Below are positions 1 to 64,000 of a DNA stretch of 64,000 nucleotides, one piece after another. Every line of letters starts with the position of its first letter. The stretch's first letter is position 1. Source of the DNA: Candidatus Aquicultor sp. (GTDB lineage: Bacteria > Actinomycetota > Aquicultoria > Aquicultorales > Aquicultoraceae). Where the stretch lies: positions 62,001 to 126,000 of the forward strand of contig DASXVE010000012.1 of the NCBI GenBank assembly GCA_036504445.1, written 5' to 3'. The notes below the pieces were generated by a model, which was given only the letters and a program-made list of their open reading frames with translations, did not search any database and was not told where the DNA came from. The position numbers were made by a program, and so were the translations under genes.

Positions 1-1
1 A

Positions 2-196
2 ACGGCGATTTCCTTTTATGAAACGGCGATTGATAGCGAACCGAAGCTTATCCTTGCATATAAGAGGATGGCCGAACTCTACGGTAAAGAGGGTATGGCT
101 CCCCTGGCGCAGAAATACTGGGATGACGTCCGAGAGATTAACCCGCGTGATAAAGATGCGCGCGCCCACCTCAGTATGGGCCGGGTGGCGAGGTAA
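2..196 (+). CDS. C-terminal end of a tetratricopeptide-repeat protein (5' end outside window)
   Basis: An open frame runs in from the left edge and stops at TAA 194-196, giving the last 64 residues of a protein. The helical pattern fits TPR units: FYETAIDSEP, then LAYKRMAELYGKEG, then AQKYWDDVREINPRDKDAR. The last unit shows the usual Asn-Pro turn before the next helix. The stop lies 5 bases before pilD, so the two genes are probably co-transcribed, and a TPR protein beside pilus genes is often an assembly or scaffold factor. Which protein it is cannot be told from this fragment. Confidence 0.6.
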   Translation, partial: TAISFYETAIDSEPKLILAYKRMAELYGKEGMAPLAQKYWDDVREINPRDKDARAHLSMGRVAR

Positions 197-201
197 GAAT
201 T

Positions 202-1005
202 ATGGTCTACATACTGTTGATTCTGTTTTTCATGGTCGGGTCGATTATCGGTAGTTTTTTAAATGTCTGCGCCTATAGGATCCCCAGAAGTGAATCGATT
301 ATGTTTCCCGGATCGCATTGTCCGGCATGTGGCGGCGCTATTGCGCCGTACGATAATATCCCGATTGTAAGCTATTTACTGCTTCGCGGTACGTGCAGGC
401 ACTGCCGCGGGCGTATTGGCATCCGATACCCATTGGTGGAGTTGACTACCGGCGCTCTCTGGGCGGCTGTTTACTACCGGTTTGGGCTTAGCTCGCAGCT
501 TGCAGGCGCACTGTTTTTTGTAACGGTGCTCACGGTGCTATCGGCTATCGATTACGACACAAAAACGCTTCCCGATAAGCTCTTGCTGCCGTCAATCGGC
601 TTAAGCGCACTTGCCTTACTCCTCTATCCCATACAAATTGATGCGCTGCCCTTAATCGCCGGATCAGGCGTCTTGCGAGCGATGTTTGGTTTTGTTGCCG
701 GAGGCGGCTTGCTCTTAATCGTTGCGTTACTAGGAATGCTCGTGTTTAAGCGCGAGGCGATGGGTGGGGGAGACATCAAACTTGCCGCCTTTATGGGGCT
801 CTATTTGGGCGGTTACGTGGTTCTTGCCATATTCATCGGGACATTCCTGGGAACACTGGCGGGCACAGCGCTAATGGCCCGAGGTAAGGCAGAATCTAAA
901 AGCTCAATGCCGTTCGGCCCGTTCCTCGCGGCCGGCGCAATTGTAACGATTTTTATCGGCCCTCAGCTCTGGTTGGGCTACCTCAAATTTGCCGGTTTAG
1001 CATAG
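202..1005 (+). CDS. pilD: Type IV prepilin peptidase / N-methyltransferase
   Basis: A polytopic inner-membrane aspartic protease that cuts the leader from type IV prepilins and methylates the new N-terminus. The 267-residue product has the family order: an N-terminal hydrophobic segment (about 2-20), a cytoplasmic loop with four zinc-type cysteines (C40, C43, C65, C68) linked to the methyltransferase half, then several membrane segments. The two catalytic aspartates lie in DYDTKTLPD (from residue 117) and in the GGGD motif (D191), followed by the typical IKLAAFMG. ATG 202 sits just behind the upstream stop and has a GAGGTAAG ribosome site within the preceding gene. The position before pilMNO supports a pilus rather than a competence-only role. 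Length and motifs are complete. Confidence 0.95.
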   Translation: MVYILLILFFMVGSIIGSFLNVCAYRIPRSESIMFPGSHCPACGGAIAPYDNIPIVSYLLLRGTCRHCRGRIGIRYPLVELTTGALWAAVYYRFGLSSQLAGALFFVTVLTVLSAIDYDTKTLPDKLLLPSIGLSALALLLYPIQIDALPLIAGSGVLRAMFGFVAGGGLLLIVALLGMLVFKREAMGGGDIKLAAFMGLYLGGYVVLAIFIGTFLGTLAGTALMARGKAESKSSMPFGPFLAAGAIVTIFIGPQLWLGYLKFAGLA

Positions 1006-1054
1006 CGAACTAATCCTAAAGTATGTTCTCAAGTTACCGATGATAAAAAAAGAC

Positions 1055-1084
1055 GGCTGTCGATTACGTATTTTTCGACAAGCC
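1055..1084 (+). other. Hairpin in the pilD-pilM leader
   Basis: TGTCGA (1058-1063) pairs perfectly with TCGACA (1075-1080). The stem extends by GGC/GCC with one bulged A, closing an 11-base loop. It lies in the 137-base gap between pilD and pilM, with no U-run after it, so it is not an ordinary terminator. It could be a processing or attenuation structure. Confidence 0.3.
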
Positions 1085-1142
1085 AGGCCCCGTCCCAAAA
1101 AGACGAAGCAATATACGAAGCTTATTATGTAGGAGGTTAGTT

Positions 1143-2279
1143 GTGGGCGCATTGACTTTGGGCAGAGGGGCTGCCCCAGTCGGTCTCGATATTAGCAGTA
1201 GCACGTTTCGACTTGCTCAGCTAAAGCCGACCGACGACAAACCACTCCTTGTAAATTATGCGCGGATGAAAACCGCTGACGGCCTTATTGATGAGGGAGA
1301 AATCGTCGATATTGAAGGCGTCTCTAAAGCGCTTGCCGCTTTCTGGCGAGAGTACAAAATTCCTGAAAAGCGAGTCGTCATCGGCGTTGCCAACCAAAAG
1401 GTCGTTGTTAGGGTTATTGAGATGCCGTACATGAGCGAGTCGGAGCTGAGAAGCGCTCTTCAGTATCAAATCAGCGACTACATCCCGATCCCGGTCGAAG
1501 AGGCGATTATCGATTTTCAAATTCTGACTGATAACGAAGCAAACAAGCAAAGCGGGAAGATGGATGTTCTCGTTGCTGCAGCGCGTAAGGACATGATTGA
1601 AAACGCTATTGCAGCAGTAAAGGGCGCCGGGCTTAAACCGGTGATTGTGGATATCTCATCGCTGGCATTCGCGCGTGCGGTTCTGGAAGCAGAACCGGAA
1701 CGGGTTTTGCGGGAACCGGACGAGGATAAAGGCGCAACCGCTCTCGTAAACATAAGTTCGACATTAACCGACATCATCATCGTTGAGGATGGCGTGCCTC
1801 GTTTTACACGTATCAGCGGTACCGGCGGTCGGGTCTTTACCGACGCGATAGTCGAGCAGCTTGGTGTATCTGTTGACGAGGCGGAAGAGCTGAAGATGGC
1901 TGTAGGATTACCACAGGTTGGCGACAAAATGTTACAGCCGGTAAGCGATGATCCGAAGATAAGACAATACTATAGCAAGGTCCAAGGGATACTCGAGTTG
2001 GAGATGGAGCGATTTGTCGCAGAGATTCGCCGTTCGCTTGATTACTATATTGCACAATCAACGAACGTAAGACGAATAGAGAAAGTAATTGTCTCTGGTG
2101 GCGGAGTAAGGCTCAACAACTTTATTGAGCAGCTAAAGGCCAGTCTGATGATGGAAGTCGAACTCGCACAGCCGCTAAAAAGCGTCCAGATTAAGCGACG
2201 CACGCGGATAGCAAACGTGAAGGAAGACGAGTTATCGATGGCCATCTGTATTGGTTTGGGAATGCGGGGGATGCAGTAA
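1143..2279 (+). CDS. pilM: Type IV pilus assembly protein PilM (actin-like ATPase fold)
   Basis: PilM is a cytoplasmic actin-like (ASKHA fold) protein that binds the N-terminus of PilN and ties the pilus alignment complex to the cytoplasm. The 378-residue product opens with PVGLDISSSTFRLAQL, the phosphate-1-like loop of the fold. A later VIVSGGGVRLNNF segment matches the adenosine-binding region. The start is GTG 1143, chosen because a strong GTAGGAGG site lies 5-6 bases upstream and the protein begins as PilM family members do. The stop overlaps the pilN start by one base (TAATG), showing tight translational coupling. Confidence 0.92.
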   Translation: MGALTLGRGAAPVGLDISSSTFRLAQLKPTDDKPLLVNYARMKTADGLIDEGEIVDIEGVSKALAAFWREYKIPEKRVVIGVANQKVVVRVIEMPYMSESELRSALQYQISDYIPIPVEEAIIDFQILTDNEANKQSGKMDVLVAAARKDMIENAIAAVKGAGLKPVIVDISSLAFARAVLEAEPERVLREPDEDKGATALVNISSTLTDIIIVEDGVPRFTRISGTGGRVFTDAIVEQLGVSVDEAEELKMAVGLPQVGDKMLQPVSDDPKIRQYYSKVQGILELEMERFVAEIRRSLDYYIAQSTNVRRIEKVIVSGGGVRLNNFIEQLKASLMMEVELAQPLKSVQIKRRTRIANVKEDELSMAICIGLGMRGMQ

Positions 2280-2902
2280 TGATGAATATTGCGATTAACC
2301 TGCTACCAAGGGAAATAAAGGCCAAGCAAAAGGAAGAAAAATATCTCGCTCTGGCAGCACTTGCAATTATTGCAGTCGCGTGTGTGCTGGGGGCGGTCTA
2401 CTCATTTTATTCCTGGCAAATCGATACCGTTCAAGACCAGGTTGCAATGCTTAACGACCAGGCGTCGCGGATGAACACAGCCGCGCAAAGCCTGCGGGCA
2501 TACGAAGGACGGCTGCAGTTCATCAGGCAGAAACAGCAGATCGCTCAGGCTGCGCTGGCCGACAAAATCGAGTGGTCTAAGTTTTTGGAAGAACTCATGG
2601 TTGTAACACCGAACGATATAACCCTGACATCGCTAAACGGTAATGCCGCAAGCGTGACGTTTACCGGTGAGATTCCCGATACGCTTGATTCGCCCGATGA
2701 CGGTCATAAACCCGTTGCGAGGTGGCTGACCAGTTTGGCTGACATCACGCCGCAACCGGAGGTATGGCTGACGTCGTCCAGCAAGCAGAAGGATAAGAAC
2801 AGGATTACATTTACAAATACGATGACATTTAAAAAGGATGCAGCGCAGACAACAGCACAAACATCGGCGCGCCCTAACCCGCCCACCGGATCAGGACAGT
2901 GA
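2279..2902 (+). CDS. pilN: Type IV pilus assembly protein PilN
   Basis: A bitopic membrane protein of the pilus alignment subcomplex. The 207-residue product begins NIAINLLPREIK, which matches the conserved INLLP motif that PilN inserts into PilM. One transmembrane helix follows (about residues 22-46), then a coiled coil (about 48-90) and a small periplasm-side ferredoxin-like domain. The C-terminal tail is Thr/Ala/Pro rich. The gene overlaps pilM by one base and pilO by four (GTGA), so the three are translated as a unit. Confidence 0.9.
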   Translation: MMNIAINLLPREIKAKQKEEKYLALAALAIIAVACVLGAVYSFYSWQIDTVQDQVAMLNDQASRMNTAAQSLRAYEGRLQFIRQKQQIAQAALADKIEWSKFLEELMVVTPNDITLTSLNGNAASVTFTGEIPDTLDSPDDGHKPVARWLTSLADITPQPEVWLTSSSKQKDKNRITFTNTMTFKKDAAQTTAQTSARPNPPTGSGQ

Positions 2903-3573
2903 TAAGCATGGATAAATTTACGACGAAGCAGCAAATGATGGTTTTGGCCGCAGCATTCGCGCTCATGCTCGTAGGGTTCTACCTGCTGGCATGGAGCCCG
3001 CAAAACGTGCAGCTCGCCGATCTAGAGCAACAAAGAGTGGCGGCGGAGAAGAATATCGATCTGGCGAAAAGCCAGTTGGTTATGCTGAGCGGCATCAAGA
3101 ATGAGGCGATAAGCGCGGAAGCTGAGCTGGTAAAGATATCGACGGCGATGCCGCCGACGCCCGAACTACCGGCGTTCGTGCTTGATTTACAGGGAATCGC
3201 GAACGACTCAGGCGTCGAGCTCGTTTCGCTTAACCCAACTCCGCCGGTTTCAGTCGGGGAGTATAGTACAATGCAGGTCGCCTTAGCTTTAAACGGCAGC
3301 TATACATCGACCATAGACTTCTTACACCGCATCGAGCAAGCAACGCGGGCGATGAAGGTAAATACGATCCAGTTGCAAACCGATGCGACCAAGTATCCGA
3401 ATCTAGATGTAATGTTGCAAGTCCAGGCGTTTACAATGTCAGTGGCGGACAGCTCAACGGCTACTCCGCCGGCGCAAAGCGCATCAGCAATGGTCACAAC
3501 CACTCCGGGGCAAGCGGGAACAGGTTCTGATGTCCAGGCCAGTACGCCGCCGGCAACGGGTGTTACCAACTAA
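2899..3573 (+). CDS. pilO: Type IV pilus assembly protein PilO
   Basis: The partner of PilN in the alignment complex. The 224-residue product has a short cytoplasmic start, one transmembrane helix (about 13-32, rich in Leu/Ala/Phe), a coiled coil (about 35-75) and a C-terminal globular part with the pattern typical of PilO (LDLQGIANDSGVELVSLNP). The last 35 residues are low-complexity Ser/Thr/Ala/Pro. GTG 2899 overlaps the pilN stop, and ATG 2908 is an in-frame alternative three codons later. I keep GTG because of the four-base coupling overlap. Confidence 0.87.
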   Translation: MISMDKFTTKQQMMVLAAAFALMLVGFYLLAWSPQNVQLADLEQQRVAAEKNIDLAKSQLVMLSGIKNEAISAEAELVKISTAMPPTPELPAFVLDLQGIANDSGVELVSLNPTPPVSVGEYSTMQVALALNGSYTSTIDFLHRIEQATRAMKVNTIQLQTDATKYPNLDVMLQVQAFTMSVADSSTATPPAQSASAMVTTTPGQAGTGSDVQASTPPATGVTN

Positions 3574-3583
3574 CCAGGTGATA

Positions 3584-4183
3584 ATGATGGATTTTAAGAT
3601 GGATGCATCGAAAGAACAATTTAAAGAGTTGCTGGCAAGTCCGAAAGGTAAAGGGCTTGCGGCCGGACTAATCCTGGTGGTCGTGCTGTTGGTGATTGTT
3701 GTGGTATCGACGTTCGCGTTTCCGAAACCTCAGCAAACGACGGCCTTGCCGGTTGCACAAGCGCCCGCACCCCAGGTATCGCAGCAGAGCACACAGACGG
3801 CAGTGACAACCACCGATACGGCCGCAGCTGAAACCAGCACCGCCCAAAAAGATATTGATGTAGGCGAATACCGCGACCCGTTTACGCCCATTCCGGAGAA
3901 CACCGGTACGGCAATCGGTAGTGGAGCCGCTACATCAACAGGCAGCAATGTATACGGTGATGTGCCGCAAACGGTTCACGTGCTCTCGCTCGAGAGTATC
4001 ACGGAACATGGCGGTACGCGTTATGCGAACGTCGTGTATCTGGGGACGCAATATGAGGTTAAGGCCGGTGACCAAATTGGCACATCCCCATATAAGGTTA
4101 CCGACGTTGCCGATACGAGTGTTACATTGCTCTTTGGCGACGACAGGCTGAGTCTGCAGCTGGGAGAAGAGATCCTTAAGTAG
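3584..4183 (+). CDS. PilP-like pilus assembly protein
   Basis: A 199-residue single-pass membrane protein. A short charged N-terminus is followed by one hydrophobic helix (about residues 25-46) and an 80-residue Thr/Ala/Gln linker. The C-terminal domain of beta-strand character (VHVLSLESITEHGG, then YEVKAGDQIG and LLFGDDRLSLQL) resembles the small beta domain of PilP and related secretin-linked proteins. Position after pilO supports this, but sequence likeness is weak and I see no lipobox. ATG 3584 is preferred over an upstream ATG inside pilO because AGGTGA lies just before it. A terminator follows, ending the pilus operon. Confidence 0.6.
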   Translation: MMDFKMDASKEQFKELLASPKGKGLAAGLILVVVLLVIVVVSTFAFPKPQQTTALPVAQAPAPQVSQQSTQTAVTTTDTAAAETSTAQKDIDVGEYRDPFTPIPENTGTAIGSGAATSTGSNVYGDVPQTVHVLSLESITEHGGTRYANVVYLGTQYEVKAGDQIGTSPYKVTDVADTSVTLLFGDDRLSLQLGEEILK

Positions 4184-4233
4184 ACTTTTGCCAAAGCAAA
4201 AGGTTGTAAAGTGCTAATCTAGTAGTAAAAGCG

Positions 4234-4260
4234 GGCGCCTTTTATAAGGCGCCTTTGTCC
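4234..4260 (+). terminator. Intrinsic terminator after the pilus genes
   Basis: GGCGCCTT (4234-4241) pairs with AAGGCGCC (4246-4253) around a four-base loop, followed by TTTGTCCTTAT. It separates the pilus operon from aroC. Confidence 0.7.
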
Positions 4261-4361
4261 TTATCGGGACTATTTAGCCGGCGTTCGCAGCTCGGGCTAT
4301 TCGCGAAAAACAAGCCTGTATGGTACTTTATAAATATTATGAAGTGCGGAGTGGTGAGTTA

Positions 4362-5525
4362 ATGTTACGGTATATAACCGCAGGAGAATCACATGGTCGC
4401 GCGCTTATAGCGGTAGTTGCGGGTATGCCTGCAGGGCTTACGGTACATGTTGAAGATGTTAATCGTGAGCTAGCACGTAGGCAGCTCGGCTACGGCAGAG
4501 GCGGGCGCATGAAAATAGAAAAGGACACCGCAGAGATACTAAGCGGCGTGCGTTTCGGCAAAACGATCGGATCGCCGGTGGCGGTTATGATCGAAAATCG
4601 TGATTGGCAGAATTGGACCGGGAGAATGTCGGTAGAAGAGGCCGAGGGTGAAGTGGAAAAAGTAACCCAGCCGCGCCCGGGTCATGCCGATTTGAGCGGT
4701 GTATTGAAAACCGATCAGGATGACGTTCGAAATATCCTCGAGCGCACAAGCGCGCGGGAGACCGCGGCGCGTGTTACCGCCGGTGCGCTGGCGAAGGTTC
4801 TTCTTAAAGAATTTGGGATACAGGTAGTAAGCCAGGTAACGGCAATCGGCGGCGTTGTTGCGGATACCGAATTCGTAGCGAAGCCGGGAGATACTGAGGC
4901 GATCGACGCATCGCCGGTTCGCACGCTCGACCATAACGCCGAGGCCAGCATGATGGCGATCATCGATGAGGCCGTTGAGAGAAAAGATACGCTCGGGGGC
5001 ACGTTTGAAGTGCTCGTTTACGGATGTCCACCCGGACTTGGCGGGTATGCGACGTGGGAAGACCGCCTTGATGGGAAGATCGCCAGGGCGGTCATGTCTA
5101 TCCAGGCAATGAAAGGCGTCGAAATCGGCGAGGGGTTCGGGTTGGCGTTTAAGCCGGGTTCGGAAGCCCACGATGAGATATTTTACAATGAGAGCCGGGG
5201 TTACTATCGCGAAACGAATCGTGCGGGCGGCCTTGAGGGCGGGATGACAAACGGTGAGCCCGTGGTTATTCGGGCGGCCATGAAGCCGATTCCGACCCTG
5301 ATGCAGCCGCTTCGATCGATCGATATCGCTACTAAACAGCCGGTTGAAGCGGTAAAGGAACGCTCCGACGTATGCGCTGTTCCGGCGGCGGCCATTGTCG
5401 CCGAGGCGGTTGTCGCGGTTGAGTTTGCTGCGGCACTCCTAGAAAAATTCGGCAACGATGCCTTTGATGATATAAAGGCTGCTTTCAAGCACTATATTGA
5501 GAGGTTACAAGGTTGGCACGGCTAG
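4362..5525 (+). CDS. aroC: Chorismate synthase
   Basis: Converts 5-enolpyruvylshikimate-3-phosphate to chorismate using reduced FMN, the last shikimate step. The 387-residue product starts MLRYITAGESHG, the canonical N-terminus, and contains RPGHADLSG and the late RSIDIATKQP region, all expected of AroC. ATG 4362 is preferred to an in-frame start 14 codons upstream because GGTGAG precedes it and homologues begin here. The 3' end overlaps aroK by 13 bases. It heads aroC-aroK-aroB-aroQ, an order common in Actinobacteria. Confidence 0.96.
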   Translation: MLRYITAGESHGRALIAVVAGMPAGLTVHVEDVNRELARRQLGYGRGGRMKIEKDTAEILSGVRFGKTIGSPVAVMIENRDWQNWTGRMSVEEAEGEVEKVTQPRPGHADLSGVLKTDQDDVRNILERTSARETAARVTAGALAKVLLKEFGIQVVSQVTAIGGVVADTEFVAKPGDTEAIDASPVRTLDHNAEASMMAIIDEAVERKDTLGGTFEVLVYGCPPGLGGYATWEDRLDGKIARAVMSIQAMKGVEIGEGFGLAFKPGSEAHDEIFYNESRGYYRETNRAGGLEGGMTNGEPVVIRAAMKPIPTLMQPLRSIDIATKQPVEAVKERSDVCAVPAAAIVAEAVVAVEFAAALLEKFGNDAFDDIKAAFKHYIERLQGWHG

Positions 5526-6037
5526 CATTAATCGGATTTATGGGCTCGGGAAAGAGCACCACCGGGCCGGTCCTCGCAAATCGGCTCGGATACGCATACG
5601 TTGATACGGATGTCTTAATTGAAAGAATATCGGGCGCCACTGTGTCGCAGATATTTATGGAGAGCGGTGAAGAGGCGTTTCGACGTATTGAAACGCACGC
5701 GCTCGAGAACGCGCTGTTCGAGGACGACATCGTTTTGTCGTGCGGCGGCGGTGTGGTTCTGAAAGATGAGAACAGGGCGTTGCTCAAAGACCATGCCGTT
5801 GTGATATACCTGAAAATCACGGCGGATGAAGTATTTGCGCGCGTGGGCAGAACAGGGCATCAGCGTCCGCTTCTGGATGCAGAAGACCCGCTTGCTGAAA
5901 TCGAGCGACTGCTTGAGGCGCGCGAGCCATTATATATGGAATTAGCCGACATCGTTATCGACACGGCCGGAAAAAGTGAAGCAGCTATAGTTGAGGAAAT
6001 TATCGAGGAATTGCACGGTAAAGAGATAGAGCTATGA
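5513..6037 (+). CDS. aroK: Shikimate kinase
   Basis: Phosphorylates shikimate at the 3-hydroxyl with ATP. The 174-residue product has Walker A GFMGSGKST (residues 8-16), the DTD substrate/magnesium site (31-33), GGG (78-80), and the lid arginines in RTGHQRPL (113-120). The start is TTG 5513, inside the end of aroC, preceded by GAGAGGTTACAAGG. The stop overlaps the aroB ATG (ATGA). Length is normal for the family. Confidence 0.95.
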   Translation: MARLALIGFMGSGKSTTGPVLANRLGYAYVDTDVLIERISGATVSQIFMESGEEAFRRIETHALENALFEDDIVLSCGGGVVLKDENRALLKDHAVVIYLKITADEVFARVGRTGHQRPLLDAEDPLAEIERLLEAREPLYMELADIVIDTAGKSEAAIVEEIIEELHGKEIEL

Positions 6038-7125
6038 TACGACATGTTGTGGAGGTCTCCCTCGGGGATCGCAGCTATCCCATATATATAGGTGAGCGCT
6101 CGTTACACGGTTTCGTTGAGCGATTCGAGGAGCGCTTCTCCGGCGTTAAAGCCGCCGTAATCACCAATGCAACCGTGTGGGATTTTTATGGTGAGCAGTT
6201 AAGCGAGTCGCTCACGGTTGAGGATATTACGCACGAGATCATGCTGGTGCGTGATGGCGAAGAGGCCAAATCGCTCGAAATCGCCAACCGTATTTACGGC
6301 GAGCTTATTGAAGAGGGATTCGAGCGCAACGATGTAATAATCGCGCTTGGCGGCGGGGTTATCGGTGATCTTGCGGGTTTCATTGCGGCGACATACCAGC
6401 GCGGGGTGCCGTTCATACAGGTACCGACTACGCTCCTCGCCCAGGTAGACAGTAGCGTGGGCGGTAAAGTTGCCGTTAACCATTCCATGGGTAAGAATAT
6501 GATCGGGGCGTTTTACCAGCCCTCGTTTGTATATATCGATGTATCGACGCTGGCCTCACTTACACAACGCGATTTTGCGAGCGGCATGGCAGAGGTTATT
6601 AAGTATGCCTGCATCACGGGCGACCCCTTGCTTACAATGCTAAGCGAGCGCGGAAATGAGATTACCGCGCGGAATAACGATGTTCTTGCGGATATTGTGA
6701 GCACTTGCTGTTCGATTAAAGCCCGGATAGTCGAAACCGATGAGCGCGATCGGGGCGTGCGGGCCTATCTGAACTACGGGCACACGCTCGCGCATGCGAT
6801 CGAAGCAACGACCGGGTACGGTTTTTCACACGGCGAGGCGGTTGCCGTCGGCATGGTGTTTGCGGCGCGTCTTGGTCAGCGCTTAGACATGCTGGGCGAA
6901 GATGATGTATCAATACAAGAGAGCCTGGTAGAATCATATAATTTGCCAACTGCGGTTACCGGTGTAACCGCGGAAGACCTTCACTCGGTGATGAAGCGGG
7001 ACAAGAAGCGGGAGAAGGGCGGGCTGGTGTTTGTGTTACTCGACGGGATTGGAAACCCCGTATTGAGGAAGATAGATGATGATGTAGTGCTCGTGGCGCT
7101 GCGCGAGTTCTTGGAAAAGAGATAA
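6034..7125 (+). CDS. aroB: 3-Dehydroquinate synthase
   Basis: An NAD+- and metal-dependent enzyme turning DAHP into 3-dehydroquinate. In the 363-residue product I see the glycine-rich NAD site IALGGGVIGDLAGFIA, the PTTLLAQVDSSVGGK segment with active-site residues, and metal-binding histidines in LNYGHTLAHAIE and SHGEAVAVGM. Start ATG 6034 overlaps the aroK stop. It is complete and typical. Confidence 0.96.
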   Translation: MIRHVVEVSLGDRSYPIYIGERSLHGFVERFEERFSGVKAAVITNATVWDFYGEQLSESLTVEDITHEIMLVRDGEEAKSLEIANRIYGELIEEGFERNDVIIALGGGVIGDLAGFIAATYQRGVPFIQVPTTLLAQVDSSVGGKVAVNHSMGKNMIGAFYQPSFVYIDVSTLASLTQRDFASGMAEVIKYACITGDPLLTMLSERGNEITARNNDVLADIVSTCCSIKARIVETDERDRGVRAYLNYGHTLAHAIEATTGYGFSHGEAVAVGMVFAARLGQRLDMLGEDDVSIQESLVESYNLPTAVTGVTAEDLHSVMKRDKKREKGGLVFVLLDGIGNPVLRKIDDDVVLVALREFLEKR

Positions 7126-7135
7126 AGGGGTGGCG

Positions 7136-7579
7136 ATGGCGAAGATACTTGTAATACACGGCCCGAATTTAAATCTGCTTGGCAGGCGTGAGGTCGAGGT
7201 GTACGGCACCGTCACGCTTGATGAGATTAATGCAATGATCAAGGCGGAAGCCGACCAGCACGGGTTGGATGTCGAGTTCTACCAGTCGAACCATGAGGGA
7301 AATATTGTCGATACAATACAGGCAGCGGTAGTAGGTAAATTTGATTGCATCATCATCAATCCCGCAGCATTTACACATTATAGTATTGCCGTACGCGACG
7401 CTCTCGCAACGCTTAGAGTTCCCATAATTGAGGTTCACATCTCTAATATCTATACGCGCGAAGAGTTCCGGCATAAATCGGTGATCGCATCGGTAACGAC
7501 CGGTCAGATCGCCGGATTTGGTTCGCACAGCTACGTGCTCGCTATGCGGGCGGCCGCCGAGTTAATCAAGAGTAAGTAG
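7136..7579 (+). CDS. aroQ: 3-Dehydroquinate dehydratase, type II
   Basis: Dehydrates 3-dehydroquinate to 3-dehydroshikimate by the type II (dodecameric, no Schiff base) route. The product of about 147 residues starts MAKILVIHGPNLNLLG and has the catalytic Tyr loop (LLGRREVEVYG), NPAAFTHYS and EVHISNIYTREEFRHKS, all family hallmarks. GTG 7130 is in frame two codons upstream, but AAGGGG at 7125-7130 is correctly spaced for ATG 7136, which also matches the family N-terminus. It closes the shikimate block; aroE is not in this window. Confidence 0.95.
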   Translation: MAKILVIHGPNLNLLGRREVEVYGTVTLDEINAMIKAEADQHGLDVEFYQSNHEGNIVDTIQAAVVGKFDCIIINPAAFTHYSIAVRDALATLRVPIIEVHISNIYTREEFRHKSVIASVTTGQIAGFGSHSYVLAMRAAAELIKSK

Positions 7580-7738
7580 AGACCCGGTGGCAATCCGGCA
7601 CAGAGCATAATAGCGTTGAAGCTTGGGAAGCGTTGGAGAAGCAAAGGTCAACACTACGCATTGACGGGGCAAATATTAACACTAAGCGTTTTCGTATATG
7701 CGGAGTTAGTAAGTTGAAATCAGTAGGAGAACTAAAAC

Positions 7739-8839
7739 GTGCAGCCCGATTATGATAATCGATTGAGACAATTGCGTGCCAGGATGGGTGCGGGGAACAT
7801 CGATGCGGCTCTGATAACCGAGCCGCACAATATTTTCTACCTGTGCGGTTCGAACGGCGGGTATACGGGGGCACGTATATGCCTCATAGTTGACGCCGGT
7901 ACGAGCGTGCTTGTAATCGATAAAAGGTATCTAGCCGAAGCCGAAGAAAATGCCGTTGCAGATAAAATGGTTGCCTGGACAGAAGCAGGATACAAACACC
8001 TGGCCGAGGTCGTCCAAGAGCTAGACGCCACCGCAATATCGTTTGAGTCCGGGCATGTAACCGTTCGCCAGCACGAGCGCCTGAAAAAGGATTTCGATAA
8101 GATCGAGGGCATCGAGCTTATCGGTATATCGGGCCTTGTCGAGCCGATTCGTGAGGTAAAGGACGAATACGAGCTGCAAAAGATAGCGGAGGCAGCCCGG
8201 ATCGGTGATCGAGCGTTCGATCATATTCTCGAATACATAAAACCGGGCGTTACCGAAATGGCGGTTGCCATTGAGCTCGATTTCTTTATGCGGCGCATAG
8301 GTGCTGAGCGGTCGAGTTTTGAAACCATCGTTGCATCGGGGGTTCATTCGGCAGTGCCGCATGCAACGCCGACGCATAAGAAAATAGAGCCGGGCGACTT
8401 CGTTAAGCTTGATTTCGGAGCGGTCGTGGACGGCTACCATTCAGATATGTCGCGAACGGTGGTTGTCGGTAAGGCGAGCGAGCGACAAAAAGAAGTCTAT
8501 GCAAAAGTGCTTGAGGCGCAAGTCGTGGCGCTTAATATGGTATCCCCGGGTATGGCATGCAAAGATATCGACGCCGTCGCTCGAAATATTATAAGCCAAG
8601 CAGGGTTTGGAGAGAACTTCGTTCACGGTCTCGGCCACGGCGTCGGTCTGGAAGTTCATGAGATACCGACACTGGCGCCAAACAGCGAAATGGTCTTAAA
8701 AAACAACATGGTGACCACGATTGAGCCCGGGATTTACATCAACGGGTTCGGCGGCGTTCGCGTTGAAGACCTCGTTATTGTGTCCGAAATCGGATGCAAA
8801 ATATTATCCCACTCGACGAAAGACCTCTTGGAACTGTAG
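7739..8839 (+). CDS. pepQ: M24B family Xaa-Pro dipeptidase/aminopeptidase
   Basis: A cytoplasmic metallopeptidase that cleaves bonds N-terminal to proline. The 366-residue product has an N-terminal creatinase-like domain (about 1-135) and a pita-bread catalytic domain. All five metal ligands are visible: D225 and D236 (LDFGA and HSDMSRT), H300 (GLGHGVG), E329 (TIEPGIY) and E343 (VEDLV). The start is GTG 7739, eight bases after GTAGGAGA. The aroQ-pepQ-efp order is seen in both Firmicutes and Actinobacteria. Whether it prefers dipeptides or longer peptides cannot be read from sequence. Confidence 0.9.
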   Translation: MQPDYDNRLRQLRARMGAGNIDAALITEPHNIFYLCGSNGGYTGARICLIVDAGTSVLVIDKRYLAEAEENAVADKMVAWTEAGYKHLAEVVQELDATAISFESGHVTVRQHERLKKDFDKIEGIELIGISGLVEPIREVKDEYELQKIAEAARIGDRAFDHILEYIKPGVTEMAVAIELDFFMRRIGAERSSFETIVASGVHSAVPHATPTHKKIEPGDFVKLDFGAVVDGYHSDMSRTVVVGKASERQKEVYAKVLEAQVVALNMVSPGMACKDIDAVARNIISQAGFGENFVHGLGHGVGLEVHEIPTLAPNSEMVLKNNMVTTIEPGIYINGFGGVRVEDLVIVSEIGCKILSHSTKDLLEL

Positions 8840-8864
8840 AATATGTATATAAGCGTGTCTTATG

Positions 8865-8900
8865 ACGCCGTTTTGCAGCAATGCAAGAGTAAAGCGGCGT
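8865..8900 (+). terminator. Possible terminator after pepQ
   Basis: ACGCCG (8865-8870) and CGGCGT (8895-8900) form an inverted repeat with a 24-base interior that can partly extend the stem. Only TTC follows, so termination is uncertain. Confidence 0.3.
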
Positions 8901-8937
8901 TTCAGTATGCACGAGAATATAGGCGACGCAGCCTAAC

Positions 8938-8967
8938 TTAACGGGCGCTTTAGCCCGGTTTTATAAT
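8938..8967 (+). promoter_or_regulatory. Putative efp promoter with hairpin in the spacer
   Basis: TTAACG (8938-8943), an 18-base spacer and a perfect TATAAT (8962-8967). The spacer holds a GGGC-rich hairpin (CGGGC 8942-8946 with GCCCG 8953-8957) followed by TTTT, which may end upstream transcripts. The predicted transcript start is about 20 bases before the efp ATG. Confidence 0.4.
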
Positions 8968-8996
8968 ATTTAGTTTTAAGCGGAGGTTAAAAGTAC

Positions 8997-9557
8997 ATGA
9001 GTATTACGACAGCACAATTCAAGAACGGCATTACGCTGGATATGGAAGGAACACTCTTTCAGATTATCGATTTTCAGCACGTGAAACCCGGTAAGGGTGG
9101 GGCTTTCGTGCGTACGAAATTGAAGAACTTCAAAACAGGCGCCGTTATCGACAGGACGTTTCGAGCAGGTGAGAAATTCGAGCAAGCTATCGTTAACAAG
9201 CGTCCGATGCAGTATCTCTACAGTGACGGTAGCGATTATGTGTTTATGGATACGGAGAGCTACGAGCAGATTAATATCCCGGCGGAGAATCTCGAGTACG
9301 AGCAGAAGTTTCTCAAAGAAAACATGAACGTCCTGATCGCAGTTCATGAGGGGCAGGCGCTCGGTGTTGAGCTACCGACGGCGGTCGAGCTCGAGGTCAT
9401 AGAAACCGACCCCGGACTTAAAGGCGATACGGCAAGCGGCGGTACAAAACCGGCGAAGCTGGAGACAGGCTTAATTGTGCAGGTGCCGCTTTTTCTCAAC
9501 ACCGGCGATAAGGTTAAGGTGGATACCAGAAGCGGCGAATACCTAACCAGGGTATAG
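8997..9557 (+). CDS. efp: Elongation factor P
   Basis: Binds between the P and E sites of the ribosome to rescue stalling on polyproline. The 186-residue product has the three beta-barrel (KOW and two OB) layout. The tip loop PGKGGAF has lysine at about K33, the position modified in many bacteria, so a lysine-type modification is plausible but its enzyme is not here. A strong GGAGGT site precedes ATG 8997. Downstream lies the carboxylase operon, as in many Gram-positive genomes. Confidence 0.96.
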   Translation: MSITTAQFKNGITLDMEGTLFQIIDFQHVKPGKGGAFVRTKLKNFKTGAVIDRTFRAGEKFEQAIVNKRPMQYLYSDGSDYVFMDTESYEQINIPAENLEYEQKFLKENMNVLIAVHEGQALGVELPTAVELEVIETDPGLKGDTASGGTKPAKLETGLIVQVPLFLNTGDKVKVDTRSGEYLTRV

Positions 9558-9573
9558 CAAAGCATTAAAAACC

Positions 9574-9602
9574 TTCACTGAGGGTCGCAAATACAGTATA
9601 AT
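9574..9602 (+). promoter_or_regulatory. Putative promoter of the carboxylase operon
   Basis: TTCACT (9574-9579), a 17-base spacer and a perfect TATAAT (9597-9602). The predicted transcript start falls at about 9609, the first bases of a perfect inverted repeat, so the mRNA would begin with a hairpin. Confidence 0.5.
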
Positions 9603-9607
9603 AAATA

Positions 9608-9638
9608 AGATTACCCCGTTTTGAAAACGGGGTAATCT
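9608..9638 (+). repeat. Perfect 15-bp inverted repeat in the carboxylase leader
   Basis: AGATTACCCCGTTTT (9608-9622) and its exact reverse complement (9624-9638) around a single central G. No run of T follows on the + strand, so it is not a standard terminator. It does not match the BirA operator pattern I know. It could be an operator, a 5' mRNA stabilising stem, or an atypical efp terminator. Confidence 0.6.
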
Positions 9639-9672
9639 AGAATTTAGAGCAAGTGCAGGAGCAGAGGCAAAT

Positions 9673-11511
9673 ATGAAAGCTAGACCAGTAAAAGTTACCG
9701 ATACAACGTTACGAGATGCGCACCAGTCGCTGTGGGCGACGCGAATGCGCACGGATGATATGCTTAAAATCCTTGAAAAGCACGATAAAATCGGCTATTG
9801 GTCGCTCGAGACCTGGGGCGGTGCTACATTTGACGCCACGCTGCGTTTTCTCGATGAGAACCCGTGGGATCGGTTGCGCGTTATAAAGAAGCACGCACCG
9901 CGTACGCCGTTGCAGATGCTGCTTCGCGGGCAAAACCTTGTCGGCTACCGCCAGTACCCTGATGATATCGTGCGCAGGTTCGTCCACACCTCGGTAAAGA
10001 ACGGCATGCATGTCTTCAGGATATTCGATGCGCTCAACGATACGAGGAACGTCAAAGTAGCAATCGAGGCGGTAAAAGAGGCGGGCGGCCACGCTCAGGG
10101 CGCGGTCTGCTATACGATCAGCCCGGTACACACGCTTGAGCACTATGTGGAAACCGCTCTTGAAATGGTCGAAATGGGCGTTGATTCAATTTGCATCAAG
10201 GACATGGCGGCCTTGCTCACCCCGTATCGCACGTTTAAACTGGTCGAGCGATTCCGTAAGGAGATCGACCTGCCGATAGATCTACACTGCCACTACATCG
10301 GCGGTATGGCCCCGATGAATTATCTCAAGGCGATTGAGGCGGGTGTTGATATCATCGATACGGCGACCGTTCCACTGGCATTCGGTAATTCGCAACCTGC
10401 GGTCGAGATGATCGTGGCGGCGCTTAAAGAGACGCCGTACGATACCGGATTTGAACTGGAAGATCTCTATGAGATCGCCGAGTATTGGGAGAAAGTCCGC
10501 GCCGAGCGGGGCTTCCAGCGAGGCGTTACCAGCCTGACCCATATGAGGGTCTTTTCGCATCAGGTACCGGGAGGAATGATATCCAACCTTCACAGCCAGC
10601 TCGAGCAGCAGAAGGCGCTCGACCGTCTTAATGAAGTGCTGGAGGAGATCCCGCGTGTGCGCGCCGAGGTTGGTTATCCGCCGCTGGTCACACCGATGAG
10701 CCAGATTGTCGGCACCCAGGCCGTGCTCAACGTTCTAACAGGCAAGCGCTGGGCGATTATTCCCGATGAAATGAAGCAGTACGTGAAAGGTCTCTACGGG
10801 CGTGCTCCCGGCGCGATTGATAAGGAAATTCAGACGAAAATACTCGGCGGTGACAAGCCGCTTACATGCAGGCCTGCCGATCTAATTACTGAAACGTTCG
10901 AAGATTACGCAAAACAAATCGGCGATCTCGCAAGAAACGAAGAAGACGTGTTGACATATGCGCTGTTCCCGAACGAAGCTCGCAAGTACTTGGAGGCCCA
11001 CATTGAAGGCGCAGAGAAAGCCGTATTTATGATGAGTGAAGAAATTCGGGCCGTCAAGGAGGACGGATATATGGATGTGAACCAAGTTAGAGAGCTGATA
11101 AAGCTCGTTGAAGAAAGCGGTGTTTCAGAAGTAACCGTTGAGGAAGAGGGCGTTAAGATATCCGTTCGCAAAGGCGGCGTTCTTGCAGCGGAGTCAACGG
11201 CAATGGTTACCGGTAATGGTGGAGCTACGCAGGCTGAAGCCGCGCCAAAAGATAATTATCCTTCCCACTGGAAGAAAGTCACCGCACCGATGGTCGGAAC
11301 GTTCTATCGCTCGACGTCACCGGATGCAGATCCGTTTGTTCAGGTCGGCGATGAGGTGAGCGAAGGTCAGACGCTCTGCATCGTCGAGGCTATGAAGCTC
11401 ATGAATGAAATTGCTGCCGAAGAAGGCGGCGTTATTCGTGAGATCTGCGTCGAAAACGGTCATCCGGTAGAATACGGACAGCTCTTGTTTGTATACGAAC
11501 CGGCAGCATAA
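9673..11511 (+). CDS. Carboxyltransferase (PycB/OadA type) fused to an AccB-like biotin carrier
   Basis: The 612-residue product joins two parts. Residues 1 to about 460 are a pyruvate/oxaloacetate carboxyltransferase: [17 protein letters not shown] (active-site D15), the carboxylated lysine in ICIKDM (K176) and metal histidines H205 and H207 in DLHCHY. Residues 467-612 look like a whole AccB protein: an N-terminal [17 protein letters not shown] helix, a Val/Lys strand, an Ala/Gly linker and a biotinyl domain with EAMKLMN (biotin lysine K575). It likely moves CO2 between biotin and pyruvate or oxaloacetate, with AccC next door as biotin carboxylase. It occupies the locus where other Gram-positives have stand-alone accB. 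An internal ribosome site may also give free AccB (see separate entry). Direction in vivo (anaplerotic or decarboxylating) is not known; no OadB/OadG sodium-pump genes are in this window. Confidence 0.88.
11056..11073 (+). promoter_or_regulatory. Internal ribosome binding site and ATG at the AccB domain boundary
   Basis: AAGGAGG (11056-11062), then eight bases, then ATG (11071-11073) in the fusion's own frame. The ATG encodes residue 467, which begins [12 protein letters not shown], the typical start of an AccB protein. The site is as strong as the best gene starts in the window. Confidence 0.6.
11071..11511 (+). CDS. accB: Possible stand-alone AccB (BCCP) made by internal initiation
   Basis: If translation starts at ATG 11071, the product is a 146-residue biotin carboxyl carrier protein, the usual AccB size. 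It would have the amphipathic N-terminal helix, an Ala/Thr/Gln linker (about 37-62) and a biotinyl domain with EAMKLM near residue 107. Together with AccC downstream it would supply acetyl-CoA carboxylase; no accA or accD is visible in this window. It is nested in frame within the fusion gene, so it is an alternative product, not a separate gene. The evidence is only the ribosome site and the domain boundary; it may instead be a relic of an accB gene before fusion. Confidence 0.45.
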
Positions 11512-11543
11512 GCAGTTATCCAAGCTTTTATAGGAGAAACGCA

Positions 11544-12890
11544 TTGTTTAAGAAGGTCTTGATAGCCAACAGAGGCGAAATTGCGGTTCGCGTAATCAGG
11601 GCATGCAAAGAGCTCGACATAGCGACCGTTGCGATATATTCGGAGGCTGATGCGGAAGCGCTGCATACGAAACTTGCCGATGAAGCGGTATGCGTCGGTC
11701 CTGCGCAAAGCAACCGCAGCTATCTAAATATCCCAAATATTATCAGCGCGGCGGAAGTAACCGGCGCTGAAGCCATTCATCCCGGCTACGGCTTTTTAGC
11801 GGAAAACCCGCAGTTTGCCGATATCTGCAAATCGTGCCACATCACGTTCATCGGCCCTCCGGCCGAGGCGATTGAATCGATGGGCCATAAATCGGAGGCG
11901 CGTCGCAGAATGACGGCGGCAAATGTGCCGGTTACGCCGGGCACAAGCGGCTCGGTAACCGATCATAAAGAAGCGCTTGCGGCGGCCGAGGAAATCGGTT
12001 ATCCGGTCATCATTAAGGCGTCTGCCGGCGGCGGAGGGCGCGGTATGCGTATCGCGCAAAACAAGAAAGAACTCATAAAGTTCTTGCAGATGGCACAATC
12101 GGAAGCCAAAGCGGCTTTCGGAAACGACGATGTATACATGGAAAAATACGTACAGGAACCGCGTCACGTCGAGTTTCAGATTTTGGCCGACGCGCACGGC
12201 AACGTAATCCATCTGGGCGACCGCGATTGCTCGATCCAGCGCCGTCATCAGAAGCTCATAGAGGAATCGCCGTCTCCGTCAATAAGCGAAGAAACGCGTA
12301 AAGAAATGGGCGAGGTTGCGGTTCGTGCCGCGAAATCGGTCGGCTACGTCAATGCGGGAACGATAGAATTTCTGGTCGAGCCGGACGGGCGCTACTACTT
12401 TATGGAAATGAACACCAGGGTACAGGTTGAGCACCCGGTGACCGAGATGGTCACCGGCATCGATATTATCAAAGAGCAAATCCGTATCGCTGCCGGAGAA
12501 AAGCTTGATATTACACAAGATGATGTAAAGCGGCTCGGGCACGCGATTGAGTTTAGAATCAATGCCGAAGATCCGTCGCGGGATTTTATGCCCGCAGGCG
12601 GTAAAGTCGAACTGTTCAATCCCCCAGGCGGGCCCGGTGTCAGGGTCGACAGCCACCTCTATACAGGCTATGATGTGCCTAACTATTATGACTCGTTGCT
12701 CGCAAAATTGATTGTATTAGGGAAAGATAGAGATGAAGCTATCAATAGGGGCAGAAGGGCTTTGGAAGAGTTTGTAATTATGGGTCCGGCAACGACGATT
12801 CCCTTTCATTTGAAGGTACTTGATAACGCCTTCTTTAAGAAAGGGGAAGTATACACGAACTTCATTTCTAGATGGGTGTTGAACGAATAA
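11544..12890 (+). CDS. accC: Biotin carboxylase subunit AccC
   Basis: An ATP-grasp enzyme that carboxylates the biotin on the carrier domain using bicarbonate. The 448-residue product opens with [20 protein letters not shown], has the glycine-rich lid loop [13 protein letters not shown], and the catalytic [16 protein letters not shown] segment. The start is TTG 11544, with AGGAG seven bases upstream. It lies 32 bases after the fused carboxyltransferase-carrier gene, so the pair can form a two-subunit pyruvate carboxylase-like enzyme and may also serve acetyl-CoA carboxylase. Confidence 0.95.
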
Positions 12891-12893
12891 CCG

Positions 12894-13319
12894 ATGATGT
12901 CGGAACGCAGAAAAGCGCGGAAAGACGCGCTTGAAATTCTATATGAAAATGAGATAACCGGCCGCCCAATAGACGAGATTGTGCGAAACAGGCGCCTCGC
13001 ACGAGGCGAAGAGCCGAGTGAATTTACTATGGAGCTTGTCGAGGGCGTTGAAGTGCACAAAGAACGGATTGATAAGCTCATTAGCGAGCATACGGATAAT
13101 TGGGCACTTGAGCGCATGCCGCTGGTTGACCGGAATATTATGCGTATCGGCCTATTCGAGCTGCTGTATAAAAAGGATATACCGTTTAGCGTATCCATAA
13201 ATGAAGCCGTTGAACTCGCAAAAACCTATGGCATGGAAGAATCAAGCAAGTTCGTTAACGGGATTCTCGGTCGCATAGCTACAGAGCTTAAAGAGGCTGG
13301 GCATGAGAAAGAAGTGTAG
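12894..13319 (+). CDS. nusB: Transcription antitermination factor NusB
   Basis: An RNA-binding helical protein that, with NusE (S10), loads onto boxA of rRNA transcripts. The 141-residue product starts MMSERRKARKDALEILYENE and has the late MPLVDRNIMRIGLFELLYKKDIP and VSINEAVELAKTYG segments typical of NusB. It lies three bases after accC and shows no strong Shine-Dalgarno, so it probably relies on coupling. ATG 12897 is an equal alternative start. The accC-nusB order matches Bacillus-type synteny. Confidence 0.93.
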   Translation: MMSERRKARKDALEILYENEITGRPIDEIVRNRRLARGEEPSEFTMELVEGVEVHKERIDKLISEHTDNWALERMPLVDRNIMRIGLFELLYKKDIPFSVSINEAVELAKTYGMEESSKFVNGILGRIATELKEAGHEKEV

Positions 13320-13382
13320 CAAACAGCTCACGACTACTATTAGAACAGAGCCAATAGTTGAAGTATAAGTAGGTGGTAAAGG

Positions 13383-13592
13383 TTGGAAACAGCATCGTTT
13401 GATCAAGCACTCAATCGCCTCGAAGAGATTGCAGAACAAGTGCGAAGAAAAGACGTAAGCCTTGAGGATTCACTCGATCTGCTCGAGGAAAGCGTCCGTC
13501 TTGCATCTGTCTGCAACCAGCAAATCGACTATACCGCATGGCTTCCCCAGGAATATGATGAGGCATCAGGGGACGATGTAGGTGCCGAGTAG
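13383..13592 (+). CDS. xseB: Exodeoxyribonuclease VII small subunit
   Basis: The small helical subunit that activates XseA for single-strand DNA degradation. The 69-residue product has the family core FDQALNRLEEIAEQVRRKDVSLEDSLDLLEESVRL, forming a helical hairpin, and an acidic tail. The start is TTG 13383, with AGGTGG upstream. It overlaps ispA by 11 bases. xseA, usually the gene just upstream, is absent here and from the rest of the window. Confidence 0.88.
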   Translation: METASFDQALNRLEEIAEQVRRKDVSLEDSLDLLEESVRLASVCNQQIDYTAWLPQEYDEASGDDVGAE

Positions 13593-14460
13593 GTATCCTG
13601 AAAAAACCCGGAGAATCGTTGAAGGCGGCCTTGAGCGCTACTTTTCAGGCACCAATTATCCACCGCAATTGTCTGAGCCGATGAGCTACAGCCTTTTTTC
13701 AGGAGGAAAACGCTTCCGGGGTATTCTCGTAATTGAGAGCGCTCGTATTTTCGGCTTAGCGGCCGAGGATGTATTGCCGACAGCGTGCGCGCTCGAATAT
13801 ATCCACACCTATTCACTCATCCACGACGATTTACCCGCTCTCGATAATGATGATTTGCGCCGTAGTAAACCAACATGTCATAAAGTGTACGGCGAGAATA
13901 TGGCGATTCTGGCGGGAGACGCTTTGAACACTGAGGCGTTCAATCTTATCAGTAGTTCGCAACGGGCCGATACCGCAGAAAGAATCGTGCGTGTAATTCG
14001 TGAGCTGGCTTCGGCTGCCGGCGCGGCCGGCATGGTCGGCGGTCAGGTCGTCGATATAATCTCCGAAGGAGCGGCGATCGATACCGATACGCTCAGCTAT
14101 ATCCACGAGAAGAAGACCGGTGAGCTTATTACCGCTTCGGTGCGTTGCGGAGGTATTCTTGGAGGGGCAAACGAGGCTGAGCTTGAGAGTCTGACGCGTT
14201 ATGCTCGTAATCTTGGTTTGGCGTTTCAGATAACCGATGACATTTTGGATGTGGTTGGGGACACAGCCGTTTTGGGTAAGTCGGTAGGGAGCGACGAGCG
14301 CAAAGAGAAAGCGACGTTCCCCGAGATTTACGGCCTAGAGGTCGCACGGGAGATGGCAAATGAGACAGTGAACAGCGCAAAGAAGGCGCTTGAAGGTCTA
14401 TCCGGCGATACGTCCGTCTTGGCGGATCTTGCCGATTTTGTGTGCGAGCGGCAGTTTTAG
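13582..14460 (+). CDS. ispA: Polyprenyl (farnesyl/geranylgeranyl) diphosphate synthase
   Basis: A trans-isoprenyl chain elongating enzyme. The 292-residue product has the first aspartate-rich motif DDLPALDND (substrate magnesium site) and the second, FQITDDILDVVGD, plus the SGGKRFRGIL isopentenyl-binding segment near the N-terminus. The start is GTG 13582, inside the end of xseB. Chain length cannot be set with confidence; the residues before the first motif (YIHTYSLIHDD) fit short-chain synthases. With dxs downstream this is the isoprenoid block feeding quinones and undecaprenyl phosphate. Confidence 0.93.
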   Translation: MPSRYPEKTRRIVEGGLERYFSGTNYPPQLSEPMSYSLFSGGKRFRGILVIESARIFGLAAEDVLPTACALEYIHTYSLIHDDLPALDNDDLRRSKPTCHKVYGENMAILAGDALNTEAFNLISSSQRADTAERIVRVIRELASAAGAAGMVGGQVVDIISEGAAIDTDTLSYIHEKKTGELITASVRCGGILGGANEAELESLTRYARNLGLAFQITDDILDVVGDTAVLGKSVGSDERKEKATFPEIYGLEVAREMANETVNSAKKALEGLSGDTSVLADLADFVCERQF

Positions 14461-14488
14461 CCGCGGAAGGTTGAGTCGCATAAGTTTG

Positions 14489-14517
14489 TTAATAAATTTT
14501 TTAGAAACGTGTAGAAT
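14489..14517 (+). promoter_or_regulatory. Putative dxs promoter
   Basis: TTAATA (14489-14494), 17 bases, TAGAAT (14512-14517), in the AT-rich 151-base gap before dxs. Both boxes are imperfect. Confidence 0.35.
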
Positions 14518-14611
14518 GGAAAAAGTGTGCGATAAATCGCAACATTGGTATTTGGGATGAGAAGCAGAGTAACATTGGTTATAACAGCAGGCAACAAAGG
14601 AAGTAAGCGCT

Positions 14612-16561
14612 ATGGAGTATAAGTTATTAAATACTGTTAAAAGTCCTAACGATATAAAGCAGTTATCCTATGGCGAGCTGGCCGAGCTGGCCGGTGAACT
14701 GCGTAACCGCCTGGTCGAGACCGTAGCGGAAACCGGTGGGCATCTGGCTTCAAGTCTCGGTGTGGTCGAGCTTACGCTAGCGCTCCACCGCTTGCTGGAC
14801 AGCCCAAAGGACAAGATAATCTGGGATGTCGGCCATCAAGCATATACCCATAAAATCTTAACCGGTAGGAACGAGGCGCTCTCAACGCTCAGGCAATATG
14901 GCGGCCTTGCGGGATTTCCAAAGAAGAGCGAAAGCGAGCATGATTTCTTCGATGCCGGTCATGCCAGCAACTCGATTAGCGTTGCCCTCGGCATGGCGGA
15001 GGCGAGGAATATACGGGGCGGCGACGAGCATATCGTCGCGGTTATAGGTGACGGCTCGCTAACCGGAGGGATTGCGTACGAAGCGCTTAACCAGGCAGGG
15101 CATCTAAACACCCGCCTTATAGTTGTTCTCAATGACAACGAAATGTCGATATCGCCTAACGTCGGTGCTATGTCGACCTATCTCGCGCAGGTCAGGCTCG
15201 ACCCAGGGCACGCCAAGCTGCGTAAAGAGATCGAACAGAGAATTAAGAAACTGCCCGCTATCGGCGAGCTGGTGTATGACATAGGAATGCACGTAAAAGA
15301 AAGCGTAAAAGCGTTGCTTGTGCCGGGTATGTTATTCGAAGAGCTCGGTTTTACTTATATGGGCCCAATCGATGGCCATGATATACGTGAGCTGGAGCAA
15401 AACCTTACGATTGCCAAACAGGTCGATGGCCCGGTCTTGCTTCATGTGGTAACCAAGAAAGGTCTCGGGTATGCGCCCGCGGTTGAACGCCCGGAAAAAT
15501 GGCACGGAATCGCGCCATTTGTACGGCATACCGGTGAAGTGAAAGCATCGAGTGCCCTTCCGACCTATACCGAGATTTTTGGCAGAACCCTTGTCGATCT
15601 TGCGAAGGAAAACGACAAGATAATAGCAATTACAGCAGCAATGTCGAGCGGTACCGGGCTCAACGGATTTGCAAGTGAATTCCCCGAGCGCTTTTATGAT
15701 GTGGGAATCGCCGAGCAGCACGCGGTTACGTTTGCCGCCGGCCTTGCGATTGAGGGCTATCGCCCGGTAGTTGCGATATATTCGACGTTCCTACAGCGCG
15801 CGTTTGATCAGATCATACAAGACGTTGTGCTGCAAGATTTACCCGTCGTCTTCGCAATCGACCGCGCCGGTATCGTTGGCGAAGATGGGCCGACGCATCA
15901 CGGTGCCTTTGATTTGTCATACCTACGTAGCATTCCAGGCCTGGTCGTGATGGCGCCGAAGGATGAAGACGAGCTGCGTCACATGCTTCATACCGCGCTT
16001 GCAATGAAAAAGCCGGTCGCTATCCGCTACCCGAGAGACAAGGGGCTTGGCGTTGATATGTCCGGTGAGTACCGGGTCATCCCGGAAGGACAAGCAGAAA
16101 TACTGGTTAAGGGTTCCGATGTCTGTCTGCTGGCCGTAGGCCGTATGGTACAATCATCGCTCGACGCAGCCCAGCTGCTCGAAGAGCGCGGCATCTCAGC
16201 ATCGGTTGTAAATATGCGCTATATTAAACCGCTTGACGCCGAGATACTGCGGTGGGCTCTGAAAAACCACTATCTTATTGTAACCGTTGAGGAAAATTCA
16301 CTCATGGGCGGTTTTGGGTCTGCCGTGCTTGAAGCTGCTGCCGAGCAGGGCGAGAGCACACCCGTCCTAAGACTTGGTCTGCCCGATAGGTTTATATCGC
16401 ACGGGTCGATTAAACGCCTCCTGGCAGAAGTCGGCCTTGATTCTAACGGCATCGCCTACAGTGTTAACCGTAAGCTCGATGACATCAGGCCACCGAAAAC
16501 GCGTCCAAGCCTTGTCGAAAAACGTACACCGGGCAAAAAAGCGTCTGTGGTCGAACGATAA
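14612..16561 (+). CDS. dxs: 1-Deoxy-D-xylulose-5-phosphate synthase
   Basis: A thiamine-diphosphate enzyme that condenses pyruvate and glyceraldehyde-3-phosphate, the first step of the MEP isoprenoid pathway. The 649-residue product has the N-terminal DVGHQAYTHKILTGR segment with the catalytic histidine, the cofactor motif GDGSLTGG...NDNEMSIS, the DVGIAEQHAVTFAAGLA transketolase middle domain, and the EDGPTHHGAFDL loop. GGAAG precedes ATG 14612. About 30 C-terminal residues are basic and proline rich. The stop is one base before the tlyA start. Confidence 0.96.
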   Translation: MEYKLLNTVKSPNDIKQLSYGELAELAGELRNRLVETVAETGGHLASSLGVVELTLALHRLLDSPKDKIIWDVGHQAYTHKILTGRNEALSTLRQYGGLAGFPKKSESEHDFFDAGHASNSISVALGMAEARNIRGGDEHIVAVIGDGSLTGGIAYEALNQAGHLNTRLIVVLNDNEMSISPNVGAMSTYLAQVRLDPGHAKLRKEIEQRIKKLPAIGELVYDIGMHVKESVKALLVPGMLFEELGFTYMGPIDGHDIRELEQNLTIAKQVDGPVLLHVVTKKGLGYAPAVERPEKWHGIAPFVRHTGEVKASSALPTYTEIFGRTLVDLAKENDKIIAITAAMSSGTGLNGFASEFPERFYDVGIAEQHAVTFAAGLAIEGYRPVVAIYSTFLQRAFDQIIQDVVLQDLPVVFAIDRAGIVGEDGPTHHGAFDLSYLRSIPGLVVMAPKDEDELRHMLHTALAMKKPVAIRYPRDKGLGVDMSGEYRVIPEGQAEILVKGSDVCLLAVGRMVQSSLDAAQLLEERGISASVVNMRYIKPLDAEILRWALKNHYLIVTVEENSLMGGFGSAVLEAAAEQGESTPVLRLGLPDRFISHGSIKRLLAEVGLDSNGIAYSVNRKLDDIRPPKTRPSLVEKRTPGKKASVVER

Positions 16562-16562
16562 C

Positions 16563-17378
16563 ATGACACGGAAACGAGCCGATGTATACCTCGTGGAAGT
16601 CGGTATAGCGAGCAGCCGTGAGCAGGCACAACGTCTGATAAGCGAGGGTAAAGTATTTGCGGATGGCAAGCCGATCACAAAACCCGCCAGCCTTGTCGAC
16701 GACCACAGCCACATCAATGTTGTCGAAGCTGCATCGTATGTCTCCCGAGGCGGCTTAAAACTTGAGAAAGCTCTCCATTCGTTTAATATTCCCACCGAAG
16801 GAAAGCACGCAATAGACATCGGTGCTTCTACCGGCGGTTTTACCGATTGCTTGTTACGGCACGGCACCAAAGCGGTCACCGCAATCGACGTCGGCTACGG
16901 GCAACTTGCCTGGTCGCTCCGGCAAGACCCGCGCGTTACGGTTATGGAGCGCACGAATATACGCCATGTTACCCCTGAAAATGTACCCTATCTTGCAGAT
17001 ATCATTACTATTGACGTATCGTTTATCTCCCATGAAAAGATCTTCGATAATGTTTTGCAGCTGCTGCGACCGGAAGGCGAAATTATCGCCTTGATAAAGC
17101 CGCAATTCGAGGCGGGGCGTGAGCGTGTGGGTAAAAAGGGTGTTGTACGAGACCCGGATATCCACAAAGATGTGCTTGCCGAGCTATGGGATTACTACAC
17201 GAAACACAGCTTGGTGGTTAAAGGATTAACGTATTCACCAGTCAAAGGACCGGAGGGAAATATAGAATTTTTGGTTTACCTGAGCGGCACCGGGGAGGGC
17301 ATCCCGGAATCAGAAAAAGCCGAGACCATTTCCGGGGTTGTAGACGAAGCGCATGCCGCGTTACATGCGGCACCGTAA
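16563..17378 (+). CDS. tlyA: rRNA 2'-O-methyltransferase TlyA (S4 + FtsJ-like)
   Basis: Known family members methylate ribose in 16S and 23S rRNA and affect capreomycin sensitivity. The 271-residue product has an N-terminal S4 RNA-binding domain (about 1-60, RADVYLVEVGIASSREQAQRLI) and a Rossmann methyltransferase with the SAM loop AIDIGASTGGFTDCLL (about 80-97). ATG 16563 is chosen because it follows the dxs stop at once and gives the family N-terminus; a longer in-frame extension would lie inside dxs. The dxs-tlyA order is shared with Bacillus. Confidence 0.94.
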   Translation: MTRKRADVYLVEVGIASSREQAQRLISEGKVFADGKPITKPASLVDDHSHINVVEAASYVSRGGLKLEKALHSFNIPTEGKHAIDIGASTGGFTDCLLRHGTKAVTAIDVGYGQLAWSLRQDPRVTVMERTNIRHVTPENVPYLADIITIDVSFISHEKIFDNVLQLLRPEGEIIALIKPQFEAGRERVGKKGVVRDPDIHKDVLAELWDYYTKHSLVVKGLTYSPVKGPEGNIEFLVYLSGTGEGIPESEKAETISGVVDEAHAALHAAP

Positions 17379-17463
17379 ATACCAAGCACGGCACGATTCG
17401 CTTATAATATATCGCCATGGTTTCGCGTGACGGTCGGGGTATATTAAAAGTGATGAGTTGCCG

Positions 17464-17469
17464 TATAAT
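17464..17469 (+). promoter_or_regulatory. -10 box upstream of nadK
   Basis: A perfect TATAAT 33 bases before the nadK start, in the 123-base gap after tlyA. No good -35 is seen at 16-18 bases (the best is TATTAA), so the promoter may be weak or activated. Confidence 0.3.
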
Positions 17470-17501
17470 AGAAACGTTGTAACTTGCCAGATTGGGTCTA
17501 T

Positions 17502-18380
17502 ATGGAAAATTCGACAAATAAAGCGGTTCGAACAATAGCGGTCGTTCCGAATATCGAGAAGCCTAATGTACCCGTTGTGGCGCTTGAGTTGGCGCAGTGG
17601 CTGGGCGAGCGAAGCGTGCGCGTCATTATGAAAGACGAAGACGCGATAAAGCTCGATCGCTCCGATTTGGGAGTCGATGAGAGCGCTTTTCGACAGAGCG
17701 ACATCGTGGTCTGTCTCGGTGGAGACGGCACGATTCTTCGAGGCGTACGCCTGCTTCGGGGCGCCGCAGTCCCCGTAATCGGCGTCAATCTTGGTCGTGT
17801 CGGCTTTTTATCTGAGGTCGAACTTAATGAGATGTACCCGGCGATGGAGCGCATCATTGCAGGTGATTTCATGCTTGATGAACGGATGATGCTTCAATGT
17901 GTGCTGAAGGCGGGCGATTACCAGCTAGAATATCTCGCTCTCAATGAGCTCGCAATCGAACGGGGCCGCTTCCAGCACATGATCGAAATTGATACATACA
18001 TTAACGAAGAATTCTTCAGCAGGTATACCTCGGACGGCCTCATATTTGCAACACCGACAGGCTCGACCGCATTTTCGTTTTCCGCCGGTGGACCGATTGT
18101 ATCGCCGGGCCAGGAATTGATACTGCTTGCACCGATAAACCCGCACTCGCTTTTCGGCAGGACGCTTGTTTTAGGAAGCACCGATACGATACGCATTGAG
18201 CTGGGTAAAAAAGTAGAGGTACAGGTCGGTGTCGATGGGTTTGCTGTTTTTAATTCGATAATCGATGAAATTACCATTGCCAAGGCTCCGCAAAAGGCAA
18301 TTTTAGCACGGCTTAAAGAGAGAAGCTTCTACACGCTTTTCAAAGACAAACTTCGCGTGTGGGACACATGGCTGCGTTAG
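17502..18380 (+). CDS. nadK: NAD kinase
   Basis: Phosphorylates NAD+ to NADP+. The 292-residue product has the GGDGT catalytic motif (residues 73-77), followed by a glycine-rich segment with the typical NLGRVGFL, and the conserved TPTGSTAFSFSAGGPI segment. ATG 17502 is preferred over TTG 17484, since homologues begin close to the RTIAVVPN strand. The stop abuts recN. tlyA-nadK-recN is a strongly actinobacterial gene order. Confidence 0.94.
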   Translation: MENSTNKAVRTIAVVPNIEKPNVPVVALELAQWLGERSVRVIMKDEDAIKLDRSDLGVDESAFRQSDIVVCLGGDGTILRGVRLLRGAAVPVIGVNLGRVGFLSEVELNEMYPAMERIIAGDFMLDERMMLQCVLKAGDYQLEYLALNELAIERGRFQHMIEIDTYINEEFFSRYTSDGLIFATPTGSTAFSFSAGGPIVSPGQELILLAPINPHSLFGRTLVLGSTDTIRIELGKKVEVQVGVDGFAVFNSIIDEITIAKAPQKAILARLKERSFYTLFKDKLRVWDTWLR

Positions 18381-18389
18381 GTGAACGGG

Positions 18390-20135
18390 ATGCTGCAAGA
18401 GCTGTATATTAGCAATCTGGCGCTTATAGATAAAGCAAAAGCCGTCTTTGGCGACGGCTTAAACGTTTTGACCGGCGAAACCGGAGCCGGCAAGACGGTT
18501 GTCGTTGGGGCGGTAAATCTACTGCTCGGCGGACGCGCCGGCACCTCGCTCATTCGCCGGGACTGCACCAAGGCCGAAGTCGAGGGCGTATTCTCGGTAC
18601 CTAAGAAAATGCGCGAAGACGAGACCGTAGCCGACCTCTTTGATGATGAAGACGAGCACATTATTATCCGCAGAATTATTTCCGCAGATGGCAAGAACAA
18701 GTGCTACATTAACGACCGCATGGTCACGCTGGCAAAGGTTCAGGAGATCGGGAAACGCCTGATCGACCTGCACGGGCAGCACGAGCATCAATCGCTTTTC
18801 AAAATATCCTCTCACATTGATTTTCTCGATAAATACGGCGGCGCCGAACTTTTGCAGCTCAGAGAAGCATTTATAGATCAAAGCAAGCGGTTCAAGCAGC
18901 TCAAAGATGGTCTTGCGCACCTGAAAGGCGCCGAGCGAGAGCTGCTCGGCAAAAAAGACTTGCTACAGTTTCAGATTGGTGAGATCGATAGCGCCGATCT
19001 TTCGCCGAACGAGGATGAAGAGCTTACGCACGAACGCGATATACTGCGCAACGCCGAGAAGCTTTACACGGCAGTCGCCGGTGCGGCCGTTACGCTCGAT
19101 GAGTCCGGCGAAAGCATGTCCGCAACCGAACTGATAGCGCAGGCAGCCGCAGAACTAAAACATGTCTCGGGAATCGATACACCGCTCGATGAAATAACCG
19201 GGCGCCTGGATAGTTTATTGATCGAAGTTGAAGACTGCGTGGCGGGTTTACGAGACTACGGCACCACTCTTGATTTTCCACCGGGCCGGTTGCAGGAAGT
19301 CGAGGACTGCTTGGCGCTTCTATCGCTGTTAAAACGCAAATACGGCGCGACGATTGAAGATATTCTGCGTTATAGGGACCAAGCGGCGGCTGAAATGGCG
19401 CTCTGCGATACATCGGAAGAGCGCAAAGAAGCACTGCAGGCCGAAATATCCCAAAAAGAAAAAGAACTTGCACGTATCGCATTTTGCCAGAGTAATGCGA
19501 GGAAGCAATTCGCTAAAGCGTTCTCGGCTGAAGTTAAGAGAGAACTTGCTGAATTGAATATGCCAAATGCGCAATTTGAGGTATTATGTATCAGGGAACA
19601 GGACAGCGAGGGCTTGCTTGTCGATGGCGGGTGGTACCGCCTCTACAGTACCGGAATCGATAAGATAGAATTCATGGTTTCGGCTAACAAAGGCGAGCCT
19701 GTTAAACCGCTTATTAAGATCGCATCCGGTGGGGAAATCTCCCGCATAATGCTGGCGCTAAAAATCGTATTAGCCGATGCGGATGAGGTATCAACGCTGA
19801 TATTCGATGAGGTTGATGTCGGGATCGGCGGAAAAACGGCAATGGCCGTCGGACAGAAGATGGCTGTGCTCGCGCGCAAACATCAAGTCATCGCCGTAAC
19901 TCACCTGCCTCAAATCGCAAGCTATGCGGACCGGCACTTTAATGTCGTAAAAAGCGAGAAAGGCAGCCGTACGGTTACCGAAATCGGTGAGCTTCTCGAT
20001 CGCGACCGCATCGATGAAATGGCGCGGCTCTTAAGCGGAAACGCTGAGTCGGATGTTTCCCTTAAACATGCGGAAGAATTACTGAGTAAAGCAAGTAAGA
20101 GCAAACGTGGGACGGTGCATGGAACAGTTAACTAA
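18390..20135 (+). CDS. recN: DNA repair protein RecN
   Basis: An SMC-like ATPase acting early at double-strand breaks. The 581-residue product has Walker A GETGAGKT (residues 29-36) near the start, a central helical coiled-coil region with LHGQHEHQ before it, and the C-terminal signature KIASGGEISR and Walker B LIFDEVDVGIGG. GTG 18381 is an in-frame alternative, but AGGTGA at 18379-18384 is well spaced for ATG 18390, and RecN proteins begin MLQELYI. The 3' end overlaps the next gene by 17 bases. Confidence 0.94.
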   Translation: MLQELYISNLALIDKAKAVFGDGLNVLTGETGAGKTVVVGAVNLLLGGRAGTSLIRRDCTKAEVEGVFSVPKKMREDETVADLFDDEDEHIIIRRIISADGKNKCYINDRMVTLAKVQEIGKRLIDLHGQHEHQSLFKISSHIDFLDKYGGAELLQLREAFIDQSKRFKQLKDGLAHLKGAERELLGKKDLLQFQIGEIDSADLSPNEDEELTHERDILRNAEKLYTAVAGAAVTLDESGESMSATELIAQAAAELKHVSGIDTPLDEITGRLDSLLIEVEDCVAGLRDYGTTLDFPPGRLQEVEDCLALLSLLKRKYGATIEDILRYRDQAAAEMALCDTSEERKEALQAEISQKEKELARIAFCQSNARKQFAKAFSAEVKRELAELNMPNAQFEVLCIREQDSEGLLVDGGWYRLYSTGIDKIEFMVSANKGEPVKPLIKIASGGEISRIMLALKIVLADADEVSTLIFDEVDVGIGGKTAMAVGQKMAVLARKHQVIAVTHLPQIASYADRHFNVVKSEKGSRTVTEIGELLDRDRIDEMARLLSGNAESDVSLKHAEELLSKASKSKRGTVHGTVN

Positions 20136-20985
20136 CGAGCATGAATCGACACATGGTAAAGATTTCGAATTAAAAGGTCTAAGCCCCGGCATATCCTCGG
20201 CGGAAGCAACTGCAGCTCAACGGATCAGAGAAAAACGCGAGCAACAGCGAACACTACGGCTTTTAAGAATGAAACACGCAGCCCTTGTCATACTCTTCCT
20301 GTTCTCGATCGGTCTTACCTGTTATGCGGTTAGTGAATTTAGTATACCGTGGATATCACATCATAGTAAAAACGCGAGTGCGTCCGAACTGGCGGCGCAT
20401 GAGAATCAAAGGATATACGAGCGCTTTGCCAGTGTTGCCGATACCGGCCTTAGCCTATCGCTGCCTGCTAAAATCGGCGATGTTATTGCCGTTGGGTTTC
20501 ATGAGGCGGAACGCCAAGACGCGGAAGTGATTAATCCCGCAATTAAGTTCTTCGATAACGAAAGCACGACAACCGTGCGCAATGCGGTTATTAATTCCCT
20601 GGTACCGGTACTTTTTGTGATGAACACTCGGGCGCGTGGAAGCTCGGCCACATCGGCCATGGACATAGTCTTGAAGCCGAATGCGGAGGTTTTAAGCCCG
20701 GTGGATGGCGTCGTAACAAAAGTCTGCACGTATTGTTTATATGGCAAAGTCACGGATTATCGTGTCGAAATTCAACCCGACGGTTTCCCAAACCTACATG
20801 TAGCGATAATACACATCAAGAATGTAGCGGTAGCGGCAGGCCAGAAAGTAATTCATAGAAAAACACCGATAGCTTCAATGCGGCCGTTGCCTGAGATACA
20901 AAGCCAGGTAATCAAATATTTACCCGAACCAGAAGACCACGTACACATCCAAGTAAATCCGACATCCATCGACATCCAAGACTAA
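20119..20985 (+). CDS. Membrane-anchored protein with degenerate LytM/M23-like domain
   Basis: A 288-residue protein. A charged cytoplasmic N-terminus (1-50, with a basic Arg/Gln helix) is followed by one transmembrane helix (about 52-72) and a long extracytoplasmic part. The C-terminal 110 residues follow the M23 beta pattern: VLSPVDGVVTKV, then a central beta sheet, then VAAGQKVIHRKTPIAS, ending in DHVHIQVNP with the HxH pair (H274, H276). The first metal motif (HxxxD) is not seen; a SAMD segment sits there instead. It may therefore be a non-catalytic LytM factor that regulates other hydrolases. It lies between recN and steA. The homology is inferred from pattern only. GTG 20107 is an alternative start. 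Confidence 0.6.
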   Translation: MEQLTNEHESTHGKDFELKGLSPGISSAEATAAQRIREKREQQRTLRLLRMKHAALVILFLFSIGLTCYAVSEFSIPWISHHSKNASASELAAHENQRIYERFASVADTGLSLSLPAKIGDVIAVGFHEAERQDAEVINPAIKFFDNESTTTVRNAVINSLVPVLFVMNTRARGSSATSAMDIVLKPNAEVLSPVDGVVTKVCTYCLYGKVTDYRVEIQPDGFPNLHVAIIHIKNVAVAAGQKVIHRKTPIASMRPLPEIQSQVIKYLPEPEDHVHIQVNPTSIDIQD

Positions 20986-21127
20986 TTGTGAATTTATAGT
21001 GAATATTGCAGTTTTGGGTTCGCCAAATTGCCGTGGATGAGATAGGATACAACAGTAAACAAAGCGAAACTCTGGCTCAAAGATTTCAGATACGTAGTGT
21101 ATAGTAGTAGTGAAAGGATCTGGAACA

Positions 21128-22426
21128 ATGACGGGCGAGCGAACAGAGAAAAACACCGATAGCGCTGGGCCTTGGCTCCTCGATGACAGCGTAGATGAGG
21201 ATATACTTCGGGGCGGGAAGCGCTCGAAGCTGTTACGTAAGGGTCACAAATATCGCCAAGATCGCAAGAATAACAAAGAGGAACGTGTTAAGAAGGCTGG
21301 AAGTATGTTTTACGAAGGCAAAGCTAAACTTGACAAGAGAACCAAGAAACTTGTGAAACGCCTTAAACAAGGCGATATCGCAATTATTGATCATGAGGAC
21401 CTCGATCGCGTAACCGCCGAAGCGCTTGCCGAAACCGGCGTTGAGGTGGTAATAAACGCAAGCTGCTTTACTTCGGGCACATATCCTAACGCGGGTCCGA
21501 TAATTCTCTGTGACGCCGGTATTCACCTGGTTGATAATGTGGGCGCTGAGATATTCGAAATCGTAAAAGAGGGCGAACAGATCACGGTAAAAGGCGACCA
21601 GATATACGAAGGCGACCGCACGGTCGGCAGCGGCACAAAGCTCACCCATGCGTTCTTACAGCAAGAGATGGCCAAAGCCAATGATCGCATAGGCGTGGAA
21701 ATTGAGAAGTTCGCGGTTAACACGCTCGAATATATACAGAAAGAAAAGGAACTTATTCTCGACGGCTCAAACGTTCCCAGAACGCGCATCAATTTTGAAG
21801 GCCGTCACGTTCTCATCGTCGTTCGCGGCTACGATTACAAAGCCGATTTGAAGGCGCTTCGCGGTTATATCCACGAGATGAAGCCTATCCTTATCGGCGT
21901 CGACGGGGGCGCCGACGCGCTCGTAGAAGAGGGTTACACGCCGGATATCATTATCGGCGACATGGACAGCGTCGTTGACGAAACGCTTCGCTGCGGCGCA
22001 GAGCTTATCGTACACGCATATCCCGGTGGGAAAGCTCCGGGGTTGTCGCGGCTCGAAAAGATGATCTTGCCGTCGCTCGTCTTCGAGTCGGCCGGTACCA
22101 GCGAAGATATAGCAATGATTTTAGCCTATGAGAAAGGGGCGGACCTCATCGTCGCCCTGGGTACGCACGCCAATCTTGTAGAATTTCTGGACAAAGGGCG
22201 CAAAGGCATGTCGAGTACATTTCTCGTACGTCTTAAGGTCGGCAGCAAACTTGTCGATGCAAAAGGTGTAAACAAACTCTACAGGTCGTCCGTAAAAATC
22301 AGCCATCTAATCGTTTTACTTTTAGCCGCGATGAGCGCTATTATAGCGATAGTGATGGCTGCTCCGCCGATACGACAGTCTATCCGTTTGTTTATAGTTC
22401 AAATAAAACTCAGTCTGGGACTTTAG
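21128..22426 (+). CDS. steA: SteA-like cytokinetic ring protein
   Basis: In corynebacteria SteA works with SteB at the division septum. The 432-residue product has a basic 60-residue N-terminal extension, then the conserved FYEGKAKLDKRTKKLVKRL start of the family core. A thiamine-pyrophosphokinase-like segment follows (GVDGGADAL...PDIIIGDMDSV, about 258-284), and near the C-terminus one transmembrane helix (about 384-406). ATG 21128 follows AAAGGA and is preferred to GTG 21110. steB begins 10 bases later. The nadK-recN-steA-steB order matches Mycobacterium and Corynebacterium. Confidence 0.88.
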   Translation: MTGERTEKNTDSAGPWLLDDSVDEDILRGGKRSKLLRKGHKYRQDRKNNKEERVKKAGSMFYEGKAKLDKRTKKLVKRLKQGDIAIIDHEDLDRVTAEALAETGVEVVINASCFTSGTYPNAGPIILCDAGIHLVDNVGAEIFEIVKEGEQITVKGDQIYEGDRTVGSGTKLTHAFLQQEMAKANDRIGVEIEKFAVNTLEYIQKEKELILDGSNVPRTRINFEGRHVLIVVRGYDYKADLKALRGYIHEMKPILIGVDGGADALVEEGYTPDIIIGDMDSVVDETLRCGAELIVHAYPGGKAPGLSRLEKMILPSLVFESAGTSEDIAMILAYEKGADLIVALGTHANLVEFLDKGRKGMSSTFLVRLKVGSKLVDAKGVNKLYRSSVKISHLIVLLLAAMSAIIAIVMAAPPIRQSIRLFIVQIKLSLGL

Positions 22427-22435
22427 GAGAAATCT

Positions 22436-23326
22436 ATGTTTGACATGCGCTATCACATAGCGTCACTGGTTGGAGTGTTTTTAGCACTGGCAATCGGTAT
22501 TCTGCTCGGCACGGTTATAGTTGACAAAGGCTTGCTTATCGACCAGCAGCAGGCGCTGGTTAAAAAAATCGAACAAAATTTTGACGAGCTTAGAACGGAA
22601 AACAGAACGTTAAAGGATGAAGTGAGTACCCAGCGTCAATTTGCCGATCAGATTATTCCTCTCACCGTTAAAGACAGGTTAGCCGGTGACAACGTCGCGG
22701 TTATCGTGACCGGTTCGGCGGGAGACGAAGTGGTGTCCGGCATGTTGAGTAGCATTAGGAAAGCCGGGGCTACGGCCAGCAGCATCAAGCTCGTACCGGA
22801 TTTTAAAATCACAGACCAGATAATAACTCAGATGAAGCCGTATTTCTCTACCGATTTAAACGCAGAAAATGCCCAAGACCTGCTTATTAAGAAAATGGTT
22901 GATGAGCTTACGGTTAATACGACAACGGCAACATCTATTACAAGCACAACGACTCTTAAACCGAGAGCGCCGTATTTGCAGCAACTAAAGACAATCGGGT
23001 TTATCACCGGCGACCTCGTTGTGGTATCGCCGATGAAGCCGATCACGAAGGCCGTCCTGGTTGGTGGGTCGGACGTGGCGCGCGACCCGATGAAGATCGA
23101 TCTGCCGATCATTCTGCAGCTTAAAGCTGTAAAGATACGGGTTAGCGGTGTCGAGGCATCGGATTGCGAGAAATCGTACGTGAAGTCCTATCAGACGGCC
23201 GGTATTCCTACCGTAGATAATGTCGACCAGCCAATGGGAATTATCTCGACGATCTTTACGCTGGCAGGGACCGATGGCAACTTCGGCTCTAAGAAAACCG
23301 CCGGGCAGCTTATGCCGTCGTCTTAA
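22436..23326 (+). CDS. steB: SteB/MctB-like membrane protein (PF11382 family)
   Basis: A 296-residue protein with an N-terminal transmembrane helix (about 8-29, MRYHIASLVGVFLALAIG typical of the family), a coiled coil (about 35-70) and a large extracytoplasmic domain. Mycobacterial members are named MctB (copper homeostasis), while corynebacterial SteB acts in septum formation and hydrolase control. Being directly behind steA favours the division role here. AGGAGA precedes ATG 22436. A terminator follows. Confidence 0.87.
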   Translation: MFDMRYHIASLVGVFLALAIGILLGTVIVDKGLLIDQQQALVKKIEQNFDELRTENRTLKDEVSTQRQFADQIIPLTVKDRLAGDNVAVIVTGSAGDEVVSGMLSSIRKAGATASSIKLVPDFKITDQIITQMKPYFSTDLNAENAQDLLIKKMVDELTVNTTTATSITSTTTLKPRAPYLQQLKTIGFITGDLVVVSPMKPITKAVLVGGSDVARDPMKIDLPIILQLKAVKIRVSGVEASDCEKSYVKSYQTAGIPTVDNVDQPMGIISTIFTLAGTDGNFGSKKTAGQLMPSS

Positions 23327-23359
23327 AAGGCCTGATACACGAATAAATAACGAAACGAT

Positions 23360-23390
23360 AAAGGGTCCAGCTTCTGGGTCCTTTATTTTC
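23360..23390 (+). terminator. Intrinsic terminator after steB
   Basis: A ten-pair stem (23360-23369 with 23375-23384, two G-T pairs) with a GCTTC loop, followed by ATTTTC. Confidence 0.6.
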
Positions 23391-23408
23391 GAGGTGAAGC
23401 AAAACCAT

Positions 23409-24095
23409 ATGGAAACCACGAATCATACGAGCGTAATAGCCGTTATAGCAGCATATAACGAGGCCGACAGGATAGACGCGACGGTGCGCGCGGCGCGCGC
23501 CATTCCGTCGGTAACCAGGGTTTTGGTTGTCGATGACGGTTCAGCGGATGCCACGAGCCAGGTAGCGCAGCAAGCAGGCGCGGAGGTGCTGCGCTTATCG
23601 AAAAATGCCGGTAAAGGAAAGGCTCTACAGAAAGCGGTTGCCGATCTAACCGATGACGTAACCTTATTTCTTGACGGTGACCTTGGCGAATGCGCGGCCG
23701 AAGCGCAAAAAATTCTGGACCCCGTAGTGCGCGGTGTCGCCGATATGGCGATTGCAGATTTTCCAAAGCCGCAAACAAAGGGCGGCATCGGCCTGGCGAA
23801 AGGACTCGGACGGTGGGCTATTAAGCGGTTTACCGGCGTGGAAATGGCCGAGCCGCTATCCGGGCAGCGCGCGGTTAAGACCGGTTATTTAAAAGGATTA
23901 GAGTTTGAATCGGGCTATGGGCTCGAAGTAGGCTTAAGCATCGATATCCTAAAACAGGGTTGTCGTGTTGTTGAAGTGCCGGTCAATATGACGCATCGTG
24001 AAACCGGCCGCAATTTTGCAGGTTTTATGCACCGTGGCCGGCAATTTTTAGATATTTTACGTGTAATCTTTAGAAGGACGGTTGCCGATACATAA
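23409..24095 (+). CDS. Family 2 glycosyltransferase
   Basis: A 228-residue GT-A fold enzyme. IAVIAAYNEADRI (residues 10-22) and VLVVDDGSAD form the nucleotide-sugar site, NAGKGKALQKA the next conserved loop, and FLDGDLGE carries the metal-binding DxD-type residues. The C-terminal MTHRETGRNFAGFMHR resembles the conserved basic segment of polyprenyl-phosphate or glycerate glycosyltransferases. No membrane helices are seen. ATG 23409 is used; the longer open frame upstream lies inside steB. GAGGTGA is 11 bases upstream. Donor and acceptor are not known. Confidence 0.8.
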   Translation: METTNHTSVIAVIAAYNEADRIDATVRAARAIPSVTRVLVVDDGSADATSQVAQQAGAEVLRLSKNAGKGKALQKAVADLTDDVTLFLDGDLGECAAEAQKILDPVVRGVADMAIADFPKPQTKGGIGLAKGLGRWAIKRFTGVEMAEPLSGQRAVKTGYLKGLEFESGYGLEVGLSIDILKQGCRVVEVPVNMTHRETGRNFAGFMHRGRQFLDILRVIFRRTVADT

Positions 24096-24137
24096 TATGA
24101 TAATGACGCGCTTAATTCGCAATGTTACGGGGGGGTA

Positions 24138-25244
24138 ATGCTAGTGATCGAACGAGGGGTCCTATACATTGTTGATTCAAGTATGAGTAGCGTAAAACAA
24201 CATGTCCTCGTCCTCCTGAAGTACCTTAACCGGGCTCGGTACAAACCGTACCTGGTTACCTCAGACGATACGTACATCGCTGAGCATATTAAAGATCTCG
24301 ACGTCGAGTATATTGTAATTCCCGGCATTTCAACGGCGACTAAACTTAATGTCGGAGGTATTGTCAAACAGATCCAGCAATTCCTCGAAGAACGTAAGGT
24401 AAATCTTGTGCACACTCATGGCGACCAGGCGTGCTTTGTTGGTACACACCTTGCGAAAGCGTTGGAAGTAAAACATGTTTCCACCGTTCATACCGCAGAG
24501 GATACTTCAAAAAAGAAGGGTTTATTCGGAATTCAGCATGACAAGGTTTTAACCACGCCCGACCGCATAATTGCAATCTCCGAGGACATCAGAAAACAAG
24601 TCGAACCGCTTAACGAAGTTAGGCTGATATATAATGGTATCGAGATAGAGCGTTTCGGCGACACACTCGATACCGAGCATCTCTTTAGGGAGCTTGAGGT
24701 TACTAAAGATCATAAGATGATCGGCACGGTAACCGAGCTGACGCCCGGAAGCGGTATTGATGTATTTTTAGACGCGGCAGCCAAGCTGCAAAAAGATGAT
24801 CCCGAAATGCATTTTATCGTCGCAGGCGATGGCGATGAACTCGATAATCTTAAAGAGAAAGCGGCATCTCTCGGTATTGCTAAGAACGCGCACTTCTTAG
24901 GTTTCAGGCGAGACGTAGCGCATATTTTGAAAAGCCTGAACGTTGTGGTTATACCGAATATCTCAACGGAATTGCCGCTCGCTCTGCTTGAAGCTCTTGC
25001 CAGCATAAAGCCGGTTGTTATCTCGGATACGCCGGGCGTGCGCGAAGTCGTTTCCGAGGATAGTGTTGAGTTTGTGAAGCCGGGGGATGCAGATGCAATC
25101 GTAAAGGCCGTTAGCGGCCTGTTATCCGACGCCGACAAGGCAAACGCAAAAGCGAGTGCAGGCCAGAAGCTTATCTCAGGAAGATTTTCAGTTGAGAATA
25201 TGATCAAGCCGACGCAGTCACTTTATCTTGAGGTTGCTGGATAG
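24138..25244 (+). CDS. GT4-type (GT-B fold) glycosyltransferase
   Basis: A 368-residue glycosyltransferase of the GT-B fold. The N-terminal half has VLYIVDSSMSSVKQHVLVLLKYL and HTHGDQACFVGTHLA. The C-terminal half has the nucleotide-sugar segment (FIVAGDGDELDNLKEKA, FLGFRRDVAHILKSLNVVVIP) and the ELPLALLEALA motif with the two spaced glutamates. ATG 24138 follows a GGGGGG stretch. It probably builds an envelope glycan with the GT2 protein just upstream. Substrates unknown. Confidence 0.82.
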   Translation: MLVIERGVLYIVDSSMSSVKQHVLVLLKYLNRARYKPYLVTSDDTYIAEHIKDLDVEYIVIPGISTATKLNVGGIVKQIQQFLEERKVNLVHTHGDQACFVGTHLAKALEVKHVSTVHTAEDTSKKKGLFGIQHDKVLTTPDRIIAISEDIRKQVEPLNEVRLIYNGIEIERFGDTLDTEHLFRELEVTKDHKMIGTVTELTPGSGIDVFLDAAAKLQKDDPEMHFIVAGDGDELDNLKEKAASLGIAKNAHFLGFRRDVAHILKSLNVVVIPNISTELPLALLEALASIKPVVISDTPGVREVVSEDSVEFVKPGDADAIVKAVSGLLSDADKANAKASAGQKLISGRFSVENMIKPTQSLYLEVAG

Positions 25245-25275
25245 GCGCAAAATACCAATCGAAACTAACCGAATA

Positions 25276-25320
25276 AACCGGTAACTAGTGAAAATGGAAT
25301 CTAGTTAACCGGCTTTTTTA
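25276..25320 (+). terminator. Intrinsic terminator after the GT4 gene
   Basis: CCGGTAACTAG (25278-25288) pairs with CTAGTTA(A)CCGG (25301-25312), one bulged A, followed by CTTTTTTATT. The rest of the 267-base gap to the next gene also holds the 12-base palindrome GGATAATTATCC (25383-25394), a possible operator. Confidence 0.75.
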
Positions 25321-25511
25321 TTGCTATTATTGGTCGAAATAACATAACAAATGGGTAATTTGATTAAGCAATACGGGAAATGGGATAATTATCCTACATC
25401 ATACGGTTAAAAATCGGTATCATGAGCTATGACAATCGCTCGAGGGAATAAAGAAGTGTCTCTAGCCGAATGATATAGCAAAATTATTGAGAAATGGCGT
25501 AACCTTACACT

Positions 25512-26768
25512 ATGGATTGGATCAGAAACCGGCTTAAGGAACTTGATGCAGCGGCAATTATAGTCATTGTCGCATTGATATTCGGTGCATTGCTACGAAT
25601 TGGCGCCTGGCACCAGGGCGAAGGCAGGAATGTCCTCGGGACGTCGACCGATTCGCTAATGTATGAGAACTTGGCGAAAGACCTGCTTGCCGGTAAGGGC
25701 TATATCGGCACCGACCACATGATCGCCCGAACCGGCCAACAAACGGCGTTTTACGGCCCAACGTACCCATTTTATCTGGTTGCCGTGCATTATGTATTCG
25801 GTTCTGCGGTTGAGGTTGCACAGGCTTCAAATATGATCCTCGGAATACTCACGGCAATTGCTGTCTTCATGCTTGGCTCGCGAATGTACGGCCGATTGCG
25901 GGGTGCGGGGGCTGCTTTCATTGTGGCAGTATCGCCCCAGCTTATTTATTACGGTTTTCGATTAATGTCGGAAACGCTGTACATATTTCTTCAGGCGCTT
26001 CTTTTAATTGCGATTGTCGTGATTTTAAAGAAAGACAAACCGTCATTGTGGGCGCTGGCCGGCACCGGCGTGTTGTTCGGTATCACCTACTTATGCCGTC
26101 AGGTGGTCTTCGTGCTCCCGGTAATCCTCTTGCCTATCTGGTGGCTTCGCTATAAGGAAAACGGGTACTCGTGGATGGCGAAAACCGTAGGTATGTTTCT
26201 GGTGGGAACCATGCTCATTTTGGGGCCGTGGGTCGTCCGAAATTATGTGACATTTCACGAGGTAATGTTCGGTACGACAACCGGGCCGGCGACGCTGTGG
26301 TGGGGTTCGCTTGAGGATAAGGGGTACTCGCTCAGCCTATTGCAGATAAAGTTCAGGAATGAGCACCCAAACATGAACGAGGTACAGCTAAGCCATCTTT
26401 GTTCCCAAGAAGCCAAGTATAACTTGCTGCATCTGACGAGGGCGGAGATCCTTTATAAGATCGGCAATCGCCCGCGCAAGCTCCTTGGTTTTCCAAGAAA
26501 TTTTGACGATATAAGCGACCCGCAAGTCTTCATCGGGATAAGCTATCTGACGCTTACCGTTCTCGGGATCGCCGGGCTTTTCATGGGGTCGAGAAGGCGA
26601 TACGACCGTATACTTGTTGCCTGGTTTGCAGTGGCTCTGTTGGCTGTCCCGCTTCTTACCCACGTGGTTTTCCGCTACATAATGCCGGTAGTGCCGCTTC
26701 TTGCGTTAGGCGCGGCCAACTTCGTCTTTATTGTTGTGCAAAAAGCAAGAGTTAGCGCGGGGGCATAG
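25512..26768 (+). CDS. GT-C membrane glycosyltransferase (PMT/ArnT-like)
   Basis: A 418-residue polytopic protein with about 10 membrane helices. The first extracytoplasmic loop has STDSLMYENLAKDLLAG (D47), matching the acidic catalytic loop of family 39 enzymes, which use polyprenyl-phosphate sugars. GPTYPFYLVAV further along is also typical. No clear ribosome site is seen before ATG 25512. The GT2 gene upstream could make the polyprenyl-phosphate sugar donor. Acceptor (protein or lipid-linked glycan) is unknown. Confidence 0.75.
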   Translation: MDWIRNRLKELDAAAIIVIVALIFGALLRIGAWHQGEGRNVLGTSTDSLMYENLAKDLLAGKGYIGTDHMIARTGQQTAFYGPTYPFYLVAVHYVFGSAVEVAQASNMILGILTAIAVFMLGSRMYGRLRGAGAAFIVAVSPQLIYYGFRLMSETLYIFLQALLLIAIVVILKKDKPSLWALAGTGVLFGITYLCRQVVFVLPVILLPIWWLRYKENGYSWMAKTVGMFLVGTMLILGPWVVRNYVTFHEVMFGTTTGPATLWWGSLEDKGYSLSLLQIKFRNEHPNMNEVQLSHLCSQEAKYNLLHLTRAEILYKIGNRPRKLLGFPRNFDDISDPQVFIGISYLTLTVLGIAGLFMGSRRRYDRILVAWFAVALLAVPLLTHVVFRYIMPVVPLLALGAANFVFIVVQKARVSAGA

Positions 26769-26855
26769 AGCCGGTTTGACTGTAGTGAGAAGCACGTTTA
26801 TCATGTATCCATGTGCTCAGTTCCCATATCGAGCGTGATGTCTCGGAGGTTATCG

Positions 26856-29078
26856 ATGCAGCGAAAGCTCGCAGTAGTTATTGTCGTAGTATTGCTATCA
26901 GTGTTGCTAGCACCTCAAATGATTCTCGCCGCAACTCCGCAACAATCCGATGGAAAAGTAGTTTTCATCCTAATGGATAACATTACCTGGTCGGATATTA
27001 TAAATGCGAACGACCCAACTATAAATGGGCTTATAAAAAACGGCGCAATCGGCCTGTTAAATAACCGCGCGTTTAAAGCGTCATCGCGCCCGCGAAACGC
27101 ATTAAGCGTCGGTGCGGGCATACGTGCGGACGGTGCATCGACCAGTTTCGAGGAGTTTAATGCAACCGAGGCGTACGGAGATGAGCAGGCGAAAGACGCC
27201 TATCGCTTGCGCACGGGCAAAACTGCGAAAGCCGGGCAAGTGCTTGAAGTCGGCATAGCATCGATTGTGCGGGATAACGATAACGGACTGCAAGATTTTT
27301 TTGCCGGTCAACTTGGAGATGCGATTAAAACTTCCGGCAAAAAGACAGCAGTTATCGGTAATGCGGACACCTCACTACAATATGAGCCGGGCAGCTATAA
27401 TCGTGAAGCAGTAACGATCGCAATGGATAGTAACGGCATTGTTGATTACGGCGATGTCGGAAAAGATATCCTAAAGAAAGATAAGAAATACCCGTTCGGG
27501 TTGAGAACCGATCAGAAAAAGCTCTTAACGCTTTTTGGTGCGGCGCTTAAGGAAGCTGATTTCGTGGTAGTCGATTTGGGCGATACTGTTCGCGCCGATT
27601 GGTATAGTAACTACGCGTTCGATAAGCAGGCAGGGTTGCAGCGCATGCGCGCGATATACACGGGCGGTAGGTTTATCAAACAAGCCATGGAAGCGGCAGG
27701 GGAGAATACGACGTTTATTATCGCCGCTCTCTCGCCGCCGGGCTCCTCAAAGCTGCCCTTAAAAAGCTCGCTCGAGCAAATGACGCCGATCATCGTACAC
27801 GGTCCCGGTTTTGGCGCAGGCAGCCTTACAAGCGATACGACGAAGCGTACCAGCCTTGTGACGACGCTTGATATCGCCCCCACGGTGCTTACTGTACTCG
27901 GCCTGCAAAAGACCGAAAAGATGGCGGGTGCCGTTATGAGGGCCGGGTCGGAATCCGTAACGCCGCAGAGCCTTGACGATTTCAATAAAAGTTCGGTCGG
28001 GGTAAAAGATACCCGTCGCACGGCGATTCTCGCATATATTTATATCCAGGTTATATTGTATGTTCTTGCAGCGCTCGTGCTCGCATATAGAAAAATCCTC
28101 AACAAGCTTTCGGCGACGGTGCTTGAGGTGCTTATATTTACGACTATGAGCTTCCCGTTGTTCTCGTTTTACACGACGAAAATCGAGCACCTTGCAAGCC
28201 AGGGGCCGCTGGTTACATTGCTAACGGTGGTTGTGTCGGCGGCGTTTGCAACGCTGCTGGTTCTGTTTAGGAGAAATAAACTGCAGCCTATCATCGGCGT
28301 AGCGGCGCTTACGCTCATTGTGCTCACAATCGATGTGTGCCTGGGCTCACCGTCGTTTATCAACAGTATTTTCGGCTACGATACGATTCGCGGCAATCGC
28401 TTCTTCGGTATCGGAAACGAAGCGTACCCGATACTCATCGCAAACGCGGTGCTGCTCTTCGGCGTGATGCTTGAGAAAGAATGGACTAAATGGATGGTAG
28501 GAATTATTGCGGTGATATCGCTTGCGCTCACATATATCATCGGGTTCCCGACGGTCGGTGCTAACGCAGGAGGCATTATCGCTGCGGTTGCTGCCTTCTC
28601 GGTGATTATTTATCACGCATTAAAGTCTCAAGCAAAGGCGAGAAGCATTGTCATTGCGGCGGCCGCAGTCGTTATAACGTTAGGCGGCTTTCTTGCCTAC
28701 GACGTGCTTAACGGCGGTATCACGCACATGGGCAAGTTCGTACTATCGGTAATGGACGGTGGCCCAGCCGCGTTCTTTATCGTGGTGAACCGAAAGCTCT
28801 CGACAAACTTAATGATTTTGCGGTACAGCACGTGGTCGTACTTCTTGCTGATTACAATTTGCGTTATTACGTTTCTATGGTTCAAACCGGTCGGCGTCTT
28901 GCGGCGTTTGCTCGCCGACCACAAGGGCATATCAGCCGCTATAACCGCGTCACTTATAGGCGGCATTATCGGCTTTGCGTTTGAAGACTCGGGGATTCTC
29001 ATACCGGCGATAATGATGTCATATATGATTCCAACTGTTATCTATCTTATGTTATGGGAGCAGTATCATTCCAAATGA
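26856..29078 (+). CDS. Large membrane protein with alkaline-phosphatase-like ectodomain
   Basis: A 740-residue protein. A signal-like N-terminus (1-26) leads to an extracytoplasmic domain of about 360 residues with alkaline-phosphatase superfamily layout: VVFILMDN (D41) as the first strand, and RTSLVTTLDIAPTVLTVLGL (331-350), typical of this fold. Where catalytic members have SDHG, this protein has ALSPPG (291-296), so metal binding looks impaired. About nine membrane helices follow (from 389 to the end). ATG 26856 is preferred because CGGAGGT lies just before it; the longer frame starts at 26811. It overlaps the next gene by four bases. No gene name is recognised. A role in envelope polymer synthesis or transfer is inferred from neighbours. 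Confidence 0.6.
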   Translation: MQRKLAVVIVVVLLSVLLAPQMILAATPQQSDGKVVFILMDNITWSDIINANDPTINGLIKNGAIGLLNNRAFKASSRPRNALSVGAGIRADGASTSFEEFNATEAYGDEQAKDAYRLRTGKTAKAGQVLEVGIASIVRDNDNGLQDFFAGQLGDAIKTSGKKTAVIGNADTSLQYEPGSYNREAVTIAMDSNGIVDYGDVGKDILKKDKKYPFGLRTDQKKLLTLFGAALKEADFVVVDLGDTVRADWYSNYAFDKQAGLQRMRAIYTGGRFIKQAMEAAGENTTFIIAALSPPGSSKLPLKSSLEQMTPIIVHGPGFGAGSLTSDTTKRTSLVTTLDIAPTVLTVLGLQKTEKMAGAVMRAGSESVTPQSLDDFNKSSVGVKDTRRTAILAYIYIQVILYVLAALVLAYRKILNKLSATVLEVLIFTTMSFPLFSFYTTKIEHLASQGPLVTLLTVVVSAAFATLLVLFRRNKLQPIIGVAALTLIVLTIDVCLGSPSFINSIFGYDTIRGNRFFGIGNEAYPILIANAVLLFGVMLEKEWTKWMVGIIAVISLALTYIIGFPTVGANAGGIIAAVAAFSVIIYHALKSQAKARSIVIAAAAVVITLGGFLAYDVLNGGITHMGKFVLSVMDGGPAAFFIVVNRKLSTNLMILRYSTWSYFLLITICVITFLWFKPVGVLRRLLADHKGISAAITASLIGGIIGFAFEDSGILIPAIMMSYMIPTVIYLMLWEQYHSK

Positions 29079-29953
29079 TGACCGTATTATTCTACCTCTG
29101 GGTAATTTTGCATGCGGTAACGGCCGCAATCATAAGTATTGTTCTGCTTAAGCCGCTCAAAGAAATGCTACGGGGGGCGGGTGCTGTAAAGACGAATTTT
29201 CGCGGTGTTGAAGTGGTGAATATGCTCGGGCTTCTTATTATCGTGTCCTGGCTGTTCCTGATGGTGATCGCTGTATTCGCGTCACTACTGGCATCGCAAT
29301 TCGGCATTGTCGTGCCGGATGGGTTTATTATAGGTCCTGAGTTTGCAGTGATGACTTCGCTTCTTATTATCGGTGCCGGCTTTTTTGGGCTTATCGATGA
29401 TGCGTTTGGCAACCGCGAATCGTCCGGCTTTAAAGGGCATATCGGTGCGCTTGTTAAAGGCAAACTGACGACGGGCGGCTTGAAGGCTATCGGAATACCG
29501 GCGACGGCGGTTGTGGTTTCGTCGCTTCTGTCGGGCGGCATTGTAAACATACTCGGCAACGCTATTCTCATTTCGCTCTTTGTTAACGCTCTCAACTTGC
29601 TTGATCTGCGCCCCGGTCGTGCGCTCAAGGCATATATTCCGCTGCAGCTGCTTATCCTGTTCGTGGGGGGAAGTTCTCTTGGGACCATATCGGCGGCGAT
29701 GATCGGAGTTGCCCTGGTTCTTATAGCGGCCGATCTTAGAGAAGAGATTATGCTCGGCGATACCGGCTCGAATATTTTAGGCGCTATGATCGGCTTTTGT
29801 GCTGCCGCCGCATTCGATTGGAATGTTAAACTGCCGCTGATCGTCGTGCTCGTTCTGCTGCAGCTGCTTACTGAAAAATACTCTATTAGCGCAATTGTTG
29901 AGCGTGTGGGGTTTCTGCGGGCGCTCGATAACATAGGCCGGCGGGTTGAATAG
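29075..29953 (+). CDS. MraY/WecA-family phosphoglycosyltransferase-like protein
   Basis: A 292-residue protein with 8-10 membrane helices. Three motifs match the polyprenyl-phosphate HexNAc-1-phosphate transferase family: the aspartate pair in FFGLIDDAFG (D108, D109), NALNLLDLRPG in place of NAxNLxDGxDG, and IMLGDTGSN (D229). The usual histidine loop (HHH type) is not clear. It may start a lipid-linked glycan on undecaprenyl phosphate. It is coupled to the phosphatase-like gene by ATGA overlap at 29075; ATG 29054 is a longer alternative. The missing DG pair in the second motif suggests a divergent subfamily. Confidence 0.7.
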   Translation: MMTVLFYLWVILHAVTAAIISIVLLKPLKEMLRGAGAVKTNFRGVEVVNMLGLLIIVSWLFLMVIAVFASLLASQFGIVVPDGFIIGPEFAVMTSLLIIGAGFFGLIDDAFGNRESSGFKGHIGALVKGKLTTGGLKAIGIPATAVVVSSLLSGGIVNILGNAILISLFVNALNLLDLRPGRALKAYIPLQLLILFVGGSSLGTISAAMIGVALVLIAADLREEIMLGDTGSNILGAMIGFCAAAAFDWNVKLPLIVVLVLLQLLTEKYSISAIVERVGFLRALDNIGRRVE

Positions 29954-30064
29954 CGTTTAGTAATGCATGCTGATGGTCGAATAGCCTTCGGTTGGCGAAA
30001 CGGCATCGCTTTTCAGCTCGATCCGTGTTAAAATTCAAAAGTTGTATAAAAACGTGGCGGGTTT

Positions 30065-30605
30065 ATGGATTGGGACGAAGCATATAAGAGCGAAAATCTT
30101 ATATGGGGCGATGATCGTAGCGAGCTTGCTAAGATAGCGGCTTCGCGATTTAAGCGACACGCTGGAACCGCTAGAATAACCGCATATCAAAATCTTTTGG
30201 ACATCGGCTGTGGTTACGGCCGAGATTCGTTTTATCTGGCAGATGAACTTGGGTATGAAGTAGTAGGGATTGATACCTCTGAAACAGTTATTGCAATAGC
30301 TGAAGAAGCAGCCAGCGCCACATCCGGTACCGCACGAGCAGTATTTCGGTGCCAGGATTTCAAGGATCTGCACAACTCTGGTTTTGATGTTACGTTCGCA
30401 TCGAATATCTGCCATTTGCTAAAGCCTGAAGATAGAACAGCTTTAGAAGTATTTGCACTTTTTTACCAAAGATGAGCTTGCGAGCGATTTTGAATTCTTA
30501 TCACGGCATGATCTTTTTGAGCATGAATTCGATGAGCCGCATGCTAACGGCAAAGTAAACTGTTTTGCTGTCATAAATGTTTATGACAGCAATAGCTTAA
30601 TATAG
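30065..30605 (+). pseudogene. Broken SAM-dependent methyltransferase gene
   Basis: The first frame gives 136 residues of a class I methyltransferase: NLLDIGCGYGRDSFYLAD (SAM loop, about 43-60), VVGIDTSETVI and FDVTFASNICHLLKPEDR, then stops at TGA 30473. From 30456 the +1 frame continues with HFFTKDELASDFEFL and a further 35 residues to TAG 30603, which is the typical C-terminal end of the same family. About 30 residues expected between the halves (the KPGG region) are missing, so the change is an internal deletion with frameshift near 30446-30456, not a single-base error. The first part could still be translated but lacks part of the fold. Confidence 0.75.
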
Positions 30606-30648
30606 TAGACTTTTGAAGGAAGTAAAGGGACATAAAGGGGAGAGATGA

Positions 30649-32289
30649 TTGGCTAAACACATATTTGTTACCGGCGGCGTTGTGTCGTCGCTGGGGAAAG
30701 GAATAACGGCGGCCACACTCGGCCGGTTATTGAAGGCCAGGGGTTTCAAGGTCACGATTCAGAAGCTCGATCCGTACCTTAACGTTGACCCGGGCACGAT
30801 GAGCCCATTTCAACATGGAGAGGTCTTCGTTACCGACGATGGCACCGAGACCGATTTAGACCTCGGCCATTATGAGCGCTTTATCGACGAGAATCTAGGA
30901 CGCGACAGTAACGTAACCGCGGGCCAAATTTACTGGTCGATCATTACGAAAGAGCGCCGGGGTGAGTTCCTTGGCGGTACCGTGCAGGTCATTCCGCACG
31001 TTACTAACGAGATAATACAACGAATATTGAATTTAGCAACCGATGACGAGAAGCACATCGTCATTACCGAAGTCGGCGGCACGGTCGGCGATATCGAGAG
31101 CCTCCCCTTCCTCGAAGCAATTCGGCAATTCAAGAAAGACGTCGGCAAAGAGAATGTCCTTTATATACACGTCACATTGATTCCATATTTACCAAGCTCG
31201 TCAGAGCTTAAGACCAAGCCCACGCAGCATAGCGTTAAAGAGCTTCGAAGCATCGGCATTCAGCCGGATATTATCGTAGCGCGAACAGACCGCCCGATTG
31301 ATGTCTCGGTAAAGCGCAAGATAGGCCTGTTCTGCGATATCGAACCATCGAGCGTTATCACGGCGCTGGACGCCGCTAATCTATACATCATTCCATTGAA
31401 CATGCACGAGGAAGGGCTTGATGATATCGTTGTCGAGCATTTAAACCTGAAGAACGGTCAAACCGATTTGACCGAGTGGCACGGTTTGGTCGATCGCATC
31501 AGGCGGGTCGAGAACAAGATCAAGATCGGCCTTGTCGGAAAATACGTGCAGCTGCCCGACGCATACTTAAGCGTTGTCGAGGCGCTGAAACACGGCGGTT
31601 ACTATAACAATAGCGATGTTGAGATAGTGTGGGTTGACGCGGAGACAGTGAGCCAGGAAGAGGTCGAACGCCAGCTCGCAGGGGTAGATGGCATTCTGGT
31701 GCCCGGCGGATTTGGCATACGGGGCATCGAAGGCAAGATACACGCGATAAAAGTCGCCCGAGAGAATAATATCCCGTTCTTTGGCGTATGCTTAGGTCTT
31801 CAATGCGCGGTGGTAGAGTTCGCTCGCAATGTGGTCGGTCTCGCGAACGCCAACAGTTCCGAATTCGATCCCGAAACCCCATATCCGGTCATCGATTTAC
31901 TGCCCGAGCAAAAAGACGTCGAGGATATGGGCGGCACAATGCGGCTTGGAGCATACCCGTGTAAGCTGCAAGACGGCACGTTTGCAAAAGAGGCGTATGG
32001 ATGCAAAGAGATCGAAGAGCGGCACCGCCATCGTTACGAAGTCAATAACGACTATGTCGATCAGCTGGTTAAAGCGGGCTTGACGATAAGCGGACGCTCG
32101 CCGAACGGGCATCTCGTTGAGATAGTTGAAATAAAGGACCACTCGTGGTTCGTCGGCACACAGTTCCATCCCGAATTCAAATCGCGCCCGACGAGGCCGC
32201 ACCCACTGTTCAGGGATTTTATACATGCCGCGCTGGAGTATAACCTGGCGCGCGAACGTGTCGGTACCTTACATAAATTATTTGAATAA
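30649..32289 (+). CDS. pyrG: CTP synthase
   Basis: Aminates UTP to CTP using glutamine. The 546-residue product has the synthase domain ([18 protein letters not shown], the P-loop-like start; [11 protein letters not shown]) and the C-terminal glutaminase with the cysteine in [12 protein letters not shown] and the His/Glu pair in FHPEF. The start is TTG 30649, with AAAGGGGAGAG upstream. Full length. A clear terminator follows. In Mycobacterium pyrG directly follows the steB homologue; here about 7 kb of envelope genes lie between. Confidence 0.96.
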
Positions 32290-32298
32290 AGAAATCTA

Positions 32299-32327
32299 GT
32301 GGAACCTGACGGTTCCACTTTTACTTT
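32299..32327 (+). terminator. Intrinsic terminator after pyrG
   Basis: GTGGAACC (32299-32306), TGAC loop, GGTTCCAC (32311-32318), then TTTTACTTT. A textbook stem and U-tract. Confidence 0.85.
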
Positions 32328-32352
32328 CAAAGACGGCTGGAGGTCTATAGAA

Positions 32353-33462
32353 ATGGTTGATGAGGGTCGCGTAGTGCGGTTGTTCGAGAATCTGGTGAAG
32401 ATCTACAGCCCCAGCTACCAAGAGCGACAAGTAGCCGATTACATTAAAGGATATGCCGAATCACTCGGCTACATAGTATTCGAGGATAACGCCGGCGAGC
32501 GCAGAGGCGGTGACGCCGGTAACCTAATAGTTACAGTGCCGGCAACCGCGGAAGGACCGTGCGTGATGTTTTCAGCGCACATGGACACCGTCGAGCCGTC
32601 CAACGGTATTGAACCGGTTGTAGAAGACGGCATTATCGGCAGCCGCGGTGATACCATTCTGGGCGCAGACGACAAGGCCGGGTGCGCCGCAATGCTTGAA
32701 GTTCTCACGCTCATGTCGGAGAAAGCGTTTCCGCACGGGCCGGTTCATCTCGTTTTCACCATTGCCGAAGAAATCGGTCTACAAGGGGCAAAAGAGCTCG
32801 ACATTAGTGATAAATACATCAATTACACATACGTTCTCGATTCGAACGGCTCGGTCGGGACGATAGTTCTCAGTGCGCCGTATCAAGAATCGTTCGAGGT
32901 TGAGTTTATCGGTAAATCCGCTCACGCCGGCGTCGACCCCGAGAACGGCATCAATGCAATTGCCGCCGCCGCAAAAGCCATAAGTTGCTTGAAGCTCGGG
33001 CGTATTGATGATGAAACGACGGCAAACGTCGGCACTATCGAAGGCGGCAGGGCGGGCAATATCGTACCGGAGCGCTGTCGCATGTTTGCCGAATGCCGCA
33101 GCAACGATCTTAAGAAATTCGAGACACAGATACATTCAATGGTGCAGTGCTTTGCACAAGGCGCTGAGGAAGTGGGCGCCGACGTAAAAATCAGGCGTAT
33201 CCGGCCGTATGACGGGTATTATGCAGCACCGGAAGCGCCGATCATTAAGCGCTCGGTCGCAGCGGTTGAGAGGCTAGGGCTCACACCGAACCTCATAAAG
33301 AGCGGTGGCGGAAGTGATGCCAACGTGTTTAGCAAGAAGGGTCTTAACGCCGTTAATTTAGGCGTCGGTTTTATGAACGTGCACAGCAACCAGGAGCACG
33401 TTGCAGTGAGTGAGCTTGTAAACTTATCAAGGCTTCTTATTGAATTGGCGCGACCTGAATAA
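32353..33462 (+). CDS. M20 family metallopeptidase, PepT-like
   Basis: A dizinc exopeptidase of the tripeptidase T branch. The 369-residue product has SAHMDTV (H76, D78), the bridging aspartate in GADDKAG (D106) and the catalytic glutamates AEEIG (E139, E140). A dimerisation lid lies in the middle (SAHAGVDPENGINA) and the last metal histidine near the C-terminus (NVHSNQEHV). ATG 32353 follows GGAGGT by about eight bases; the longer frame would overlap the terminator. The true substrate is unknown. Confidence 0.87.
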   Translation: MVDEGRVVRLFENLVKIYSPSYQERQVADYIKGYAESLGYIVFEDNAGERRGGDAGNLIVTVPATAEGPCVMFSAHMDTVEPSNGIEPVVEDGIIGSRGDTILGADDKAGCAAMLEVLTLMSEKAFPHGPVHLVFTIAEEIGLQGAKELDISDKYINYTYVLDSNGSVGTIVLSAPYQESFEVEFIGKSAHAGVDPENGINAIAAAAKAISCLKLGRIDDETTANVGTIEGGRAGNIVPERCRMFAECRSNDLKKFETQIHSMVQCFAQGAEEVGADVKIRRIRPYDGYYAAPEAPIIKRSVAAVERLGLTPNLIKSGGGSDANVFSKKGLNAVNLGVGFMNVHSNQEHVAVSELVNLSRLLIELARPE

Positions 33463-33474
33463 TGCGGGGTTTAC

Positions 33475-34563
33475 ATGATAACGTTTAGAACGGGAACGGT
33501 TACCGAAATTATACGAACGCGGCCCGGTTATGCCGAGGTTGTCGTTGATATTGAGGGCTTAAAAGCAAAAGCAATTTGCTACACATCACTTTTAGGCGAC
33601 ATAAATTCGGGCGACGAGGTGGTTGTTAACACGACTGCGGTTGATTTAGACCTCGGCACCGGCGGATATCACTTCGTCGTATGGAATCTTGCCAAAGAGT
33701 CTCTCGTTAGTGGCACCGGCGGGCACATAATGAAACTGCGCTACACGCCTATGCAGCTTAAGTGCCGCGCCGCCGAAGAAGAATCAAGCCCCTACTATAA
33801 TGCTCTTAAGCAGGTTGTAAGCATCGACGAGATGCCCGTCATTATCGGCACTCTTCACAGCCAGTTACCTGCGGCAGCCGCGGTACTAAAAGAGCTGCGG
33901 CCGGAGCTTAAGGTTGCATATATCATGACTGACGGGGCTGCGCTGCCGCTTGCGTTAAGCAACATTGTAGCCGAGCTTAAGCAAAGCAGACTCATAGATA
34001 TGACAATAACCGCCGGCCATGCGTTCGGCGGCGATATCGAGGCTATAAACATCTATAGCGCGCTGGCGGCGGCACGGCATGCCGCACGGGCTGATGTGGC
34101 GATAGTGGCTATGGGGCCCGGTATCGTCGGCAGTAATACCAGGCTTGGTTTTACCGGCATCGAACAGGGGCAGATAATCAATGCGGTCAACAGCCTTAAG
34201 GGCAGAGCGGTCGCGATACCAAGAATAAGCTTTCAAGACATGCGTGAGCGGCACTATGGGATCAGCCACCATACAATAACCGCGCTCACGCTTGCCGCGA
34301 TGTCGCCATCGGCGGTCACCATCCCTACGATGACAGGCGAAAGAGAAGTAACCATACAACGACAATTAAGCGAATCGGGTCTCGAGCCTCTGCACCGGGT
34401 TGAGCGTATCGATGCGGGGCTCACGCTTGATATACTTAAAAAGCGCGGCTTAGCTCCTACGACCATGGGCCGGACAGTTGAAGATGAACCGGAATTCTTT
34501 ATGGCTGCAGGTGCGGCGGCAATATATGCGGCCGGTATAGCGGAGGATGATAATGGGAGATAG
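33475..34563 (+). CDS. DUF3866 family protein
   Basis: A 362-residue protein of unknown function, recognised by the N-terminal FRTGTVTEI and the VVNTTAVDLDLGTGGYHFVVWN segment of the DUF3866 family. No signal peptide or membrane helix is visible. Several glycine-rich stretches (TAGHAFGGDIEAIN, VAIVAMGPGIVGSNTRLG) suggest an alpha/beta fold that may bind a nucleotide or metabolite. GGGG precedes ATG 33475. The 3' end overlaps the NUDIX gene by 11 bases. Confidence 0.8.
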   Translation: MITFRTGTVTEIIRTRPGYAEVVVDIEGLKAKAICYTSLLGDINSGDEVVVNTTAVDLDLGTGGYHFVVWNLAKESLVSGTGGHIMKLRYTPMQLKCRAAEEESSPYYNALKQVVSIDEMPVIIGTLHSQLPAAAAVLKELRPELKVAYIMTDGAALPLALSNIVAELKQSRLIDMTITAGHAFGGDIEAINIYSALAAARHAARADVAIVAMGPGIVGSNTRLGFTGIEQGQIINAVNSLKGRAVAIPRISFQDMRERHYGISHHTITALTLAAMSPSAVTIPTMTGEREVTIQRQLSESGLEPLHRVERIDAGLTLDILKKRGLAPTTMGRTVEDEPEFFMAAGAAAIYAAGIAEDDNGR

Positions 34564-35101
34564 TTTCAGTGTCCTTCAATCAAAACTGATCTACGAAGGC
34601 TATATTATCAGCCTTTACGTTGATACGGTACAAACGCCTACCGGGCAAGAATACGAACGCGAAGTGGTACGCCACCTGGATGCCGTCGGGGTTGTCGCGC
34701 TCACCGACCAGCAAGAGGTTGTCCTGGTACGCCAGTACCGCCATCCGATTGAAGATATGCTGCTGGAGATACCGGCCGGTTTGCTAAAAGAGCTTGAGAA
34801 CCCGGTGGAGTGCGCCATACGGGAGCTAAAAGAAGAGACAGGCTATACGGCAAAGCGCATTGAAAAACTAGCGGAGTTTTATACTTCCGCCGGTTTTACA
34901 AATGAGAAGTTTTATCTCTACTTTAGCGATGATATAGAAGTGGGCGAGCACGAGCGTGAGCCCGGCGAGGAAGGCATGGAGCTCGAAGTTATCCCGCTTA
35001 AAGATGCCTTGTCGATGGTCGCACAGGGGGAAATAAGTGACGCCAAAACGTTGACCGCGATTCTAATGGCGGCGCAACGGGTCGGCAGTATTGCGCAGTA
35101 A
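34553..35101 (+). CDS. NUDIX hydrolase, ADP-ribose pyrophosphatase type
   Basis: A 182-residue NUDIX enzyme with a complete Nudix box, G-LLKEL-E-NPVECAI-RELKEETGY. The upstream beta-strand swap region (VLVRQYRHPIEDMLLEIPAG) is typical of ADP-ribose pyrophosphatases. The CGGAGG site at 34541-34546 is spaced for ATG 34553; ATG 34547 is too close. The pyrG-NUDIX-xerD order matches other Actinobacteria. Confidence 0.9.
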   Translation: MGDSFSVLQSKLIYEGYIISLYVDTVQTPTGQEYEREVVRHLDAVGVVALTDQQEVVLVRQYRHPIEDMLLEIPAGLLKELENPVECAIRELKEETGYTAKRIEKLAEFYTSAGFTNEKFYLYFSDDIEVGEHEREPGEEGMELEVIPLKDALSMVAQGEISDAKTLTAILMAAQRVGSIAQ

Positions 35102-35181
35102 GTAGCAAGTCGCCTGGATCACCCGATACGGTATGCACTAATTTTTACGGATAAATAAACAGAACAATACGTGGAAGTTCT

Positions 35182-36078
35182 ATGGATATACTCGTATCCG
35201 AATTTTTAGATTACATAGCAATAGAAAAGGGGCTTTCGGATAACACGAAAGCGGCATACAGCCATGACCTCAACGGTTATGTCGATTACCTTGTTACCAA
35301 AGTCGGCGTTTCATCACCGAAATTCGTTACCTACGAGCATGTGCTCACATACCTTACCGCTCTTCGTACGGAATACAGCGGTGCTACGGTAGCCCGCAAG
35401 CTTGCGTCGGTAAAATCATTCCACAAATACCTGGTACGAGAGGGTATAACCGACAAGCTGCCGACCGCCGATATTAAAACGCCGAAGACTACGAGAAAAC
35501 TCCCGGAAGTGCTCTCGGTTGAGCAAATAGGAACATTACTGGAGCAACCCCAGGGGATGGGCGAGGGCGCGATTCGCGACCGGGCGATCCTCGAGCTGCT
35601 GTATAGCTGCGGTTTGCGTGTATCGGAATTAACCGCTCTTGATATCGAGGACGTGAGCCTGCGCCATGGCTTTGTCCGGTGCTTCGGGAAGGGGTCGAAA
35701 GAGCGGATAATTCCGCTTGGCAGCTACGTGTCTGAAGCGCTCACTGAGTATATCAATAAGTCGCGGTCAAAGCTTTCAGGGCCTTTTAGGCCTGCGGCAT
35801 TGCTTCTGAATATGCAGGGTAATCGATTGAGCAGGGTCGGCTGCTGGAAGATCGTCAAGAAGTACGCAAAAATGGCGCAAATCGAGGAGATTTACCCGCA
35901 CATTCTCCGGCATTCATTTGCGACGCACATGCTTGCAAACGGGGCTGACCTGCGGGCCGTTCAGGAACTGCTCGGGCATGCCGATATATCAACCACACAG
36001 ATTTACACGCATGTGACAAAAGATAAGCTACGGGCCGTATACGAGACGACGCACCCGAAAGCGCGTAAGAATATGTAA
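35182..36078 (+). CDS. xerD: Site-specific tyrosine recombinase XerD
   Basis: Resolves chromosome dimers at dif. The 298-residue product has a SAM-like core-binding domain (1-95) and a catalytic domain with R146, K170, H240xxR243, H266 and the nucleophile Y275. Length and motifs match housekeeping XerD, not a phage integrase. GGAAG precedes ATG 35182. No dif-like site was recognised nearby. Confidence 0.9.
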   Translation: MDILVSEFLDYIAIEKGLSDNTKAAYSHDLNGYVDYLVTKVGVSSPKFVTYEHVLTYLTALRTEYSGATVARKLASVKSFHKYLVREGITDKLPTADIKTPKTTRKLPEVLSVEQIGTLLEQPQGMGEGAIRDRAILELLYSCGLRVSELTALDIEDVSLRHGFVRCFGKGSKERIIPLGSYVSEALTEYINKSRSKLSGPFRPAALLLNMQGNRLSRVGCWKIVKKYAKMAQIEEIYPHILRHSFATHMLANGADLRAVQELLGHADISTTQIYTHVTKDKLRAVYETTHPKARKNM

Positions 36079-36128
36079 ACAAGCACCTGAAGTCAGGCGT
36101 GTTGAGGTTGAAAAGGTAAGGGAAAATT

Positions 36129-37304
36129 ATGCCGGACATACGACGGGCGATAATTATTGTTTTAGATAGCGTGGGCGTTGGAGAACTGCCTGATGCCGCT
36201 TGTTATGGTGATGAGGGCAGCAATACGCTTGGCAATACGGCGCGCGCGGTTGGCGGGCTTAGCCTTCCGAATCTCGGTCGTATGGGGTTAGGTAATATAA
36301 TCGGCGTTGAAGGCGTGCCGCCCACGACAAACCCGGATGCATATTTCGGCAAAATGGCCGAGCTGTCGGTGGGCAAAGACACAACCACCGGTCACTGGGA
36401 GATGATGGGCATAGTGCTCGAGCGTGCGTTTCCAACATATCCGCACGGTTTCCCGCCGGACGTTCTTGAACCGTTCGAGAAAACGATAGGGCGGGGCACC
36501 CTCGGAAATAAACCGGCATCCGGTACCGCGATTATCGAGGAGCTGGGTCCCGAGCATATGAAGACGGGAAAACCGATTGTCTACACCTCAGCCGATAGCG
36601 TCTTTCAAATTGCTGCGCATGAAGAGGTCATTCCGGTCGAAGAACTGTATCGCATGTGCCAAATTGCCCGGGATATCCTACAGGGTCCGCACGCGGTCGG
36701 TCGTGTTATCGCCAGGCCGTTTATCGGCGAGCCGGGCGGTTTTAAACGAACGCATCGCAGAAGAGATTTCTCGTTGAAACCGCCTTCGAAAACGGTGCTC
36801 GATTACGCGCAAGAGGCAGGGTATTCCGTTTACGGTGTCGGCAAGATCAGCGAGATATTCGCCGGTCAAGGAATTAATGCAGCCGTTCACACCGAGAACA
36901 ACATGCACGGCGTTGATGAAACGCTGATTGCTATGGATAAACAAGAACAGGGCATTATCTTTACCAACCTGGTCGATTTTGATTCGCTGTGGGGCCACCG
37001 CAACGATGCGGAAGGGTACGCGCACGGGCTTGAAGCGGCTGATACCCGGTTACCCGAGATATTGGCTCAGCTCTCGGATGGTGACATCCTTATAATTACC
37101 GCCGATCACGGTTGTGACCCGACGACGCCGAGCACCGATCATTCAAGGGAATACGCGCCGCTGCTTGTGTACGGGCGCATGCTGAAAAACCCCCGAAGCC
37201 TCGACACCAGGCGAACATTTGCCGACATCGGTAAAACTGTCGCCGACCTGCTCGGTTTCGATGCGCCCGTTTATGGAAGCAGCTTTAAGGGCGAGCTTGT
37301 TTAG
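36129..37304 (+). CDS. deoB: Phosphopentomutase
   Basis: Interconverts (deoxy)ribose-1-phosphate and 5-phosphate, an alkaline-phosphatase-superfamily manganese enzyme. The 391-residue product has [13 protein letters not shown] at the N-terminus, KDTTTGHWE with the catalytic threonine, and the late metal residues in [11 protein letters not shown] and [12 protein letters not shown]. It works with the pyrimidine phosphorylase at 41710. Its last four bases overlap the end of the convergent DUF2267 gene. Confidence 0.95.
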
Positions 37305-37702
37305 GCGGCATTCCAGAGCTGCTGTATATCTTCCGGTAGATCGTGCGATATGTGCTCGACCTCTTTTGACGGGATCGCTCGTTTCAGCGTGGAAAACACT
37401 ACGTCGGCAAGACGCTGGGCTTCAGCGCTTGTCTTCACATCAGCAGCTTCGCGGACCTGCTCAATAAAGTCTTCTCTATCCAAATACCGGAGGCCTTGCA
37501 ACCAAGACATAACCCGCTGCATCCAGCCGCCTTCCCAAAAACGGTCGATATCTTCGGGAAGCGTATCGTAAACATCACGGATTTCATTTTTACTTAATTG
37601 GGAACGAAGCGTGTGAAGTATAGCGACAGTAATACGCTGTGCGTCTTCCTTGCTCAGCGACGCCTGTTCCATGATAGTATCTATAAATTCATCTCGCGTC
37701 AT
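37301..37702 (-). CDS. DUF2267 protein (tandem repeat)
   Basis: A 133-residue helical protein. Two homologous halves (about 1-65 and 72-133) each follow the pattern R(D/E)xFI...A......A......L...L....E......LP.DI...W, the DUF2267 signature: [12 protein letters not shown] and [12 protein letters not shown], then LPEDIDRFW and LPEDIQQLW. The function is unknown; such proteins are often small stress-linked genes. AAGGAG lies 12 bases before the start. It is convergent with deoB and divergent from the pseudo-ATPase gene. Confidence 0.82.
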
Positions 37703-37735
37703 GATGGATAAAAGCTCCTTCCCATTAGTAAGAAT

Positions 37736-37829
37736 GTTTTACCCTTATTCTGAAAACAGAAACTATGAAGGTGCATAAATATGCGCCTCTCAGGAGGGCA
37801 AATTAGACCGTCTTAAAATAGGGTAAAAC
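37736..37829 (+). promoter_or_regulatory. Spaced inverted pair GTTTTACCCT / AGGGTAAAAC
   Basis: Ten-base exact inverted copies at 37736-37745 and 37820-37829, 74 bases apart, in the divergent gap between the DUF2267 gene and the pseudo-ATPase gene. Each arm lies on the side of one of the two genes, so one regulator could bind at both. Confidence 0.35.
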
Positions 37830-37879
37830 TCCAGTAAAACAGCAAATAGCATGTCGATTGCAAGTGGGATTAACTCTGG

Positions 37880-37910
37880 ATTACTATAGTGCTAGTGCAG
37901 TTATAGTAAT
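37880..37910 (+). promoter_or_regulatory. Inverted repeat just upstream of the pseudo-ATPase start
   Basis: ATTACTATA (37880-37888) and TATAGTAAT (37902-37910) are exact inverted copies with a 13-base centre. The repeat ends 20 bases before ATG 37931. It may overlap a weak -10 (TACTAT) and act as an operator. Confidence 0.45.
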
Positions 37911-37930
37911 AATCGTTTGCAGGGATGTTT

Positions 37931-40039
37931 ATGCAGAAAAAGCGGTCATATATCGAAGAAGCACAAGATAATTACATCATAAAGGGCTCCGGCAACTCAT
38001 CGGTCCCGACTTTAGAATCGGTGTATGAACTGCGGGTCGATCGAGCGTTAAACCTTACGGCGATAATTAAGACACTGCGAAACGCTTTTCTGGTGACCCT
38101 TGTAACATCGATGCTGATTATTCTCGACTCACCGATAAGCGAGCGCATGCTCGGTTTCAGAATTAGACTGCCGATTCCCGATGTCTACGTCCATCTGTTA
38201 CTGGCGACGATAGCGCTCATATTCGGGGGCATCTACTTCTTTAGAACAACCTGGCAGTCGCTGGCAAAAAGCAAAATCGACGCGTCGATTTTGACGTCGC
38301 TTGCGGTAGCGACCCTATACCTGTTCAGCATCGGCTCGATATTTTTCTTTGCCGGCGCAAATCTATTTTACGCGGCGACCCTCATTTTAACGTTTTCGCT
38401 CCTTGCACAGTGGATGAAATTTGTGGCGTGGAGACAGATAACCGGCTCAACAATATCACTGCTCGACGAGCTTCCTGCAATGGCCGATGTCGTGAGGGGC
38501 GAGGACATCGTAACCGAGCCTGCCCAGAAAGTGTACCCGGGTGACGTCGCGCTTGTGCGTGCCGGGGAAAGGGCACCCGTAGACGGTGTTGTAACCGAGG
38601 GAGAAGCCGCGATCGAGTGGTTACCGATAACCGGAAAAACCGGATCGGCGGTTGTTAAAAACGGTGACGAGGTGCTTGCCGGAAGCCGTTGCATCGACGG
38701 CGAATTCAGGATGGAAGCCACTAGGGTCGGCCAGGACACGCTCCTTGCACGTGTGGTTAATGCGGCCGATGCAGCGCAGCGCTCGCAACCCCAAGAGCAG
38801 GAGTTTATGGAAACCGCAATCTCATATTTTACCCTGATGGTGATTGTGCTGGCGGTGTTTGCATTTATCATCTGGGACACCGCGCTTGCAGGCGGTTTAT
38901 CGTTCGCTCTTATTATTGCGGTAGCGATTCTTGTGGCGGCAAGCCCCGAAGCGCTCAGCCTCACTATACCGCTCGTAGTATCTCTCAGCACCGGTTTTGC
39001 CGCGCGTCACGGTATCCTGATTAAAGACGCCGCCACCGTTGAACGGCTTACTCATACCAAGACGGTTGTTTTCGACGAGGTTGCATCGTTAATCGAAGGC
39101 GAGCCCCGGGTGTCCGACGTCTATCATGTCGGGAAGCTAACCGAGCCGGGCTTTATCAGGTTGGCGGCCAGTCTTGCTAAAGCCGGACAGATCCCGTATG
39201 CTGACGCGATTATCACCGCTGCGCAACAAGGGGTAGGGCGGTCGATTCCTGTCCCGGAAGAATTCGCTATTGTTACGGGTTGCGGGGCGATGGGAACAGT
39301 CGAGACGCGAAGAGTAATGCTTGGGAACAGGCGTCTCATGGTGGACCGGGGCATCAATATATTTGCCGTAGAGGAGCGTGCACGAGAATTCGCCGAGCAG
39401 GGCAAAACCGTCGTCTACGTGGCCGTAGACGATCGCATCGAAGGGATATTAGGAATTGAGCAAACGCTTGCAGCCCGTGCACGCGACACGGTTAAGGAGC
39501 TTCATTCGATGGGTTTGACTATCGTATTGCTGACGGGCGACGACAAGCATACCGCTCAGTCGATAGCGGAGAGACTCGCGCTGGATGAGGTATACGCAGA
39601 AGTGCTGCCCTCGGCAAAAGCCCAGACCATCAAAGAACTTCAGCAGCGCGGCAAGTTCGTGGCCGTAGTAACCCGCGGCACAAAAGATTCATCGACGTTA
39701 AAACAGGCTGATATCGGTATTGTTACCGGTGTTGGCACGGCTACCGATATGAGAGCGGGCGATATCGAGATCATCAACAACGACCTGGTGCAGTTGAGCG
39801 ATACATTCCTCACCGGTAAGAAGGTTGAGAGTAAGATACGGGAAAACAGCTACTGGGCCGTCGTATACAACATCATAGTACTGATCGTTGCAACAGGGGT
39901 GTTCTATCCAAGTTATCAAGTGTTTATTAGGCCGGAAGCCGCTGCGGTATTCATGGCTGCGAGTGCGGCGATGGTGATATTTAACTCACTTTCGTTGCGG
40001 GGGACGCTGTTTAGGTCGTTTAAATCTCTTCGGCTATAG
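37931..40039 (+). CDS. Degenerate P1B-type ATPase (pseudo-pump)
   Basis: A 702-residue protein with the full heavy-metal ATPase layout: four N-terminal membrane helices, an actuator domain, a helix pair, P and N domains, and two last helices with the typical YN (646-647) and NSLSL motifs. No HMA metal domain is present. Catalytic motifs are altered: TGE is TGK (234-236), the CPC of the ion path is SPE (338-340), DKTGT is DEVAS (382-386), SEHP is AGQIP (HP to IP at 421-422), TGDN is TGDD (535-538), and GDGxND is TRGTKD (581-586). Only the phospho-aspartate (D382) and the last Asp (D586) remain. The frame is open throughout. ATG 37931 is favoured by AGGG six bases upstream (ATG 37925 is also possible). 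Active transport seems unlikely; a regulatory, sensor or channel-like role is possible. Confidence 0.85.
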   Translation: MQKKRSYIEEAQDNYIIKGSGNSSVPTLESVYELRVDRALNLTAIIKTLRNAFLVTLVTSMLIILDSPISERMLGFRIRLPIPDVYVHLLLATIALIFGGIYFFRTTWQSLAKSKIDASILTSLAVATLYLFSIGSIFFFAGANLFYAATLILTFSLLAQWMKFVAWRQITGSTISLLDELPAMADVVRGEDIVTEPAQKVYPGDVALVRAGERAPVDGVVTEGEAAIEWLPITGKTGSAVVKNGDEVLAGSRCIDGEFRMEATRVGQDTLLARVVNAADAAQRSQPQEQEFMETAISYFTLMVIVLAVFAFIIWDTALAGGLSFALIIAVAILVAASPEALSLTIPLVVSLSTGFAARHGILIKDAATVERLTHTKTVVFDEVASLIEGEPRVSDVYHVGKLTEPGFIRLAASLAKAGQIPYADAIITAAQQGVGRSIPVPEEFAIVTGCGAMGTVETRRVMLGNRRLMVDRGINIFAVEERAREFAEQGKTVVYVAVDDRIEGILGIEQTLAARARDTVKELHSMGLTIVLLTGDDKHTAQSIAERLALDEVYAEVLPSAKAQTIKELQQRGKFVAVVTRGTKDSSTLKQADIGIVTGVGTATDMRAGDIEIINNDLVQLSDTFLTGKKVESKIRENSYWAVVYNIIVLIVATGVFYPSYQVFIRPEAAAVFMAASAAMVIFNSLSLRGTLFRSFKSLRL

Positions 40040-40658
40040 CCGCGCCGATACGCCGCATAGAGCCGAACGCAATACCGAGAGGTACGCCCGTCGCGACGAT
40101 TGCCCCAAGAAAAAACGACTCATCGAGCACATCGAGTAAGATAAGGTAACCGTTAAGCTCAACGAGCGCGAACTTCAAATCATCGCACTCAAGCTGTTGT
40201 GCGATCGTATATGTCCACCCGTTTTTATCCATGAGCCGGCGCATTGCGGTTGCAAGATCGATGTCGACATTTGCGACGCTCGAGATAACGTTACCGTCAC
40301 CATTAAACACCCAAGCGGCGATAATACCGTCGATCGAGGTAAGCTCACCCAGCTTCTCCGGGATAATAACGCTTGCGCCGTTCGAGATTGCCGCCGCGCC
40401 GTTTTCCATGTGCCCATTGCCGCTCGAATTTTGCGTGATTAAATTGATTTGTTCCTCGAGCTCGTCCGATATTTCAACATATGAGGCAAGCTTGTCGAGG
40501 GTTTCAGCGAGTTCTTCGCGTGCTTTTGCACGGTCATCGGTGAGACGGCGCATGTCGCGGTAGAGTACGGCGAGCAGCTTATCCACGTCGTCTCTCTTAT
40601 AGCCGAAGAGCTCACGACCTATTTCTATATCCTGCACTGCGTCGAATTCCTCATGCAT
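40020..40658 (-). CDS. DivIVA-like N-terminus with roadblock/LC7-like C-terminal domain
   Basis: A 212-residue soluble protein. Residues 19-29 (GYKRDDVDKLL) resemble the membrane-binding start of DivIVA-type proteins. A coiled coil follows (about 30-72), then a Gly/Asn/Ala linker (75-95). Residues 101-212 (SIDGIIAAWVFNGDGNVISSV ... LKFALVELNGYLILLDVL) look like a roadblock/LC7 fold, which in bacteria often partners small GTPases or polarity systems. It overlaps the 3' end of the pseudo-ATPase gene by 20 bases, tail to tail, and lies 12 bases after the LolA-like gene, so the two minus-strand genes form an operon. Function unknown. Confidence 0.6.
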   Translation of the reverse strand: MHEEFDAVQDIEIGRELFGYKRDDVDKLLAVLYRDMRRLTDDRAKAREELAETLDKLASYVEISDELEEQINLITQNSSGNGHMENGAAAISNGASVIIPEKLGELTSIDGIIAAWVFNGDGNVISSVANVDIDLATAMRRLMDKNGWTYTIAQQLECDDLKFALVELNGYLILLDVLDESFFLGAIVATGVPLGIAFGSMRRIGAAIAEEI

Positions 40659-40670
40659 CTCATCCTCGTT

Positions 40671-41423
40671 CTATTTTGCGCTTCCGGCTACAATGATTCC
40701 TTTACCAAGTTCAAATTCGGAAGGTGAAATGTTACCGGTCTGGACATAGTCCCAGCGCATAAAGCTCTTGCGACCCTCTCGCTCGCCTTCCCAAAGGGTG
40801 GGCAGCCCTTGTTTGTTAAACGTCAGCCTGGTGCCGGGCGCGTCGGGCGGGAACATCTCATCAAGCTGTTTTGTGCCCGTCGTGGCGGTATCGGAAAAAG
40901 CACCGACAAAAAACATCGCGCTCAAGTCGGCGAACGATGTTGCGGTTGCCGTTGCGACGATGCTTTGTGCCGCCGATTTGCTCGGTGTGTCGATAATCCA
41001 GATCACGTGCTTTGGAGCGCTAAAAATCATGACCTTTTGTTTTGAGGGGTTTTCAAAACGGTAGCTTCCGCCGCTCTGCGTCCACACCCCGTTAAACCCG
41101 GTTTGGGTGGTAATTCGCGCCTTAAATGAGGCATATTTTGTGGCGGCGACAATCTTAGAAAGATTATTACCGCTTTGTGCCTGGGTGCCGGTACTGGCAC
41201 TTGTGTTTGTTGCTGCGTCTACGGTTGTCGCCGTTGAGGTGTCTTCCGCAAGATTTGAGACAGGCGTAATGACAGTACGCTCGACGATTTCAAAAAGCGC
41301 CAGCGTTAAAGCCAGGGCAATGACGACGATAAGCGCACGGTTTATACCACGCTTCGGGCCTTGAGATCCGCCTCCAGGGTTAGCTATTTTCGATTTTGCG
41401 GAAGAAAAGAGATTAATAGCCAT
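40671..41423 (-). CDS. Membrane-anchored protein with LolA-like ectodomain
   Basis: A 250-residue protein: a basic cytoplasmic start, one transmembrane helix (about 29-48), a Thr/Ser/Ala linker (about 58-85) and a C-terminal beta-rich domain. YASFKARITTQTGF, then SYRFENPSKQKVMIFS and HVIWIIDTPSKSA, recall the LolA/LppX-type lipoprotein carrier fold, which has a hydrophobic cavity. The fold call rests on pattern only. It is the first gene of the two-gene minus operon. The 286 bases upstream, shared with deoA/pdp, show no further gene. Confidence 0.5.
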   Translation of the reverse strand: MAINLFSSAKSKIANPGGGSQGPKRGINRALIVVIALALTLALFEIVERTVITPVSNLAEDTSTATTVDAATNTSASTGTQAQSGNNLSKIVAATKYASFKARITTQTGFNGVWTQSGGSYRFENPSKQKVMIFSAPKHVIWIIDTPSKSAAQSIVATATATSFADLSAMFFVGAFSDTATTGTKQLDEMFPPDAPGTRLTFNKQGLPTLWEGEREGRKSFMRWDYVQTGNISPSEFELGKGIIVAGSAK

Positions 41424-41709
41424 AATATCTCACGTTTACCGTACCAGAATGCGTCCGCGGTTACAATAAAGCTTATGTAGTATTATGGGCGGCTATAGAA
41501 CGCTTAGTATTTATATGCTCTAATCCGTGAGAGGAAAAACGGCTGATAGACAGAATACAAATAGAAGACGAAATGCGGCGGGAGTGCGTGGGCTTCGCTG
41601 GTAGAAGTGGATAAGTTGCGGGTAGATGCGTAGTAATGTAGGCGAAGACGGTGGAATAAGTGCGTGAATCAGAGATGACCGGTAACACAGCACGCATGTG
41701 GAGGATGGT

Positions 41710-43017
41710 ATGAGAGTCGTAGATATTCTGGCGAAAAAACGTGACGGCGGCTCGCTCTCGCCGGCTGAGATAGACCAATTGGTGTACGGATTTACTGCGG
41801 GTGACGTAGCTGATTACCAGATGGCTGCTTTCCTGATGGCGGCATATCTCAACGGTATGACGCCGGACGAGACATTCTACCTAACACAGGCGATGGTCAA
41901 AAGCGGCGACACGGTCGACTTGAGTGCGATTCAAGGCATAAAAGTCGATAAACACAGCACCGGCGGTGTCGGTGACAAGGTCACCCTGATTCTGGCGCCG
42001 ATGATGGCTGCCGTCGGTCTAAAAGTGGCGAAGATGTCGGGGCGCGCGCTCGGCCACACCGGCGGAACGCTCGATAAGCTCGGGTCGATTCCGGGGTTTA
42101 ACGTTAATCTTACGGAGCAACAATTCGTCGACCAGGTCAACAACATCGGCGTTGCGATTATCGGGCAGACGAAAGAAATCTGCCCCGCCGATAAAAAGAT
42201 GTATGCGCTTCGAGACGTTACCGCAACGGTGCCAAGCATCCCACTCATAGCAAGCAGTGTCATGTGCAAGAAAATCGCCGGCGGCGCCGACGTAATCGTG
42301 CTCGACGTAAAAGCCGGCTCCGGGGCTTTCATGAAGACGGTCGCCGATGCTAAGCGTCTTGCCGAGGAGCTTGTCGCTATCGGGCGGAAGTTCGGAAAGA
42401 AAGTGGTCGCCGTTATTAGCAATATGGACCAACCGCTCGGAAGCACGGTGGGGAATTCGCTCGAAGTCGAAGAAGCCATTGATGCTATGAGAGACTTCGG
42501 CCCGGCCGATGTGCTCGATTTAACCGTGACGCTCGGTTCGTATCTTATGGTTGGGGCGGGTGCCGCATCATCAACGAAGGAAGCTGTTGGAATTTTGAGC
42601 GGCGCGCTTGAAAGCGGCAGGGTTCTTCAGAAGTTCGAGCAGCTTATCGAAGTGCAAGGCGGTGATGCGAGCGTTATCGAGAACCCGAGAGGCGTGTTGC
42701 CGCACGCGCGCTTCGTTGAAGATGTAGAAGCGATGGGGGATGGGTATGTTCACCGTATAAACGCCGAAATGATAGGGAAGGCCGCGCACATACTCGGAGC
42801 CGGTCGTGAGAAGCTCGGCGACGACATCGATTACGGAGCAGGCATTATTATCACGCACAAGGTCGGCGATTTCGTGCATGCCGGCGACCCGATAGCGCAA
42901 ATGCATAGCAGCGATGCGCGAAAGTTCAACGAGGCGAGAGAAATAATCCAGAATGCATTTCAGTTGGGCTCCACAGCGTACGCGGTTCCCTCGACCATTT
43001 GTGATATTATTACGTAA
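41710..43017 (+). CDS. deoA: Pyrimidine-nucleoside (thymidine) phosphorylase
   Basis: Cleaves thymidine/uridine with phosphate to base and (deoxy)ribose-1-phosphate, which DeoB (36129) can convert further. The 435-residue product starts MRVVDILAKKRDGGSLSPAEI and has the phosphate loop KHSTGGVGDKVTLILAP and GHTGGTLDKLGSIPG. GGAGG at 41700-41704 supports ATG 41710 rather than the upstream GTG 41698. It could be named pdp as easily as deoA. Confidence 0.93.
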   Translation: MRVVDILAKKRDGGSLSPAEIDQLVYGFTAGDVADYQMAAFLMAAYLNGMTPDETFYLTQAMVKSGDTVDLSAIQGIKVDKHSTGGVGDKVTLILAPMMAAVGLKVAKMSGRALGHTGGTLDKLGSIPGFNVNLTEQQFVDQVNNIGVAIIGQTKEICPADKKMYALRDVTATVPSIPLIASSVMCKKIAGGADVIVLDVKAGSGAFMKTVADAKRLAEELVAIGRKFGKKVVAVISNMDQPLGSTVGNSLEVEEAIDAMRDFGPADVLDLTVTLGSYLMVGAGAASSTKEAVGILSGALESGRVLQKFEQLIEVQGGDASVIENPRGVLPHARFVEDVEAMGDGYVHRINAEMIGKAAHILGAGREKLGDDIDYGAGIIITHKVGDFVHAGDPIAQMHSSDARKFNEAREIIQNAFQLGSTAYAVPSTICDIIT

Positions 43018-43045
43018 AAGGTGCTGCTAAATTGACGATAATACA

Positions 43046-43051
43046 TATAAT
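43046..43051 (+). promoter_or_regulatory. -10 box before cysK
   Basis: TATAAT in the 61-base gap before cysK. No -35 at the right distance is convincing. Confidence 0.25.
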
Positions 43052-43078
43052 GGCGCAGGTACGCAGTAGGAGTTATAA

Positions 43079-44017
43079 ATGAGCAATGGTCTTCTCGATC
43101 TAATTGGAAACACGCCCGTTGTAGAGATAAAACGGCTTAATCAAAATAAAAATGTAAAGATATACGCCAAGCTTGAGAGTTTTAACCCCGGGGGCTCGAT
43201 TAAAGATCGTGTCGCCAAGTATATGATTGAAAAAGCGGAGGAAAGCGGTAAACTTACCCCGAAAAGCATCGTGCTCGAGGCAACGAGCGGTAATACCGGC
43301 ATTGGACTCGCGCTGGTTTGTGCTATAAAGGGATATCACCTGCAGATTGTCATGCCTGAAACGATGAGCCTGGAGCGGCGCCAAATCCTTACCGCATTCG
43401 GAGCGGAGTTGCTTTTAACCGATGGGTGCAAAGGGATGCCGGGCGCAATAGAGATGGCTAATAGGCTTGCCGAAGATCCAAAGTATTTCATGATCAACCA
43501 GTTCGCGAACCCCAACAACCCGCTTGCACACTATGAGACCACCGCAAAAGAGCTGCTCGAACAGGTCAAACCGATCGATGTGTTTATTGCCGGGATAGGA
43601 ACCGGCGGAACGCTTATGGGATTCTCCCGCCGCTTTACGGAGGACAGCCCGGGCACTAAGATTATCGGCGTTGAGCCGTACCCGGTTCATAAGATCCAGG
43701 GGCTTAGGAATCTCAGCGAGGGCTATGTACCGCCGATCTTCGACATGGAAATGCTCGACGAAAAAGTAAACATCAGCGATGATGATGCGTACGATACCAC
43801 CAAAGATCTCGCCAGGGAAGAGGGGTTGCTCTGCGGCGTATCATCAGGCGCGGTCATGGCCGAGGCGCTCAATCAAGCGCGGCTTATGGATAGCGGAACC
43901 ATCGCGGTCATTCTGGCCGACGGCGGTGAAAAATATCTCAGCACCGATCTCTTTACCTGCCCGTATAGGCGCAAGTGCAGCGCTCAAGAACTCGCGGAGT
44001 GCAGGGCAGAGAAGTAA
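43079..44017 (+). CDS. cysK: Cysteine synthase (O-acetylserine sulfhydrylase)
   Basis: A PLP enzyme making cysteine from O-acetylserine and sulfide. The 312-residue product has the PLP lysine in GGSIKDR (K42), the phosphate/PLP loop EATSGNTGIG, and the substrate loop GTGGTLMG. GTAGGAG precedes ATG 43079. An added tail of about 19 residues carries three cysteines (C294, C300, C308), which typical CysK proteins lack. It is two bases from the next gene. Confidence 0.9.
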   Translation: MSNGLLDLIGNTPVVEIKRLNQNKNVKIYAKLESFNPGGSIKDRVAKYMIEKAEESGKLTPKSIVLEATSGNTGIGLALVCAIKGYHLQIVMPETMSLERRQILTAFGAELLLTDGCKGMPGAIEMANRLAEDPKYFMINQFANPNNPLAHYETTAKELLEQVKPIDVFIAGIGTGGTLMGFSRRFTEDSPGTKIIGVEPYPVHKIQGLRNLSEGYVPPIFDMEMLDEKVNISDDDAYDTTKDLAREEGLLCGVSSGAVMAEALNQARLMDSGTIAVILADGGEKYLSTDLFTCPYRRKCSAQELAECRAEK

Positions 44018-44019
44018 AC

Positions 44020-46653
44020 GTGGAAATTATCACCTGTCACGTAAACGCGGATTTCGATTCGTTCGCTTCGGCGGTAGCGGCAAAGAAGATATACCCGGAT
44101 GCTAAAATAGTGCTGCCGGGGGCGCAGAATAGGAACGTCCGCGAGTTTTTAGCTCTTCATGACGACATCATAGAAACCTTCGATATCAGATTTATCGATA
44201 AAAAAGCCGTCTCCCGGTTGATTATTGTCGACACGAAAATCGGCCGCAGAATCGGCGAGCTGCAGGAGATCGCATACAAGCCCGGCGTGGAGGTATTTAC
44301 GTTCGACCACCACCCGCCGACACCCGAAGACGTGCCGATCACCAGGGACTTTTCCGAGAATGTCGGCGCAACGACAACAATCTTAACAAAGATCATCAAG
44401 GATAAAGGTATCCCGATTACCCCGTTTGAAGCGACTTTGTTTGCACTGGGAATTCATGAGGATACCGGCTCGCTCACCTTTAAAACCACAACCTATGAAG
44501 ACGCAGAGGAGCTCGCATTTGCGATGGCGAATCATGCAAGCGTCGAGGTAATCCACCGTTTCTTAAACCCGGCGCTTACCCCCGAGCAACATGCGCTCTT
44601 CGACCGCTTAATTCACGCGGCGCGGATTATCGATGTTTACGGAACGCCGGTAATGCTTACCAACGCCGAAGTTCCGGAATATGTGGAGGGTGGCTCGGTC
44701 GTTGTCAGTAAAGTCGCTGATATCGAAAACGTCGATGTGGTTTTCGCCCTTCTCGAGCAGGAAGATCGAGTATTCATAATCGGGCGCAGCCGTACCGACA
44801 ACGTTGACGTCGGGGTTATCCTTGAAGCTATGGGGGGCGGCGGGCATGCCCAAGCTTCCTCGGCGAGCATGAAAGACAAAGACCTTGAGACGGTCGAACG
44901 GATGCTTATCGATGCAATTCATGAGCAGGTGGAAAAGCCGCCCGTCGCACGCGAGATCATGTCGACGCCGGTTAGAACCGTGGATGCGGACGTTACGATA
45001 AAAGAAGCGAATAAGCTAATGATGCGCTACGGCGTCAGCGGCCTTCCGGTTGTCGAGGGCGGCAAGTTGGTTGGGCTTATCGGCAGGCGTGAAATTGATA
45101 AAGCGGCGCACCACGGCTTAAGCCATGCACCGGTTAAAGGGTTTATGGTTCGAAGAATCGAGCCGATATCACCCGAGACACCGCTGCCCGATGTGCAGCG
45201 CTTGCTTAGCGATGAAGATATGGGGCGTGTTCCGGTTGTGGATGATGGCCGAGTCATCGGCATTATCAGCAGAAGCGATGTTTTAAAAGCGCTCGGCGGG
45301 TCGGATTATTTTAGCAAATCGAGTGCGTTTCCAGCGGTGAAGCCCCATTACACGCGGGGCGAGATCGCGCAACGCATCAAAGACCTTTTACCAGGCGACG
45401 TGCAGGCGCTGCTACGCGAAATCGGCGACCTGGCGGATGAAACCGGGTACTCGATCTTCCTGGTCGGCGGCATAGTTCGCGACTTACTTCTCAATTACCG
45501 CAACCTTGATGTAGACATCGTAGTCGAGGGAGATGCAATAGAGTTTGCCAAGATCATCGCCGATGCTTTTAAAGCGCGCATACGGCCGCATCAGAAATTC
45601 GGCACCGCTGTCGCCGTCATGGAAGACGGGTTTAAGATCGACTTCGCTTCCGCGCGCGCGGAGTTCTACGAGAAGCCCGCGGCACTGCCACAGGTTGAGC
45701 CGACATCTATTAGACAAGACCTTGCACGGCGCGATTTCAGCATTAACGCCATGGCTGTCAGCCTAAATGCGCACGATTACGGCACGCTTCTCGATTTCTT
45801 CAACGGCCAGCGTGATCTGAAAAGCGCGAAAATCCGTATCCTGCACAACCTGAGTTTTGTTGAAGACCCGACGCGCATATTCAGGGGAGTGCGTTTTGAG
45901 CAGCGCTTCGGCTTTAAGCTCGACCCGGAGACCGAGGATTTACTCAAAAAAGCAATCGAGATGGACCTTATCGGGCATCTGTCCGAGACACGGCTTCGCT
46001 ACGAGCTGATGCTGATTCTCGCGGAAGAGCAACCCTTTAGAGTGCTTAAAAGGCTAAACGAGCTTGGGGCGTTGAAGATTCTCGACACCAACATCACCAT
46101 CGACGCCAGCCTAGAGCTACTGTTTACACGCATAGAGAAGGCCATAATAGAGCTCGATCACTATTTCGCTCATAAAGTGCAAAAACCGATGTTATATCTC
46201 GCCGCGCTCTTAAGGAACCTCGATGATCGGCAGCTCAATGCGTGGTCCGAACGCATGAAGTTTAAGAAACTTGATAAGACACGCTTAGTCGAGCTTGCGC
46301 TCGATGTTCCCAATGCGGTGCGTACGCTGGAGCAGAGAGCAAGTATAAAGAACAGCGAACTCTACAGGCTATTGCACCCGCTGTCGGCAGATGCACTGGC
46401 TTATACATACGCTTTAACGGCCGATAAGAGGATAAAAAGGCGGATACGCTACTATCTATCGAGCTTGCGGGGTGTGAAATTATCCATAGACGGAAGAGTC
46501 CTTCGCGAGATGGGATTCGCGCCCTCGCCGATGTATAATATCGTATTGAAAGATCTTTTGGCGGCTAAGCTCGACGGTAAGGTTGAAACGCCGGAAGAAG
46601 AAAAGAAATTTGTAGTAAATCGTATTAATCAGCTTTCTAAGGAGTTGGAATAA
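44020..46653 (+). CDS. DHH-CBS-tRNA nucleotidyltransferase (CCA/A-adding) fusion
   Basis: An 877-residue three-part protein. An N-terminal DHH phosphoesterase-like part (VNADFDSFASA near residue 8, FDHHPP near 96, GGGGHAQASSA near 270) is followed by two CBS domains (about 310-430) and a C-terminal poly(A)/CCA polymerase. The polymerase has YSIFLVGGIVRDLLL, DVDIVVEGDA (the catalytic DxD) and the RRDFSINAMA motif. Aquifex has a similar A-adding enzyme with the same domain set, so the DHH-CBS half may only help bind or regulate. GTG 44020 is used; the open frame extends upstream into cysK. AGAGAAG precedes it. Confidence 0.87.
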   Translation: MEIITCHVNADFDSFASAVAAKKIYPDAKIVLPGAQNRNVREFLALHDDIIETFDIRFIDKKAVSRLIIVDTKIGRRIGELQEIAYKPGVEVFTFDHHPPTPEDVPITRDFSENVGATTTILTKIIKDKGIPITPFEATLFALGIHEDTGSLTFKTTTYEDAEELAFAMANHASVEVIHRFLNPALTPEQHALFDRLIHAARIIDVYGTPVMLTNAEVPEYVEGGSVVVSKVADIENVDVVFALLEQEDRVFIIGRSRTDNVDVGVILEAMGGGGHAQASSASMKDKDLETVERMLIDAIHEQVEKPPVAREIMSTPVRTVDADVTIKEANKLMMRYGVSGLPVVEGGKLVGLIGRREIDKAAHHGLSHAPVKGFMVRRIEPISPETPLPDVQRLLSDEDMGRVPVVDDGRVIGIISRSDVLKALGGSDYFSKSSAFPAVKPHYTRGEIAQRIKDLLPGDVQALLREIGDLADETGYSIFLVGGIVRDLLLNYRNLDVDIVVEGDAIEFAKIIADAFKARIRPHQKFGTAVAVMEDGFKIDFASARAEFYEKPAALPQVEPTSIRQDLARRDFSINAMAVSLNAHDYGTLLDFFNGQRDLKSAKIRILHNLSFVEDPTRIFRGVRFEQRFGFKLDPETEDLLKKAIEMDLIGHLSETRLRYELMLILAEEQPFRVLKRLNELGALKILDTNITIDASLELLFTRIEKAIIELDHYFAHKVQKPMLYLAALLRNLDDRQLNAWSERMKFKKLDKTRLVELALDVPNAVRTLEQRASIKNSELYRLLHPLSADALAYTYALTADKRIKRRIRYYLSSLRGVKLSIDGRVLREMGFAPSPMYNIVLKDLLAAKLDGKVETPEEEKKFVVNRINQLSKELE

Positions 46654-46656
46654 TAA

Positions 46657-47295
46657 TTGGGGTTGTTAGATCCTAATATGCTGTTATTCACATTGTTATA
46701 TAAATTGCCTGCGCTTCTGCTGTGTCTTACGGTGCATGAGTTCATGCACGGGTATGTCGCGTACCGGCTCGGCGATACGACTGCGAAGGAGCAGGGGAGG
46801 CTTACGTTTAATCCGATCAAGCACCTTGACCCCTTTGGCACCCTGGCCATCATCTTTTTACCGTTTGGATGGGCGAAACCGGTACCGGTCAACCCGTACC
46901 GTTTCAGAAATCCGCGCCGGGATATGGTAATCGTCGGTGTTGCGGGGCCTATCGCCAACTTCATAGCCGCGTTTATCGTCGCCAAACTGCTATTACTCGG
47001 CGGAGTTTTCACGGCGCCATATGTTGCGACACTGATAGACGTAATCGTCATGATTAATGTTGCGCTCGGCATATTTAATCTGTTGCCGATTCCGCCGCTT
47101 GATGGCTCAAAGATCATTCCGTACCTGTTGCCCGAGAGTATGCAACAAGGGTGGTACAAGTTCGAGCAGTACGGCTTTTTGATCTTGCTTGTGCTGGTAT
47201 TTATGATCCCGAATAGTCTTGCCTTTATCAATGTGCCAATCAACTATCTGATGCCGTTCATGTACGCGCCGTTACCGGTACCCAGCATTTTCTAG
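46657..47295 (+). CDS. Site-2 protease family (M50) membrane metallopeptidase
   Basis: A 212-residue polytopic protease. HEFMH (H27, E28, H31) is the zinc site in the first helix, and NLLPIPPLDGSKII supplies the later aspartate ligand. Four to five hydrophobic helices are seen. No PDZ or CBS domain, so this is the short branch. TTG 46657 follows AAGGAG by 12 bases; ATG 46678 is an alternative. Its position before trpS-scpA-scpB is common in Gram-positive genomes. Substrate unknown. Confidence 0.85.
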   Translation: MGLLDPNMLLFTLLYKLPALLLCLTVHEFMHGYVAYRLGDTTAKEQGRLTFNPIKHLDPFGTLAIIFLPFGWAKPVPVNPYRFRNPRRDMVIVGVAGPIANFIAAFIVAKLLLLGGVFTAPYVATLIDVIVMINVALGIFNLLPIPPLDGSKIIPYLLPESMQQGWYKFEQYGFLILLVLVFMIPNSLAFINVPINYLMPFMYAPLPVPSIF

Positions 47296-47438
47296 ACAAT
47301 CGAGGTTGGTTTGTAATCAGGAAGTTGCCGTCATCGGTACACCGTGGTACTGGATAACCCGTAGACACACCCGTAAATTTTGCATACGTCGGCATATAGC
47401 AGGACTGATTCATAATACCCCGCGCTCACTTTTTACTG

Positions 47439-47482
47439 TATAATTAGCGAAGAAAGTAGAAACGGCCTGGCCATGCCAGGCC
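47439..47482 (+). promoter_or_regulatory. trpS leader: -10 box and hairpin
   Basis: TATAAT at 47439-47444, then GGCCTGGC (47464-47471), CAT, GCCAGGCC (47475-47482), a perfect eight-pair stem in the 5' leader. No T-box consensus (no AGGGTGGNACCGCG) is present, so trpS here is not under a T-box. Confidence 0.4.
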
Positions 47483-47515
47483 TATAGCTATATAAGGTAA
47501 GGAGTTTGGTGTTCA

Positions 47516-48529
47516 TTGGCTAAACGAGTAGTAAGCGGGCAGCGGCCGACCGGCAGGTTGCACCTCGGGCATTATTTTGGAACATTACAAAACTGGGTTA
47601 AACTGCAGGACGAATACGAGTGCCTGTTCTTCGTAGCCGATTGGCACGCACTTACGACCAAGTATGATGAGGTCGGCGGCATTGCTACCGATACTCGTGA
47701 AATGGTCATCGACTGGCTTGCGGTCGGCTTAGACCCTAAGAAGTGTTACATATATAAGCAGTCGGATATCCCTGAAGTAGCCGAACTCTTCGTGTACCTT
47801 ACAATGATCACGCCGACTTCGTGGCTCGAGCGAAATCCAACGTATAAAGAGATGCTAGCCGAGATTACCAGCAAAGATATAGCGACCGCTGGCTTTCTGA
47901 GCTATCCGGTACTGCAGACCGCCGATATTATTTTGCCGAAGGGCAATGTCGTACCGGTAGGTGAAGACCAGCTGCCGCATCTCGAGCTCGGCAGGGAAAT
48001 CGTCCGCAGGTTCAATTATCTCTACGGAGAATACTTTGATGAGCCGCAGTCACTATTATCACCGGTAAAGCGCCTGCTCGGCATAGACGGTCGCAAGATG
48101 AGCAAGAGCTACGACAACGCAATTTATCTCTCGGATGAACCGGATGTCATCCGCAATAAAGTAAATCAGATGGTCACCGACCCGGCACGGCAAAAAAAGA
48201 CCGACCCGGGCAGTCCCGAGCACTGCCTCGTCGTCTATCCGACAGAACAGGTATATATGAGGCCGGCAGAGCTCGAGGAGATCGAGACCAACTGCCGCGA
48301 AGCAGCCTGGGGCTGCATGGCCTGCAAGCGCAAGCTGGCAGATAGAATCATCGAGTCGCTCGCGGACTTTAGAGAACGCCGGGCGGAAATTGAAAAAGAA
48401 CCGGGCATCGTTGACGCGGTGCTGCGGGAAGGCCTGCATCAGGTACGCCCGATCTGCCGCTCGACCATACGAGATGTGCGCTCCATGCTCAACCTTTATG
48501 AAGATAAAGTCACGGTAGAGAACGATTAG
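47516..48529 (+). CDS. trpS: Tryptophanyl-tRNA synthetase
   Basis: Charges tRNA-Trp. The 337-residue class I synthetase has the HIGH-type motif HLGH (16-19) and KMSKS (194-198). The start is TTG 47516; GTAAGGAG lies 12 bases upstream, and the GTG at 47509 is out of frame. A Cys-x2-Cys (GCMACKRK) near the C-terminus fits the subgroup. The gene is complete. Confidence 0.95.
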   Translation: MAKRVVSGQRPTGRLHLGHYFGTLQNWVKLQDEYECLFFVADWHALTTKYDEVGGIATDTREMVIDWLAVGLDPKKCYIYKQSDIPEVAELFVYLTMITPTSWLERNPTYKEMLAEITSKDIATAGFLSYPVLQTADIILPKGNVVPVGEDQLPHLELGREIVRRFNYLYGEYFDEPQSLLSPVKRLLGIDGRKMSKSYDNAIYLSDEPDVIRNKVNQMVTDPARQKKTDPGSPEHCLVVYPTEQVYMRPAELEEIETNCREAAWGCMACKRKLADRIIESLADFRERRAEIEKEPGIVDAVLREGLHQVRPICRSTIRDVRSMLNLYEDKVTVEND

Positions 48530-48575
48530 CGGTTAATAAGTTAAAGAACCGATTGTAGTAAGGGACGGGAACCCT

Positions 48576-49325
48576 ATGGCGTATCAGGTCAAACTCGAAG
48601 TATTTGAAGGCCCTTTTGATCTGCTGCTCAATCTAATATCACGGCAAAAGCTCGATATCTACGAGGTATCTATTGCTGCCATAACAAGGGAATACCTTGA
48701 TTATGTCGATCAAATGCAAGAATTCGACCTCGAGGTGGGCACGGAATTTCTCCTGATGGCGGCAACGCTGCTCGACCTAAAAGCAGCCAGTCTTCTCCCC
48801 AAGAAAGACGATGATTCCTTCGATGATAACGAGTACACACCACAGGAGGCGCGCGAGATTCTTATCGCACGGCTTATCGAATACAAGAAATTTAAAAACG
48901 TATCCGGTGAGCTGGCGGCACGCTACGATGCCGAGAGCAAGTATTTTATACGGGAAGCCGGTCTTGAAGAGCAGTTCGACAATCTCGTCCCCGATTTCTT
49001 ATCCGGCATATCGAAAGAGCGCATGCGAAAGCTGTTTATGGCCATCAACGAACGCAAGGTCATTAACCTCATGCAGGCCGATCATATCACGCCGAAGCCG
49101 CTGAGCGTCGATGAATATGCCGAGAAAATCGAGAAGGGGCTCACCGGTGTTCGGATGAAAAGCTTTAAAGACCTCACTAATGAGTGCGGCGAAAAGGTCG
49201 AGCTTATTACAATGTTTTTGGCCGTCCTCGAGCTATACAAGCGCGGCGTCGTTACGCTTGGCCAAGACGAGACGTTCGGCGAGATAGTGATTATAGTAAA
49301 CGACAAAGCAGGGGTGGTAGTGTGA
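48576..49325 (+). CDS. scpA: Segregation and condensation protein A
   Basis: The kleisin of the SMC-ScpAB condensin. The 249-residue product starts YQVKLEVFEGPFDLLLNLI, the typical ScpA N-terminus that binds the SMC head, and ends with the winged-helix VELITMFLAVLELYKRGVV. GGGA-rich sequence precedes ATG 48576. It overlaps scpB by four bases (GTGA). Confidence 0.94.
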   Translation: MAYQVKLEVFEGPFDLLLNLISRQKLDIYEVSIAAITREYLDYVDQMQEFDLEVGTEFLLMAATLLDLKAASLLPKKDDDSFDDNEYTPQEAREILIARLIEYKKFKNVSGELAARYDAESKYFIREAGLEEQFDNLVPDFLSGISKERMRKLFMAINERKVINLMQADHITPKPLSVDEYAEKIEKGLTGVRMKSFKDLTNECGEKVELITMFLAVLELYKRGVVTLGQDETFGEIVIIVNDKAGVVV

Positions 49326-49903
49326 GCGACTTGAAACTAAGGTTGAGAAGCATCGTCGAGGCCATGCTATTCATAAGCGATCAACCGTTATCGATAGAAA
49401 TAATGGCTAGCATCATTGATATACCTGATGCAGAGGTTAAGGACATCGTCGACGAGCTGGCAAAAGAGTACCGCAGAGCCGAGCGCGGGTTCCAGCTGCG
49501 CGAGGTTGCCGGTGGATATCGGTTCTATAGCCATCCCGCATATGCGCCCTATGTCGAAAAGCTTATCCTGTCATACGATCATCGGCGTCTTACGCAAGCG
49601 GCGCTCGAATGTCTCTCGATTATTGCATATAAGCAGCCTGTGACCAGGGCCGAGATCGCCGCAATCCGAGGCGTAAACTCGGACGGCGTCGTTAATACGT
49701 TGATCAATAGAGACCTGATAAAAGAGACGGGCCGGCAAGAAGGGCCCGGGCAGGCGATTCTCTACGGTACAACCGCTCGCTTCTTGGAATCGTTTGGGAT
49801 GCGCAGCATATCAGAGCTGCCGCCGCTCGACGAGTTTATCCCGGATGATGAGATCAGAAAGCAGATAGAGGAAAACCTTCGCTCCAGCGCCGTCTTAGAG
49901 TAA
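49322..49903 (+). CDS. scpB: Segregation and condensation protein B
   Basis: The kleisin-binding partner, a double winged-helix protein. The 193-residue product has LRSIVEAMLFISDQPLS at the N-terminus and the conserved TQAALECLSIIAYKQPVTRAEI and GRQEGPGQAILYGTT segments. The start is GTG 49322, coupled to the scpA stop. Only five bases separate its stop from that of the convergent transporter gene. Confidence 0.94.
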   Translation: MSDLKLRLRSIVEAMLFISDQPLSIEIMASIIDIPDAEVKDIVDELAKEYRRAERGFQLREVAGGYRFYSHPAYAPYVEKLILSYDHRRLTQAALECLSIIAYKQPVTRAEIAAIRGVNSDGVVNTLINRDLIKETGRQEGPGQAILYGTTARFLESFGMRSISELPPLDEFIPDDEIRKQIEENLRSSAVLE

Positions 49904-49908
49904 AACGC

Positions 49909-51018
49909 TTAAGCCTTTGCCGCCGGCTTGGATTGTTCCTTAGGATACTTCTTAATCGATATTCTATCCAGCCCATCGGGAACGCGCTCGTACTTAAAGT
50001 TGTCGCGTATGAAGCGCAAGATATTCGAGACGAACACCAGAACCGGCACTGCCAGAAATATCCCGACAATTCCGCCGAGTTCGCCGCCCGCAATGATGCC
50101 AAAGAATATAATTAAAGGATTGAGGCCTACCGTGCCACCGAGCACTACCGGCGCGAGTACATTGTTTTCAAGTTGCTGGATTATTATGAAAACTATTGCC
50201 ACATAGAGGGCTAAGATAGGCTTGATAGTAAGCGCGACGATAATCGCAGGTATTGCCCCTAAGACCGGTCCTAGGACCGGAATGATTTCCGTCAGGCCCG
50301 CCCATACGCCGAACAGCGCCGGGTATGGCAAGTCGACGATCCACATACCTATTCCGAAAAACAAACCGATTGTCGCCATAAAGATGAACTGTCCGAAGAG
50401 ATAGCGCGCAAACGCGCTTTCCATGGCGACCAGGAAACGATCATATACGGGCACCAGGTCTTTATGAAGATGTACTCTTAATGACTTATCCATATTAGGC
50501 AGGTAGATTAGAAAATAGAGTGACAGGATAAAGACGAGCACTACGTCGGTTACAAAAGTAATGACCGAAGGAATTATAGTGAAGACGTTTCTAACCTGGG
50601 ACGTCACGATTCCCGAAAGCTGCCCTAAAATTGTATCGGGGTTTATGGCGAACTGGCGCAGGAACGTAATGCCTCGAAGCTGAGACTGAATAAACTGTGT
50701 TTCCCGGCTAAGAATACGGATGTAACCTGGGAAGTTTCTAATGAACGCTGTTATCTCAGCCGCCACGGTCGGCGCGAGAATTACGCTGATAAGAGCGAGA
50801 ATCCCAAAGAACAAGAGATACGTGATGAGAATTGCGAGAATTCGTTTCATCCCCCGGTTAGCAAGAAATGCGACAAGTGGATGAATAATAAAAACGATAA
50901 AACCGGCCGCTACGAACAATAGGATAGTATGGGCGATTGTTCCCGCTAAGATGTAAAGAAGTACGATTGCTATTGCGAATAAGATCGCCTTTAGCCAGTC
51001 GGCAACCCGAAAGTACAT
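49909..51018 (-). CDS. AI-2E family transporter (PerM/TqsA-like)
   Basis: A 369-residue membrane protein with about eight helices. The central LIYLPNMDKSLRVHLHKDLVP region and the late WAGLTEIIPVLGPVLGAIPAIIVAL are the family signatures. A C-terminal basic tail follows. GAGGGG precedes the start. Family members differ in substrate (signal export, ions, sodium/proton exchange), so I give none. It is inserted in reverse between scpB and the pseudouridine synthase gene. Confidence 0.88.
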   Translation of the reverse strand: MYFRVADWLKAILFAIAIVLLYILAGTIAHTILLFVAAGFIVFIIHPLVAFLANRGMKRILAILITYLLFFGILALISVILAPTVAAEITAFIRNFPGYIRILSRETQFIQSQLRGITFLRQFAINPDTILGQLSGIVTSQVRNVFTIIPSVITFVTDVVLVFILSLYFLIYLPNMDKSLRVHLHKDLVPVYDRFLVAMESAFARYLFGQFIFMATIGLFFGIGMWIVDLPYPALFGVWAGLTEIIPVLGPVLGAIPAIIVALTIKPILALYVAIVFIIIQQLENNVLAPVVLGGTVGLNPLIIFFGIIAGGELGGIVGIFLAVPVLVFVSNILRFIRDNFKYERVPDGLDRISIKKYPKEQSKPAAKA

Positions 51019-51087
51019 AAACAGCCCCTCATTCCATGTCTAATGCTGCGATTATACACTATCCGCTTGCTGTACGTATACCTTTCA

Positions 51088-51813
51088 TTACTTCAAGCGT
51101 ACGGATTTATATAACATATCAATTTCTTTATCGGTAAGATGTCTGAAATCACCAAGAGGGAGCTTGTTTAAAACAATATTGTCGACTGCGATGCGCTTTA
51201 AGAAGATTACCGAATGGCCAATAGCTTCAAACATTCTTCGTATCTGGCGTTTTTTACCTTCGGATATGGTTGTCTCGAGCAGCGTCGAGGATTTCGTTTC
51301 TCGCAAGACTTTGATTTCTGCGGGGGCGGTCATGCCGTCCTCGAGCATGATGCCCTTGCGTAGATTATTGAGCAGGTCATCCGGCGGATGTCCCATGACT
51401 TCGGTTATGTATTTTTTCTTAACTTTGTAGCGCGGGTGGGTCAAGCGGAATGCCAGCTCACCGTCGTTTGTTAGGAGTAGCAAGCCTTCGGTATCGAGGT
51501 CAAGACGACCGACAGGAAACACCCTATCTTGAATACCGCCTAGAAGCTCGATAACGGTCGGGCGCCCGTACGGGTCGGTAACGCTTGTGATAAAGCCGGA
51601 CGGTTTGTTGAGTATAATATAGAGTTTTTCTTCTTTCGGAAGAATGCGCTTGTTGTCGACCTCAACGACATCGTTTACCGGGTCGACTTTGGTGCCGAGC
51701 TCTGTTACCACGTGCCCGTTTACCTTGACTCTTCCGTCTGTGATTAGCTGTTCGGCGTGTCTGCGCGAACTTACGCCCGCGCGAGCCAAAAATTTCTGTA
51801 GACGTTCTTCCAT
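51088..51813 (-). CDS. rluB: Pseudouridine synthase RluB/RsuA family
   Basis: Isomerises a uridine in rRNA. The 241-residue product has an S4 domain (about 1-60, MEERLQKFLARAGVSSRRHAEQLI) and the catalytic aspartate in GRLDLDTEGLLLLTNDG, plus KGKKRQIRRM-type EGKKRQIRRMFEAIGH. In other Actinobacteria rluB follows scpB on the same strand, while here it is reversed. Divergent from the cobalamin operon. Confidence 0.91.
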   Translation of the reverse strand: MEERLQKFLARAGVSSRRHAEQLITDGRVKVNGHVVTELGTKVDPVNDVVEVDNKRILPKEEKLYIILNKPSGFITSVTDPYGRPTVIELLGGIQDRVFPVGRLDLDTEGLLLLTNDGELAFRLTHPRYKVKKKYITEVMGHPPDDLLNNLRKGIMLEDGMTAPAEIKVLRETKSSTLLETTISEGKKRQIRRMFEAIGHSVIFLKRIAVDNIVLNKLPLGDFRHLTDKEIDMLYKSVRLK

Positions 51814-51898
51814 AATTATTGATTATAGCGCATTTGCCTCAGCTTGGTGGCCTTCCGAAACCGTGTTATGATGAGCTTAGTAGGATTACCCTTATTCA

Positions 51899-51928
51899 AT
51901 ATGTTGCCTTTACGTTTCAACATATAAT
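51899..51928 (+). promoter_or_regulatory. Inverted repeat overlapping the -10 of the cobalamin operon
   Basis: ATATGTTG (51899-51906) and CAACATAT (51918-51925) are exact inverted copies 11 bases apart. TATAAT (51923-51928) overlaps the right arm. This could be the promoter with a repressor site, but no good -35 is seen. Confidence 0.4.
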
Positions 51929-51947
51929 CAAGGGAATAAAAGATATA

Positions 51948-52101
51948 GTCGGGGTGCCGCTTTATTAGCGGAGAATAGGGAAGCCGGTGCGAATCCGGCG
52001 CGGGCCCGCCACTGTAAACGGGGAGCCGCCCGCTCATGCCACCGCAGACGATGTGGGAAGGCGCGGGAGGGCTATGAACCGTAAGCCAGGAGACCTGCCT
52101 T
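51948..52101 (+). promoter_or_regulatory. Cobalamin (AdoCbl) riboswitch
   Basis: The core shows the B12-box layout: GGGAAGCCGGTGCGAATCC, then CGGGCCCGCCACTGTAA, and near the end AGCCAGGAGACCTGCC, all strongly conserved in the class. It senses adenosylcobalamin and should turn the operon off when the vitamin is plentiful. A strong terminator 35 bases downstream is the likely expression platform. Boundaries are approximate by a few bases. The 367-base gap from 51814 to cobU holds the promoter repeat, this element and the terminator. Confidence 0.95.
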
Positions 52102-52135
52102 GACATGGAGCCTTCGCGGATCAAGAGTTCGTCGA

Positions 52136-52165
52136 CCTTAGCGTAGGCTAAGGTTTTTTTGTTTT
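52136..52165 (+). terminator. Riboswitch-controlled terminator
   Basis: CCTTAGC (52136-52142) pairs with GCTAAGG (52147-52153), followed by seven T, G, then TTTT. It lies between the riboswitch and cobU, so transcription probably ends here when cobalamin is bound. Confidence 0.85.
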
Positions 52166-52180
52166 AGGCGTGGAGGCGTG

Positions 52181-52747
52181 GTGCAGCAGCAGAAAGCAGC
52201 AAGGCAAACATCATCGAAGCTTATCTTATTCGTGGGCGGAGCGCGAAGCGGAAAAAGCGTTCTAGCCGAAGAAATAGTACGGCAATACGGCAGGGTTGCA
52301 TACGTTGCTACAGCTGAAGCGGTTGATGCAGAAATGATTGAACGTATCCGCAAACACCGTGAATCCCGGTCCGGCGGCTGGGTAACGTATGAAGTCGACG
52401 AACTGCTCGAACAGGCTTTAGCCGCCGCATTCAAAGACAGTGAGGCCGTAATCATCGACTGTCTAACGGTGTATGTAGCGCGCCGCATGATTCAGACCGC
52501 CAATGATGATGAAATAATTGACGAGGCGGCGAACGTTGCGCACATGGCGAAAGAATCAGGCAAGACAGTGGTCATTGTAACCAACGAAGTCGGCATGGGA
52601 ATTGTACCGGAGTATCCATCCGGCAGGCGATACCGCGATCTACTCGGCAAAGTGAATCAGCAAGTCGCGGAAGTGGCGGACAAAGTGCTCTTTACCGTTG
52701 CGGGTATCCCGGTAGACATCAAGTCGCTGCGAACACCTATTATCTAA
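52181..52747 (+). CDS. cobU: Adenosylcobinamide kinase / guanylyltransferase
   Basis: Activates adenosylcobinamide to its GDP form for lower-ligand attachment. The product of about 188 residues has the P-loop GGARSGKS, the KHRESR...GGWVTYE segment and NEVGMGIVPEYPSGRRYRDLLG, all typical. The start is GTG 52181 or GTG 52178; TGGAGG at 52171-52176 suits the later one better. It is the first gene under the riboswitch. cobS and cobT are not in this window. Confidence 0.93.
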   Translation: MQQQKAARQTSSKLILFVGGARSGKSVLAEEIVRQYGRVAYVATAEAVDAEMIERIRKHRESRSGGWVTYEVDELLEQALAAAFKDSEAVIIDCLTVYVARRMIQTANDDEIIDEAANVAHMAKESGKTVVIVTNEVGMGIVPEYPSGRRYRDLLGKVNQQVAEVADKVLFTVAGIPVDIKSLRTPII

Positions 52748-52895
52748 GTGCTTATATAAGAGAATGCAGTGAGCGCTATTATGTAGATGCTTTTAGTCGC
52801 GGTGCGTGAGCCCGGTGCTTAGAGGGCGATATATCAACCGTTAGGCTTATGACCTAGCAAAGCGGTTACGTAGCGCCACAGAGGAGACCGTATAA

Positions 52896-54437
52896 ATGTT
52901 GGCGAAAACATTGATGGTTCAGGGAACATCATCAGATTCCGGGAAGAGCTTGCTTGTCGCTGCGCTCTGCCGTATTTTTGCCGGCAAAGGTGTCCGGGTC
53001 GCTCCGTTTAAGAGCCAGAATATGGCGCTTAACTCATTTGCGACACTCGACGGGGATGAAATTGGGCGGGCTCAAGCCCTCCAAGCCGACGCGGCGCGCA
53101 TTGAGCCGACCGTCGACATGAATCCGATTCTACTAAAACCAACCGATAAACAACGCTCGCAGGTGATTGTTCGAGGTAAGGTATATAAAACGCTATCCGC
53201 CCGCGAGTATTACCGGGAGAAGACCGACCTTATTGCCATCGTTGAGGAATCGTTACACCGCTTGCGGACAACATATGATCTGGTTATTATCGAAGGTGCC
53301 GGTAGCCCGGCCGAGGTTAACCTAAAGAGCGAAGATATCGTCAATATGCGCGTCGCAAAGCTCGCGAAGGCGCCGGTATTGCTGGTCGGCGACATAGACC
53401 GCGGCGGTGTTTTTGCTTCGCTCGTGGGTACGATTGAGCTGCTTGAGCCGGATGAGCGCGCCATAGTAAAAGGGCTCATAATAAACAAATTCAGAGGCGA
53501 TGTAACTCTGCTCGATTCGGGGATAGAGTTCCTTACGGCAAAAACCGGCAAGCCGGTGCTCGGGATTGTCCCGTATCTTATGGATTTAAAGCTCGACAGT
53601 GAGGACTCGCTGGCGCTTGAGAAGACGAATAGGGTAAGCAACCCCATTATTAATATAGCGATCGTGCGACTGCCCCATATTGCAAACTTTACCGACATAG
53701 ATGCACTCGCACACGAGCCCGGGGTAGCAATTAGCTATGTTGCGCCCGGTGAACCCATTGATAACGCCGATCTGGTTATCATCCCCGGCACCAAGAACAC
53801 AATGGAAGATATGACAACGCTAAACAAAAGCGGCATGTCGGAAGAGGTGCGGCACTGTTATGCGCGTGGCGTACCGGTGGCCGGCATATGCGGGGGATAC
53901 CAGATGCTCGGCCATACAATTAGCGACGAGTACGGTATAGAATCCGATCAGCGCAGGGTTGCAGGTATCGGTTTGCTCGAATGCGAAACGCGGTTAAACC
54001 CGTCAAAAGTGACGGTTCAAGTGAAAGCTCGGGTCGAGGGCGAAGGAAGCATCTTTAGCCCGGTACGGGGTGCCAACATCAACGGTTACGAGATACACAT
54101 GGGCGAGACGGTGCTCTTTCGGGGCGCGAAAGAAGCATTTAGAATTATAAAGCGCGGTTCAGACGCGTGCGATATTTCCGATGGTTGTGTTTCAAAGGAC
54201 GGCTTGGTATTCGGCACTTACATTCACGGCCTGTTTGATAACGGCGCCCTGCGAAAATCGCTTATAGACTATATCAAATCACAAAAAGGGCTTGGCGCAG
54301 ACAGCAGCGGAATCGATTACAGTGTGCACAGGCAAGAGCAACTCGATTATCTGGCCGATACGGTAATAAACAGCCTGGATATAGAGAGTATTGAGGGAAT
54401 AATAGGAGCAGGGGTATGTGGGTCCAGGTTGCGATAG
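52896..54437 (+). CDS. cobQ: Cobyric acid synthase
   Basis: Amidates four side chains (b, d, e, g) of adenosylcobyrinate diamide with glutamine and ATP. The 513-residue product has the N-terminal ATP domain (MVQGTSSDSGKSLLVAALCR) and DRGGVFASLVGT, and the C-terminal glutaminase with the cysteine in VAGICGGYQMLG. GGAG precedes ATG 52896. The 148-base gap upstream holds an imperfect hairpin (AACCG 52836-52840 with CGGTT 52863-52867) of no clear role. It overlaps cbiB by 22 bases. Confidence 0.95.
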   Translation: MLAKTLMVQGTSSDSGKSLLVAALCRIFAGKGVRVAPFKSQNMALNSFATLDGDEIGRAQALQADAARIEPTVDMNPILLKPTDKQRSQVIVRGKVYKTLSAREYYREKTDLIAIVEESLHRLRTTYDLVIIEGAGSPAEVNLKSEDIVNMRVAKLAKAPVLLVGDIDRGGVFASLVGTIELLEPDERAIVKGLIINKFRGDVTLLDSGIEFLTAKTGKPVLGIVPYLMDLKLDSEDSLALEKTNRVSNPIINIAIVRLPHIANFTDIDALAHEPGVAISYVAPGEPIDNADLVIIPGTKNTMEDMTTLNKSGMSEEVRHCYARGVPVAGICGGYQMLGHTISDEYGIESDQRRVAGIGLLECETRLNPSKVTVQVKARVEGEGSIFSPVRGANINGYEIHMGETVLFRGAKEAFRIIKRGSDACDISDGCVSKDGLVFGTYIHGLFDNGALRKSLIDYIKSQKGLGADSSGIDYSVHRQEQLDYLADTVINSLDIESIEGIIGAGVCGSRLR

Positions 54438-55375
54438 CCTACATGATAGATGCCATCATTGGAGAACCTCGCGGCATCCCGCACCCGGTTGTACTTATCG
54501 GGAGGCTCATATTGCGGCTTGAGCGCATGCTATATTCCGAGGGCGCAAAGTCCATTCAGCAGAAGCTTCGCGGAGCATTGCTCGTTATAATTGTCGTTGC
54601 CGTGTCGACGGTTGTTACTTGGGGAATTATTTGGGCCGCTATGCTTGCCCATCGAACCGCTGGCTTTATCGTTTCTATCGTGCTGCTATCCACCACAATC
54701 GCAACGAAGGCACTCGTAGGCAGCGCCAAAGACGTGGCGGAAGCGTTATCGAACGGGGATATAAACGAAGCCAAAACCAGAGTCGGGCGGATAGTCGGCA
54801 GAGATACCGCCGCGATGAAAAAGCGCGACATTATTCGGGCGACAATCGAGTCGGTTGCCGAAAACGCCGTCGACGGGGTGATTGCCCCGATACTTTTTGC
54901 GCTGATCGGTGGGGCGCCGCTCGCGATGGCGTATAAAGCGATTAACACGATGGATTCGATGATCGGCTATAAAAACGAGCGCTACGGGGATTTCGGATGG
55001 GCGGCCGCAAAGCTCGATGACCTGGTAAATTACATACCCGCCCGTATTTCGGTCGCAATTATAGGTTTATCCGCATTACTATACGGTCGCGATGCAACCG
55101 GCGCGTTTAGGATCGCCAGGCGTGACGCACGACGCCATGCCAGCCCAAACAGCGGATTTCCTGAGGCGGCAATCGCGGGAGTGTTTCGCCTGAAGCTCGG
55201 CGGTACTAATTATTATGCAGGTGTCCCGCGGAAAACCGGCTTTATCGGGGATGGCAAGGGTGCGCTGAGCGAGAAAATTATAGATGAGGTAAACCATCTG
55301 GTGTTTATTTCGTCGGCCTTAACTATCCTGCTAGGGCGGGCGTTCATCTATGTTGTAGATTTTATTCCGAGGTAA
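54416..55375 (+). CDS. cbiB: Adenosylcobinamide-phosphate synthase
   Basis: A membrane enzyme that attaches (R)-1-aminopropan-2-ol (phosphate) to cobyric acid. The 319-residue product has about five membrane helices, the family start AIAYMIDAIIGEPRGIPHPV, and the conserved ESVAENAVDGVIAPI and KAINTMDSMIGYKNERY segments. ATG 54416 overlaps the cobQ end, with AGGAGCAGGGG upstream. The substrate arm comes from the pduX-like kinase and CobD encoded downstream. Confidence 0.94.
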   Translation: MWVQVAIAYMIDAIIGEPRGIPHPVVLIGRLILRLERMLYSEGAKSIQQKLRGALLVIIVVAVSTVVTWGIIWAAMLAHRTAGFIVSIVLLSTTIATKALVGSAKDVAEALSNGDINEAKTRVGRIVGRDTAAMKKRDIIRATIESVAENAVDGVIAPILFALIGGAPLAMAYKAINTMDSMIGYKNERYGDFGWAAAKLDDLVNYIPARISVAIIGLSALLYGRDATGAFRIARRDARRHASPNSGFPEAAIAGVFRLKLGGTNYYAGVPRKTGFIGDGKGALSEKIIDEVNHLVFISSALTILLGRAFIYVVDFIPR

Positions 55376-55377
55376 CC

Positions 55378-55914
55378 ATGGATAACAAAGCAGGGCTTGG
55401 CTTATTACATATTTATACGGGCGATGGAAAAGGTAAGACAACGGCGGCAATCGGGCTCGCGCTTCGTGCGGCCGGAGCCGGATTTAGCGTTTGCATCATC
55501 CAGTTCATGAAGGCAAAGACCGAGGAATCGCCGGAGATAACCGCGATCAAACGCTGTAGCAACGTGACGGTAAAACGTTTCGGCGGTAACCTGCTGGCTC
55601 AAAACCACGAACCGGAAGAAGATATTGAACGGGAGATCGCACAGGGAATTCAAGAGGCCGAGCGGTTGGCCCAACAGGGCGCATGCAACCTGATTGTTTT
55701 AGACGAGATCAACTTGGCGCTTTCTATGGGGCTGGCGCAGCCGGCCGCCGTTGAACGCCTTATCGATGCCTGTAAAGGGAAAATCGAGCTGGTGTTTACC
55801 GGTCGGAATGCTCCGCAAGCGCTGATAGATAAAGCCGATTATGTATCCGAGTGCAAGATGACAAAACACCCGTTTGAACAGGGCATACACGCACGCCGGG
55901 GGATCGAGTTTTGA
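55378..55914 (+). CDS. cobO: Cob(I)yrinic acid a,c-diamide adenosyltransferase
   Basis: Adds the upper adenosyl ligand. The 178-residue product is of the BtuR/CobO/CobA type, with the P-loop GDGKGKTTAAIGLALRAAG and the later VLDEINLALSMGL Walker B-like strand, and an ending FEQGIHARRGIEF typical of the family. GAGGTAACC precedes ATG 55378, two bases after cbiB. The stop overlaps the next start. Confidence 0.94.
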   Translation: MDNKAGLGLLHIYTGDGKGKTTAAIGLALRAAGAGFSVCIIQFMKAKTEESPEITAIKRCSNVTVKRFGGNLLAQNHEPEEDIEREIAQGIQEAERLAQQGACNLIVLDEINLALSMGLAQPAAVERLIDACKGKIELVFTGRNAPQALIDKADYVSECKMTKHPFEQGIHARRGIEF

Positions 55915-56795
55915 TGAAGGCTACCATCGCAATGCCTGGGAGCTGCGGCGAGCTTGTCCAGGGCATAATAGACAGCCATGATATTCATATAACCTGCCCG
56001 ATTAATAGATTTTCAATAGCCCACGTACGCGTGAAGCCGCGGGGAGGCTTGCAGGCGCCGGCAGGTCTTAATAAAACCGCGGACGCGGTAACGAAGGCTC
56101 TTGAGTTGATCGGTACGGTAAACAGTGCTGAAATCGAAATCTCAAGCGATCTGCCGCACGGTAAAGGCATGGCCAGCAGCACCGCAGACATCGGTGCCGC
56201 GCTTTCAGCGCTATATATGGCTTGCGAACGTACGGTGACGGAGCGCGAGTTGGCGCAGATCGCACTTGCGGTTGAGCCCACAGACGGCACGCTTTTCAGC
56301 GGTATTTTTGCGTTCGATCACATTAATGGGGAGGTTTGCGAGCGAATCAGCGACGCACCGCCCATCGATGTTATAGTCCTCGAGCCGACGGCAATTGTCG
56401 ATACCGTAACCTTCAACCGCGCGAAAGAGACACCAATGCTTGATACCTACATCGTTCGAGAGGCGTATGAAATGGCGGTTGTCGGCCTGCAGTCCCTGGA
56501 TATTAAACTAATCGGTGAGGCGGCGACTATAAGTGCGGTTGCCAATCAGGCAATCTTACCTAAGCGAGATCTGCAGGACGTTATAGATGCGACCAAGCGG
56601 CGCGGTGCACTTGGCGTTAACGTCGCCCACAGCGGCACAGTCATGGGCATATTGGCCGAGCGTGGTTATGCCGGGCGCTTGCTCGATAAGATAGCGTACC
56701 TGGTACCGCGCACCTGGGATGCGTATGTAGTCTCGGTTATTAACGGGGGCGCGAGAGAAGCAACCGCCGATCCGGTGGTGGTGAATAAGACGTGA
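55914..56795 (+). CDS. pduX: L-threonine kinase (PduX-like, GHMP family)
   Basis: Phosphorylates threonine to supply CobD for the aminopropanol arm. The 293-residue GHMP kinase has PGSCGELVQGIIDSHDIHITCP at the N-terminus and the ATP loop LPHGKGMASSTADIG. The SCGELVQG start is the mark of PduX within the superfamily. ATG 55914 overlaps the cobO stop by one base; TTG 55911 is possible. It is coupled to cobD by GTGA overlap, which supports the role. Confidence 0.87.
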   Translation: MKATIAMPGSCGELVQGIIDSHDIHITCPINRFSIAHVRVKPRGGLQAPAGLNKTADAVTKALELIGTVNSAEIEISSDLPHGKGMASSTADIGAALSALYMACERTVTERELAQIALAVEPTDGTLFSGIFAFDHINGEVCERISDAPPIDVIVLEPTAIVDTVTFNRAKETPMLDTYIVREAYEMAVVGLQSLDIKLIGEAATISAVANQAILPKRDLQDVIDATKRRGALGVNVAHSGTVMGILAERGYAGRLLDKIAYLVPRTWDAYVVSVINGGAREATADPVVVNKT

Positions 56796-57919
56796 GCCTA
56801 TCGGAACGCTTGCATAATCAACACCTTACGAAACACGGCGGCAACGCTAAACAGCTGGCACAAGAACTCGGCATCGAAGTGCGGGACATTATCGATTTTA
56901 GTTCCAACATTAACCCATACGGCCCTCCCGCAAGCGTCATTAAGGCGGCACGGCAAGCCCTTGCAAATATCAACGAATATCCCGAACAGGATGGGGAATC
57001 GCTGGCTGAATCCATAGCCGGTAAGCTCGATATCCCTCCCGATTCGGTCGTTGTGGGCAACGGTGCGATCGAGCTCATCTCGCTCGTCCCGCAAGTATTT
57101 AAGCCGGCACGAGCGTTCCTTATTGTCCCGAGTTTTACGGAGTACGAAATCGCGCTTCTAAAAACGGGGATTGAGATAGAGTATTGCAGCGCATTCTCAA
57201 GAGAATCGGTATACAGAACTCTTAGGAACGTTGTGCTCAGAAACGGCTTTTATCACACTGAGGCAAATATGGTACTACTGGGCAACCCCAATAACCCCTG
57301 CGGCTACCGTCTCAGTAAAAACGAATTACTAGCCTTTATCGATGCAACCCCGCATACGATGTGGGTTATCGACGAAGCATTCATCGAGTTCACGAAGGAT
57401 GCGGATAAGAACTCGCTGATCGTAGAGGCGCAGGAGCGCTGCAACATCGTTATCATACGGTCGCTTACGAAAACATTCAGCATCCCCGGATTGCGTCTCG
57501 GGTATTTGGTCTCCTCACTGGAAAATGCGGGTAGAATCAAAGAAGCGAAGTTTCCGTGGAGCGTAAACACGGTCGCGTTAGCCGCCGGTCGTGCCGCGAT
57601 TGGTGATGAAGCCTTTGTGGCGGAGAGCACGGCGAAACTATCACACGAGGCGCAGCGGGTGTTTAATGAGCTTTCCCAAATCGAGGATTTGACGCCGTTT
57701 ATGCCGGAAGCGAATTTCATATTTGTCCGGATCGAGAACGGCGGGGTGACATCGCAGGTTCTGCAGCGGCAGCTCTTACGCAAGGGTTTGGCCGTGCGGG
57801 ATTGCAGTACGTTCACAGGTCTTGACGAGCGGTATTTCAGGATAGCGGTTAAGCTGCCGGAGGAAAACGATAAGCTTATTGCGGCGCTTCGCGAATATTA
57901 TTTAGGGACGGTGCGTTAA
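56792..57919 (+). CDS. cobD: L-threonine-O-3-phosphate decarboxylase
   Basis: A PLP enzyme of the class I/II aminotransferase fold making (R)-1-aminopropan-2-yl phosphate. The 375-residue product has IDFSSNINPYGPP, the GNPNNPCG loop, and the PLP lysine in RSLTKTFSIPGLRLGY (K227). The start is GTG 56792. The fold is shared with HisC, but context and the SSNINPYGPP start favour CobD. Confidence 0.9.
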   Translation: MSLSERLHNQHLTKHGGNAKQLAQELGIEVRDIIDFSSNINPYGPPASVIKAARQALANINEYPEQDGESLAESIAGKLDIPPDSVVVGNGAIELISLVPQVFKPARAFLIVPSFTEYEIALLKTGIEIEYCSAFSRESVYRTLRNVVLRNGFYHTEANMVLLGNPNNPCGYRLSKNELLAFIDATPHTMWVIDEAFIEFTKDADKNSLIVEAQERCNIVIIRSLTKTFSIPGLRLGYLVSSLENAGRIKEAKFPWSVNTVALAAGRAAIGDEAFVAESTAKLSHEAQRVFNELSQIEDLTPFMPEANFIFVRIENGGVTSQVLQRQLLRKGLAVRDCSTFTGLDERYFRIAVKLPEENDKLIAALREYYLGTVR

Positions 57920-57922
57920 CAT

Positions 57923-59296
57923 ATGACTGATACAAGCTCAACTATATATCCACGGGTCGTGATAGCCGGGGTTTCGAGCGGCGCGGGCAAGACAACACTA
58001 TCACTTGCAATCATGGCGGCGATGACGCGTCGCGGCCTTGTTGTTCAAGGGTTTAAGGTAGGACCCGATTTTATCGATCCGGGATACTATCACACGGTTA
58101 CCGGACGGTACGGGCGAAATCTCGATACCTGGATGGTGGGCAAAGAGGCCGTCGCCTCCTGCTTAATAAATTCGGCCAAATCGGCCGACATTTCGGTGAT
58201 CGAGGGCGTTATGGGTATGTTCGATGGTAAAGCGGATAACGCCGCAGGCAGCACTGCGGAAGTATCGAAAGTCATCGGCAGCCCGGTTGTTCTCGTTATC
58301 GATTGCGCCCGTATGGGAGAGAGTGCAGGCGCGATTGCATTCGGATATAAGCACCTCGACCCGGGGGTGAACCTACAGGGCTTTATTATGAACAACGTGG
58401 GAAGCGACCGTCACGAGGCGATGGTGCGGCACGCCATCGAACAGGCGACCGATTTACCCGTTGTAGGCGCTATCCGCCGCAACACATCCATTCGTATCCC
58501 GGAGCGCCATTTAGGTCTTGTTACCCGGCAAGAGATAATGCCGCCTCAACATTACGTCGATACGCTCGCGGATATGGGCGAGCGGGGTATCGATATAGAC
58601 GCGATTCTTTCAATCGCGAGGGGCGCGGGCGACCTGGCGCCCGCTCAAAGTGCAAACTATAAAAATCGCACTGCGGGGGATCATGTAAAAATCGGCATTG
58701 CGCTTGATAAAGCGTTTAGTTTTTACTACCACGATAATTTCGACCGGCTCCGTGAATCCGGCGCCGATCTGGTGTTCTTCAGCCCGCTTAGCGACCCGCA
58801 TCTGCCCGAAGATATCGATGGGCTTTACCTGGGCGGCGGGTATCCGGAGGTATATGCACAGGAACTTGCGGCAAACCAGACGATGGCTTCAGAAATCCGA
58901 TGCGCCGTAGAAGACGGTATGCCGGTCTATGCTGAGTGCGGCGGGTTGATATACCTGTCCAGTGCGATTGAGAACTTTGACGGCCGCACGCACAGTATGT
59001 GCGGGGCGCTTCTAGTAGACTACAAGATGCAGCAGCGCCCGACGCTTGGTTATCGCGAGGCCACGATGTTAACCGACTCTGTCGTAACGGTACCGGGTGA
59101 GGTAGTGCGAGGCCACGAGTTCCACTATTCAAAAATAGCGCGCGTAGGGGAGCAGTTAAGCGCGGCGTACCGGCTAGACAACGGCGCCGAAGAAGGTTTT
59201 ATCTATAAGAACACACTAGCGTCGTATATACACCTGCATTTTGCGGGCAATCCGCAAATTGCCGGGCGATTTGTATCGGCATGCCGGTTGAGCTAA
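57923..59296 (+). CDS. cbiA: Cobyrinate a,c-diamide synthase
   Basis: Amidates the a and c side chains of cobyrinate with glutamine and ATP. The 457-residue product has the N-terminal P-loop AGVSSGAGKTTLSLAI, VGPDFIDPGYY, and the C-terminal glutaminase cysteine in VYAECGGLIYLS. ATG 57923 is three bases after cobD. In the cobalt-early pathway it acts after CbiC. Confidence 0.95.
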   Translation: MTDTSSTIYPRVVIAGVSSGAGKTTLSLAIMAAMTRRGLVVQGFKVGPDFIDPGYYHTVTGRYGRNLDTWMVGKEAVASCLINSAKSADISVIEGVMGMFDGKADNAAGSTAEVSKVIGSPVVLVIDCARMGESAGAIAFGYKHLDPGVNLQGFIMNNVGSDRHEAMVRHAIEQATDLPVVGAIRRNTSIRIPERHLGLVTRQEIMPPQHYVDTLADMGERGIDIDAILSIARGAGDLAPAQSANYKNRTAGDHVKIGIALDKAFSFYYHDNFDRLRESGADLVFFSPLSDPHLPEDIDGLYLGGGYPEVYAQELAANQTMASEIRCAVEDGMPVYAECGGLIYLSSAIENFDGRTHSMCGALLVDYKMQQRPTLGYREATMLTDSVVTVPGEVVRGHEFHYSKIARVGEQLSAAYRLDNGAEEGFIYKNTLASYIHLHFAGNPQIAGRFVSACRLS

Positions 59297-59324
59297 TCGA
59301 GAACCGATCCGAGAAGGAGATTGA

Positions 59325-60413
59325 ATGAGCACTGGTTTTATTGTTTTAGGACACGGGAGCAAGGTGCCCGAGACCGTCGAGACTCTCAAAGATATTACAA
59401 ATTCCTTAAAGAGAAGGCTACGGCTCGACCAGGTTAGATACGCCGCACTCCAGTTTAATACGCCGACGCTTCCCGATGCGATCGAATCGCTTATAAGCGG
59501 CGGAATAAACGATATCGTAATTCTGCCCTTTTTCCTTATAGAGGGCAACCATATGCGCCAAGATATCCCGGAAATTATATCCGATGAAAAGCGAAAGCAC
59601 CCGAGTGTTTCAATTACCCTAGCCGAACACATCGGTGCAGACGACAGAATTGTCGAGATTCTAGCCGACCGCGCTCATATCAAAGCCTCGGACAGTATGA
59701 AAAACCAAGAAGACGCAAACGATGAAGGAGGTGCGAATAGCGCACCGGGAGCATGCAATATAACCGGGGATGGCAGCAAAAAACTTCAAGAGCCCCGGCA
59801 GATCGAGGAAGAGAGCTTTAGGATTATAGAAGGTCTGGTAGATTTACGTGCGCTGAGCGAGGTGGAGCGTGCAGTTGTGACTAGAATGATCCACGCAAGC
59901 GGCGATGTACAGCTATTAAGCGCGATTGATATAAGCGACGGCGCCATCGACGCCGGTGTCCGTGCGATTCGTGAGCCCTGCGCTATTATTACAGACGTGC
60001 AAATGGCGGCAACCGGTATAAGCACGGCACTCGCAAAGGTGTATAATAACGAGGTGCTCTGCAAGGTAAACGACCCGGAAGTCATTACAGAGGCGGAGAC
60101 GTTAAAAAAGACGCGAAGCGCCGTAGGCATAAGGTCGCGCGCCAACCACATTGCGAACGGTATTGTTGTGATCGGTAACGCGCCGACGGCGCTATTCGAG
60201 CTTTTAAGCATGGTCCAAGAAGGGTTCGAGAAACCGGCGCTTGTAATCGGCACACCGGTTGGTTTCGTCGGTGCCGCCGAATCTAAAGAAGCGCTTCGTG
60301 CGTCCGGTTTACCGTATATAACCGTTCGGGGGACGCGCGGCGGCAGCGCGCTCGCAGTCGCGGCGGCAAACGCCGTGCTGAAATTGGCAACTCAAAGAAT
60401 AACTCCAATGTGA
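59325..60413 (+). CDS. Fused sirohydrochlorin cobaltochelatase (CbiX) and cobalt-precorrin-8 methylmutase (CbiC)
   Basis: A 362-residue fusion. Residues 1 to about 118 are a short CbiX-type chelatase with the two metal histidines H10 (LGHG) and H76 (GNHMRQDIP). A charged, Gly/Asn linker (about 122-155) follows, then CbiC (about 156-362) with the catalytic histidine in MIHASGD (H190) and the ARDCTKDVQMA-type ITDVQMAATGI segment. Together they would perform cobalt insertion and the late methyl shift. GAGAAGGAG precedes ATG 59325. The linker codes an AAGGAGGTG sequence but no in-frame start follows it, so CbiC is probably made only as a fusion. Confidence 0.9.
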   Translation: MSTGFIVLGHGSKVPETVETLKDITNSLKRRLRLDQVRYAALQFNTPTLPDAIESLISGGINDIVILPFFLIEGNHMRQDIPEIISDEKRKHPSVSITLAEHIGADDRIVEILADRAHIKASDSMKNQEDANDEGGANSAPGACNITGDGSKKLQEPRQIEEESFRIIEGLVDLRALSEVERAVVTRMIHASGDVQLLSAIDISDGAIDAGVRAIREPCAIITDVQMAATGISTALAKVYNNEVLCKVNDPEVITEAETLKKTRSAVGIRSRANHIANGIVVIGNAPTALFELLSMVQEGFEKPALVIGTPVGFVGAAESKEALRASGLPYITVRGTRGGSALAVAAANAVLKLATQRITPM

Positions 60414-60432
60414 CAAGGCTTGGACGGACATT

Positions 60433-61554
60433 ATGAGAACGGTATCGAAGACCGGCTTTGCTAACAGGCGGCTCAGACAAGGATATACGACCGGTACGTG
60501 CGCTACTGCCGCCGCGACTGCGGCGGCGCAAATGCTTACCAGCGGCGCGCCTGTTGGGAGCATAGAAGTAACGCTGCCGGGGCGGGTGAAAGCGACATTC
60601 GGCCTTGTCGAGCCTCACATTGCAGCCGGTGAAGCATCGTGCGGCGTCACAAAAGATGCCGGTGACGACCCGGATACGACCGACGGGATGATAATTTTCG
60701 CGAAGGTCGAGTGGTCGGAGCAAGCCGGAGTTACCATAACCGCAGGCGAAGGGATTGGAATAGTAACGAAACCGGGCCTCGCCATCGCGGTCGGAGAGTA
60801 TGCAATAAATCCGGTTCCCCGTAGCATGATTCAAAATAACGTTGGCGCGATTATCCCCAGCGATCGTGGTGTAACAGTAACGATTTACGCCCCCGAGGGC
60901 GCCGAGCGAGCCAAAAAGACGTTCAATGCGCGCTTGGGTATAGTCGGGGGGATTTCTATATTGGGTACGACAGGTATTGTGCGGCCGATGTCGGTCGCAA
61001 GCCTTAAAGCCTCTCTCGTACCGCAGATAGATATCGCTCGGGCTGCGGGTTACACAACAGTCGCTTTGGTGCCGGGAAATATGGGCGAGAGAGTAGCGCG
61101 AAAGAAACTAAAATTTCCGGAAGACGCGGTAATTCAGATGAGCAACTTTGTGGGTGACATGCTTACCTGCTGCGTTAAAAGAGGAATTCAGCGTGTGGTC
61201 CTGGTCGGCCACATCGGCAAAATCATAAAGGTTGCCGGCGGCTATTTCGATACGCACAGCGGCGAAACCGATGATCCGGTCGAGATAATGAAGAGACTCA
61301 TGCGGCAGCATACGCGCGACGTTGCGCCGATGATGTATATGCTTAAGGTAAATACGGCCGAAGAAGCGGCACAAGGCCTATCAAAGATGGGCTACGCACG
61401 CATCCTCGACAAATTCGCTGAGGAAGCGACAAACCAGGCGCGTGCTTGCGTAGATAACAAGATCGATATCGGCACCGCAATAACGGTGCTGTCAGGCGAT
61501 ATAGTCGCCACCGATACGGCGGCAAAGAAGATCGTAAGGGAAGCGAAATGGTAA
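60433..61554 (+). CDS. cbiD: Cobalt-precorrin-5B C1-methyltransferase
   Basis: Methylates C1 in the cobalt-early (anaerobic) pathway. The 373-residue product has the family start RQGYTTGTCATAAATAAAQML and the CGVTKDAGDDPD and VPGNMGERVARKKL segments. Its presence marks the anaerobic route, since the aerobic one lacks CbiD. The stop overlaps the cbiE ATG by seven bases. Confidence 0.95.
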   Translation: MRTVSKTGFANRRLRQGYTTGTCATAAATAAAQMLTSGAPVGSIEVTLPGRVKATFGLVEPHIAAGEASCGVTKDAGDDPDTTDGMIIFAKVEWSEQAGVTITAGEGIGIVTKPGLAIAVGEYAINPVPRSMIQNNVGAIIPSDRGVTVTIYAPEGAERAKKTFNARLGIVGGISILGTTGIVRPMSVASLKASLVPQIDIARAAGYTTVALVPGNMGERVARKKLKFPEDAVIQMSNFVGDMLTCCVKRGIQRVVLVGHIGKIIKVAGGYFDTHSGETDDPVEIMKRLMRQHTRDVAPMMYMLKVNTAEEAAQGLSKMGYARILDKFAEEATNQARACVDNKIDIGTAITVLSGDIVATDTAAKKIVREAKW

Positions 61555-62180
61555 CGGTAATTGGAATGGGGCCGGGCAGCCGCGAGTACGTAACGCCCGC
61601 AGCCAAACAGAGCATACAAGAGTCCGACATTGTGATCGGCGCACGGCGGGTATTGGATATCGCGGTGTTGCCGGGCGTAATCGGGATCTCCGGTAAAGAA
61701 GTGTACGAGGTAACCGGCAATATCGATACAACGCTGTCGCTGATACGCAAAAACTGCGAAAAGCATGTCGCTGTATTAGTAAGCGGCGACCCCGGTTTTT
61801 ATAGCTTACTGCAGACAATCCGGACTCGTATGCCCGACATCGAGGTAAGCGCGGTTCCCGGTATCAGCTCTATGCAGTTGCTCTTCGGTCTTATCGGCGA
61901 GAGCTGGTACGACGTGAAATTTATTTCGGTTCACGGGCGCCCGATCGACGTGCTCGACGTAGCGGCGCAGGGTCACAAGAAGATTTGCATACTAACGGAT
62001 ACATCGCTTACCGGCGAGATCGTCGCTCGTTACCTACTCAGCCTCGGCATAGCGGGTAGAGCGGTAGCAGGAATGCATCTATCGTACCCAAATCAGCAGG
62101 TTATAGACACCACAGTTCAAGAGCTTGCCTCAATGAATGGGCTTGAATCGTGCGTATTGTATATAGAGGTCGAGGGGTAA
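61548..62180 (+). CDS. cbiE: Cobalt-precorrin-7 C5-methyltransferase
   Basis: A SAM-dependent tetrapyrrole methylase that methylates C5. The 210-residue product starts VTVIGMGPGSREYVTPAAKQSI and has VSGDPGFYSLL and VPGISSMQLLFG, typical of the class III methylase fold. It ends before any CbiT-type domain, so this is CbiE alone, not a CobL-type fusion. cbiT does not follow and is not in this window. Confidence 0.9.
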   Translation: MVTVIGMGPGSREYVTPAAKQSIQESDIVIGARRVLDIAVLPGVIGISGKEVYEVTGNIDTTLSLIRKNCEKHVAVLVSGDPGFYSLLQTIRTRMPDIEVSAVPGISSMQLLFGLIGESWYDVKFISVHGRPIDVLDVAAQGHKKICILTDTSLTGEIVARYLLSLGIAGRAVAGMHLSYPNQQVIDTTVQELASMNGLESCVLYIEVEG

Positions 62181-62184
62181 TGGT

Positions 62185-62913
62185 ATGATATGGGGTAAGC
62201 TATACGGGCTTGGGATCGGTCCGGGTGACGCCGAACTCTTAACACTAAAAGCGGTTCGCATTCTGAATTCGGTCGATGTGATCTTTGCACCGCGCCCGGC
62301 TCCGAAGCGCGACAGTCTGGCACTTGCCATCGTCAAACCCATACTCGATGGTACGGCTGACGTGCGAGAGCTCGATTTCCCTATGACTAAAGACCCGAAC
62401 GACCTGGACGCGCATTGGAACAGAGCAACAGACGAAATCGCTCAGATTCTGAGTGAAGGAAAAGACGCGGCGTTTATAACGCTAGGCGATCCGTTCTTTT
62501 ACAGCACATACATTTACCTATACGAATGTCTGCGGGCAAAATATCCAGAGATCGCAATCGAGACAGTACCCGGAATCAGCTCGGTTTTTGCGTCGGCATC
62601 GGCCGCCGGTGTTCCGCTGGCGATAGGCGATGAAAGCGTAGTGATCATGCCTGTACCGGACAACTTTGACGTGCTGCACTCGTATGCGGGGCAAGCCGAT
62701 ACAATCATCCTTATGAAAGTGGGCGGCAAATTGCCCCGGCTCATAGAGGCGCTTGCCGAGCTCGGCCTGGAAAAAGACGCGGTTCTTGTGCAAAGAGTAT
62801 CACAGGCAAGCCGGGAGGCGATTATCAAAGGTTTATCGAACCTATCGAATGAAGAGTTGAAATCGGCAGGATATTTGTCCACGGTTATCATAAAAACACA
62901 TGGCGTAAAGTAA
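62185..62913 (+). CDS. cbiL: Cobalt-factor II (precorrin-2) C20-methyltransferase
   Basis: The second-ring methylation of the corrin pathway, at C20. The 242-residue product has LYGLGIGPGDAELLTLKAVRIL (the methylase start), TLGDPFFYSTYIYL and VPGISSVFASASAAG. GAGGGG precedes ATG 62185, four bases after cbiE. Confidence 0.93.
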   Translation: MIWGKLYGLGIGPGDAELLTLKAVRILNSVDVIFAPRPAPKRDSLALAIVKPILDGTADVRELDFPMTKDPNDLDAHWNRATDEIAQILSEGKDAAFITLGDPFFYSTYIYLYECLRAKYPEIAIETVPGISSVFASASAAGVPLAIGDESVVIMPVPDNFDVLHSYAGQADTIILMKVGGKLPRLIEALAELGLEKDAVLVQRVSQASREAIIKGLSNLSNEELKSAGYLSTVIIKTHGVK

Positions 62914-62981
62914 AAATTAAAGTAAAAGCTAAAGGAAAAACACTAGGAATAGGTATCGCAGCATAAAGTAGGAGGCGCTGG

Positions 62982-63737
62982 ATGAAGGTATATTTTATTG
63001 GAGCAGGGCCGGGCGACCCCGATCTTATTACCGTTAAGGGTAAACGACTTATTACCGAGGCGGACGTCGTAATCTATGCGGGCTCGCTTATTAATCCGCT
63101 ATTGCTTGATAATTGCAAACCCGGTTGCGAGTTGCACGACAGCGCCCCACTGAATCTCCCGGAAATCTTAGCGCTATACAAGGCTGCGGTGCAGGACGGC
63201 AAAACGGTTGTGCGCTTGCATTCGGGTGAACCCAGCCTTTACGGGGCGATAAAAGAGCAGATAGACTGGTTGGAAAGCCAGGGGATCGAGTACGAAGTTA
63301 TTCCGGGTGTAAGTTCGTTTAGCGCGGCTGCGGCGGTACTCGGCGTAGAACTGACGCTGCCCGCCGTATCGCAGACCGTGATCATCACGAGGATGGCGGG
63401 ACGGACACCGGTTCCTGCCGGTCAGGACATAGCGTCGCTCGCCGTGCATGATGCCACGATGTGTATATTTTTAAGCGTCCAGATGATCTACGACCTGGTA
63501 AAAGAGCTAAAATCCGGGTATAGCGGCGACACGCCCATTGCGGTGGTGGAGCACGCTTCGTTACCCGACCAACGCGTGGTTCGCGGCACGCTCGATACCA
63601 TAGCAGAGAAAGTATCGAACGCAGGCATTAGAAAGACGGCCATGATTATCGTCGGCGGCGTCCTCGAGTTTGAGTACGAGCTATCGAAGCTCTACGATCC
63701 GTCTTTCGACCACGGGTATAGAGGCGCCATCGAGTAA
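62982..63737 (+). CDS. cbiF: Cobalt-precorrin-4 C11-methyltransferase
   Basis: Methylates C11 before ring contraction is completed. The 251-residue product starts VYFIGAGPGDPDLITVKGKRLI and has RLHSGEPSLYGAIKEQ and VIPGVSSFSAAAA, as expected of CbiF/CobM. GTAGGAGG precedes ATG 62982. A 68-base gap lies before it and a 37-base gap after. Confidence 0.94.
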   Translation: MKVYFIGAGPGDPDLITVKGKRLITEADVVIYAGSLINPLLLDNCKPGCELHDSAPLNLPEILALYKAAVQDGKTVVRLHSGEPSLYGAIKEQIDWLESQGIEYEVIPGVSSFSAAAAVLGVELTLPAVSQTVIITRMAGRTPVPAGQDIASLAVHDATMCIFLSVQMIYDLVKELKSGYSGDTPIAVVEHASLPDQRVVRGTLDTIAEKVSNAGIRKTAMIIVGGVLEFEYELSKLYDPSFDHGYRGAIE

Positions 63738-63774
63738 TATAAAGAGGCGCCAAGCCAAGACTTAGAGGTTCATT

Positions 63775-64000
63775 ATGAAAATCGCCGTATTCGCCGTTAC
63801 GGAAAACGGCGAACGCATTGCGAACAACATAGACGCCGGTCTTAACGATAGTGTCACAATATACAAAGCACCAAAACCGGTGCAGACCAAAGTCGCAGAT
63901 ACCGAGCAAAAGCCGCCCTGGTTGCTGGATGCGGTCCGCGATGCATTTGCGCGATACGATGCCCTGGTCTTTGTGTCGGCGACGGGTATCGCCGTGCGTG
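63775..64000 (+). CDS. cbiG: Cobalt-precorrin-5A hydrolase (CbiG), 5' part
   Basis: The first 75 residues of a protein cut by the window edge: MKIAVFAVTENGERIA, then FARYDALVFVSATGIAVR, the CbiG N-terminal domain. CbiG opens the delta-lactone with loss of acetaldehyde, a step found only in the anaerobic pathway. GAGG precedes ATG 63775. The remaining genes (cbiH, cbiJ, cbiT) may lie beyond the edge. Confidence 0.85.
   Translation, partial: MKIAVFAVTENGERIANNIDAGLNDSVTIYKAPKPVQTKVADTEQKPPWLLDAVRDAFARYDALVFVSATGIAVR

Follow-up and report, generated by a model that had tools for sequence, protein, structure and literature searches.

The window, i.e. the whole 64,000-nucleotide stretch of DNA analysed here, encodes a conserved P1B-type pseudo-ATPase that was probably retained as a non-pumping membrane protein, a reading to which we give a probability of about 0.7. 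Sequence comparison with four orthologues establishes the loss of catalytic residues, a single origin, conserved synteny, purifying selection and a set of residues conserved specifically in this clade. On these grounds, the clade is almost certainly catalytically dead, and the pseudo-ATPase is very probably functional and selected. It displays both marks of a pseudoenzyme, namely homology to an enzyme family combined with catalytic loss, and conservation across species under purifying selection. A preliminary description of the window had proposed that selection acts to preserve the fold rather than the pumping; the orthologues, the dN/dS ratio and the predicted fold, all of them checks that it had named, speak in favor of this proposal.

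The window protein: P1B fold and broken motifs

The reading frame comprises 702 codons with no internal stop and encodes a 702-aa protein (Table 1). Two in-frame ATGs, at 37925 and 37931, are possible starts, with the stop at 40039; a Shine-Dalgarno-like AGGG (37921-37924) lies 6 nt upstream of the second, a spacing that favors 37931 over 37925. The protein matches the NCBIfam model TIGR01525 with 379.6 bits (cut-off 346.25) and CopA structures with an E-value of about 1e-100, the P1B-ATPase match spanning nearly its whole length. Its AlphaFold2 model has a pLDDT of 80.5 and a pTM of 0.72, and is aligned by Foldseek to CopA (7r0g) with a TM-score of 0.85. Note that the alignment supplied to AlphaFold2 consisted of the window protein and 12 distant relatives, mostly intact pumps, with the four orthologues left out; the predicted model shows compatibility with a P-type fold and is silent on state or ligands. 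From the profile match and the predicted A, P, N and TM domains, the window protein belongs to the P1B family in its ancestry and fold, though not as a working pump.

Table 1. Features of the pseudo-ATPase gene and its neighbors (window coordinates)
Feature	Position	Strand	Remarks and evidence
DUF2267 gene	37301..37702	-	Pfam PF10025; divergent from the pseudo-ATPase; also in G001 and G002
Pseudo-P1B-ATPase	37931..40039	+	TM region and A, P, N domains, without N-terminal metal-binding domain; profile, AlphaFold2, Foldseek
TGE to TGK, actuator, residues 234-236	38630..38638	+	Alignment; Glu236 gone in all five orthologues
CPD to SPE, TM ion site, residues 338-340	38942..38950	+	Alignment
DKTGT to DEVAS, phosphorylation loop, residues 382-386	39074..39088	+	Alignment
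HVGKLTEPGF, residues 399-408	39125..39154	+	Alignment; position from AlphaFold2 secondary structure
SEHP to GQIP, nucleotide site, residues 419-422	39185..39196	+	Alignment
GDGxND to TRGTKD, residues 581-586	39671..39688	+	Alignment
DivIVA N-terminus + weak roadblock/LC7-like protein	40020..40658	-	Pfam; convergent with the pseudo-ATPase
Single-TM exported protein	40671..41423	-	Paired with the DivIVA gene at the locus

An open frame of 702 codons with nearly all catalytic motifs lost is what the preliminary description had reported, and both the ORF and the motif readings bear it out, as they do its list of altered (TGK, SPE, DEVAS, GQIP, TGDD, TRGTKD) and kept (actuator, YN) motifs. Its SPE at the ion site also stands, but the CPC ancestor that it assumed does not, since the nearest intact relatives are of the CPD type and the change is hence from CPD to SPE. 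The TGDN position reads TGDD (residues 535-538). Retained are GDVALVRAGERAPVDG and the YN at 646-647, the actuator GDxxxVRxGExxPVDG, which is intact, and the phosphorylatable Asp382.

We then compared the motifs in the five carrier genomes, in the order window (G000), G005, G007, G004 and G009. TGE reads TGK, TGN, NGN, TGD and, in G009, is deleted; CPD reads SPE, GPD, GLD, SPN and GLD; DKTGT reads DEVAS, GKTGC, DKVSC, DKVSC and DKISC; SEHx reads GQIP, SKSD, SKDV, SDQP and SKSV; TGDN reads TGDD, TDDN, TGDD, CADE and TDDD; and GDGIND reads TRGTKD, SASSND, GNGLDD, GRRTHD and GNGVSD. Glu236, Cys338, Thr386, Glu420, His421 and Asp582, each of which is constant across the intact CPD pumps used for comparison, are missing from all five proteins. 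Throughout the clade, residue 338 is Ser or Gly, residue 340 is acidic or Asn, and Asp537, Asp586 and Ser678 are kept; the Pro339 of the CPx motif is absent from G007 and G009. The phosphorylated Asp382 is present in four proteins and replaced by Gly in G005, which, for this reason, cannot be phosphorylated at this position. An in-frame deletion at a direct repeat, ATGGTA, has removed most of the actuator domain from the G009 protein, which measures 594 aa versus 697 aa in G007. Each signature of a working pump, DKTGT, TGE, SEHP with GDGxND, and the CPx Cys, is thus wanting in the clade. Catalytic columns are retained at 45% versus 55% for the other columns invariant in CPD pumps; judged from these alignments, their special protection is gone and they are no longer privileged.

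A P-type ATPase without the Glu of TGE, the Glu and His of SEHP and the first Asp of GDGxND is not expected to run the Post-Albers cycle. Residual phosphorylation would be formally possible, since Asp382 persists in four of the five sequences. The other P1B homologues read in the phylum, about 60 from many families, have intact motifs, minor variants like DKTRT (L091) excepted. Chance motif loss was rejected, the five syntenic orthologues being the only broken ones among the P1B homologues read in the phylum, and about 20 other short-ORF P1B matches, considered as independent pseudo-ATPases, turned out to be intact or to carry a single minor change (the same DKTRT).

Five orthologues at one locus

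The family search covered 11 genomes in six genera, of which five genomes in three genera carry the gene, every copy being broken. Outside the source genome, the orthologues belong to four species in two further genera; the best matches to the window protein are those of G005 (40%), G007 (39%) and G004 (37%), plus the 594-aa gene of G009. The four syntenic orthologues are altered at the same motif positions as the window protein, but the replacement residues differ, DEVAS and TRGTKD not being shared.

In all five genomes, the gene lies between deoB/DUF2267 and the DivIVA-roadblock gene, within the shared order pyrG - pepT-like - DUF3866 - NUDIX - xerD - deoB - DUF2267 - pseudo-ATPase - DivIVA-roadblock / single-TM protein - deoA, where DUF3866 is our putative name for the gene between pepT-like and NUDIX. 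G007 has the DivIVA/single-TM pair in inverted orientation, and the stretch examined in G005 does not show the deoA side. The same locus without the pseudo-ATPase is found in G002; in the four genomes of genus g4 (e.g. L099:8831-9940), a fructose-1,6-bisphosphatase gene (FBPase_3) stands beside deoB and replaces both DUF2267 and the pseudo-ATPase; and G001 has DUF2267 without an adjoining ATPase up to the contig end. The DivIVA-roadblock neighbor is also kept in genomes devoid of the pseudo-ATPase. DUF2267, DivIVA-roadblock and FBPase_3 were therefore rejected as obligate partners, each being found without the pseudo-ATPase, and DUF2267 and DivIVA-roadblock name no partner for the same reason.

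Some further features of the locus were observed. The first 40 residues of the DUF2267 protein also match the HU/IHF family (PF00216, 1.8e-7). The DivIVA-roadblock/single-TM pair (40020-41423) is fast-evolving, and the single-TM protein has no Pfam match, resembling LolA by eye only. In two of the three g5 genomes, an Nramp gene (PF01566) paired with a PRC/MgtE_N/CBS gene lies between this pair and deoA (L104:4984-7815 in G009, L059:12012-14826 in G007). In G000, an 80% homologue of this Nramp lies at another place (C34), and none turned up in G004, in G005 or in any of the six non-carrier genomes; its presence at the locus is suggestive of metal biology and not a proof of it.

Searches beyond the family returned no further member. 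With a clade profile, full-length members scored 1167-1202 bits versus 836 for the best intact pump, no other clade-like score being found in 396 genomes of the phylum and nothing clade-like beyond the family in 36 genomes of the class. Scanning genome contigs with the window protein recovered intact distant P1B pumps only, and matching viral contigs to the conserved peptides of the clade gave 27 pattern matches and no relative.

Relation to the intact metal pumps

The closest intact relatives are the CPD/MSAST-variant pumps near P1B-3, within the P1B-ATPases defined by TIGR01525; a CPD motif has been reported in Rhizobiales (PMC5552934). The pseudo-ATPase shares with P1B-ATPases the fold, the domain order, the actuator GDxxxVRxGExxPVDG and the YN, but lacks the Glu of TGE, the Cys of CPx, DKTGT, SEHP and GDGxND as well as a His-rich or MBD N-terminus, and has HVGKLTEPGF as a clade-specific element. 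In a 66-row tree, the five orthologues group together in a single clade (SH-aLRT 100), the sister group of which consists of CPD pumps, among them a pump of a different family within the order. This topology suggests that the pseudo-ATPase copy dates back to the origin of the family or earlier and was then lost in the other genera. The species tree built from neighboring genes, the base of which is weakly resolved, does not contradict such an old copy; note that the long branches of the clade could place it artificially deep in the tree.

The preliminary description had pointed to a possible intact P1B-ATPase elsewhere in the genome, and G000 (2.57 Mb, 34 contigs, 100% complete, 0.14% contamination) has four: two CPD-type pumps, 37% and 36% identical to the window protein, one CPC-type and one Zn/Cd-type. 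The pseudo-ATPase could be devoted to regulating the CPD-type pump or to forming a dimer with it; this pump is its closest paralogue, such a role is in line with a common logic of pseudoenzymes, and intact CPD pumps are indeed present in G000, G005 and G004. However, in G007 a frameshift near residue 606 splits the CPD-type pump (L063:1021-3383), which is either a real pseudogene or the product of a MAG assembly error, and none was found by the family search in G009 (98% complete), yet the G007/G009 pair is still under purifying selection. Conversely, G002 has a CPD pump without the pseudo-ATPase, and the two genes are not genetically linked. As two carriers have this pump frameshifted or absent, a sole role as its regulator is unlikely; the earlier suggestion of a regulator of an active pump keeps its place among the possible roles, with less force where that pump is the sister CPD one.

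Comparison with other altered P-type ATPases

The closest known analogues are eukaryotic, namely human TMEM94/ERMA and, in Plasmodium GCbeta (PfGCbeta), a degenerate P4-ATPase domain. ERMA has a full P-type fold with a DKQGI loop, GSSANL in place of GDGxND and no TGES (PMC13322241, PMC12134183), and ATP-dependent Mg2+ uptake requiring Asp427 has been reported for it (PMC13322241), although another group has argued against its being a P-type pump (PMC12134183). The likeness lies in a P-type fold with an altered phosphorylation loop and a replaced GDGxND; ERMA differs in being eukaryotic, with ten TM helices and an ER location, and in keeping an Asp427 reported as essential, whereas the present clade is of P1B origin and has Gly at the phosphorylated position in one orthologue. 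In PfGCbeta, the P4-ATPase-like domain has lost most signature residues and was read as degenerated (PMC6592433); it likewise is a P-type unit with most signature residues lost, but belongs to the P4 class and is fused to a guanylate cyclase, unlike the stand-alone bacterial P1B protein described here. The same pattern of loss and yet retention is found in fungal Dis3/RNase II pseudonucleases, the fold of which is unrelated and which lost catalytic residues while the protein was kept for a non-catalytic role in RNA binding (PMC8097288).

Following the ERMA example, the clade could still transport actively in a non-canonical way, using its altered motifs and a different nucleotide site, an option consistent with Asp382 in four of the five proteins and with the acidic or Asn residue 340, Asp586 and Ser678 in all of them. 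The P-loop Asp that ERMA retains is present in the window protein but not clade-wide; with Gly382 in G005 and most of the actuator missing from G009, no Asp382 cycle can be common to the whole clade. Together with the loss of Pro339 in G007 and G009 and the disputed pump status of ERMA itself, this makes an active transporter a rather improbable alternative.

Purifying selection and clade-specific residues

We estimated omega with codon models (IQ-TREE); all comparisons but G007/G009 are synonymously saturated, so that the values are approximate. Omega is 0.136 for the clade, 0.043 for intact CPD pumps, 0.062 for deoA, 0.109 for DUF2267 and 0.173 for the single-TM protein. Within the pseudo-ATPase, omega is lowest in the two P/N segments (0.065 and 0.081) and among the highest in the actuator (0.169). 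For G007/G009, the sole unsaturated pair (dS 0.99), omega is 0.209, or 0.143 for the P+N region alone, omega = 1 is rejected at 2dlnL 169.6, and the differences at codon positions 1/2/3 number 124/82/257. Omega = 1 is also rejected for the window branch (2dlnL 36.4), the length of which is at the preset upper bound, making its point estimate of 0.05 unreliable. On the G009 branch by itself, omega = 1 is not rejected (2dlnL 3.4), and the G009 copy, with its A-domain deletion, may for this reason be relaxing.

Clade-specific conservation is most visible at HVGKLTEPGF, which in the AlphaFold2 model lies at the P-N hinge, past the strand exiting the P domain and opening the first N-domain helix. 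H399, K402, T404 and G407 occur in each of the five orthologues and in none of the intact CPD pumps of the comparison, the element varying only slightly (HIGKLTEPGL in G009, HVGKLTEAGF in G005). In a comparison of five clade with four intact-pump sequences, 19 columns show throughout the clade a single residue unseen in the pumps, four of these columns lying within HVGKLTEPG, with K417 following.

These data weigh on the possibility that the gene is a decaying pseudogene, from a pump inactivated recently with a stop or frameshift still to come. Every catalytic motif is broken, G009 carries its deletion, omega in the clade is roughly threefold higher than in intact pumps, and the gene is absent from family genomes of three genera, as decay would have it. 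Against this stand four full-length copies without internal stops across three genera, the fifth having an in-frame deletion only, the same synteny in all carriers, the rejection of omega = 1 in the unsaturated pair and the clade-specific invariant residues. Decay is therefore very improbable, in agreement with the earlier argument that recent decay hardly accounts for the losses. A sequencing or assembly artefact, conceivable in multi-contig drafts, has a negligible chance, as independent genomes concur in synteny and open frame and the window genome is complete and hardly contaminated.

A possible origin and role

For a retained non-pumping membrane protein, we envisage the following course. 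In the family ancestor, a gene akin to that of a CPD-type (P1B-3-like) heavy-metal pump would have existed as a second copy; this copy would have shed the N-terminal metal-binding part together with the residues that serve phosphorylation, dephosphorylation and nucleotide gripping, and, once disabled, would have been kept as a non-pumping membrane protein. Its TM region would anchor it, while the P-N head, which is under the strongest constraint within the protein, would bind a partner or ligand with its HVGKLTEPGF hinge, the protein being a sensor, a regulator or a scaffold. Because the disabled protein is kept at the same locus under purifying selection, re-use as a membrane-bound regulator or scaffold is probable; binding or sensing is the kind of role suggested by this selection and by the residues that the clade alone conserves in its P-N head. 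That a membrane-anchored regulator or scaffold acts specifically through the P-N head is a tentative proposal, with slightly less than an even chance. More speculative is a pump turned receptor, in which the P-N head of a stand-alone bacterial lineage would have become a membrane-anchored sensor or signaling module with a new HVGKLTEPGF hinge and a dispensable actuator.

Our search of the open-access literature found no bacterial P1B pseudo-ATPase and no paper joining "P-type ATPase" with "pseudoenzyme". Annotation models score the clade proteins above cut-offs as "heavy metal translocating" or "copper-translocating" P-type ATPases, and these would thus be miscounted as metal pumps. Catalytically dead P-type ATPases have hardly been described, the analogues found being eukaryotic and, for ERMA, disputed. 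With a compact bacterial clade and living sister pumps in the same cell, a P-type fold without its cycle becomes testable.
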